32,469 bases of DNA from Actinomycetes bacterium. GTDB lineage: Bacteria; Actinomycetota; Humimicrobiia; Humimicrobiales; Humimicrobiaceae. The notes beneath the pieces are model-generated. The model was not told where the DNA came from, made no database searches, and worked only from the letters and a program-made list of their open reading frames with translations. A program made the translations under genes and the position numbers. Shown here in pieces: positions 1-32,469 of this stretch; the stretch's first letter is position 1; the number at the start of each line of letters is the position of its first letter. Where the stretch lies: positions 1 through 32,469 of the forward strand of contig JAIOXO010000019.1 in assembly GCA_022396035.1 (NCBI GenBank), written 5' to 3'.

Positions 1-322
1 TTTCTTCCGCTGAAAGCTCGTCATTTACCACTTTTAACAGTGAATCAAAAGCATCAACTGCCAGCTTGGCATCCTCCTGGTTTTTAAACCGGTCATTGGT
101 TCCTGCCGGCAATCCCATCTTCTTATAGGCCAGACTGGACAGAGACATCATCATCTGGGTTAGTATATCCTTGGTTCCCAGCTTATCTATTTCTTCCTGT
201 AATTTTCTTAAAACCTCTTCCTGGTCTTCCTGTTCATTTTTTTCCCGGGCGCCGCTAAACTCTTCCTTTGCTTCAACGTCTTCCCCATTGCCGCTGCCAG
301 ATTTTTTTTCTTCCTCAGCCAA
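1..322 (-). CDS. DUF1844 family protein, 3' end outside window
   Basis: Small acidic protein whose C-terminus lies beyond base 1. The first 40 or so residues are rich in Glu, Lys and Gly and look disordered. They are followed by a helical stretch, DILTQMMMSLSSLAYKKMGL, then a segment beginning KNQEDAKLAVDAFDSLLKVV, which matches the DUF1844 pattern. The function of that family is unknown. I chose the TTG at 322-320 because GGGAGGTGAG lies just upstream. An in-frame ATG at 343-341 overlaps the apt stop as ATGA but has no Shine-Dalgarno sequence. It is the last visible gene of the TK1-peptidase-apt transcript. Confidence 0.75.
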   Translation of the reverse strand, partial: MAEEEKKSGSGNGEDVEAKEEFSGAREKNEQEDQEEVLRKLQEEIDKLGTKDILTQMMMSLSSLAYKKMGLPAGTNDRFKNQEDAKLAVDAFDSLLKVVNDELSAEE

Positions 323-339
323 AAAACTCACCTCCCTAG

Positions 340-861
340 TCATTCTGATTCATATTCAATTATTGAAAATACATCATAACCCTCAAGCAACTTTCTTGGA
401 TTCAGAAACTTAAGCTCTATCAAAAAACAAAAACCTACCACTGCCCCGCCCATTTTTTCTACCAGTTCTGCCTTGGCCTTGGCGGTTCCCCCGGTGGCCA
501 CCAGGTCATCCACTATCAGAACATGGTCTCCGGGGTTTATGGCATCAGTATGCATCTCCAGAACATTTTCTCCATATTCTAAAGAATATGAAACCCTGCA
601 GGTGTCAAAAGGCAGTTTGCCGGGCTTTCTGATAGGGATAAAGCCTACCCCCATTTTATAGGCCATTGCAGCACCAAAAACGAAACCCCTGGCCTCGGCC
701 CCCAGTATGGCATCTATTTTTACTCCCTTATAGTGATCGGCCATTATGTCTACCGAATGCCTGAAAGCCTCTCCATTTGCAAGCAGAGGAGTTATGTCCC
801 TGAACACTACTCCCTTTTTGGGAAAATCAGGGATGCTTCTTATAATTTTTTTTAAATCCAT
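340..861 (-). CDS. apt: Adenine phosphoribosyltransferase
   Basis: Purine salvage enzyme of the cytosol, converting adenine and PRPP to AMP and pyrophosphate. At 173 residues it has the usual size. It starts with the typical MDLKKIIRSIPDFPKKG segment, has RDITPLL near residue 22, and carries the PRPP-binding motif VLIVDDLVATGGTA near residues 113-126. It lies 21 bp downstream of the M3-like peptidase and is followed closely by the DUF1844 gene, so it is probably cotranscribed. No unusual residues were seen. Confidence 0.97.
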   Translation of the reverse strand: MDLKKIIRSIPDFPKKGVVFRDITPLLANGEAFRHSVDIMADHYKGVKIDAILGAEARGFVFGAAMAYKMGVGFIPIRKPGKLPFDTCRVSYSLEYGENVLEMHTDAINPGDHVLIVDDLVATGGTAKAKAELVEKMGGAVVGFCFLIELKFLNPRKLLEGYDVFSIIEYESE

Positions 862-882
862 ACTACTGCCTTCCTAGAAATA

Positions 883-2397
883 TTATAATCTTTTATAGCT
901 TTTAACACTGCTTAGCAGCGAGTCTATTAATAAATCCGTATCCAGCTGCTTGAAACCAAGCTGTTCCAGTATTTCCGCTGCATCATATTTCTGCCCATAG
1001 CTCCAGACCTCTTTCAAAAAATTACCAGCCCGCCGGTTTGAATACCACCTGTTTCCATACTCGGTGCAAAGGTACTGGTTAAGCTGCGCCTCAAAAGACC
1101 AGGCCCTGATGTAATTGGTACAATAAAAACCGGGGTCAACATCTGTCATGTAACTCTGCGGGGAATAGCTCATGTTACAGGCCCGGCCAAGTATCTGACA
1201 GTAGTCTTTCTCCCGGCCGGCAATAGGGCTTCCATCATGAAGCAAAAGCTCATACTCCAGTTTCCCTGCATACCTTCTACAATACCAGAGTTTTAACAAA
1301 TTACTAAAATAACAGAATTGGTCTGCAGCATCCGGACTCATTTTAATAAAATCCATCAACCACCACCTATTCTGCATCAGGGATTCGAGTAGAAATGCAA
1401 ATCCTTCTGTAACTGCATTATCCCCTAAAAACTTAAACTCAAAAGGCTGGGTGCAGGATGTATGGGCAAAATGCTGGGCATGCCCGCCCTCGTGAAAGAA
1501 AGCCTCAAAATCATCCTGGCCGCCACTGGGCATTACTACCAGATATATCTCCTCGGGAATTCTGACCGTTGAACAAAATGCCCGTGGAGACTTATTTTTT
1601 CGCCTCTCTATATCAAATATGATATTTTTCTGCTGATATATATCAATGTCCAGCCCCAGCAAAGTTTCAGAAAAGGCATCAATCATATAATCCTGTTTAA
1701 AATAGGGATCATACTCCTTTCCCCGTTTAACATAGGCAAAATCACTTCTACTACTCTGGTCCAAAGTTATTCCCAGCCGGGTGTATACCAGGTTCCCGAA
1801 GTGTTTCCGGTAAACATCCTGGGTCTGGTCCAGCAGTTTTTTCATACCTTCAAGGGTGTGGTTAAAATCCTCTCCTTTCAGAGAAGAGAAAAGCAAACTG
1901 TAGCTTTTAAAGCCCAGGTGCCTGGCCTGCTGGTGAGACTGCTTCCAATAGAGGCGCAGGTTATCATTTAATATCTCCGCAATTTTTTCATTTTTGACTT
2001 GTTCAATTTTATCCCTTTTCTGTTTAACCGGTTCATTGGCCAGCATTACATCCAGAAACCTGAAAGGGACCTGGTTTCCTTCAACCTTAACCTGGATTTG
2101 AGCTTCATCATTAGCTATTTCCTGCCTTATATGCTGCACCTGCTTCTCAATTAAATTCTCTGCACAAAACTTAAGCAGGTAAGCGTATCTCTTTTTGTTT
2201 TCACCCTTCTGTTGCTTCTGTATCTGCTGCAGATCTTCCATATTCTGGTAAGTAAAAAGCCAACCGTACTCTGCAAATATCTGATCCAGTTCCAAATTCT
2301 CTTTTCTTCCAGAGAAATGCAGATAATACTCCTTGTCCATCCTGGATAGAAATTCCTCTGCGCTTTTCCGGTATTTGCTTACATTCAGGCTAACCAA
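883..2397 (-). CDS. M3-like zinc metallopeptidase
   Basis: Predicted cytosolic gluzincin peptidase of 504 residues. The zinc-binding motif HEGGH is at residues 302-306, and a likely third ligand glutamate lies about 25 residues later in NAVTEGFAFLLESL (near E331). Layout and length suggest a relative of oligoendopeptidase F (M3), but I cannot assign the subfamily. No signal peptide is seen. The start is a TTG at 2397 with AAAGGAAAATA just upstream; the gene overlaps the TK1 C-subunit stop by 8 bp, which suggests translational coupling. Pairing of a peptidase with transketolase genes has no obvious metabolic meaning. Confidence 0.8.
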   Translation of the reverse strand: MVSLNVSKYRKSAEEFLSRMDKEYYLHFSGRKENLELDQIFAEYGWLFTYQNMEDLQQIQKQQKGENKKRYAYLLKFCAENLIEKQVQHIRQEIANDEAQIQVKVEGNQVPFRFLDVMLANEPVKQKRDKIEQVKNEKIAEILNDNLRLYWKQSHQQARHLGFKSYSLLFSSLKGEDFNHTLEGMKKLLDQTQDVYRKHFGNLVYTRLGITLDQSSRSDFAYVKRGKEYDPYFKQDYMIDAFSETLLGLDIDIYQQKNIIFDIERRKNKSPRAFCSTVRIPEEIYLVVMPSGGQDDFEAFFHEGGHAQHFAHTSCTQPFEFKFLGDNAVTEGFAFLLESLMQNRWWLMDFIKMSPDAADQFCYFSNLLKLWYCRRYAGKLEYELLLHDGSPIAGREKDYCQILGRACNMSYSPQSYMTDVDPGFYCTNYIRAWSFEAQLNQYLCTEYGNRWYSNRRAGNFLKEVWSYGQKYDAAEILEQLGFKQLDTDLLIDSLLSSVKSYKRL

Positions 2398-3358
2398 TAT
2401 TTTCCTTTACTGTTTTTACAATACTGTCAGCATCAAACCCATAAGCTTCAATAAGTTCCTGGGGAGTGCCCGAAGCTCCAAATTTATCTTGGACTCCCAA
2501 CCTGATAACTCTGGCCGGCTGTCCCTGGGAAAGAACCTCGCATACCGCACTGCCCAGACCGCCAATTACATTATGGTCTTCTACAGTTATGACCAGCCCT
2601 GTCTTGCGGGCACTGTCCATCAAGAGCTGCTGGTCGATAGGCTTGATGGATGCCATATTTATAAGATCTACCTCTATACCCTCCTGTTCCAGTTTTCTGG
2701 CTGCATCCATGGCTATATGGGTAGTAAAGCCGGCAGCAACTATGGTGGCGGCATCACCTTCAAACAACTTAACGCCTTTGCCCAGTTCAAACTGGTACTC
2801 ATCAGAAAATATAACCGGCGCCGAACCCCTGCAAAGCCTTACGTAGCAAGGGCCATCTATGTTAAGCACCTGTTCCAATACTTTTTCGGTTTCTGTAGCA
2901 TCAGCCGGGGACAGCACCTTAATATTGGGAATGGACCTCATTATAGCCACATCTTCAATGGCCTGATGGGTGGCTCCATCCTCTCCAACAGTAATACCGG
3001 TATGGGTTGCGCATATCTTTACATTAAGCCGGGGGTATGCTACCGATATGCTTACCTGATCTGCAGCTCTTTTAGAGGCAAATACCCCAAAAGTAGAGGC
3101 AAACGGAATTTTGCCCATGGTGGCCAACCCAGCAGCAGCACTCATCATATTGGATTCGGCTATTCCAAAATTGAAAAACCTGTGGGGAAACTTGGAACCA
3201 AAGATATTGGTTTTGGTGGATTTGGAAAGGTCGCAGTCCAAAACAACTATATCTTCATTTTCTTCTCCCAGTTCTGCCAGTTTCTTCCCGTACGCAGCCC
3301 GGGTAGCAATCTTTTTATCTTCAGTTGAAAGAATATTTTTTATATTATCTGGAATCAT
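2390..3358 (-). CDS. Transketolase, C-terminal subunit (TK1)
   Basis: Second half of a split transketolase (pyrimidine-binding and C-terminal domains, 322 residues). With the N-terminal subunit just upstream it should form a ThDP-dependent enzyme moving two-carbon ketol units in the pentose phosphate pathway. FGIAESN near residue 64 holds the catalytic glutamate. The motif THTGITVGEDGATHQ keeps the histidine corresponding to E. coli His461, and VRLCRG keeps an arginine at the expected phosphate-binding position. It therefore looks like an ordinary phosphosugar transketolase, unlike TK2 at 14031. The gap to the N-subunit is 35 bp. Confidence 0.93.
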   Translation of the reverse strand: MIPDNIKNILSTEDKKIATRAAYGKKLAELGEENEDIVVLDCDLSKSTKTNIFGSKFPHRFFNFGIAESNMMSAAAGLATMGKIPFASTFGVFASKRAADQVSISVAYPRLNVKICATHTGITVGEDGATHQAIEDVAIMRSIPNIKVLSPADATETEKVLEQVLNIDGPCYVRLCRGSAPVIFSDEYQFELGKGVKLFEGDAATIVAAGFTTHIAMDAARKLEQEGIEVDLINMASIKPIDQQLLMDSARKTGLVITVEDHNVIGGLGSAVCEVLSQGQPARVIRLGVQDKFGASGTPQELIEAYGFDADSIVKTVKENIG

Positions 3359-3393
3359 AAAAACTCCTTAATTTCTAGTTTTAATACCTTTTC

Positions 3394-4218
3394 TTACCTG
3401 TTAAGACACTCTATGGCTTTAGCCTTTTGTTCCTCAGATGGAGCCTGGCCATGCCACTCGCAAAGGCCTTCCATAAAATCAACACCTTTTCCTTTGACCG
3501 TATTGGCAACTATAGCCGCTGGTTTATCCCTGGTGTCCATTGCTTTTTTGACCGCCTGTTCAATCTGGTCAAGATCATGGCCATCTATCTCTATTACCTC
3601 CCAGCCAAAAGCTTTCCATTTATCGGCCAGGGGTTCACTATTCATAATATCTCTGGTAAATCCGTCAATCTGGAGCCCGTTCTTATCTACAAATACAGTA
3701 AGGTTGTCCAGCTTGTAGTGCGCTGCCGCCATAGCCGCCTCCCATATCTGGCCTTCTTCGCATTCTCCGTCACCAACAACAGCAAAAACTTTTAAGCTCT
3801 GCTTATCCAGTTTTGCTCCCAGTGCCATGCCCACGGCGCAGGACAATCCCTGACCCAGCGAACCTGTGCTCATATCTACGCCCGGGGTTTTATTCATATC
3901 CGGGTGACCCTGAAGTATGCTTCCAAACTTCCTTAAAGTCTTAAGGTGGGACTTTTCAAAGTATCCCTTCTCTGCCAGTGCAGCATAGAGTACCGGACAG
4001 GCATGCCCCTTGGAGAGTACCACCCTGTCCCTGTCCTTTTTCCCTGGATCCCGGGGATCAATATTTAATATTCCGCTAAAATACAGATAGGCAAACACGT
4101 CAGTCATGGATAATGCTCCGCCAGGATGGCCGGATCCTGCCTCACATAGCATATCGATGATATCAACCCTTATCGCCTTCGCGGATTGCTGCAACTTTTT
4201 TTTCATTTCTTCTTCCAT
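3394..4218 (-). CDS. Transketolase, N-terminal subunit (TK1)
   Basis: ThDP/Mg-binding half of the split transketolase, 274 residues. Seen in the protein: GSGHPGGALS (first active-site His), LSKGHACPVLYA, MSTGSLGQGL and the ThDP motif GDGECEEGQIWEAAM running on to DKNGLQIDG. The ATG at 4218 follows AAAGGAATCC. It is the first gene of the minus-strand transcript running down to base 1. A TATAAT hexamer on the minus strand at 4263-4258 is a plausible -10, but I found no convincing -35 partner. Confidence 0.94.
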   Translation of the reverse strand: MEEEMKKKLQQSAKAIRVDIIDMLCEAGSGHPGGALSMTDVFAYLYFSGILNIDPRDPGKKDRDRVVLSKGHACPVLYAALAEKGYFEKSHLKTLRKFGSILQGHPDMNKTPGVDMSTGSLGQGLSCAVGMALGAKLDKQSLKVFAVVGDGECEEGQIWEAAMAAAHYKLDNLTVFVDKNGLQIDGFTRDIMNSEPLADKWKAFGWEVIEIDGHDLDQIEQAVKKAMDTRDKPAAIVANTVKGKGVDFMEGLCEWHGQAPSEEQKAKAIECLNR

Positions 4219-4343
4219 CCGGATTCCTTTCTTTATTTACATAAAATCAATTGTATAATTATAGTAAAAATAACCAGTTTTAAAAAGTTTGTAATAATAT
4301 ATTAGCATTAGTAGAATATATAAAAAATGATAAAAGGAAAATA

Positions 4344-5720
4344 ATGTATAAAAAAGAGCTTTACAAAAAAATTTTGATAATTGGAGGAAATGTTGCCGGA
4401 CTGGCAGCAGCCAGCCAGGCCAAAAGGGTTTACCCTGAAGCTGAAGTCATGGTACTGGAATCAGGCCAGTATATTTCCTACGGGTCATGCGGACTGCCCT
4501 ATTATGTTACCGGCGAGATAAAAGATTTTGAACAGATTTTTGTCTACTCTCCCAAATTTTTTGAAGAAAAAAGGGATATCAGAATTCTGTTAAACCATAG
4601 GGTAACCCGGCTGGATACCGCCAACAAGCAGGTCATCGTAAACGACGGCCAGGCAATCGGATACGACCGCCTGATTATATGCAGCGGAGCCTCCCCGGTG
4701 CCCATTGATTTACCCGGGTCACATTTACAGAATATTTTTACATTCTGGAATGTAGTAGATACGGTAAAAGTTAAAACCTTTATTGATGAAAATAAACCCA
4801 GAAAAGCAGTGATCGCAGGAGCTGGTTCCATAGGACTGCTTATGGCAGAAACCTTTAAGGCCCTGGGTATAGAGGTGACCATAGTTGAACTGGCTGAAAA
4901 AATATTAAAAGACTATGAGACTGAAATTACCGACCTGGTGGCAGAAGCCCTGAAACAGAACCAGATTAAGGTTATGCTGTCCTCTAAAATCTTAAGCTTT
5001 GACGGCAGGGGAAGCAATTTAGCCCAATCAGCCACCATAAGCCAGTGCCATGAAACCATAAATTTGGAAACAGATATGACCCTGATGTCAGTAGGAGTTA
5101 GGCCCAACACCGATTTTCTGTCTTCTACCTCAGTAGAGCTGGGGCCATATAATGCAGTTAAGGTAAATCCAAGCCTGCAATCCTCCCATATTAATATTTT
5201 TGCTGCTGGAGACTGCGCTACGGTGAAGAATATAGTAACCGGAAAAGATGATTATATTCCCACCGCCAATAATGCTGCCAAAACCGGAAGAATAGCAGGG
5301 GCAAATGCAGCTGGCGCAAATATCACTTTTAAGGGCTCGGTTAATACCAAGGTGGATAAAATCTTTGGCCTGGAGTTTGCTAAAACAGGGATAAACATAG
5401 AAGAAGCTTCTGCTATGGGCTATGAAGTTCTCAAGGTTACCGGAAGCTATCCCTCTCATGTAAAAGCACTGCCCGGAGCCGATCCTATAACCATAGTTCT
5501 GGCGGCTGATATTAAAACCAGGAAGATCCTGGGGGCCCAGATGGTTGGTAAAAAAGAGGTAAGTAAACGTATTGATGTGTTTGCGGCTGCCATTACCGCC
5601 GAAATGACTGTAGACGATGTATATATGCTGGATCTATCCTATGCCCCCAAAGTAGCCACGGTATGGGACCCGGTAAACAAGATCTGTGCCAAAGCAGTAC
5701 TTGCCCTGGACCAATCCTAG
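4344..5720 (+). CDS. FAD-dependent CoA-disulfide reductase / NADH oxidase family protein
   Basis: Cytosolic flavoprotein of 458 residues from the pyridine nucleotide-disulfide oxidoreductase family. The FAD site is GGNVAG at residues 14-19, the redox cysteine is C49 in YGSCGLPYY, a second nucleotide site GAGSIGLLMAE lies near residue 158, and the FAD-proximal AAGDCA motif is near residue 287. The single-cysteine SCGLPYY motif is typical of CoA-disulfide reductases and NADH oxidases. Likely role: thiol or oxygen defence in an anaerobe. It stands alone, transcribed away from TK1, and its stop lies only 4 bp from the stop of the convergent yhaM gene. Confidence 0.88.
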   Translation: MYKKELYKKILIIGGNVAGLAAASQAKRVYPEAEVMVLESGQYISYGSCGLPYYVTGEIKDFEQIFVYSPKFFEEKRDIRILLNHRVTRLDTANKQVIVNDGQAIGYDRLIICSGASPVPIDLPGSHLQNIFTFWNVVDTVKVKTFIDENKPRKAVIAGAGSIGLLMAETFKALGIEVTIVELAEKILKDYETEITDLVAEALKQNQIKVMLSSKILSFDGRGSNLAQSATISQCHETINLETDMTLMSVGVRPNTDFLSSTSVELGPYNAVKVNPSLQSSHINIFAAGDCATVKNIVTGKDDYIPTANNAAKTGRIAGANAAGANITFKGSVNTKVDKIFGLEFAKTGINIEEASAMGYEVLKVTGSYPSHVKALPGADPITIVLAADIKTRKILGAQMVGKKEVSKRIDVFAAAITAEMTVDDVYMLDLSYAPKVATVWDPVNKICAKAVLALDQS

Positions 5721-5724
5721 TATT

Positions 5725-6753
5725 TTAAAACAGGCCTTCCTGTTCACCATCCCCGTCATCTTCCTGGTCCGGATAGTAGGGGTGGCCTGAGTCATCCAGC
5801 TTTCTAAGCAGAACTGAACGCTCAAAGTTCTTTACAAAATGGGACCATCCCTCGTCCCCGCTGCCCTGGTCAAACAGGTCATTGTAGGCAGCTATCTCCG
5901 CATCCATATAATCCACATGGTGGACTATAAATGCTTCCAGTATCTTGGGCCTCTTGGGTGACCCAAATTCCTTGTATCCATGGTGGGAAAGGATTATATG
6001 TAATATTCTGTCCTTCAGGTCAGCAGGAAAACCCTTGATCTGATTAATTTTTTCCAGAACCCAGCTATACCCCATAGTTATATGGCCCAGCAGCTTGCCC
6101 TCATCAGTAAATTTAATAACTACTCCCACTTCATATTCTTTCATCTTGCCTATGTCATGGAGCAGGGCTCCGGCTATTAGCAGATCCCTGTTTATATTCT
6201 GGTAAGTATCAGCGACCAGGTCGCAGACCCTGCATACATAAAGGGTATGTTCCAGCAGCCCGCCACCATAGGCATGATGGTACTGTACTGCTGCTGTTGC
6301 CTTACAGAAGTCGGCTGCAAATTTTTTGTCACCAAAAAAAGCCTGCAGCAGCTGTTTTAAATAATGGTTTTTAACCGAATCTACCTTTAGCTTGATTTCG
6401 GCGAACATCTCGTCAACATCTCTTTTGGTGGATTTGATAAAATCAGTATAATCAATATTCTTTTTATCTTCTATTTTGGATAGAGATTCAATAGTAAGCT
6501 GTTTACTGCTCCTGTATTCACTAACCGAACCGGCAACTGCTACAAAATCACCTTCTTTAAAATCAGCAGCCTGATTTAAGGCTTCGGTCCAGACTACGGC
6601 CTGTATATCCCCTTCCCGGTCCTGCAGGGTCAACAAACAAAAATCATCCCCGTTTTTTTTCTTCTTTACTATTTTTTTGGCCACTACAAATACGGAGTTT
6701 ATGTGGGAGCCAACTTTCAAATCATTTACAAATTCTTTTTTCCGGTAATTCAT
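5725..6753 (-). CDS. yhaM: 3'-5' exoribonuclease YhaM family (OB fold + HD domain)
   Basis: Protein of 342 residues. An N-terminal OB-fold, roughly residues 8-95 (FCLLTLQDREGDIQAVVW), precedes an HD hydrolase domain with QYHHAYGGGLLEHTL, then LLHDIGKMKEYE, then LSHHGYKEFGSPKRP. This order is diagnostic of YhaM/CMP-binding factor exonucleases, which trim RNA or single-stranded DNA. I chose the ATG at 6753, two bases after the surE stop. A TTG at 6774 would add seven residues and overlap surE, with no better Shine-Dalgarno sequence. The C-terminus is acidic (EDDGDGEQEGLF). Confidence 0.9.
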   Translation of the reverse strand: MNYRKKEFVNDLKVGSHINSVFVVAKKIVKKKKNGDDFCLLTLQDREGDIQAVVWTEALNQAADFKEGDFVAVAGSVSEYRSSKQLTIESLSKIEDKKNIDYTDFIKSTKRDVDEMFAEIKLKVDSVKNHYLKQLLQAFFGDKKFAADFCKATAAVQYHHAYGGGLLEHTLYVCRVCDLVADTYQNINRDLLIAGALLHDIGKMKEYEVGVVIKFTDEGKLLGHITMGYSWVLEKINQIKGFPADLKDRILHIILSHHGYKEFGSPKRPKILEAFIVHHVDYMDAEIAAYNDLFDQGSGDEGWSHFVKNFERSVLLRKLDDSGHPYYPDQEDDGDGEQEGLF

Positions 6754-6755
6754 AA

Positions 6756-7532
6756 TTATTTCTCTATTTCCCAATTTTTAAAATAATCTATTTTACTGTA
6801 GTCAGTCATATCATAATGTACCGGTGTAATGGATATATATCCATTTTTAATGGCACAATAGTCATCACTTTCATTTTCACACATCTGTACAAATTCTCCA
6901 TCCATCCAGTAATAATTTCTTCCCCTGGGATCGGTTCTCTTGATAAAGAAATCATTGAATTTAGCAGTACTCTGGCAGGTAATTCTAATCCCCTTGATTT
7001 GTTTTTCAGGAAGGTCAGGCAAATTTATATTCAACAGTACTTTCCGGGGAAGACCGCCTCTGGATATTATCATCTTAGCCATTTTTTTGGCAAATCCGGC
7101 AGCATAGCTGTAGTCCGGATTCTTCAAATTATCTACAGATATAGCCATGGACGGTATGTCGTATACCGTTCCTTCGGTAGCAGCAGATACCGTGCCCGAA
7201 TATATTACGTTCTCCCCAATATTGGCTCCCTTATTTATCCCGGATATAACCAGGTCTGGTTTTTTACCCAGAATAGCCTTTACTGCCAGTTTTACACAAT
7301 CTGCCGGGGTTCCATCTACCGCATAGCCAAAAAATTTGCCGTCTCTGGTTTCTTCCCAAACCGGTATGGGGCTGAACACGGTAATGGCATGCCCTACTGC
7401 ACTCCTTTCCTTGTCCGGAGCAATGACCACCACCTTAAACTGGTCATCTTCCCTAATTTCCCTATAGAGCCTGTACAGCCCTTCGGACTCAATCCCGTCA
7501 TCATTGGTGAGTAGTATCGTTTTTTTATCCAT
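6756..7532 (-). CDS. surE: 5'/3'-nucleotidase SurE
   Basis: Metal-dependent nucleoside monophosphate phosphatase, 258 residues, the normal SurE length. LLTNDDGIESEGL at residues 7-19 holds the metal-binding DD pair. APDKERSAVGHAIT, DGTPADCVK and SGINKGANIGENVIYSGTVSAA are the conserved substrate and metal loops. It is the first gene of a two-gene operon with yhaM, a sensible nucleotide/RNA turnover pair. A good promoter lies just upstream at 7561-7589. Confidence 0.96.
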   Translation of the reverse strand: MDKKTILLTNDDGIESEGLYRLYREIREDDQFKVVVIAPDKERSAVGHAITVFSPIPVWEETRDGKFFGYAVDGTPADCVKLAVKAILGKKPDLVISGINKGANIGENVIYSGTVSAATEGTVYDIPSMAISVDNLKNPDYSYAAGFAKKMAKMIISRGGLPRKVLLNINLPDLPEKQIKGIRITCQSTAKFNDFFIKRTDPRGRNYYWMDGEFVQMCENESDDYCAIKNGYISITPVHYDMTDYSKIDYFKNWEIEK

Positions 7533-7560
7533 ACATAATTTCTATAATTTTAATTTTTTA

Positions 7561-7589
7561 ATTTTAAACAAAAAAAATGGTTTAAGCAA
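7561..7589 (-). promoter_or_regulatory. Predicted sigma70-type promoter of surE-yhaM
   Basis: On the minus strand, TTGCTT (7589-7584) and TAAAAT (7566-7561) are separated by exactly 17 bp and end 28 bp before the surE ATG. Only sequence similarity supports this. The 180-bp spacer between surE and the rhamnulokinase gene holds no ORF or clear terminator that I could see. Confidence 0.5.
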
Positions 7590-7712
7590 AAATACCCGGG
7601 ACAAGTAAAACCAGATAATACAGAAACCGTACTGTTTTCACCCCGGAGAGCACAGGCATTAAACCACCACTAAAATAGTATATAGCGCTACAGGCACCCT
7701 ATAGTAAATCTT

Positions 7713-9188
7713 TTAAAAATTTATATTGGTAATATAATCATTATAAGCCTGTTCCCAGCTGGACGTTTGTTGGGGCTGATAAGGTTTTACTGCCGAAGAA
7801 TTTTTGGATATCTCTCTTCCCTGGCTTAAATTACTTATCTGGCCTGCAGCCTTAAGCTGCATTAAGAAATTGCCTACCGAGGTAGTTTCGGTAGGACCGG
7901 CAATAACCGGTATTCCGGTAGCATCAGCTGTCCACTGGCATAATAATCTGTCTTTGGTGCCGCCTCCGATAAGATGCAGCAGCTCCAGCTTTTGGCCGGT
8001 TAACTTTTCTAATGATTTAACCTCATGCTTGAACTTTAATACCAGCCCCTCATAGAACAGCCTGGCTGCTTCCCCTATACTTTCGGGCTTATGTCCGCTG
8101 CAGTTATCCCCTATTACCTGAGGCATATCCGAGCTGGGGTGGGTAAAGGCAGGATTGTTTACATCTATAAAACCGGCAAAAGGTGAAGCAGCCCGGGCTA
8201 ACTCCATGATCCTGTCCCAGGCAATTTTTTCTCCCAGATCCTTTATCCATTTAGCCCTGCATTGCTGTATTATCCACATTCCGGTTATGTTTTTTATAAA
8301 TAAATTACTATCTTCTGCTCCTCCCTCATTGGAATAACCCAGATCAAAAACCTCTTTATTTATTATGGGCTTTTCTGTTTCCTTGCCCAGTATAGCCCAG
8401 GTACCCAGGCTTAAAAAAGCCCAGTTCCTGTCGCTGCTAACCGGTATTCCCGCTACAGCTGATGGGGTATCATGGGTAACCGGAGCAATGACTTCTAAAG
8501 GCCTGATTCCCAGATGGCTGCATACCGAATCAGAAATCCTGCCTATTTTTTCTCCCGGTTTGATAATAGGGGCAAACCGGTCAGCAGGAAGGCCGGCTGC
8601 CCTGAGTATTTTATCCTCCCATTTCTTTTCTACCTGGTTATACATTATTGTAGTGGTAATCCTGGTCCATTCATTAAAAGTCTTGCCGGTAAGAAAGTAA
8701 TTTAAAATATCAGGTATGCTGAGATAGGTCTTACCGTATTCAATTTCCGGTGCCTGGTTTATGCTCAGGGAAAAAAGCTGAAAAAGATCAAATATAGGGC
8801 TAACCTCTGATCCCGCCAGTTTGAAAAGGTCAAAAGCTGGAATCAATTTCAGCAACTTTTTGCTGTCTTTGCTCCGCTGCTGATCCCGGTAATGTACTGG
8901 GTTGGACACAAGTTTACCGTTTTTGCCAATAAACCCAAAGTCTGCACCCCAGGCATCCAGAGCCAGTGATTGTATATCCCTGTACTGTTCCAATGATTTC
9001 TGTATGCCTATTTTAAGTTCTTCATACAGGCTTAAAATATCCCAGTATAAGGTGCCGGAAGCGTAGACCGGCCTGTTTTCAAACCGGTGGGTTACCGCCA
9101 TGCTATATTTATTACCATCAAAGCTGAATACGGCAGCTCTTCCATTGCTGGCCCCAAAATCAAATACCAGATAATTTCTATTGCTCAT
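7713..9188 (-). CDS. Rhamnulokinase-like FGGY carbohydrate kinase
   Basis: ATP-dependent sugar kinase of 491 residues. The N-terminal nucleotide motif DFGASNGRAAVF, followed by THRFENRPVYASGTLYWDIL, is the typical rhamnulokinase pattern. GGGTKDRLLCQWTADATGIP and AGPTETTSVGNFLMQL in the C-terminal half match the RhaB ATP-binding region. The best guess is phosphorylation of L-rhamnulose or L-fuculose, but no matching isomerase or class II (AraD-type) aldolase is present, so another ketose is possible. It sits downstream of the transaldolase operon but beyond a strong terminator, so it is probably transcribed separately. The ATG follows AGGGGGATCG. Confidence 0.85.
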   Translation of the reverse strand: MSNRNYLVFDFGASNGRAAVFSFDGNKYSMAVTHRFENRPVYASGTLYWDILSLYEELKIGIQKSLEQYRDIQSLALDAWGADFGFIGKNGKLVSNPVHYRDQQRSKDSKKLLKLIPAFDLFKLAGSEVSPIFDLFQLFSLSINQAPEIEYGKTYLSIPDILNYFLTGKTFNEWTRITTTIMYNQVEKKWEDKILRAAGLPADRFAPIIKPGEKIGRISDSVCSHLGIRPLEVIAPVTHDTPSAVAGIPVSSDRNWAFLSLGTWAILGKETEKPIINKEVFDLGYSNEGGAEDSNLFIKNITGMWIIQQCRAKWIKDLGEKIAWDRIMELARAASPFAGFIDVNNPAFTHPSSDMPQVIGDNCSGHKPESIGEAARLFYEGLVLKFKHEVKSLEKLTGQKLELLHLIGGGTKDRLLCQWTADATGIPVIAGPTETTSVGNFLMQLKAAGQISNLSQGREISKNSSAVKPYQPQQTSSWEQAYNDYITNINF

Positions 9189-9285
9189 CGATCCCCCTAA
9201 TCAATTAATAAAAATAGTAAGGATATTAAAAGATTAATACAGTTTTCTTAAATTTAAAAGTCTTAAACCCGGCAGGACCTTGGTA

Positions 9286-9336
9286 TAAAATAATAAGGGG
9301 CCATGCTCCCTTTTTCAGAAGCATGGCCCCTTATGG
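9286..9336 (-). terminator. Rho-independent terminator after the transaldolase gene
   Basis: A perfect 15-bp stem is formed by ataaggggccatgct (9293-9307) and its complement (9320-9334), with a 12-nt loop. Read on the minus strand it begins about 10 bp after the transaldolase stop and is followed by a T-rich run (TTATTTTAT). It should end the E1-alpha/E1-beta/transaldolase transcript. Confidence 0.88.
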
Positions 9337-9344
9337 TTTTTAGC

Positions 9345-10541
9345 CTATTTTAAGGCATCTTTTCTTTTCTGGACATATTCTTCAATTTCCTGCATGGACC
9401 CGGAAAATTCTTTAGCCGTATACTGGAAAGCTGCCTGATCTATAAAATCATCAATTGCAATTCCGTCTTCTTCATAGCCTTCCACAAAATAAGGTATCTT
9501 GAGTAATTTTTCCATTATCTCATCCGGTGCCGGATCATCCATCTGGCAACCCAGCTCTTTCTGGTCACAAATCTTTATAAAATCGCTTATCATCTCCGGG
9601 TTTATGGTATAAACCATATTGCCGCCAGCAACTTTTTCTATATGAAGTACCTCGTCAGGTTCTGGACCCACCCTGGAAGAACACAGCAGCAGCTTGCTGT
9701 AATAACCCCTGGATTTGTCATTTAATATCTGGTGGGCTTTCTTGGCTATAGCCACACCGGTCCATCTCTGAAGCTCTTCGGTTAACTCGATACCAGCCTG
9801 TTTTGCGCTTTCAAAATATGGTTCCCTGGCTTCAAATCTGCCAATCATGATAGTAATTACTGATCTCCACTGACTGTAATCTATCCCCCATTGCTGGCCT
9901 CTCTCATACCCTCTTTTCACTGCTTCTGCTACCTGTACTACCTGGGGAACATCAAATACCAGAGTAGCATTGGTGGGAATACCTACCGATGTCAACATTT
10001 CAATTACATAAATACCCTCTTTGGACCCAGGACATTTAACCATGATATTCGGTGATATCTTCTTTAAAACCAGAGCCTGCCTGAGCATCTCTTTTACATC
10101 GGTTACCAGACGCGGGTCTACCTGGGCACTAACATAACCCTTCTTATAGCCTGACTTTTCAAACAAAGGCATAAACAGTTTGGTGCCCTCTTCGGTTATT
10201 GCTTTATATACCTCCCAGGCCAGCTCATAGTTTGATTTGGCCGGGTTTTCTTTTATTATCCTATCCACTATGGGATCAACCTTTTCCGGAATAAGGTCCA
10301 GAACTTTTCTGGTGAGTTTCGGATTTGTGGTTATTCCGTCAAAAAGTGTATCCTGCGGGTTATCAAAATCAAAAAGTTTCTTAAGTCTTTCAGCGGCCAG
10401 CTTCTTGTCCTCTGCCGGTGCATCCTTTAATTCATCCTCGGCCCATTTTTCGAACGCAAGCGGTGATGAATCCCACCAAATCTCCATATCCTCTGAGGTT
10501 TCAGATAGACGTTGTATTGCGGATTTTTCATATTTTGCCAT
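9345..10541 (-). CDS. tal: Transaldolase family protein
   Basis: Class I aldolase-type enzyme transferring a dihydroxyacetone unit between sugar phosphates. At 398 residues it is longer than TalB (about 317) and much longer than the TalC/fructose-6-phosphate aldolase type (about 220). FDGITTNPKL near residue 85 and the probable Schiff-base lysine in NIMVKCPGSKEG near residue 170 are clear. GIPTNATLVFDVPQVVQVAEA fits the family barrel. Last gene of the operon begun by the E1-alpha gene and closed by the terminator at 9293-9334. Co-regulation with an aldolase, TK2 and an RpiB-like isomerase suggests a role in a dedicated catabolic pathway. Confidence 0.92.
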   Translation of the reverse strand: MAKYEKSAIQRLSETSEDMEIWWDSSPLAFEKWAEDELKDAPAEDKKLAAERLKKLFDFDNPQDTLFDGITTNPKLTRKVLDLIPEKVDPIVDRIIKENPAKSNYELAWEVYKAITEEGTKLFMPLFEKSGYKKGYVSAQVDPRLVTDVKEMLRQALVLKKISPNIMVKCPGSKEGIYVIEMLTSVGIPTNATLVFDVPQVVQVAEAVKRGYERGQQWGIDYSQWRSVITIMIGRFEAREPYFESAKQAGIELTEELQRWTGVAIAKKAHQILNDKSRGYYSKLLLCSSRVGPEPDEVLHIEKVAGGNMVYTINPEMISDFIKICDQKELGCQMDDPAPDEIMEKLLKIPYFVEGYEEDGIAIDDFIDQAAFQYTAKEFSGSMQEIEEYVQKRKDALK

Positions 10542-10597
10542 TTTTTATCCTCCAATTGTTAAAAATTACAATTTGTAATAATACCTAAATAATTAAT

Positions 10598-11569
10598 TTA
10601 AATCAATTTCCTAACTGCCTCCACTATATCCGCCTGGTGAGGTATGGAAGCCTGCTCCAGGGTAGAATTATAGGGGATAGGGGTGTTAAGGCCGGCCACA
10701 ACTTTTATGGGAGCATCCAGCCAGTCAAATGCTGAATCTACCACCCGGGCACAAATATCTGAAGCCACGCTTCCTCTCTGACAAGCCTCACTGACTATTA
10801 CCAGCCGGTTAGTCTTTTTTACCGATTCTATTAATGCCTGTTCATCCAGGGGCACCAGAGTCCTGGGATCAAAGACTTCACAGCTTATTCCCTCCTTCTC
10901 CAGCTCTTCTGCAGCCTTAAGGGCTTCAAAAACCATGGCCGAATAAGCAAAAATGGTTATATCGGTTCCCTCTCTTTTGATATCCGCGCTGCCAAAGGGT
11001 ATGAGGTACTCCTCGGCGGGGACTTCTCCCTGGTTAAGATAAATCATTTTCTGCTCTATAAACATAGTGGGATTATCATCCCTTATAGCAGTCTTGAGCA
11101 GGCCTTTGGCATCATAAGCTGTAGAAGGCATAACTACTTTAAGTCCCGGAACATGATAGAACCATGCTTCCAGGCTCTGGGAATGCTGGGCGGCCACTCC
11201 CCTGCCGGCTCCCCCCTGAGTCCTTATAACCAGAGGCACATTCAAGCTATCGCCAGTCATATACCTGATTTTTGCTGCCTGGTTTACAATCTGATCCATG
11301 GCCAGGGTTGCAAAATCTATAAACATAATTTCTGAAATAGGCCGGTATCCGGTAAGAGCCGCTCCCACGCCGGCACCCAGAATAGCTGCTTCAGAAATAG
11401 GAGTGTTTATCACCCGGTCCGGGCCATATTTGTCCAATAAGCCTTTATAGACCCTGAAAGCTCCGCCATAAACCCCGATGTCTTCACCAATAAGAAATAC
11501 TTTCGGGTCCCGGTCCATTTCCTCAATAATAGCCTGCCTTAATGCTTCTCTATATTCAATCTCTGCCAT
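10598..11569 (-). CDS. 2-oxo-acid/acetoin dehydrogenase-type E1 component, beta subunit
   Basis: C-terminal half of a heterotetrameric ThDP enzyme, 323 residues. Typical pieces are the start EYREALRQAIIEEMDRD, LIGEDIGVYGGAF, INTPISEAAILGAGVGAALTG, the RTQGGAGRG loop, HSQSLEAWFYHVPGLKVVMPS and FDPRTLVPLDEQALIESVKK. It lies 36 bp behind the alpha subunit. No E2 lipoyl acyltransferase or E3 gene is in the window, so the electron or acyl acceptor is unclear. It could serve a complex encoded elsewhere, or act as a stand-alone acyloin-forming or acyloin-cleaving enzyme. Confidence 0.9.
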   Translation of the reverse strand: MAEIEYREALRQAIIEEMDRDPKVFLIGEDIGVYGGAFRVYKGLLDKYGPDRVINTPISEAAILGAGVGAALTGYRPISEIMFIDFATLAMDQIVNQAAKIRYMTGDSLNVPLVIRTQGGAGRGVAAQHSQSLEAWFYHVPGLKVVMPSTAYDAKGLLKTAIRDDNPTMFIEQKMIYLNQGEVPAEEYLIPFGSADIKREGTDITIFAYSAMVFEALKAAEELEKEGISCEVFDPRTLVPLDEQALIESVKKTNRLVIVSEACQRGSVASDICARVVDSAFDWLDAPIKVVAGLNTPIPYNSTLEQASIPHQADIVEAVRKLI

Positions 11570-11605
11570 GATTTTCCTTCCCTATCGCTTGCCCTAAAAT
11601 ATCAT

Positions 11606-12574
11606 TTAGATGTGTTTGACTTCTTCTAAGAATTGTTCCAGGTCAGGCTCCGGGCTTTGTTCGGCAAACTTAACCGATTCCTCTACACTATCGGTTATCT
11701 CTCTATCAATATCCTGTACCTGCTTTTTGGTAACCACTTTTTCCTTAATTAGCTTCTGTGTATAGTTGGTTACCGGATCTTTTTCGCTCTTATAGTAATC
11801 GGCTTCTTCCTTTTTTCTGTATTCTGCCGGGTCATTGGGATGATGTCCGGTAAACCTGTAGGTTTTTGCTTCAATAAGGGATGGTCCCCGGCCTTTTCTG
11901 GCCCCGCGGGCAGCGTCTGAAACTGCCTTAAATATCTGCTCAGGATCTGTACCGTCCACTATTATTCCCGGCATGGAATAGGAATCTGACCTATCGGCTA
12001 CATCTTCACAGGCTACTGAATCCTTGGAACACATGGAAATAGCATACAAATTATTTTCACATATATATATGACCGGCAGTTTAAAAACTGAGGCCATATT
12101 TAAAGACTCATGAAAAACACCATTATTGGCAGCCCCGTCTCCGAAAAAGCAAAGAACCACCCTACCCCTGCCTTCCAGTTTGCAGCTAAATCCGGCTCCA
12201 ACCGAAATGGGAATACCTCCTCCCACAATACCATTGGCACCCAGAATCTTGAGATGGGTATCTGCAATATGCATTGAACCTCCCCGGCCCTTGCAATAGC
12301 CGGTACTCTTTCCCAGCAGTTCTGCCATCATCTTATTCAGGTCACCGCCCTTGGCAATACAATGCCCATGGCCTCTATGGGTAGAAACTATATAATCATC
12401 TTTTTTTATAGCCTGGCAGGCTCCAGAAGCTACTGCTTCTTCGCCCAGATAAGGATGTAAATATCCCCATATTTTCCCTGTCTGGTACAACTGGATGGTT
12501 TTTTCCTCAAATCTTCTGATTTTTAACAGGGTTTTAAGTATAGTAATTCTATCGGTCTTAGTTAATCCCGGCAT
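11606..12574 (-). CDS. 2-oxo-acid/acetoin dehydrogenase-type E1 component, alpha subunit
   Basis: ThDP-binding half of the E1 enzyme, 322 residues. The ThDP/Mg motif is GDGAANNGVFHESLN ending in ICENN. HRGHGHCIAKG and GKSTGYCKGRGGSMHIAD are standard E1-alpha elements. The region where human-type enzymes carry phosphorylated serines reads TYRFTGHHPNDPAEYR. I chose the ATG at 12574, preceded by GGGAGTAGGT, over a TTG at 12586 that overlaps this Shine-Dalgarno sequence. First gene of an operon with E1-beta and transaldolase. Its promoter carries the predicted SorC operator at 12608-12640. Confidence 0.92.
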   Translation of the reverse strand: MPGLTKTDRITILKTLLKIRRFEEKTIQLYQTGKIWGYLHPYLGEEAVASGACQAIKKDDYIVSTHRGHGHCIAKGGDLNKMMAELLGKSTGYCKGRGGSMHIADTHLKILGANGIVGGGIPISVGAGFSCKLEGRGRVVLCFFGDGAANNGVFHESLNMASVFKLPVIYICENNLYAISMCSKDSVACEDVADRSDSYSMPGIIVDGTDPEQIFKAVSDAARGARKGRGPSLIEAKTYRFTGHHPNDPAEYRKKEEADYYKSEKDPVTNYTQKLIKEKVVTKKQVQDIDREITDSVEESVKFAEQSPEPDLEQFLEEVKHI

Positions 12575-12607
12575 ACCTACTCCCAAAGGTTTAAAGTTAA
12601 TGTAGTA

Positions 12608-12640
12608 ATTATATGCAAATTATTGCATATATGCAATAAT
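12608..12640 (-). promoter_or_regulatory. Promoter and predicted SorC operator upstream of the E1-alpha operon
   Basis: On the minus strand, TTGCAT (12636-12631) and TATAAT (12613-12608) are spaced by exactly 17 bp. Overlapping them are three half-sites of the form TTGCAT/ATGCAA roughly one helical turn apart. The upstream pair forms a perfect 22-bp palindrome at 12619-12640. The SorC regulator gene ends only 8 bp away. Compared with the aldolase promoter at 17950-17982, 26 of 33 aligned positions match. The regulator assignment is inference. Confidence 0.75.
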
Positions 12641-12647
12641 AGAGCAT

Positions 12648-13595
12648 TTATTTCCTTTTCAGTACTATTTCCGCAGCCTTGCTGTCAGTAATCAATATAT
12701 TAATTAGCCTGCCTTTTAGTGCCCCGTATATAGCATCAGATTTAAGCTTATCCCCGGCTACCCCTATGGAATAAGGCACCTTGTGTAATAACCCAGCAGG
12801 CATGGCGATTAGCCTTCCGGAAAGCTTGCTGTCACATATTTTGCCCTGTATATTGAAGAAGTGAGAAAAAACATCTCCTATAGCACCTTCTTGTCTTAAA
12901 ACTTCCAGGTCTTCAGGAGGGATATGGCCGGTTTTTATAAGGGTAGATATCATCTTGGGGTATAATGCTCCTATCCCCACCAGGGCAATAGTTATTCTAC
13001 CAAAATACTCGGTGGTTTTTTTAATGGAGGACTCATTTAAAAAAAGATCATGGCTTTCTTTGGTGTCCACTATGGCCGGAGCATACAGCAGGTGGGGGTT
13101 TACCCCAAACCTGGAAGCAAACCTGCGGGCAATATCATGGCAGTTTAAGTTCACTGAAAGTTGATGGATACCTCCAGTTATCTGCACCACCTCTACCTGT
13201 TTGTTGATCTTGGAGGGCAGATGATTTATAACCTCATTTATGGTGGTTCCCCAGGAAACACCAATAATATCTTCGTCCTTTATAATTTCTAAAAGGTAAT
13301 TGGCAGCTGCCTGGCCCAGTTTGCTCTTGAGCTCTTTATCGGAAAGGCCGCTATTCTCCACCACTATGGCCCGCTTGAGATCAAACTTCTTTTCCAGTTT
13401 TTCCTCCAGGCTGGATAGCCCCTTGGTAGGGTCAATAATATTTATCTGAACCACTCCAATATTAATGGCCTTCTTAAGTATCCGGTTAACCTGATACTTG
13501 GAAATTTTCAGTTTGGTTGATATATCTTCCTGGGTTAATCCGTCCCGGTAATAAAGGCTGGCTACCTTTACCATTAGTTTTATGTCATAAGTCAT
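12648..13595 (-). CDS. SorC/DeoR-type sugar-responsive transcriptional regulator
   Basis: Protein of 315 residues. An N-terminal helix-turn-helix (residues about 15-45: YYRDGLTQEDISTKLKISKY then NRILKKA) precedes the SorC sugar-phosphate-binding domain, with DEDIIGVSWGTTINEVINHLP, VVQITGGIHQ and ALVGIGALYP. Members of this family bind phosphorylated sugars to control catabolic operons. The gene is 4 bp after the RpiB-like gene and just before the operator-bearing promoter of the E1-alpha operon. Because a matching operator lies in front of the first gene of its own operon (aldolase), it probably autoregulates. Whether it represses or activates cannot be read from the sequence. Confidence 0.9.
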   Translation of the reverse strand: MTYDIKLMVKVASLYYRDGLTQEDISTKLKISKYQVNRILKKAINIGVVQINIIDPTKGLSSLEEKLEKKFDLKRAIVVENSGLSDKELKSKLGQAAANYLLEIIKDEDIIGVSWGTTINEVINHLPSKINKQVEVVQITGGIHQLSVNLNCHDIARRFASRFGVNPHLLYAPAIVDTKESHDLFLNESSIKKTTEYFGRITIALVGIGALYPKMISTLIKTGHIPPEDLEVLRQEGAIGDVFSHFFNIQGKICDSKLSGRLIAMPAGLLHKVPYSIGVAGDKLKSDAIYGALKGRLINILITDSKAAEIVLKRK

Positions 13596-13599
13596 TTAA

Positions 13600-14022
13600 C
13601 TACTGTTCCAGTTGCTCAATCTTCTTTACTTTACTTACCGTACCCCCGGTCCTCTCTATGGAAAGCCAGACCTTGAGTATCTCCTGGGCCAGCTTGGTTC
13701 CTACGATAAAGGAACCCATGGTAAGCACCTGGCAGTCATTGGATAATATGGATCGCTGGGCGGAATAAAGGTCATGGCAGACTGCCGCCCTTATACCTTT
13801 AAATTTATTGGCGCATATAGCCATCCCTAACCCTGTTCCGCATACCAGTATTCCCCGGTCGTAGGTTCCATCCTGTACCGCTCTGGTTACTTCCGCGGCT
13901 ACATCGGGATAATCGCCCTCTACCTCAAATACTTTGTATTCAATATTTTTTTGTTCTAAAACCTGTATAAGGTCCTGCATCCTATCATTTGCATTAACAT
14001 CACAGCCAATTGCAATTTTCAT
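13600..14022 (-). CDS. RpiB/LacAB-family sugar isomerase with altered substrate site
   Basis: Aldose-ketose isomerase of 140 residues. The catalytic-cysteine region GILVCGTGLGMAICANKFKGIRAAVCHD is clear (corresponding to Cys66 of E. coli RpiB). Several positions differ from RpiB as I remember it: the N-terminal D-H pair reads DVNA (His10 to Val), the QHND segment reads LSND (His99 to Ser), and the C-terminal GGRHQQR reads GGTVSK, losing two arginines. His10 and those arginines bind the substrate phosphate in RpiB. The substrate may thus not be a terminal phosphosugar. It is placed directly after TK2, 8 bp from its C subunit. Confidence 0.85.
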   Translation of the reverse strand: MKIAIGCDVNANDRMQDLIQVLEQKNIEYKVFEVEGDYPDVAAEVTRAVQDGTYDRGILVCGTGLGMAICANKFKGIRAAVCHDLYSAQRSILSNDCQVLTMGSFIVGTKLAQEILKVWLSIERTGGTVSKVKKIEQLEQ

Positions 14023-14030
14023 TTTTCCTC

Positions 14031-14981
14031 CTATTTTGTATTTAAAAATTCTTCTATCTTTTTGGCAATACCGGATCCGGTAAGCCCGTAGTATTCAATA
14101 AGTTCATCGTACTGGCCTACTACCGCAAAAACATCATTTATTCCTATCTTCTTTATCGGAGCCGGGCCTGATTCTGAAAGGACATTGGCCACTATGCTGC
14201 CCAGTCCATTAACCACGCTATGTTCTTCTACCGTAACTACCTTCCTGGTTTTGGCACTGGACTCCAGAATTATTTGCCTGTCTATAGGTTTAATGGTAGA
14301 TATATTTATAACTTCTGCATTAATACCGGAAGCTTTCAGCAAAGCAGCAGCGTCCAGGCAATTGGCCACCATGGTTGAAGTAGTGATAACCGTAACATCA
14401 TTACCCGCCACCATAACTTCGCCCCGGCTTATGTTTAAGGTATAGTCTTCAGGATTTAGGCGCCTGGCTTTCTGGCGGTGAATCCTTAAATATACCGGGC
14501 CGTCCAGCTGGGCAGCCTTAAAAATGGCCTCCCTGTACTGGGGACCGTCAGCTGGAGATATAATGGTTACATTGGGTACAGAACCGATAACCCCTATATC
14601 TTCAAGAACCACATGGGTGGGGCCCAGAGGCCCTACCGAGAAACCACAGTTGTTTCCCATGATATTTACATTTAACTTGGTTTTACAAACATCGTCCCTT
14701 ATCTGCTCAAAACACCTGAAGGCAACAAAAGGTACATAAGCTGCTATAAAGGGTATCTTGCCGCTAATGGCCAGGCCTGCCGCTTCCCCCATTCCATTCT
14801 GCTCCTGGATCCCAAACTCAAAATGCCTTTGGGGGAAATTCTGGTTGAAAGGACCGCCGGATGCCCCCAGTGATGAATCACAGGATACATATACTACCCT
14901 GCTGTCTTCCTGGCCCAATTCTACCAGAGCGTCAGCTATAATTTTTCTGGGATTTTCGTATATATAATTTTCATTATCCAA
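14031..14981 (-). CDS. Transketolase-like, C-terminal subunit (TK2)
   Basis: Pyrimidine-binding and C-terminal half of a second split transketolase, 316 residues. FEFGIQEQNGMGEAAGLA carries the catalytic glutamate. Where ordinary enzymes read THDSIGLGEDGPTHQ, this one reads NNCGFSVGPLGPTHV, so the phosphate-site histidine (E. coli His461) is Asn and GEDG is GPLG. The arginine in YLRIHRQ is kept. I set the start at the TTG at 14981, with GAGAGGAG about 10 bases upstream, overlapping the N-subunit stop by 8 bp. A longer frame back to 15098 would only add residues encoded inside the N-subunit gene. Confidence 0.88.
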   Translation of the reverse strand: MDNENYIYENPRKIIADALVELGQEDSRVVYVSCDSSLGASGGPFNQNFPQRHFEFGIQEQNGMGEAAGLAISGKIPFIAAYVPFVAFRCFEQIRDDVCKTKLNVNIMGNNCGFSVGPLGPTHVVLEDIGVIGSVPNVTIISPADGPQYREAIFKAAQLDGPVYLRIHRQKARRLNPEDYTLNISRGEVMVAGNDVTVITTSTMVANCLDAAALLKASGINAEVINISTIKPIDRQIILESSAKTRKVVTVEEHSVVNGLGSIVANVLSESGPAPIKKIGINDVFAVVGQYDELIEYYGLTGSGIAKKIEEFLNTK

Positions 14982-15831
14982 TTTCAGCTTGCTCCTCTCT
15001 TTTTCTCTTTTGGACCACATCAATGGCCTGATCAATTTTGTCCTGTTCGCAGTGCCAGTGGTGGAATTCAAATCTGTCTTCCCCAAACTCAAGCCCACTG
15101 CATTTTATTGTATCCGCAATAATGGCAGAGGGTTTTCCTTTTTTGAAGGGAATTTCTGAGAGTACCCTGTATATTTCAGAAAAGTCATGCCCATCAATGG
15201 TTTTTACTTCCCAGCCAAATGACTCGAACTTAGCCTCAAAAGGTGAAGTATCCATAATATCTTCAGTTCTGCCATTTACCTGCAGGTGGTTTCGGTCTAC
15301 TATGGCCACCACATGGTCAAGATGGTGATGGCCGGCAGCCATAACTGACTCCCATACACTGCCTTCTGCGCATTCCCCGTCACCGAGGACAACAAAAACC
15401 CGGTAATCTTTTTTATCCAGCCTTCCCGCAAGTGCCATGCCATTGGCCACCGGCAAACCATGGCCCAGCGAGCCGGTAGGAAATTCAACCCCGGGCAGGA
15501 CTTTTTCATCAGGATGCATGGGCACCCTGGTATCCAGGGTATTATAGGTCCACAGCACTTCTGTATCAAAATAACCCTGGTCAGCCAGACAGGCATACAG
15601 GGCCAGGCACTTATGGCCGGCAGATAATACAAACCGGTCCCTGTCTTCCCATTTGGGCTTCTTGGGGTCATGCTTAAGTATTTTATTATATAGAACGGTC
15701 ATAATATCCAGACTGGAAAAAGCTCCTCCTATATGTCCTTCTCCAAACCGCATCATCTTAAGTATATTGACCCTGGCCTGATAGGACTTTTCATGTAGAG
15801 CCATCAATTCCTGTTTACTCAATTCTCCCAT
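14974..15831 (-). CDS. Transketolase-like, N-terminal subunit (TK2)
   Basis: ThDP-binding half of the second split transketolase, 285 residues. GEGHIGGAFSSLD, LSAGHKCLALYA, PTGSLGHGLPVANGMA and the ThDP motif GDGECAEGSVWESVM to DRNHLQVNG are present. It differs from TK1 in GHIGG for GHPGG and in FEFHHWHCEQ near residue 262, a histidine-rich stretch where TK1 has CEWHGQAP. The ATG at 15831 follows AAGGAATAAAT. A 254-bp AT-rich gap separates it from the PHP gene; I see no ORF or convincing promoter or terminator there, so the operon may have an internal start here or continue from the aldolase. Confidence 0.9.
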   Translation of the reverse strand: MGELSKQELMALHEKSYQARVNILKMMRFGEGHIGGAFSSLDIMTVLYNKILKHDPKKPKWEDRDRFVLSAGHKCLALYACLADQGYFDTEVLWTYNTLDTRVPMHPDEKVLPGVEFPTGSLGHGLPVANGMALAGRLDKKDYRVFVVLGDGECAEGSVWESVMAAGHHHLDHVVAIVDRNHLQVNGRTEDIMDTSPFEAKFESFGWEVKTIDGHDFSEIYRVLSEIPFKKGKPSAIIADTIKCSGLEFGEDRFEFHHWHCEQDKIDQAIDVVQKRKREEQAEIG

Positions 15832-16085
15832 ATTTATTCCTTATCTAATTGTTTTAATAATTCTTAAAATTTTTATTATGTCTTTACGGGGATGACAAAT
15901 AAATCCATATCCCTAAAAAGCCTTTCACATAAAAATACCATTATTTAGTTTAATAGCCAACAATTGTTTTGTTAAAAACCACTATAAAAGTGCTTCCCTT
16001 CTGTTATATACCCGGCATACATACATATCCTAAGGATTTTTCCCGAATAAGCCGCAGTAAAATAAATTACTTTTTGCCCTGTCGG

Positions 16086-17078
16086 TTATGGTTTGAATAT
16101 GGATTTAAACTGATTATAGTTTATCCCTGCTTCCCCTATAAGCCTGGGGTTGGAAGCTCCTTTTTTAGCGTCATTATGGTAATCAGAACCGCCGGTAAAG
16201 AATTTAACCCTGCCGCCATATTTGTGCTCTACTTCTTCCTTTATCTGCTGCCCGGACATGTTCCCCTGGTAAGTGGTCTTATCATAAGTATAGCAGGATT
16301 CCATGCCGTCCAGGCCGGCATCTATCAGTTTATCTATATACTGGTCTCTGCTTACCTTGCCCAGAACCTCTGAATCTACCCGCTCATCTATAAGGTAGGG
16401 ATGAGCCAGCACCGCAATCCCCCGGCAAGATTTAATTATATATATAGCCTCCAGAGGACTTACCTTGTTCCTTTTTACATTAAGCCCGGGGTTATCTCTG
16501 ACCATCAATTTAGCCTGGCTCCAGGATTGGGCATAACCTTTTTTGGCCATAGCCTCAAATATATGTTTTCTTTGCACCTCTTCCGGAAGCCTCTGCTGCC
16601 GGTTGCCATCAACATCCTGGTAGTTTAATATATCCTGCTGGTAATCTATGGGCATACCTTCTTTGGTCAGCACCTCACATAATTTATGGTAAGCATCTAC
16701 CTTGCTTTGTTTGGCCCTCTGAACTTCCTGCTTGAAACGATCACAGCTCCAATCCAGTTCGTACCCGATTATATGTACATCATCCACATTACTGTCACAG
16801 GAAAACTCATCGCCTTGAACCAGATCAAGTTCCAGGCCACGGGCAAACTGCTTTATTTCAACCCTCTTCCCCTCATGGGTTATATTCAAAACCGGACCAA
16901 TATCATGATCTACCATCCCTATTGCTTTCATGCCCAGCTCTGAAGCCTTAGTTATCAGCCGGCCGGGACTGTCATTCCCATCAGACCGGGTGGTATGGCA
17001 ATGAAGGTCGCATTCATATTCTGGTTTGTAGCTATTAATGGTTATCACATTCCTTTTAGGCTTTATCAGCACTTCCAA
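16086..17078 (-). CDS. PHP-domain metal-dependent phosphoesterase
   Basis: Polymerase-and-histidinol-phosphatase superfamily protein, up to 330 residues. Metal-binding motifs are DLHCHTTRSDG near residue 24, MVDHDIGP, QGDEFSCD, VLAHPYLID and GGSDYHND near residue 300. Relatives hydrolyse phosphate esters such as nucleoside bisphosphates or histidinol phosphate; here the setting between an aldolase and TK2 hints at a sugar phosphate. The start is uncertain: a TTG at 17078 or GTG at 17072 overlaps the aldolase stop, while a GTG at 17048 lies 7 bp after that stop behind AAAAGGA, which is close. All options keep the metal site. Confidence 0.82.
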   Translation of the reverse strand: MEVLIKPKRNVITINSYKPEYECDLHCHTTRSDGNDSPGRLITKASELGMKAIGMVDHDIGPVLNITHEGKRVEIKQFARGLELDLVQGDEFSCDSNVDDVHIIGYELDWSCDRFKQEVQRAKQSKVDAYHKLCEVLTKEGMPIDYQQDILNYQDVDGNRQQRLPEEVQRKHIFEAMAKKGYAQSWSQAKLMVRDNPGLNVKRNKVSPLEAIYIIKSCRGIAVLAHPYLIDERVDSEVLGKVSRDQYIDKLIDAGLDGMESCYTYDKTTYQGNMSGQQIKEEVEHKYGGRVKFFTGGSDYHNDAKKGASNPRLIGEAGINYNQFKSIFKP

Positions 17079-17910
17079 ATATTGTAATATATTCCTTAAC
17101 CAGTTTTTTAACTTCTTCTTTTACAAAGTCTATTTTTTTAACCGGTTCATATTCCTGGGGGTGTTCTTTTATATATAAATCACAGGAATCTATGTATTTA
17201 TGCTTTATCTCGGTAGATATATTCATCTTAGAAATCCCGTAGGTCCTTATCCTGGCTAATACCTGCCTGCTTAAACCGGAACATCCATGGATAACAATTG
17301 GAAAGTCAGTTACTTCCATTATCCTTGCCAGCCGGTCATAATCAAGTTTTGGCTCTCCAGAGTAAAGACCATGGGCTGTACCAATGGCTACCGCTAAACT
17401 GTCAATCCCCGTCTTCTTTTGAAAATCTACCGCCACTTCGGGATCAGTCAGCATTACCTTGTCCGGATCCACCTGTACCTGCTCTTCAGTTCCGCCAATG
17501 TGACCCAGTTCACCTTCTACGGTAATCCCTTTCTGGTGGGCCATATCTACCACTTTTTTGGTCATTTCAATATTTTCTTCATAGGGCAAGCTGGAACCAT
17601 CTACCATAATGGAACTCCACCCATGGCTGATGCAGTTTTCAATCATATCCATATCTGTTCCATGATCCAGGTTCATGGCAATGGGAACATCGGTCTCCCG
17701 GGACAGGTTCTGGACTAAATCTACCAATACCATATATCCCATAGCCTTAACTGTTTTCTGGGAGGTCTGTATAATTATCGGAGACTTTTCATCTATGGCC
17801 GCTTCAGCTACCGATACCATGGATGTATGATTGACTATATTAAAAGCCCCTACCACAAAATTTTCTTTTCTGGCTTTAATTAACATGTCTTTAGTGTTTA
17901 TATAAACCAT
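17056..17910 (-). CDS. Class II fructose-bisphosphate/tagatose-bisphosphate-type aldolase
   Basis: Zinc-dependent aldolase, 284 residues, the size of the FbaA/GatY/KbaY family. Metal and active-site motifs: AMNLDHGTDMD (residues about 79-89), TVEGELGHIGG, VAIGTAHG, IHGCSGL and KMNIST. Reaction: reversible cleavage of a ketose bisphosphate, or of a related ketose phosphate, to dihydroxyacetone phosphate and an aldehyde. The usual HG(G/A)SG phosphate loop has Cys in the variable position. It is the first gene of the catabolic operon, with the predicted SorC operator in its promoter. The exact sugar is not decidable from the sequence. Confidence 0.9.
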   Translation of the reverse strand: MVYINTKDMLIKARKENFVVGAFNIVNHTSMVSVAEAAIDEKSPIIIQTSQKTVKAMGYMVLVDLVQNLSRETDVPIAMNLDHGTDMDMIENCISHGWSSIMVDGSSLPYEENIEMTKKVVDMAHQKGITVEGELGHIGGTEEQVQVDPDKVMLTDPEVAVDFQKKTGIDSLAVAIGTAHGLYSGEPKLDYDRLARIMEVTDFPIVIHGCSGLSRQVLARIRTYGISKMNISTEIKHKYIDSCDLYIKEHPQEYEPVKKIDFVKEEVKKLVKEYITIFGSADKA

Positions 17911-17949
17911 AAATACCCACCCCTGTTTTAATTTTGAAATACTTATTTT

Positions 17950-17982
17950 AGTTTATGCAATATCTTGCAATTATGCAATAAT
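17950..17982 (-). promoter_or_regulatory. Promoter and predicted SorC operator upstream of the aldolase operon
   Basis: On the minus strand TTGCAT (17978-17973) and TAAACT (17955-17950) are 17 bp apart. Three TTGCAT/TTGCAA half-sites lie across the element in the same layout as at 12608-12640. The two promoters share the opening ATTATTGCATA exactly and the third half-site TTGCATA. The transcript would begin about 30 bp before the aldolase ATG at 17910. Confidence 0.7.
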
Positions 17983-18090
17983 AAAAATAGAATAAAAGTC
18001 CCGGTTTAGAGTCATTCCGTATTATTTTTGTTGGTTGATTTTATACAGCACTAATAATAGAATGCATAAATATCAACAATATAAAAAGCC

Positions 18091-20589
18091 ATGTCCAAGT
18101 TAAGAAAAAAACATAAAAAAGGCAATGCCGGCGCCAAAGCATTAATAGTGCTGGTAGCTCTGTTTTTGCTGACAGTAATTATATTTCTCACCGCTTTCAC
18201 CGGTTTGGGTATTGCCGTTACCGACATTATTGGAAACTTCATGTCGGATTTGCCAGAGCTGGAAGAGTATAATCCTGCCGAATCCGCCCTAACTTCCAAG
18301 ATATATGCAGCAGATAATACCCTTATTGCCACCTTTCACGGAGTTGAAAACCGGGAAGCAGTACCCCTTCAGAGATTACCCCGGAACCTGGTAAATGCAG
18401 TAGTGGCCATTGAAGATGAAAGATTCTACCAGCATAAGGGCGTGGATCCCGAGGGCATAATAAGGGCTTTTATTATAAACCTTCAAACCGGAGATATTAC
18501 CCAGGGAGCAAGCACCATTACCCAGCAGGTAATAAGGAACCTTTATATACCTGAAGAAAAATACGAAATAACCTACGACCGCAAGATAAAAGAAGCCATT
18601 CTGGCTTATCAGCTGGAAAAGATATACACCAAAGAAGAGGTCCTGGAGATGTATCTCAATACTGTATACTTTGGAGAAGGGGCTTACGGAGTCCAGGCAG
18701 CATCCCAGGTTTATTTTAATAAAAATGTGGATTACCTTAACCTGGCGGAAGCTGCCCTGATAGCAGGCCTGCTCCGTTACCCTAATAAAACCCCCTATAT
18801 TGACCAGACTTGGTCCCTGGAAAGAAGAAATATAGTACTTTCCAAAATGCTGGAGTTAAATTATATAAACAACCAGCAATATCAGGACGCTATAAATACC
18901 CCTGTAGTGCTGCAGCGGTCAGTCGAAGAAACGGAAGAGGGTTTTGCCCCTTATTTTGTTGAATATGTAAAACAGCAGCTTATAGCAAAATATGGAGTTA
19001 GCCGGGTTTTTAAGGGTGGTTTTGAAATTTATACCACTCTGGAGCCCGATATGCAGATAGCTGCCGAAGAAGCCATAGAAGAAATACTGTATGATCCTGA
19101 AGACCCGGCAGCCGCTCTGGTGGCCATGGATCCCGCCACCGGATACATCAAGGCCATGGTGGGGGGGAAAGACTTTACAGATATGAAATTCAACCTGGCC
19201 TCCCAGGCCAAGAGGCAGCCAGGCTCAACTTTTAAGGTGTTTGCACTGATGGCTGCACTGGAACAGGGCATAAGCCCACTAATGACTTTCGACCCCAATG
19301 GTCCGGTAATATTTAATATAGAAGGAAGTGAGCCCTGGGAAGTCTCCAACTATATGGGGACCAATTACCAGACCGATGAAATGACTATTATGGATGCCAC
19401 CATAAACTCGGTAAACGTAGTGTATTCGCAGCTTATAATGAAAGTAGGAGCATTCAGCCTGGTAGATATTGCCAAAAGGATGGGCATTGTATCTGACCTG
19501 GAGCCCTACCCGGCTATTGGCCTGGGAGGCCTTACCACCGGGGTATCACCATTGGAAACATGTAATGCTTTTTCAACTATTGCCAACTACGGTGAAAAAA
19601 ATGATCCGGTAGCCATAATCAAGGTAACCGATAGTGAAGGTAATATTTTAGAAGAACACCAGCCTAATCCAACCCGGGCCGTATCCGCCATTAATGCTTA
19701 CCGGGCTATAGAAATAATGCAGCAGGTAGTCCAGAGAGGCACAGGTACTCGGGCCAGGCTTGAAGACCGTCCAGTAGCCGGAAAAACCGGTACCACCCAG
19801 GAAGCTGAAAATGCCTGGTTTACCGGGTTTACAACCAACCTGGCGGCCTGTGTATGGATTGGTTACCCCGAGGAAAATAAAGAGTTGGGGGTAATACATG
19901 ACGTAAGGGTTCAGGGCGGTACACTGCCTGCCATGATCTGGAACCTGTTTATGGAAGAAGCTACCCGGAAACTGCCCGCAGAGGAATTTGTAAGACCAGA
20001 AGACGATTTAATAGAAGTGCAGGTAGTCCACAATCCTGAAACCGGTGCAATTATGCTGGCAAACAGGTCTACCCCTTTTGAGCAAATCGAATTAAGACAG
20101 TTTCATTATGGGCAGGAACCCAGGTCATTGGATACTACAGAGGGTTTAAAACTTCCTAATATAACACTAATGCCTAAAGACCAGGCAAATAATATTTTGA
20201 TAGATGCCGGATACACTCATATAGAATTTATTGAAGAAGTATTTGGAGGTGTACCTCCAGGTTATGTTCACAGGCAAGAACCTTTATGGGATGAGGAAGT
20301 TGACCCTATAAGAATAATCAAGGTTTGGGTAAATCCAGGGGGAGTGCCAGCCGGAGACCCCGGGGAAATAATAAAGCAGTTACAGGAAAACCTTCCTACT
20401 GTACCAAATATTATAAATCTACCATGGGATCAGGCAAACCATATGTTAATATATTCAGGATATAATAATATTGAGTATATCTATGAAAAAATCGATGGGG
20501 TACCTCAGAATTATACCTATAATCAGCAACCTTCTGGAGGACAAAAAGCCAGTCTTAACCAGAAGATAAAAGTTTGGGTAAATCCCTGA
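18091..20589 (+). CDS. Class A penicillin-binding protein (PBP1A) with two PASTA domains
   Basis: Membrane-anchored bifunctional peptidoglycan synthase of 832 residues. A basic cytoplasmic tail is followed by one membrane helix (residues about 17-40). The glycosyltransferase domain has EDERFYQHKGVD near residue 108 and QGASTITQQ. The transpeptidase domain has the nucleophile Ser379 in STFK, the SVN motif near residue 435 and KTGTT starting at K565. Two C-terminal PASTA repeats begin at LPNITLMPKDQA and VPNIINLPWDQA, each ending KVWVN, which suggests peptidoglycan or muropeptide sensing. It is not functionally tied to its neighbours and separates the sugar operon from the shell operon. Confidence 0.95.
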   Translation: MSKLRKKHKKGNAGAKALIVLVALFLLTVIIFLTAFTGLGIAVTDIIGNFMSDLPELEEYNPAESALTSKIYAADNTLIATFHGVENREAVPLQRLPRNLVNAVVAIEDERFYQHKGVDPEGIIRAFIINLQTGDITQGASTITQQVIRNLYIPEEKYEITYDRKIKEAILAYQLEKIYTKEEVLEMYLNTVYFGEGAYGVQAASQVYFNKNVDYLNLAEAALIAGLLRYPNKTPYIDQTWSLERRNIVLSKMLELNYINNQQYQDAINTPVVLQRSVEETEEGFAPYFVEYVKQQLIAKYGVSRVFKGGFEIYTTLEPDMQIAAEEAIEEILYDPEDPAAALVAMDPATGYIKAMVGGKDFTDMKFNLASQAKRQPGSTFKVFALMAALEQGISPLMTFDPNGPVIFNIEGSEPWEVSNYMGTNYQTDEMTIMDATINSVNVVYSQLIMKVGAFSLVDIAKRMGIVSDLEPYPAIGLGGLTTGVSPLETCNAFSTIANYGEKNDPVAIIKVTDSEGNILEEHQPNPTRAVSAINAYRAIEIMQQVVQRGTGTRARLEDRPVAGKTGTTQEAENAWFTGFTTNLAACVWIGYPEENKELGVIHDVRVQGGTLPAMIWNLFMEEATRKLPAEEFVRPEDDLIEVQVVHNPETGAIMLANRSTPFEQIELRQFHYGQEPRSLDTTEGLKLPNITLMPKDQANNILIDAGYTHIEFIEEVFGGVPPGYVHRQEPLWDEEVDPIRIIKVWVNPGGVPAGDPGEIIKQLQENLPTVPNIINLPWDQANHMLIYSGYNNIEYIYEKIDGVPQNYTYNQQPSGGQKASLNQKIKVWVNP

Positions 20590-20593
20590 TATT

Positions 20594-20863
20594 TTATGGA
20601 TAAATCGTATCCAGGTCCTTATATGGCCCGGGTATTACATGAACAGCCAGCAGTTCTCCTGCTCTTTTTGCAGCTTCAGCACCAGCGTCTATTGATGACT
20701 TTACTGCCCTTACATTTCATTTGATAAATATGGTTACATAGCCGCCGCCAATCCTTACCTGTCCCATTAGCTCTACATTTGCGGCTTTGACCATAGCATC
20801 TGCTGCCTCTATGGAGCCTACCAGACCCCTGGTTTCAATTAAACCAACAGCATACCCTTCCAT
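20594..20863 (-). pseudogene. BMC-H shell hexamer gene interrupted by in-frame TGA
   Basis: Encodes an 89-codon single-BMC-domain (pfam00936-type) shell protein except that codon 49 is TGA (20719-20717). Before it: MEGYAVGLIETRGLVGSIEA and VRIGGGYVTIFIK. After it: NVRAVKSSIDAGAEAAKRAG and ending VHVIPGPYKDLDTIYP. The stop falls where family members have Gly (usual pattern RGDVGAVK), so one change GGA to TGA explains it. The 40 codons after the stop are intact and conserved. A good ribosome site, AGAGGTGG, precedes the ATG. Last gene of the shell operon; its stop lies 4 bp from the PBP1A stop. Either a fresh nonsense mutation, a sequencing error, or readthrough. Confidence 0.9.
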
Positions 20864-20876
20864 CTGCTACCACCTC

Positions 20877-21164
20877 TTATTCTAAATTGACTTCCTTATC
20901 CCCAAAAATCAATTTCTCAATTTTTGCTACAATAATAGAATCCAATCCCATATTTTTGGTCTGGTCAGTGGCCCTGGCCGGGGTACCGTTAGCCACCATC
21001 ACTGTTTCATCTATCCCTACCCCTATAAGATCAGCGGAAACTACAAAATTATGAGTAAAATTGCCGTCCATATCCAACTCTGCTACTACCATCAACTTTA
21101 AGCCATTGTAGTTTTCATCCTTTATAACCGATACCACATTTCCTATTACTTTTCCCAGCATCAT
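20877..21164 (-). CDS. BMC-P (EutN/CcmL-type) vertex protein 5
   Basis: Pentameric shell vertex protein, 95 residues from the chosen ATG. It opens MMLGKVIGNVVSVIKDEN, the classic EutN/CcmL beta-barrel start, and has IGVGIDETVMVANGTPARA where the family has a GVGxGE-VL-xGSSAR loop. The frame can be extended to a GTG at 21173 that overlaps the upstream gene, but the ATG at 21164 (or 21161) matches family starts better. Fifth of five paralogues in a row, just before the BMC-H gene. The C-terminus EKLIFGDKEVNLE is slightly longer than usual. Confidence 0.88.
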   Translation of the reverse strand: MMLGKVIGNVVSVIKDENYNGLKLMVVAELDMDGNFTHNFVVSADLIGVGIDETVMVANGTPARATDQTKNMGLDSIIVAKIEKLIFGDKEVNLE

Positions 21165-21165
21165 G

Positions 21166-21444
21166 TTAATCACTTACCCCGATATCTACAGAATCAATAA
21201 TAGCGGTTATGGTGGTGTCAGCAGGGACCAGTTTATCCGGAAAAGCCCAGGTTGCTTCGGTGCTTACCTCATAACCTATATATTCGCCCATGGATACTCC
21301 CAAAGGATCCAGGGCCAGGGTTTTTTTACCGGTAAGCTTGCCGGTCTTTATATCTACATCTTCAATTATTTTTATGGCTATGCCCTCCAGCGAAGGATGC
21401 TTGAAATTAGAATAAGTTTTACCAATAACTTTTCCGTAAAACAT
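21166..21444 (-). CDS. BMC-P (EutN/CcmL-type) vertex protein 4
   Basis: 92 residues, beginning MFYGKVIGKTYSNFKHPSLEG, which matches the KVIGxxxxxxKxxxLxG start of EutN/CcmL proteins. It is the most divergent of the set: the GVGxGE-VL turn is GVSMGEYIGYEVSTEATWAF, without the small-residue GSSAR loop. It keeps the closing strand TTITAIIDSVDIG. Its start codon is 1 bp after the stop of gene 3. The changed loop lines the pentamer in known structures, so this copy may have a different pore or interface. Confidence 0.82.
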   Translation of the reverse strand: MFYGKVIGKTYSNFKHPSLEGIAIKIIEDVDIKTGKLTGKKTLALDPLGVSMGEYIGYEVSTEATWAFPDKLVPADTTITAIIDSVDIGVSD

Positions 21445-21445
21445 T

Positions 21446-21742
21446 TTATTTCTCCATCAAAAATTTGTATTTTGAATCAACATGTACCGATTCCACTTTG
21501 GCCGAAATGCCTGCATTTATAGGCATGTTATCATAGCCTACTATTTTCCTGGCAGAACTTCCTCCCACTATCAGCACCTTGTCTCCGGTTCCAATTCCCA
21601 GTTTTTTATCCACAGCAACCACATATTTTTCTGTCTCTTCACCGGCCAGATCCAGCAATTTAACCAAAAATATTTTAGCTGCCTTCATGGTCTTGTCTTT
21701 TACGCTGCAGACCAGCTCTTTTTTAACTACACCTATATTCAC
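21446..21742 (-). CDS. BMC-P (EutN/CcmL-type) vertex protein 3
   Basis: 98 residues. The start MNIGVVKKELVCSVKDKTMK is less typical, but the middle LGIGTGDKVLIVGGSSARK is the clearest GVGxGE-VL-GSSAR signature of the five, and it ends with the usual AGISAKVESVHVD strand. Starts with an ATGA overlap with gene 2 (21742 against 21739), so translation is probably coupled. The N-terminal change (KKELVC where others have KVIGTV) may alter the contact with neighbouring hexamers. Confidence 0.88.
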   Translation of the reverse strand: MNIGVVKKELVCSVKDKTMKAAKIFLVKLLDLAGEETEKYVVAVDKKLGIGTGDKVLIVGGSSARKIVGYDNMPINAGISAKVESVHVDSKYKFLMEK

Positions 21743-22008
21743 TTCTCTTCCCCCCTGCCATCCAACCTGGCCACTATGGAAGTATCGGTAGGCACCTCTG
21801 CAGTCATATCGGTCATCTTGGAAGCACTGCCGGTGGTAATAAGTACCATATCACCATATCCCACATCTATGGTATCTACAGCTACGGTATAACTGTCAGT
21901 ATGGCTAAAATTACTGTCCAATATATTAACTACATATAATTGTACTGGATCTAACTGCTTCATTTTAGAAACTGAGGTTATGCTACCTACAACTTTTGCT
22001 ATATCCAT
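21739..22008 (-). CDS. BMC-P (EutN/CcmL-type) vertex protein 2
   Basis: 89 residues. MDIAKVVGSITSVSKMKQLD is a standard EutN/CcmL opening. The loop reads IDVGYGDMVLITTGSASKM, and the last strand is DTSIVARLDG followed by a short charged tail. It lies 2 bp after gene 1 and overlaps gene 3 by 4 bp. Each of the five copies differs strongly from the others, so this is not a recent tandem duplication. Confidence 0.9.
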   Translation of the reverse strand: MDIAKVVGSITSVSKMKQLDPVQLYVVNILDSNFSHTDSYTVAVDTIDVGYGDMVLITTGSASKMTDMTAEVPTDTSIVARLDGRGEEK

Positions 22009-22010
22009 AA

Positions 22011-22283
22011 TTATTCATACATATTTATTTTATCTATTTTTGCTACTATGGAAGCCCTGATAGGCACATTTTCTCTTCCCACAATATTGCTTACGGTGTC
22101 TCCGTCATCGGTAAGCAGCACTGTTTCTCCAACCCCCACTCCAATAGCATCCTCTACCAGATAATATTGATTGGATTGTTTTCCATAAGGATTGATAGCC
22201 TGGGCTATCTTAAGCTTGGTATTCTCAATTTTTTCCACTTTTATGGTACTTACTACAGTACCGATTACTCTGGCAATCTCCAT
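22011..22283 (-). CDS. BMC-P (EutN/CcmL-type) vertex protein 1
   Basis: 90 residues, first gene of the shell operon. It opens MEIARVIGTVVSTIKVEKIE, has IGVGVGETVLLTDDGDTVSN in the conserved turn and closes RASIVAKIDKINMYE. These proteins form pentamers that cap the twelve corners of microcompartment shells. In the usual GSSAR position it has acidic DDGDT, so the pentamer centre should be more negative than normal. A minus-strand extended -10 promoter lies about 45 bp upstream. Confidence 0.92.
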   Translation of the reverse strand: MEIARVIGTVVSTIKVEKIENTKLKIAQAINPYGKQSNQYYLVEDAIGVGVGETVLLTDDGDTVSNIVGRENVPIRASIVAKIDKINMYE

Positions 22284-22327
22284 ATAATGCTTCCGGTTTC
22301 GCCTGATTTGTCCCTTAAAATTAGTTA

Positions 22328-22336
22328 ATTATAACA
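22328..22336 (-). promoter_or_regulatory. Extended -10 promoter element of the BMC shell operon
   Basis: On the minus strand TGTTATAAT forms a perfect extended -10 (TGnTATAAT) 44 bp before the first vertex gene. No good -35 is seen, which is usual for extended -10 promoters. I found no copy of the TTGCAT operator in this 252-bp spacer, so the shell operon is not visibly under the same regulator as the sugar operons. Confidence 0.45.
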
Positions 22337-22535
22337 TAAATACATATATAGCTTACAGGTTTTTTTGCCAAACTTCTACCATCACCGTATTAGAGATTTG
22401 CCAGGCGGCAGATAGCAATATCTGTGATTGCAGCCCTTAGAAAAAGATTAGCTTGCTTTTAAAAAATCCGGTTTTAAAGTTTTGTTTATTATTGTATATT
22501 TATTACCTACAGGAAATTAGATAAGAGGATAGGTT

Positions 22536-24026
22536 ATGAGCAGCAATGATAAACAGGTAAGGGTAAGGTTTGCGCCCAGCCCCACTGGATACCTGCATAT
22601 TGGCAGTGCCAGAACTGCATTTTTTAACTGGCTTTATGCTAAAAAAAACCAGGGGGAATTAATACTCAGAATTGAGGATACCGATATCCTGAGACATGTA
22701 GAAGATTCCCTGCAAAGCCTGACCGATTCCTTAAAATGGCTGGGCCTGGATTGGGATGAAGGCTATGAGTCCGGCGGAGACCTGGGGCCATACCGTCAAT
22801 CCCAAAGAAAAGAAATGTATGTAAGGTATGCAGAACAATTAGTGCAGCAGAGTAAAGCCTACCGCTGTTTCTGTACACCTGAAACCTTGAAACAAAAAAG
22901 GGAAAGCCTGGAAAAAGAAGGAAAGACCTTTAAGTATGACCGCCATTGCCTGAAATTAACTGATGAAGAGATAGAAAGAAAAATAAGTCAGGAAATGCCC
23001 TATGCCCTAAGGCTCCGCCTGCCGGATGACCAGATAATTTCATTTAAGGATATAGTTTATGGAGAAATTTCTGTAAATACTGAAAATTTGGATGATTTTG
23101 TAATCTTAAGGTCAAATGGGCTACCCACCTATAATTTCAGTGCAGCTGTAGATGATGCCCTGATGAAGATAACCGATGTTATAAGGGGTGAAGACCATCT
23201 GTCCAATACACCCAAACAGATACTTATCTATATGCTGCTTGGTTTTACCATACCGCAATTTACCCATCTTCCCATGATTCTGGGAAGCGATGGACAGAAA
23301 TTGAGCAAAAGGCATGGTTCGGTAGCCATTGAAGCCTACCGGGACCAGGGAATTTTGCCGGAAGCTATACTCAATTACCTTGCTCTGCTGGGATGGTCAC
23401 CGGAACAGGAGCAGGATATGTTTACAGTTAAGCAGCTGCTGAAAGATTTTGATTTAAAAGATATTAATAAAAAACCGGCCCGATTTGATTATGAAAAACT
23501 CATATGGATAAACAGCTGCTGGATACGTTCTCTGGATACAGATCAGCTGGCTTCCATGATAGCCAGAAAGGTAAAAGAGTCTATTGACTCCCAACAGGCC
23601 CTTGCCGGATGGGATACCGGCCTTGATGAAAAATGCACCCAGATTGCCCCCCTTATAAGGGAAAGAATAAAAACTCTAAACGAAATCCCGGATTGGGTCT
23701 TCCCCTACTTTACCACTGTTTCCTATACTCCTGAATCCTTAAGCTTTTTTGACCTGAAAAAGGTTGATGCTCCCCTGGTGCTGGAGGAAACTATAAAAAT
23801 ATTTGCCGGAATGCAGGATTTTGATTCCCAGGAAATTGAACAGGCCCTCAGGCTTAAATCAGAGACTATGGATTGCAGCTTCAGGAATTATATATCGGTA
23901 ATAAGGATGGCCTTATGGGGGACCAAGGTAAGCCCCCCCTTATTTAAAACCATGGAAATACTGGGCAGGGATTTAACCCTTCACCGGTTAAATAATTACC
24001 TGAAAGCTCTGAAGGCTAGAGCCTGA
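22536..24026 (+). CDS. gltX: Glutamyl-tRNA synthetase
   Basis: Class I aminoacyl-tRNA synthetase, 496 residues, loading glutamate on tRNA-Glu (and perhaps tRNA-Gln, if the cell uses the amidation route). The HIGH-type motif is in APSPTGYLHIGSARTA near residues 14-29, LRIEDTD follows near residue 49, and KLSKRHGS is near residue 255. The ATG follows AAGAGGATAGGTT. Ends in an 11-bp tail-to-tail overlap with the acetate kinase homologue on the other strand. Confidence 0.97.
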   Translation: MSSNDKQVRVRFAPSPTGYLHIGSARTAFFNWLYAKKNQGELILRIEDTDILRHVEDSLQSLTDSLKWLGLDWDEGYESGGDLGPYRQSQRKEMYVRYAEQLVQQSKAYRCFCTPETLKQKRESLEKEGKTFKYDRHCLKLTDEEIERKISQEMPYALRLRLPDDQIISFKDIVYGEISVNTENLDDFVILRSNGLPTYNFSAAVDDALMKITDVIRGEDHLSNTPKQILIYMLLGFTIPQFTHLPMILGSDGQKLSKRHGSVAIEAYRDQGILPEAILNYLALLGWSPEQEQDMFTVKQLLKDFDLKDINKKPARFDYEKLIWINSCWIRSLDTDQLASMIARKVKESIDSQQALAGWDTGLDEKCTQIAPLIRERIKTLNEIPDWVFPYFTTVSYTPESLSFFDLKKVDAPLVLEETIKIFAGMQDFDSQEIEQALRLKSETMDCSFRNYISVIRMALWGTKVSPPLFKTMEILGRDLTLHRLNNYLKALKARA

Positions 24027-25257
24027 ACAGCATCTCTTCCGGTTTCAGATCTCTTCCCAGTTCCACCACTTTCTTGGTAAAGCTGGCTACTACCACTTCC
24101 TCGTTGGTAGGTATTATGTATACCTTTACTTTTGAATCTATGGAATAGTCAGAAGATATAAGCCCAAGCTGGCCGTTTACTTCCTTGTTCCTGGATAAAT
24201 CAAGCTTTATGCCCATAAATTCCAGGTCCTCAAGTATTCTTTCTCTCATATAGGCATTGCCTTCTCCAATACCGCCGCCAAATACCATGCAGTCAAGGCC
24301 GCCCAGTACTGTGGCCAAAGAACCGATATACTTCCGTATACCATCAACATAAAGGTCTACAGCCAGTTTTGCCCTCTTATTGCCCTGTTCCGCTGCAGCC
24401 AGTATTTCCAGCATATCGTCAGACCCGATACCAGCTGTTCCTTTGAGGCCGGCATTATTGGATATTTGCTCCTGGGCCTCCTCTACCGTCAGGCCTAACT
24501 CTTTCATGGCATAAAGCAGAGCAGTTGCATCCGCATCGCCAACTCTGGTGCCCTGAAGCAACCCTGAATTGGGAGAAAAATCCATGCTGGTATCCACAGA
24601 TTTTCCACCGGCCAGAGCAGTCATGGAACTGCTGCCGCCGAGGTGTATGGTTACCAGTCGAATATCTTCCGTGCCTTCCAGCTGGTATGCTTTGGCAGAA
24701 AGATACCGGTGGGAAGAACCATGGAAACCGTTCTTCTTTATTCCCAGCTGTTGATACCATTCCCAGGGAAAGCCGGAATACCTCCTGAACTCCGGTATGG
24801 AATAATGGAAAGATGGCTCAAAAACTCCTACCATGGGAACATCCAAAATCTTATCGAATATACCTATGGTTTCAATATAGGGAATATTGTGTACCGGAGC
24901 CACAAAGGCAAATTTTTTCATCTCTGCCAGGGTTTCAGGGGTCAGCATATTGGCACCGTTCTTTACACCCAGTATGGTTTTAAAGCCCATGGCTTCAATA
25001 TCCTGGGGTTTGTTAATGACTCCATTGGCCACATACCAATCCAGTATGAGTTTTATTCCATCTTCAAAACCGCAGACTTCCACTACTTCTTTCCGGGTGT
25101 CTTCATCGCCAGCACTGTGGCTGAAATTGGACTGGCCCTCCGTCTTGATCTTGTCCAGATTGGCCTGTCCCAGAGTCTTAACATTATTTTGATCATCAAT
25201 ATCAATAATTTTACTCTTCAGGGAGGTGCTGCCTACATTCCCGATTCCTATAATCAT
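24016..25257 (-). CDS. Divergent acetate kinase (AckA) family protein
   Basis: ASKHA-fold acyl or carboxylate kinase homologue of 413 residues, close to AckA length. Family landmarks are kept: Asn7 in GNVGSTSLK, NGFHGSSHRYL, GGKSVDTSM, GTRVGDADA (Arg241 equivalent) and PTNEE (Glu384 equivalent). But key positions differ from the acetate kinase I remember: GHRVVHGGE reads GFKTILGVK (Arg91 to Lys), VFDTAFH reads VFEPSFH (Asp148 to Glu), HLGNG reads HLGGS and GIGEN reads GIGEG. It may use another substrate or be non-catalytic. The ATG follows GAAAGGGG. It may be read through from the RHH gene upstream. Confidence 0.85.
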   Translation of the reverse strand: MIIGIGNVGSTSLKSKIIDIDDQNNVKTLGQANLDKIKTEGQSNFSHSAGDEDTRKEVVEVCGFEDGIKLILDWYVANGVINKPQDIEAMGFKTILGVKNGANMLTPETLAEMKKFAFVAPVHNIPYIETIGIFDKILDVPMVGVFEPSFHYSIPEFRRYSGFPWEWYQQLGIKKNGFHGSSHRYLSAKAYQLEGTEDIRLVTIHLGGSSSMTALAGGKSVDTSMDFSPNSGLLQGTRVGDADATALLYAMKELGLTVEEAQEQISNNAGLKGTAGIGSDDMLEILAAAEQGNKRAKLAVDLYVDGIRKYIGSLATVLGGLDCMVFGGGIGEGNAYMRERILEDLEFMGIKLDLSRNKEVNGQLGLISSDYSIDSKVKVYIIPTNEEVVVASFTKKVVELGRDLKPEEMLFRL

Positions 25258-25373
25258 TATTTGGCCCCTTTCGATATCATTTAAAGGTTTGCATTACAAA
25301 GCAAATAAATTATATTATTTTTTATGGCTTTCCTCAAATAAAGAAACCGGCGAAAGGACTGGCAATGCAGAGA

Positions 25374-25586
25374 TTATTTTTTGGTTTGTTCAAAATGTTT
25401 TCTTAGCAGTTCCAGTTGTTTGGCTATATTGGCCCTATCTTCTTGCAGGCAGTCCGTGTTATTGATTTTATCTGCCAGCGCTAAAGAAACCAGGGCTGAA
25501 AGAGATATGCCTAGCTTGTCAGCCTTATCTTTTGCTCTTTTCATCAGATCCCGGTCTAACCGGAAACTGTGCATTTTCTTGGACAT
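25374..25586 (-). CDS. Ribbon-helix-helix DNA-binding protein
   Basis: 70-residue protein. KMHSFRLDRDLMKRAKDKAD followed by KLGISLSALVSLALADKI has the strand-helix-helix layout of CopG/Arc-like regulators; a charged, probably coiled tail follows. No toxin gene lies beside it, so a transcription factor role is preferred over an antitoxin. Its promoter overlaps a perfect inverted repeat at 25603-25624, which fits autoregulation. The ATG at 25586 is only 6 bp from the -10, so the transcript may be leaderless; an in-frame ATG at 25574 is an alternative start. Confidence 0.8.
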   Translation of the reverse strand: MSKKMHSFRLDRDLMKRAKDKADKLGISLSALVSLALADKINNTDCLQEDRANIAKQLELLRKHFEQTKK

Positions 25587-25592
25587 GCCCCC

Positions 25593-25624
25593 ATACTAAG
25601 AATTGTTGACCAATATGTCAACAA
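25593..25624 (-). promoter_or_regulatory. RHH promoter with overlapping inverted-repeat operator
   Basis: On the minus strand a consensus TTGACA (25621-25616) and TAGTAT (25598-25593) are 17 bp apart. The -35 lies inside a perfect inverted repeat with arms TTGTTGAC (25603-25610) and GTCAACAA (25617-25624) around CAATAT. The site lies between the RHH gene and the NifS-like gene, so it could control both. Confidence 0.7.
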
Positions 25625-25711
25625 GCTAGCGACAGCGATAAATTTTTACCAGTGGAATTTTTTCCTAAAAATATTTAAAATCTAAAGAGTACATAAAGGA
25701 AAGGACAATTT

Positions 25712-26878
25712 ATGGCAGATAAAATATTTTTTGACCATGCCTCGGCTACGCCGGTTAATAAAGAAGTGCTGGATGAAATGCAGCCTTTCTTTTCCACCCA
25801 CTACGGCAATCCTTCCAGCCTGCATGATTTTGGTCAACAGGCCAAGGATGCACTGGAAGAAGCCCGCAGCAGGGTTGCCCGGCTTATAGGGGCTTCCCCG
25901 GAAGAGATTTATTTTACCTCCAGTGGTACAGAATCCAATAACTTTGCCTTATTCGGGCTGGCCAGGGCATTGCAGTCAAAAGGACAACATATAATCTCTT
26001 CCAGTATCGAGCATATATCCATACTGAATCCTTTAAAGGAACTAAAAAAAATGGGCTGGCAGTATACCCTGCTGCCCGTAGATGAATATGGTTTGGTGGA
26101 TGTAAAACAACTGGAAAAAGAGATAAGGGAAGATACGGCCCTCATAACTGTTATGCATGCCAATAACGAAGTAGGCACCATACAGAATATTAAAGATTTG
26201 GCCCAGATAGCCAGCAGCCACGATATTGTCTTTCATAGCGACGGAGTGGCAACAGCTGGTATTATAGAGGTGGATGTTAACCAGCTGGGGGTTGATGCTT
26301 ACAGTGTTTCGTCCCAGCAGATGTATGGGCCCAAGGGGGCAGCTGCTCTGTATATAAGGAAAGGCACCAGGGTAAAGCCTTTTATTATTGGAGGTACCCA
26401 GGAAAGCGGCAGAAGAGCGGGCACAGAAAATGTCCCGGCCATTGTCGGGTTTGGCAAAGCCGCAGAGCTGGCTAAAGCGGAGATGGATAAAAATAAAAAG
26501 CACCTTACCAGCTTAAGGGATCAACTTATTGAAGGCATTACCAAAAGCATAAAGAATGTAAAGCTCAACGGTCATCCGGAGCAGAGGCTTCCCGGAAATG
26601 TGCATTTTAGTTTTGAATATATAGAAGGCGAATCTATCCTTCTATTGCTTAATATGGAAGGAATAGCTGCGGCCAGCGGATCCTCCTGCGTTTCCCAGGC
26701 ATTAAAGAATAGCCAGGTGTTGCTGTCCATGGGCATTAGCCCTACTATGGCCCAGGGCTCAGTATTATTTTCACTGGGAAAATTTAATACTGAAAAAGAA
26801 GTTTTAAAAACTGTTGAGGTCTTGCCTCCAATAATTAAAAAATTAAGACAGATGTCACCTTTGTATAAGGAAGAATAG
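25712..26878 (+). CDS. NifS/IscS-like cysteine desulfurase homologue lacking the PLP lysine
   Basis: Class V aminotransferase-fold protein of 388 residues with the whole NifS frame: FFDHASATPVNKEV, YGNPSSLHDFG, YFTSSGTESNNFA, HANNEVGTIQ, GTQESGRRAGTEN and the catalytic-cysteine loop ASGSSC (C326). The PLP lysine motif is changed: family members read S-x-H-K-x-x-GPKG, here it is SSQQMYGPKG, with Gln202-Gln203 for His-Lys. The codons are CAG CAG (26315-26320). HSDGVATAG also replaces the usual DAxQ segment. A normal desulfurase reaction is therefore unlikely. First gene of an operon with IscU, zinc ribbon and TusA genes. The ATG follows AAAGGAAAGGACAATTT. Confidence 0.9.
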   Translation: MADKIFFDHASATPVNKEVLDEMQPFFSTHYGNPSSLHDFGQQAKDALEEARSRVARLIGASPEEIYFTSSGTESNNFALFGLARALQSKGQHIISSSIEHISILNPLKELKKMGWQYTLLPVDEYGLVDVKQLEKEIREDTALITVMHANNEVGTIQNIKDLAQIASSHDIVFHSDGVATAGIIEVDVNQLGVDAYSVSSQQMYGPKGAAALYIRKGTRVKPFIIGGTQESGRRAGTENVPAIVGFGKAAELAKAEMDKNKKHLTSLRDQLIEGITKSIKNVKLNGHPEQRLPGNVHFSFEYIEGESILLLLNMEGIAAASGSSCVSQALKNSQVLLSMGISPTMAQGSVLFSLGKFNTEKEVLKTVEVLPPIIKKLRQMSPLYKEE

Positions 26879-26891
26879 AAAAGGGGTATTT

Positions 26892-27275
26892 ATGGTTACA
26901 TATAGCGATAAGGTAATGGATCATTTTATGTCTCCCAGGAATGTGGGAGAGATAAAGGACGCAGATGGTATAGGTGAAGTAGGCAATCCGACCTGCGGGG
27001 ATATGATGACCTTTTATATAAAGGTCAAGGATAATAAATTGGAAGATGTGAAATTTAAGACTTTTGGTTGTGGGGCTGCCATTGCCGTTTCCAGCATGGT
27101 CAGCGAAATAGCCAAGGGTAAAACTTTGGATGAAGCTCTCAAAATCACCAATAAAAGTGTTGCAGAGGAGTTAGGAGGTCTTCCCAAAAACAAGATGCAT
27201 TGCTCCAATCTGGGAGCAGATGCTCTTCACAAAGCTATTGAAGATTACCAGAAAAAGAATAAAAAGAAAAAATAG
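26892..27275 (+). CDS. IscU/NifU-N-type iron-sulfur cluster scaffold
   Basis: 127-residue scaffold on which Fe-S clusters are assembled before transfer to apoproteins. The three ligand cysteines are present: C35 in NPTCGDMM, C60 in FGCGAAIA and C104 in MHCSNLGADAL. Asp37, next to the first cysteine, is also kept. The C-terminus is lysine-rich. It begins 13 bp after the NifS-like gene. Scaffold intact but partner without its PLP lysine is a striking pairing. Confidence 0.94.
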   Translation: MVTYSDKVMDHFMSPRNVGEIKDADGIGEVGNPTCGDMMTFYIKVKDNKLEDVKFKTFGCGAAIAVSSMVSEIAKGKTLDEALKITNKSVAEELGGLPKNKMHCSNLGADALHKAIEDYQKKNKKKK

Positions 27276-27283
27276 GAGAAGCC

Positions 27284-27457
27284 ATGGTTAAAGATAAAAA
27301 GTCCACATGCAAGTGTCCGTACTGTGATACTGATATAGAATTAAAATCATCCGTAATTTGTACAGTATGTGATTTAAAGATTTCACGCTGCCCTGAATGC
27401 GGTTACCCTATTTCAGAGAATATTGAAAAATGTCCTAACTGCGGAGTAAAGTTATGA
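27284..27457 (+). CDS. Small double zinc-ribbon protein
   Basis: A 57-residue ORF between the IscU and TusA genes, with AGGAGAAGCC in front of its ATG. It has nine cysteines, starting STCKCPYC, then CTVC, CPECG and CPNCG, a pattern that suggests two zinc (or iron) binding ribbons. Its stop overlaps the next ATG as ATGA, so translation is coupled with the TusA-like gene. No specific family recognised; it might act as a metal- or sulfur-handling accessory of the cluster. Confidence 0.8.
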   Translation: MVKDKKSTCKCPYCDTDIELKSSVICTVCDLKISRCPECGYPISENIEKCPNCGVKL

Positions 27458-27696
27458 ATGAGATAAATATAGACCAGGAACTTGATTGCATAGGTTTATT
27501 TTGTCCTGCTCCCATTTATGAAACCAGGAAGAAAATTAATTCAATGAAGGAGGGCCAGGTTTTAAAAATGACTGCTGATGACCCTGGTTCTGAGGCTGAT
27601 ATAAAAAGCTGGGCAAAGACCACTGGGAATGAACTTTTCAAGATAGAAAAGGAAGGGGAAACCTTTATTTTCTATATTAAAAAAACCTCAGGATAG
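27454..27696 (+). CDS. TusA/SirA-family sulfur carrier
   Basis: 80 residues. LDCIGLFCPAPIYETRKKIN carries the conserved CPxP motif with the sulfur-carrying cysteine near residue 18. MKEGQVLKMTADDPGSEADI is the standard middle of TusA-like proteins. These accept sulfane sulfur from a desulfurase and pass it on in tRNA thiolation or other sulfur transfer. It ends the operon, 4-bp coupled to the zinc-ribbon gene. Since the operon's desulfurase homologue lacks its lysine, the sulfur donor is not obvious. Confidence 0.92.
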   Translation: MNEINIDQELDCIGLFCPAPIYETRKKINSMKEGQVLKMTADDPGSEADIKSWAKTTGNELFKIEKEGETFIFYIKKTSG

Positions 27697-27698
27697 AT

Positions 27699-27727
27699 TT
27701 GCCTACACACCAATATCGTATTATAAT
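27699..27727 (+). promoter_or_regulatory. Promoter of tRNA-Gln
   Basis: TTGCCT (27699-27704) and a perfect TATAAT (27722-27727) are 17 bp apart, ending 12 bp before the mature tRNA start. It begins just after the TusA-like stop. Confidence 0.65.
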
Positions 27728-27739
27728 GGTTATTCGTTT

Positions 27740-27813
27740 TGGGGAGTAGTCTAGTGGCAGGACATGCGGCTCTGGACCGTAGGACGGAGGTTCGAATCCT
27801 CCCTCCCCAGCCA
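27740..27813 (+). tRNA. tRNA-Gln (anticodon CTG)
   Basis: Folds as a full cloverleaf of 74 nt. The acceptor stem TGGGGAG pairs with CTCCCCA, the discriminator is G and CCA is encoded. The T arm is GGAGG-TTCGAAT-CCTCC. The anticodon loop CTCTGGA gives CTG, reading CAG. The U1-A72 pair is typical of tRNA-Gln. The AT-rich accessory region begins right after it, but I found no repeated copy of its 3' end that would mark an integration site. Confidence 0.95.
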
Positions 27814-27938
27814 TATAAAAAACAATTAGGCTACTGTAAAATGTGGGCAGCCAAGCCGTATTTTCAGCATAATGAAAAATCTTTATTTTCTTTCTATACT
27901 TTCAGTTACCACTTCGGGACTAAAGAATAAGTAAATCA

Positions 27939-27980
27939 TAACAATCACTAATTGTTACAAATAATCATAATGGGTATAAT
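27939..27980 (+). promoter_or_regulatory. Promoter and inverted-repeat operator of the alcohol dehydrogenase gene
   Basis: TTGTTA (27952-27957) and TATAAT (27975-27980) are 17 bp apart. The -35 lies in an inverted repeat with arms TAACAAT (27939-27945) and ATTGTTA (27951-27957) around CACTA. This suggests a repressor site that blocks RNA polymerase; the regulator is not known. Confidence 0.6.
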
Positions 27981-28034
27981 TAACCTTAAACAAATATTTT
28001 AAGTTTATAAAATTTAGAGAAGCAGGTTCTTCAA

Positions 28035-29060
28035 ATGCCTTCTTCAACTATCCAGGGATACGCAGCAAAGTCAGTAGGACAATCTCTTGAGCCATTTACG
28101 TTCGAGTCTGCGGAATTGGGGGAAAATGATGTAAGGGTTTCCATCAGCCATTGCGGAGTATGTCACACTGACATTCATGCAATTGACGACTACTACGGAA
28201 TAACCACCTTTCCATTTGTTCCAGGTCATGAGATAGTCGGATATATATCATCTGTGGGAGAAGCAGTATCTGGTATGAAAGTAGGAGACCGGGTTGCCAT
28301 AGGGTGGCAGGGGCGTTCGTGCGGAAAGTGCGAGTGGTGCTTGAAAGGAGAAGAACAATTCTGTATGGATATTGTCCAATCGGGAACATGGGTACCCTAC
28401 GGAGGATTCTCATCTTCTGTGGTTGTAGATTACCGTTTTGCATATAAAATACCTGATGCTATGCCCTCCGAAGTAGCTGCTGTTCTCACATGTGCCGGTA
28501 TTACGGTTTACAACCCACTTCAATTATACGCCACCAGACCCGCTCAGAAGATCGGTATTATAAGTGTTGGTGGACTTGGACATCTGGCAATACAGTTTGC
28601 ACATGCCTTAGAGTACGAGGTAACCGCTATTTCCTCATCACCGGAGAAGGAAAAGCAGGCTTTAGCCTTTGGTGCAGACCATTTTATCGTTTCAGATGAC
28701 CAGGCAAGCTTAAACCAGCTTGAATTCATTTTCGACCTGCTGCTTTGTACTGCTTCAGGAAAGATTAACTGGGAAGCGTTACTTAATACTTTAAAGAAAA
28801 AGGGCAAATTTATTCTGGTAGGTTTCCAGGATCTGGAGCTTAATTCAACTGACCTTGTGGCGCACCAACTGTCTATTACCGGATCTTTTATAGGTAGCCG
28901 GACCACAATGCAGGAGATGTTCTTGTTCGCACAAGCCCATGGGATAAAGCCTGCTATCGAAATGATGCCCATGTCAAAGGTAAATGAAGCACTTCAAAGA
29001 GTAAAGGAAAATAAGGCTCGTTACAGGATTGTACTGGTCAATGATGATGTAAATGATTAA
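28035..29060 (+). CDS. Zinc-dependent alcohol dehydrogenase (MDR family)
   Basis: 341-residue NAD(P)-dependent dehydrogenase. Catalytic zinc ligands are C40 in SHCGVCHTD and the His in VPGHEIVG. Structural zinc cysteines are in GRSCGKCEWCLKGEEQFC. The nucleotide site is ISVGGLGHLAIQFA. The CHTDIH and VPGHE pattern is like cinnamyl alcohol/aldehyde reductases such as YahK, so broad aldehyde reduction is a fair guess. Single gene with its own promoter and operator, probably induced by stress or an aldehyde. First gene of the accessory region. Confidence 0.9.
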   Translation: MPSSTIQGYAAKSVGQSLEPFTFESAELGENDVRVSISHCGVCHTDIHAIDDYYGITTFPFVPGHEIVGYISSVGEAVSGMKVGDRVAIGWQGRSCGKCEWCLKGEEQFCMDIVQSGTWVPYGGFSSSVVVDYRFAYKIPDAMPSEVAAVLTCAGITVYNPLQLYATRPAQKIGIISVGGLGHLAIQFAHALEYEVTAISSSPEKEKQALAFGADHFIVSDDQASLNQLEFIFDLLLCTASGKINWEALLNTLKKKGKFILVGFQDLELNSTDLVAHQLSITGSFIGSRTTMQEMFLFAQAHGIKPAIEMMPMSKVNEALQRVKENKARYRIVLVNDDVND

Positions 29061-29080
29061 TTTATCATTGCAAAATCTAA

Positions 29081-29150
29081 TTCTGGTTAAAAATGTCCTC
29101 ATCTGCAGTCATTATTGCGGTTCTAACATTGCGTACAGTGGCCAGCCACT
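29081..29150 (+). repeat. About 70-bp repeat, copy A
   Basis: Shares with copies B, C and D a block near ttctggtataaaaatatc and, 39-40 bp from the start, gttctaac followed by a block ending ccagccact. Copy A contains a perfect small hairpin AGTGG-CCAG-CCACT. It lies just after the alcohol dehydrogenase stop. No ORF is visible. Confidence 0.7.
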
Positions 29151-29266
29151 TTCAGACATTTATTTCATAGAAATCTTAATAATATTCATTTAGTTAGGAT
29201 AAATTAAGACTTCATATTTAAAAAGATTAAAAATATATATCTGGCTTTAAAGTAAATACTCTCCCA

Positions 29267-29374
29267 ATGGCCAGGATAAAGCCGGCCATAATACTGTTAA
29301 TCATAATTATGCTAACAGGTTATACTAAAAAGTGTAAGGAAGTAGTAAAACATGAACAGAGTCATACATTTTGA
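29267..29374 (+). pseudogene. Possible remnant of a lipoprotein start
   Basis: A 35-codon frame encodes a basic start and hydrophobic stretch, then MLTGYTKKC, resembling a lipoprotein signal peptide in which the lipobox cysteine (LTGC) has become Tyr. It ends inside the following VOC gene in another frame and has no clear ribosome site. Could equally be chance. Confidence 0.2.
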
Positions 29375-29762
29375 GATTCACGCCGCAGACCCTGAAAGTT
29401 TAGGCAAATTTTATACTAATGTTTTCGGATGGGAAATCAAGGAATGGATTATTCCAGGGGTTAAAGATGAGAACCGTTACTGGGAAGTAATGACTGCTCC
29501 CGAGAAGTCAAAAGAGCCTGGTATAAATGGGGGTTTAGTATTTCGAAAAGGCCCACTGCCACAGGGTGTAGAACCATTAACTGCTTTTATATGTACAATT
29601 CAAGTTTCAAGTGTCGATGAATATTTAAAAAAGGTAACTGAGGCAGGAGGAAGTATAAGCCTACCTAAAATGCCAATTCCAGGTCTGGCTTGGCTTGCTT
29701 ACTGTAAAGACCCTGAAGGGAATATTTTCGGCATTTATGAAGAAGATAAAAATGCAATATAG
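29352..29762 (+). CDS. VOC-family (glyoxalase/bleomycin resistance-like) protein
   Basis: 136 residues with the two beta-alpha-beta-beta-beta modules of the vicinal oxygen chelate fold. It starts VIHFEIHAADPESLGKFYTN followed by VFGWEI and ends CKDPEGNIFGIYEED, both hallmarks of this family. Possible metal ligands are His7 and the Glu near the C-terminus. The natural substrate cannot be told; such stand-alone proteins often act in detoxification. The ATG follows AAGGAAGTAGTAAAAC. Confidence 0.88.
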   Translation: MNRVIHFEIHAADPESLGKFYTNVFGWEIKEWIIPGVKDENRYWEVMTAPEKSKEPGINGGLVFRKGPLPQGVEPLTAFICTIQVSSVDEYLKKVTEAGGSISLPKMPIPGLAWLAYCKDPEGNIFGIYEEDKNAI

Positions 29763-29824
29763 ATTGCTGACATTTATAGTAAAAAATAACAAGTAATTTA
29801 TTGTTTAGAGAAAGGAAGTAAAAT

Positions 29825-30190
29825 ATGAAATATATTGATGGCTTTGTTTTAGCAGTGCCAAAGGAAAAACTTAAAGATTATCAAAATATGGCCGAGACAG
29901 CCGGAAAAATCTGGAAAAAGTATGGTGCTCTTGAATACTTTGAAGCTGTAGGCAATGATTTAAATCCAAAGATGGCTGGGATTAATTTCTCTCAAACTGT
30001 TAGAGCCAAACCTGATGAGACTGTTATTTTCTCTTTCATTGTGTTTAAGTCAAAGCAACATAGAGATAGTGTTAATGAGAAAGTAATGAAAGATCCCGTT
30101 ATGAATGACCCAGAATATAGGGACAAGCCAATGCCTTTTGATATGAAGCGTATGGTTTACGGAGGATTCGAGGTTATAGTTGAGATTTGA
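29825..30190 (+). CDS. DUF1428 family protein
   Basis: 121 residues. MKYIDGFVLAVPKEKLKDYQ, then ALEYFEAVGNDL, then PDETVIFSFIVFKSKQHRDS and the end MPFDMKRMVYGGFEVIVEI match the DUF1428 (YbaA-like) family, which has a dimeric alpha/beta-barrel fold related to small monooxygenases. No enzyme activity is established. It follows the VOC gene by 62 bp behind GAAAGGAAGTAAAAT and may be cotranscribed. Confidence 0.88.
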   Translation: MKYIDGFVLAVPKEKLKDYQNMAETAGKIWKKYGALEYFEAVGNDLNPKMAGINFSQTVRAKPDETVIFSFIVFKSKQHRDSVNEKVMKDPVMNDPEYRDKPMPFDMKRMVYGGFEVIVEI

Positions 30191-30328
30191 TTTTCCATAA
30201 TTATTGTCAGAAGTATTTGGTTAAATTAAGATAGAATTTTAAATTATGATTAATTTTTTGAATGGCCATATAAAAAAGATAATCGATTAAAATATATTTG
30301 AATGGCTGATAAATTTTTAAAAACACTT

Positions 30329-30398
30329 TTCTGGTATAAAAATATCTCCATTAAACATCAATAAATTAGTTCTAACTTTGCGTAAGGTGGCCAGCCAT
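30329..30398 (+). repeat. About 70-bp repeat, copy B
   Basis: Closest to the apparent consensus: ttctggtataaaaatatc, then exactly 40 bp from the start gttctaactttgcgtaaggt and ggccagcca. Same orientation as the other copies. Confidence 0.75.
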
Positions 30399-30496
30399 TA
30401 AGACACATTTAACAAATATATCTTAAAAAATTAGGCTCTTCAAAAGTTATCGTTATTAAGGTCTAATTAGTCTTATTGATATTTTAAAAAATTGAT

Positions 30497-30566
30497 TTCA
30501 GGAATAAAAATATCTTCATTTAAGCTTAGAAAATTGGTTCTAACATCGTTTATAGTGAACAGTCAG
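30497..30566 (+). repeat. About 70-bp repeat, copy C
   Basis: More divergent copy: ttcaggaataaaaatatctt, then gttctaacatcg 40 bp from the start. At the hairpin position it has TGA-ACAG-TCA where copy A has TGG-CCAG-CCA, a change on both sides that keeps the pairing. Confidence 0.65.
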
Positions 30567-30603
30567 CAAGATATTTAAATCAAATGAATAAACATTAATT
30601 TGT

Positions 30604-31170
30604 CTATAAACACAATTTTTGACCCAGTTCAAATGCTTCCTGTATTTTATCTGGGTTATTTTTTATTTCCCCTGCTTTTTCAGCACATGCATAAACTATT
30701 CCAATAAGAGAGGCATTAACAAAAGCGCATATGTCTTGAAAACTTCTTAAAGGATTGATTCCACCAGAAATAAAGATATCCTTATCACCAAATGTTAAAA
30801 TAATACCAATTTTTTTCCCTGTTAGTGCGTAGACTTTATCTTTTTCAACTGCATATAGCCTATCAATAAATAATTTAGTTTGAGCGGAAATATTAGCCCA
30901 ATAAGTGGGGGATGCAAAAACAATTGCATCTGCTTGTGCTACCTTAGAATATAAAGGAATCATGTCATCTTTGATTATACAACTTTTAGTTTTGTTTTTT
31001 CTGCAAGCATCGCATGCATCGCAAGGTGAAATTTTTAATTCCTGAAGGTTTATAATTTCAGAAATACCTCCATTTTCATTAGCACCTTTAGCCAAAGTTT
31101 GTATAAGGAAAGAACAATTTCCATTTTTTCTTGGACTTCCATTAATTATGAGAATTTTCTGATTTTTCAT
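30604..31170 (-). CDS. Iron-sulfur flavoprotein / NAD(P)H-dependent FMN reductase family
   Basis: 188 residues with a flavodoxin-like fold. The FMN phosphate loop is INGSPRKNGNCSFL near residues 9-22. ISPCDACDACRKNKTKSC is a compact CX2CX2CX7C motif, as in the [4Fe-4S] iron-sulfur flavoproteins of anaerobes. FASPTYWANISAQTKLFIDR contacts flavin. Likely an electron-transfer or oxygen/peroxide-scavenging reductase. It stands alone on the minus strand within the repeat-rich region and has its own promoter at 31247-31275. Confidence 0.88.
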   Translation of the reverse strand: MKNQKILIINGSPRKNGNCSFLIQTLAKGANENGGISEIINLQELKISPCDACDACRKNKTKSCIIKDDMIPLYSKVAQADAIVFASPTYWANISAQTKLFIDRLYAVEKDKVYALTGKKIGIILTFGDKDIFISGGINPLRSFQDICAFVNASLIGIVYACAEKAGEIKNNPDKIQEAFELGQKLCL

Positions 31171-31246
31171 ATTGGTGTATTTATTTAATTTTAATACTAA
31201 GAAATAAAATTTATAATTTTCCTTATTGATTTTTGGAATTGAAATT

Positions 31247-31275
31247 ATTATATAATATTTTGAAATTTTATGAAA
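31247..31275 (-). promoter_or_regulatory. Predicted promoter of the flavoprotein gene
   Basis: On the minus strand TTTCAT (31275-31270) and TATAAT (31252-31247) are 17 bp apart, about 76 bp before the ATG at 31170. Very AT-rich surroundings make chance matches likely. Confidence 0.35.
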
Positions 31276-31304
31276 TTAGATTGTTTAGATTAAATTTACC
31301 GACA

Positions 31305-31370
31305 AACTCTATAAATATAATTATTTACTTAAAGAGTTGGTTCTAAATTTCACTACTTGGGACAGTAACA
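31305..31370 (+). repeat. Degenerate repeat, copy E
   Basis: Shares tataaatata in the first block and gttggttctaaa in the second, but has lost the ccagcca end. Assigned mainly because it lies 40 bp from copy D in the same orientation. Confidence 0.35.
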
Positions 31371-31410
31371 AATAGTAGGTTTTAAGCAGTAATTAACCTA
31401 TAATGCTCAA

Positions 31411-31480
31411 TTCTAGTATAAAAATATCCTCATTCAAACCCAATAATATAGTTCTAACTCTGTCCACAGTCCCCAGCCAC
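31411..31480 (+). repeat. About 70-bp repeat, copy D
   Basis: ttctagtataaaaatatcct, then exactly 40 bp from the start gttctaactctg and ccccagccac. Differs from copy B at scattered positions without insertions or deletions. Confidence 0.72.
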
Positions 31481-31591
31481 TTGTTATAAATCTTTTCTAA
31501 ACCGCCCTCTTTCCTAACCGTCTAAATTTATTAAACTATTACTGTCTGTTTATAATACAAATGTTAATAATGAAAGCGTAAGACAAACGTT

Positions 31592-32227
31592 ATGGACATA
31601 AGAAACCTCAAGATAAAAATATCTGTATTTCTAATTTTCATACTTATCTCCTGGCTGGCAGGGTAGTCCCTAATACATGCTTCTGATGCTAAATCAAACT
31701 CTGGGACTGAAGAACCTGCCGGTTATATAAGCAATCTGCTTGAAACTGTTAGATCCTTTGTAGATAACATCAAATCACTTTTTGGAGTAAATAGTGTGGA
31801 ATCTGCCAAGGGATATGATGAATCAGAAGACGGTGGAGAAAAAGAAGATGAAGCTGAGGGCGAAGAAGACAACGGTAGCGGAAATAACTTTGGTGAAGAG
31901 ATATCAAATATAGCACAGGAGCTCAGAACCGGGGGTTCTACTGTAGATCAACTAGTAGACAAATCAACCTCTACCCACCTGCAGGTTTTAGCAGAAGTCC
32001 ATAAAAAGGTCCCACAAGCTGCAAAGGATACCACACTGAAAGCAATGAAAAATAGTGTGAAGGGAAATGCCGCTGCACAGGATGCTTTAAATAGGAAAGA
32101 TGCTTCTAATAACGGTAGCGAAGATGAAGAAGATGAAGAGAAAGAAGATGGTCCGAAAAGCAGAGGCGTACATAATGCCTCTGAGATGGGCAAGCAGAAG
32201 AGAAATAATAATCCTTCCAATAGATAA
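31592..32227 (+). pseudogene. Secreted DUF5667-like acidic protein with amber stop in signal peptide
   Basis: The frame from the ATG at 31592 has 211 sense codons but is interrupted at codon 25 by TAG (31664-31666). The first 24 residues form a basic start and hydrophobic core (KIKISVFLIFILISWLAG); after the stop comes SLIHASDAK, a plausible signal-peptidase site. Downstream are a Glu/Asp-rich linker, then THLQVLAEVHKKVPQAAKDT and a following helix much like DUF5667 proteins, and an acidic then basic tail. A GTG at 31796 could restart translation but would make a non-secreted fragment. Either a disabled gene or a single-base error. Confidence 0.65.
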
Positions 32228-32416
32228 ATATTTTTTGCTAAAACAAATTTAATATAGGCCAATATTTTTTGTTACTCCAATAAGGTTAATGTTGGTTCGA
32301 TAATCAAAAATGTATCATATATTTTAACTTAAGGCTCTTTTAAAAAATATTGTTGATATACGAACATATGTTTGCTAATATTTCCTTAAATCAAGTATGT
32401 TCGAAAGGAAATAAAT

Positions 32417-32469
32417 TGACAGAAGACTTAAAAAAACAGCTGTATTTACTTCTTAAAAGACTATCGTCA
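32417..32469 (+). CDS. Start of an unidentified protein, 3' end outside window
   Basis: A TTG at 32417 follows a strong ribosome site GAAAGGA with 6-base spacing and opens a frame TEDLKKQLYLLLKRLSS that runs off the end. Too short to identify. A local palindrome AACATATGTT lies about 50 bp upstream and could be an operator. Confidence 0.45.

Follow-up and report, generated by a model that had tools for sequence, protein, structure and literature searches.

ISC-type cluster assembly is taken to require a cysteine desulfurase for its first step, A. fulgidus IscS being the exception that is usually cited. The locus described here raises the question of what a NifS-like protein does when the lysine that binds pyridoxal phosphate (PLP) is missing from it and the next gene encodes an IscU scaffold. 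We analyzed the window, that is, the whole stretch of 32,469 nucleotides from contig JAIOXO010000019.1 of an Actinomycetes bacterium (Humimicrobiaceae), and compared its NifS-like protein with relatives that carry the His-Lys pair (HK proteins) and with others that lack the lysine (K-less proteins). Our analysis suggests that a bacterial group keeps a dead NifS beside a scaffold and sulfur carriers, and that sulfur is loaded onto Fe-S clusters by another route.

The NifS-like gene and its neighbors

The features of the operon, in order along the window, are:

25712..26878, + strand: NifS/IscS-like protein without the PLP lysine, 388 aa; intact ORF with PF00266 and TIGR03402 matches, AlphaFold pLDDT 93.8
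26249..26251, + strand: A180 codon, replacing Q183 of E. coli IscS (PLP contact); Q in 44/44 HK and 1/32 K-less proteins
26315..26320, + strand: Q202-Q203 (CAG CAG), replacing H205-K206 of E. coli IscS, from ORF translation and alignment
26687..26689, + strand: C326 codon, retained; counterpart of C328, the persulfide cysteine in E. coli IscS; invariant in alignments
26765..26767, + strand: L352 codon, replacing R354 of E. coli IscS (binds the substrate carboxylate); R in 44/44 HK and 0/32 K-less proteins
26892..27275, + strand: IscU scaffold, 127 aa, of the M38/V66/G108 subfamily; only strong NifU_N match in the genome
27284..27457, + strand: double zinc ribbon, 57 aa, with four CxxC knuckles; fused to IscU or TusA in relatives
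27454..27696, + strand: sulfur carrier TusA, 80 aa, retaining the CPxP cysteine; overlaps the end of the zinc-ribbon ORF with its start; no other TusA in the genome

The two glutamine codons lie exactly at the positions that align with H205-K206 of E. coli IscS, within the motif SSQQMYGPKG of an intact 388-residue ORF. The absence of the Schiff-base lysine, first pointed out in a sequence-only reading of this DNA, is thus confirmed, as are that reading's observations that the frame is uninterrupted, that the catalytic cysteine loop is in place and that the next gene is a complete IscU (209.6 bits against TIGR03419, for a cut-off of 187.9). The NifS-like protein has a full-length Aminotran_5 domain of fold type I (PF00266, E 2.8e-84) and scores 498.7 bits against the NCBIfam NifS equivalog TIGR03402, below its cut-off of 530.75, whereas the HK paralogue on contig C31 of the same genome scores 544.4 bits, above it. 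Standard annotation pipelines would label such K-less proteins cysteine desulfurases, which calls for caution among annotators. In the AlphaFold model, confidence is low only at loop 325-331, on which C326 sits and which we take to be mobile. The model is structurally closest to human NFS1 complexes and to A. fulgidus IscS (4hvk, rmsd 1.2 Å, about 45% identity), and IscS is also matched.

The window IscU (PF01592, E 7.3e-51) has the ligand cysteines C35, C60 and C103, and the TusA (PF01206, E 2.6e-24) has a CPAP motif, its score against the NCBIfam TusA equivalog being 62.4, below the cut-off of 78. Neither a second strong NifU_N match nor a second TusA was found in the source genome. Elsewhere, this genome encodes DsrE2 (contig C25), one SufB-type protein (C20) and two HK NifS, one on C31, preceded by genes for an Rrf2-type regulator and a cysteine synthase, and the other on C5; indeed, an HK NifS is encoded in every K-less genome that was checked for paralogues.

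Several other features of the window were recorded. Just upstream of nifS, a divergent gene (25374-25586, - strand) encodes a protein of 70 aa that weakly matches RelB/DinJ antitoxins, with a score below cut-off, and a tRNA-Gln (CTG) lies directly 3' of tusA (27740-27813, + strand). Two EutN/CcmL microcompartment shell vertex proteins (21739-22283, - strand) point to a bacterial microcompartment locus nearby. Close to the contig end, an ORF that begins with GTG and is strongly acidic and of low complexity (31796-32227, + strand) may be due to chance.

Residues lost, residues kept and selection on the gene

The sequence-only reading had placed the change at the two glutamines alone; the pair is real, but the protein also lost its Q183 and R354 equivalents and further residues of the active-site region, which that reading had missed. 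To define such losses, columns were compared between 32 K-less and 44 HK proteins, a column being called lost when conserved in at least 85% of the HK set and in less than 35% of the K-less set. Ten columns were found (E. coli numbering): Q183, H205, K206, R354, A11, T12, G74, T99, A106 and P335, several of the last six lying beside the Cys loop or active-site residues such as H104 and T76. In this protein family, R354 is established as the arginine that binds the substrate carboxylate. Conversely, 66 of the 107 HK-conserved columns stay conserved in K-less proteins. The window protein follows this pattern, without K206, H205, Q183 and R354 equivalents and with the C328 equivalent, the fold and the IscU-contact motifs.

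A survey of 108 distinct adjacent iscU-nifS pairs, whose sequences are related, so that pair counts are not independent events, showed that K206 and R354 behave in an all-or-none fashion: both are present in 58 pairs, both are absent in 50, and no pair is mixed. The C328 equivalent is present wherever it could be read. At the HK position, K-less proteins have QQ, DL/DM/DG, SM, NQ or HQ, so that the place of the lysine is taken by Q, L, M or G depending on the lineage, and by D in the A. fulgidus type. Such variation resembles loss rather than the gain of a new catalyst, and QQ is accordingly disfavored as a new catalytic pair. One relative (L140) has kept Q183 and H205 and has lost K206 and R354, which indicates that the K and R loss can come before the rest.

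In the alignment, the positions kept in K-less proteins are C328, H104, D180, T243, S384-P385-L386 of the LR-SPL stretch at the C-terminus and the E309-G310-E311 motif of helix alpha 8; T76 is also retained, and N155 is retained in the QQ clade but lost in half of the K-less reference set. Of these, the E-G-E motif and the LR-SPL stretch are where IscS contacts IscU (PMC2854127). As for TusA docking on NifS, K-less proteins more often have acidic residues at E. coli positions 49 and 52, and W45 is not kept, a comparison that is weak either way.

With neither K206 for covalent PLP binding, nor the PLP contacts Q183 and H205, nor R354, the window NifS should not take sulfur from cysteine. In E. 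coli IscS, both K206A and Q183E lack desulfurase activity (PMC9978102). Together with these mutants and with A. fulgidus IscS, the residues lost make a strong case that the window protein would be without L-cysteine desulfurase activity.

The QQ motif is present at nine separate loci (L006-L013, L016), and is carried by 17 of the 35 sampled genomes of the window's family, source genome included, among relatives down to 61% protein identity. The sequence-only reading proposed a search for QQ homologues next to iscU, zinc ribbon and tusA: iscU adjoins them every time, and tusA lies within the fetched stretch in 15 of the 17 genomes. Gln-Gln is constant while its codons switch synonymously between CAG and CAA. 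The dN/dS of the window nifS is 0.05-0.06 relative to members of the genus and family, and about 0.05-0.09 between divergent relatives overall, approximate values as synonymous sites are near saturation; it is 0.18-0.23 between very close pairs. Constant glutamines in spite of synonymous changes, together with low dN/dS, show that QQ is real and under selection, and the QQ nifS evolves under purifying selection. A sequencing error, which the reading had argued against, and likewise an assembly error, is ruled out by the nine loci, the 17 genomes and the synonymous codon changes.

A matching IscU, gene fusions and distribution

The IscU proteins of K-less operons form a recognizable subfamily, with M38, V66 and G108 adjoining the ligand cysteines C35, C60 and C103. 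V66 and G108 occur together in 48 of 50 K-less pairs versus 1 of 58 HK pairs; the two K-less pairs without them are of the A. fulgidus type (ND), and the lone HK pair that has them is L041. In the IscU tree, all K-less-linked IscUs and one HK-labelled row fall in one supported set (97/92). TusA was detected in 42/50 K-less loci versus 6/58 HK loci, figures that are indicative only since fetched lengths differ. HK nifS-iscU loci with a TusA match were also seen in one family (f23; L215, L216, L218, L220, L221, L223).

A phylum-wide sample of 397 genomes was queried with IscU. Outside the window's family (f1), the typical operon reads nifS(K-)-iscU-zinc ribbon-dsrE2-tusA, with DL, DM, DG or SM replacing HK, and DsrE2 (PF13686) lies between zinc ribbon and tusA in most of these operons. 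Loci of the Thermodesulfobacteriota type (L049, L055, L064, L076) have an NQ motif and iscU upstream; IscU::ZnR is present there, and no TusA was seen near them.

L153, L064 and L041 carry the zinc ribbon as a C-terminal fusion on IscU; in L008-L011, L016, L093-L095, L097, L098, L100 and L148 it is an N-terminal fusion on TusA. That the zinc ribbon is joined to either partner (IscU::ZnR or ZnR::TusA) speaks for a joint function of the three proteins. The tie of the K-less protein to the pair formed by iscU and the ZnR::TusA fusion is not universal, as L148 (G015:C11, 1501-2192) has these two genes and no adjoining nifS in a genome that is 98% complete. In a broken relative of the operon, L154 (G035:C91, 4861-7207), nifS has an in-frame TAG and an AQG motif and iscU is missing, with zinc ribbon, dsrE2 and tusA still in place. 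An HK homologue in the same operon, which the sequence-only reading had named as evidence against its interpretation, was met in one ambiguous case: on an Eisenbacteria contig (L041, 1-2377), a truncated nifS of K-less type, an IscU::zinc-ribbon fusion and an HK nifS follow one another.

Possible roles and known systems

We favor, with modest confidence, a role in which the window NifS is a dead desulfurase that provides IscU with a cysteine ligand or passes persulfide on to it, TusA bringing in the sulfur. The protein would dock on its dedicated IscU, and C326 could either coordinate the nascent [2Fe-2S] cluster, as the Cys of A. fulgidus IscS does, or act as a persulfide relay. Operon structure and gene fusions suggest that sulfur may reach the NifS-IscU complex via TusA, plus DsrE2 where present, and that the zinc ribbon may join TusA and IscU. 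TusA itself might be loaded either by ordinary HK desulfurases of the same cell or from inorganic sulfur. In E. coli the flow runs from IscS to TusA, and a transfer from TusA to a K-less NifS would be the reverse. Several points count against the proposed role: the two HK NifS of the source genome make cysteine-derived sulfur available, the residues kept around the cofactor site would allow non-covalent PLP binding, TusA could serve tRNA thiolation and merely share the operon, L148 has iscU and ZnR::TusA without an adjoining nifS, and TusA was not seen near the NQ-type loci. It is a rather speculative idea that the cluster route would do without any cysteine desulfurase, TusA and DsrE2 bringing inorganic sulfane sulfur, the K-less NifS Cys accepting it, and the dedicated IscU receiving it via the zinc-ribbon bridge.

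The most serious competitor, although a less probable one, is that NifS is only a cysteine-ligand and docking platform for IscU, free sulfide being used and TusA having a separate task such as tRNA thiolation. It has an exact precedent in A. fulgidus IscS (PMC7585200), where the same four residues are lost by alignment, and it agrees with the NQ-type loci, where IscU::ZnR was seen and TusA was not detected nearby; against it stand the excess of TusA near K-less pairs (42/50, versus 6/58 for HK pairs, with unequal fetched lengths) and the fusion of the zinc ribbon to IscU or TusA. That the K-less NifS is a regulatory subunit, a heterodimer partner or competitor of the cell's HK NifS that steers sulfur to this IscU, appears improbable. 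The HK NifS encoded in every K-less genome checked for paralogues, and the flanking of one IscU::zinc-ribbon gene by both NifS types in L041, speak for this arrangement, but the HK genes of the source genome sit away from the operon (on C31 and C5), and at a divergence of about 46-48% the two types are less apt to form heterodimers.

The sequence-only reading had offered another chemistry or binding of PMP, besides sulfur transfer or scaffold binding. The latter is the best remaining idea; the former is not supported, since R354, Q183 and H205 are gone too and the replacement of the lysine differs by lineage. An enzyme that still uses PLP or PMP with an altered chemistry thus seems very unlikely to us. 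Non-covalent PLP binding is possible given that H104, D180, T76 and T243 are kept (N155 too in the QQ clade), and some PLP stays in E. coli IscS K206A (PMC9978102), but R354, Q183 and H205 disappeared along with K206, replacements vary, and N155 is lost in half of the K-less reference set. Decay of the window nifS is hardly credible: the in-frame stop and missing iscU of the G035 copy (L154), and the G015 iscU and ZnR::TusA without adjoining nifS, would fit it, whereas the intact ORF, the low dN/dS relative to genus and family relatives and a QQ invariant in 17 genomes rule it out for this gene.

A bacterial K-less set that is separate, selected and widespread, and that combines the loss of K206, H205, Q183 and R354 with its own IscU subfamily and fused sulfur-carrier modules, would mean that partnering with the scaffold has repeatedly come apart from cysteine desulfuration, possibly where conditions are anaerobic and rich in sulfide. 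In the literature searched, whose coverage leaves out most subscription journals, no description of bacterial K-less NifS-IscU-ZnR-TusA operons was found. The closest known system is A. fulgidus IscS (4eb5, 4eb7, 4hvk; D199K mutant 4r5f), described in PMC7585200 as inactive, with Asp in place of Lys and a Cys that is a ligand to the [2Fe-2S] cluster on IscU. It shares with the window NifS the NifS fold, the active-site Cys and an IscU partner, and the equivalents of K206, H205, Q183 and R354 are all replaced (SSND, DATAS and LLLTLG in A. fulgidus). By alignment, the window NifS resembles it in the residues lost and kept. The two differ in that the A. fulgidus IscU is without V66 and G108 and in that A. 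fulgidus IscS groups with bacterial ND-type proteins (100/99), while the window type forms the other group, together with the HK protein 9wep (100/97), in a tree computed without the four columns Q183, H205, K206 and R354. The bacterial ND-type proteins, L201 (G041:C23) and L217 (G039:C83), adjoin an IscU with ordinary signature; L217 has a TusA match, and the surroundings of the L201 pair yielded neither zinc ribbon nor TusA. Placing all K-less proteins in one clade is rejected, though marginally, when the bacterial ND types are included (p-AU 0.047; 0.088 in an earlier 55-row set without ND proteins), so that the window NifS likely, but marginally so, comes from a K-less lineage separate from that of A. 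fulgidus. The cysteine desulfurase 9wep, whose sequence is the nearest among solved structures (428 bits), is placed within the K-less clade and, unlike the window NifS, retains Q183, H205, K206 and R354; monophyly of the window type excluding it is neither supported nor rejected (p-AU of 0.35 in the 55-row set and 0.20 with the ND types).

Other systems, compared by description only in the case of Methanosarcina acetivorans IscS1, share some of these traits. This archaeal protein is reported, in PMC7585200, to lack the catalytic lysine and to form inclusion bodies, and an A. fulgidus-like role was suggested for it. The MIS (MisS-MisU) and canonical ISC (IscS-IscU) systems likewise pair a desulfurase-like gene with a scaffold gene, MIS consisting of IscS/IscU homologue pairs (PMC12442378), but MisS and IscS are described as cysteine desulfurases while the window NifS is without the catalytic residues, and its operon adds a zinc ribbon and TusA (and DsrE2 in relatives). 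The rhd-tusA-dsrE2 clusters of sulfur oxidisers also have TusA with DsrE2 as sulfur carriers, although Metallosphaera DsrE2B reacted with none of the compounds tested (PMC4175335); these clusters are tied to Dsr or Hdr energy metabolism, whereas here the tie is to NifS-IscU and the operon has no rhodanese. The idea of a non-catalytic NifS has an archaeal precedent, and the bacterial variant is real, conserved and under-described; its new elements, on the present evidence, are a bacterial lineage, the joint presence or absence of K206 and R354, an IscU signature that goes with the K-less state and the association with TusA, zinc ribbon and DsrE2.
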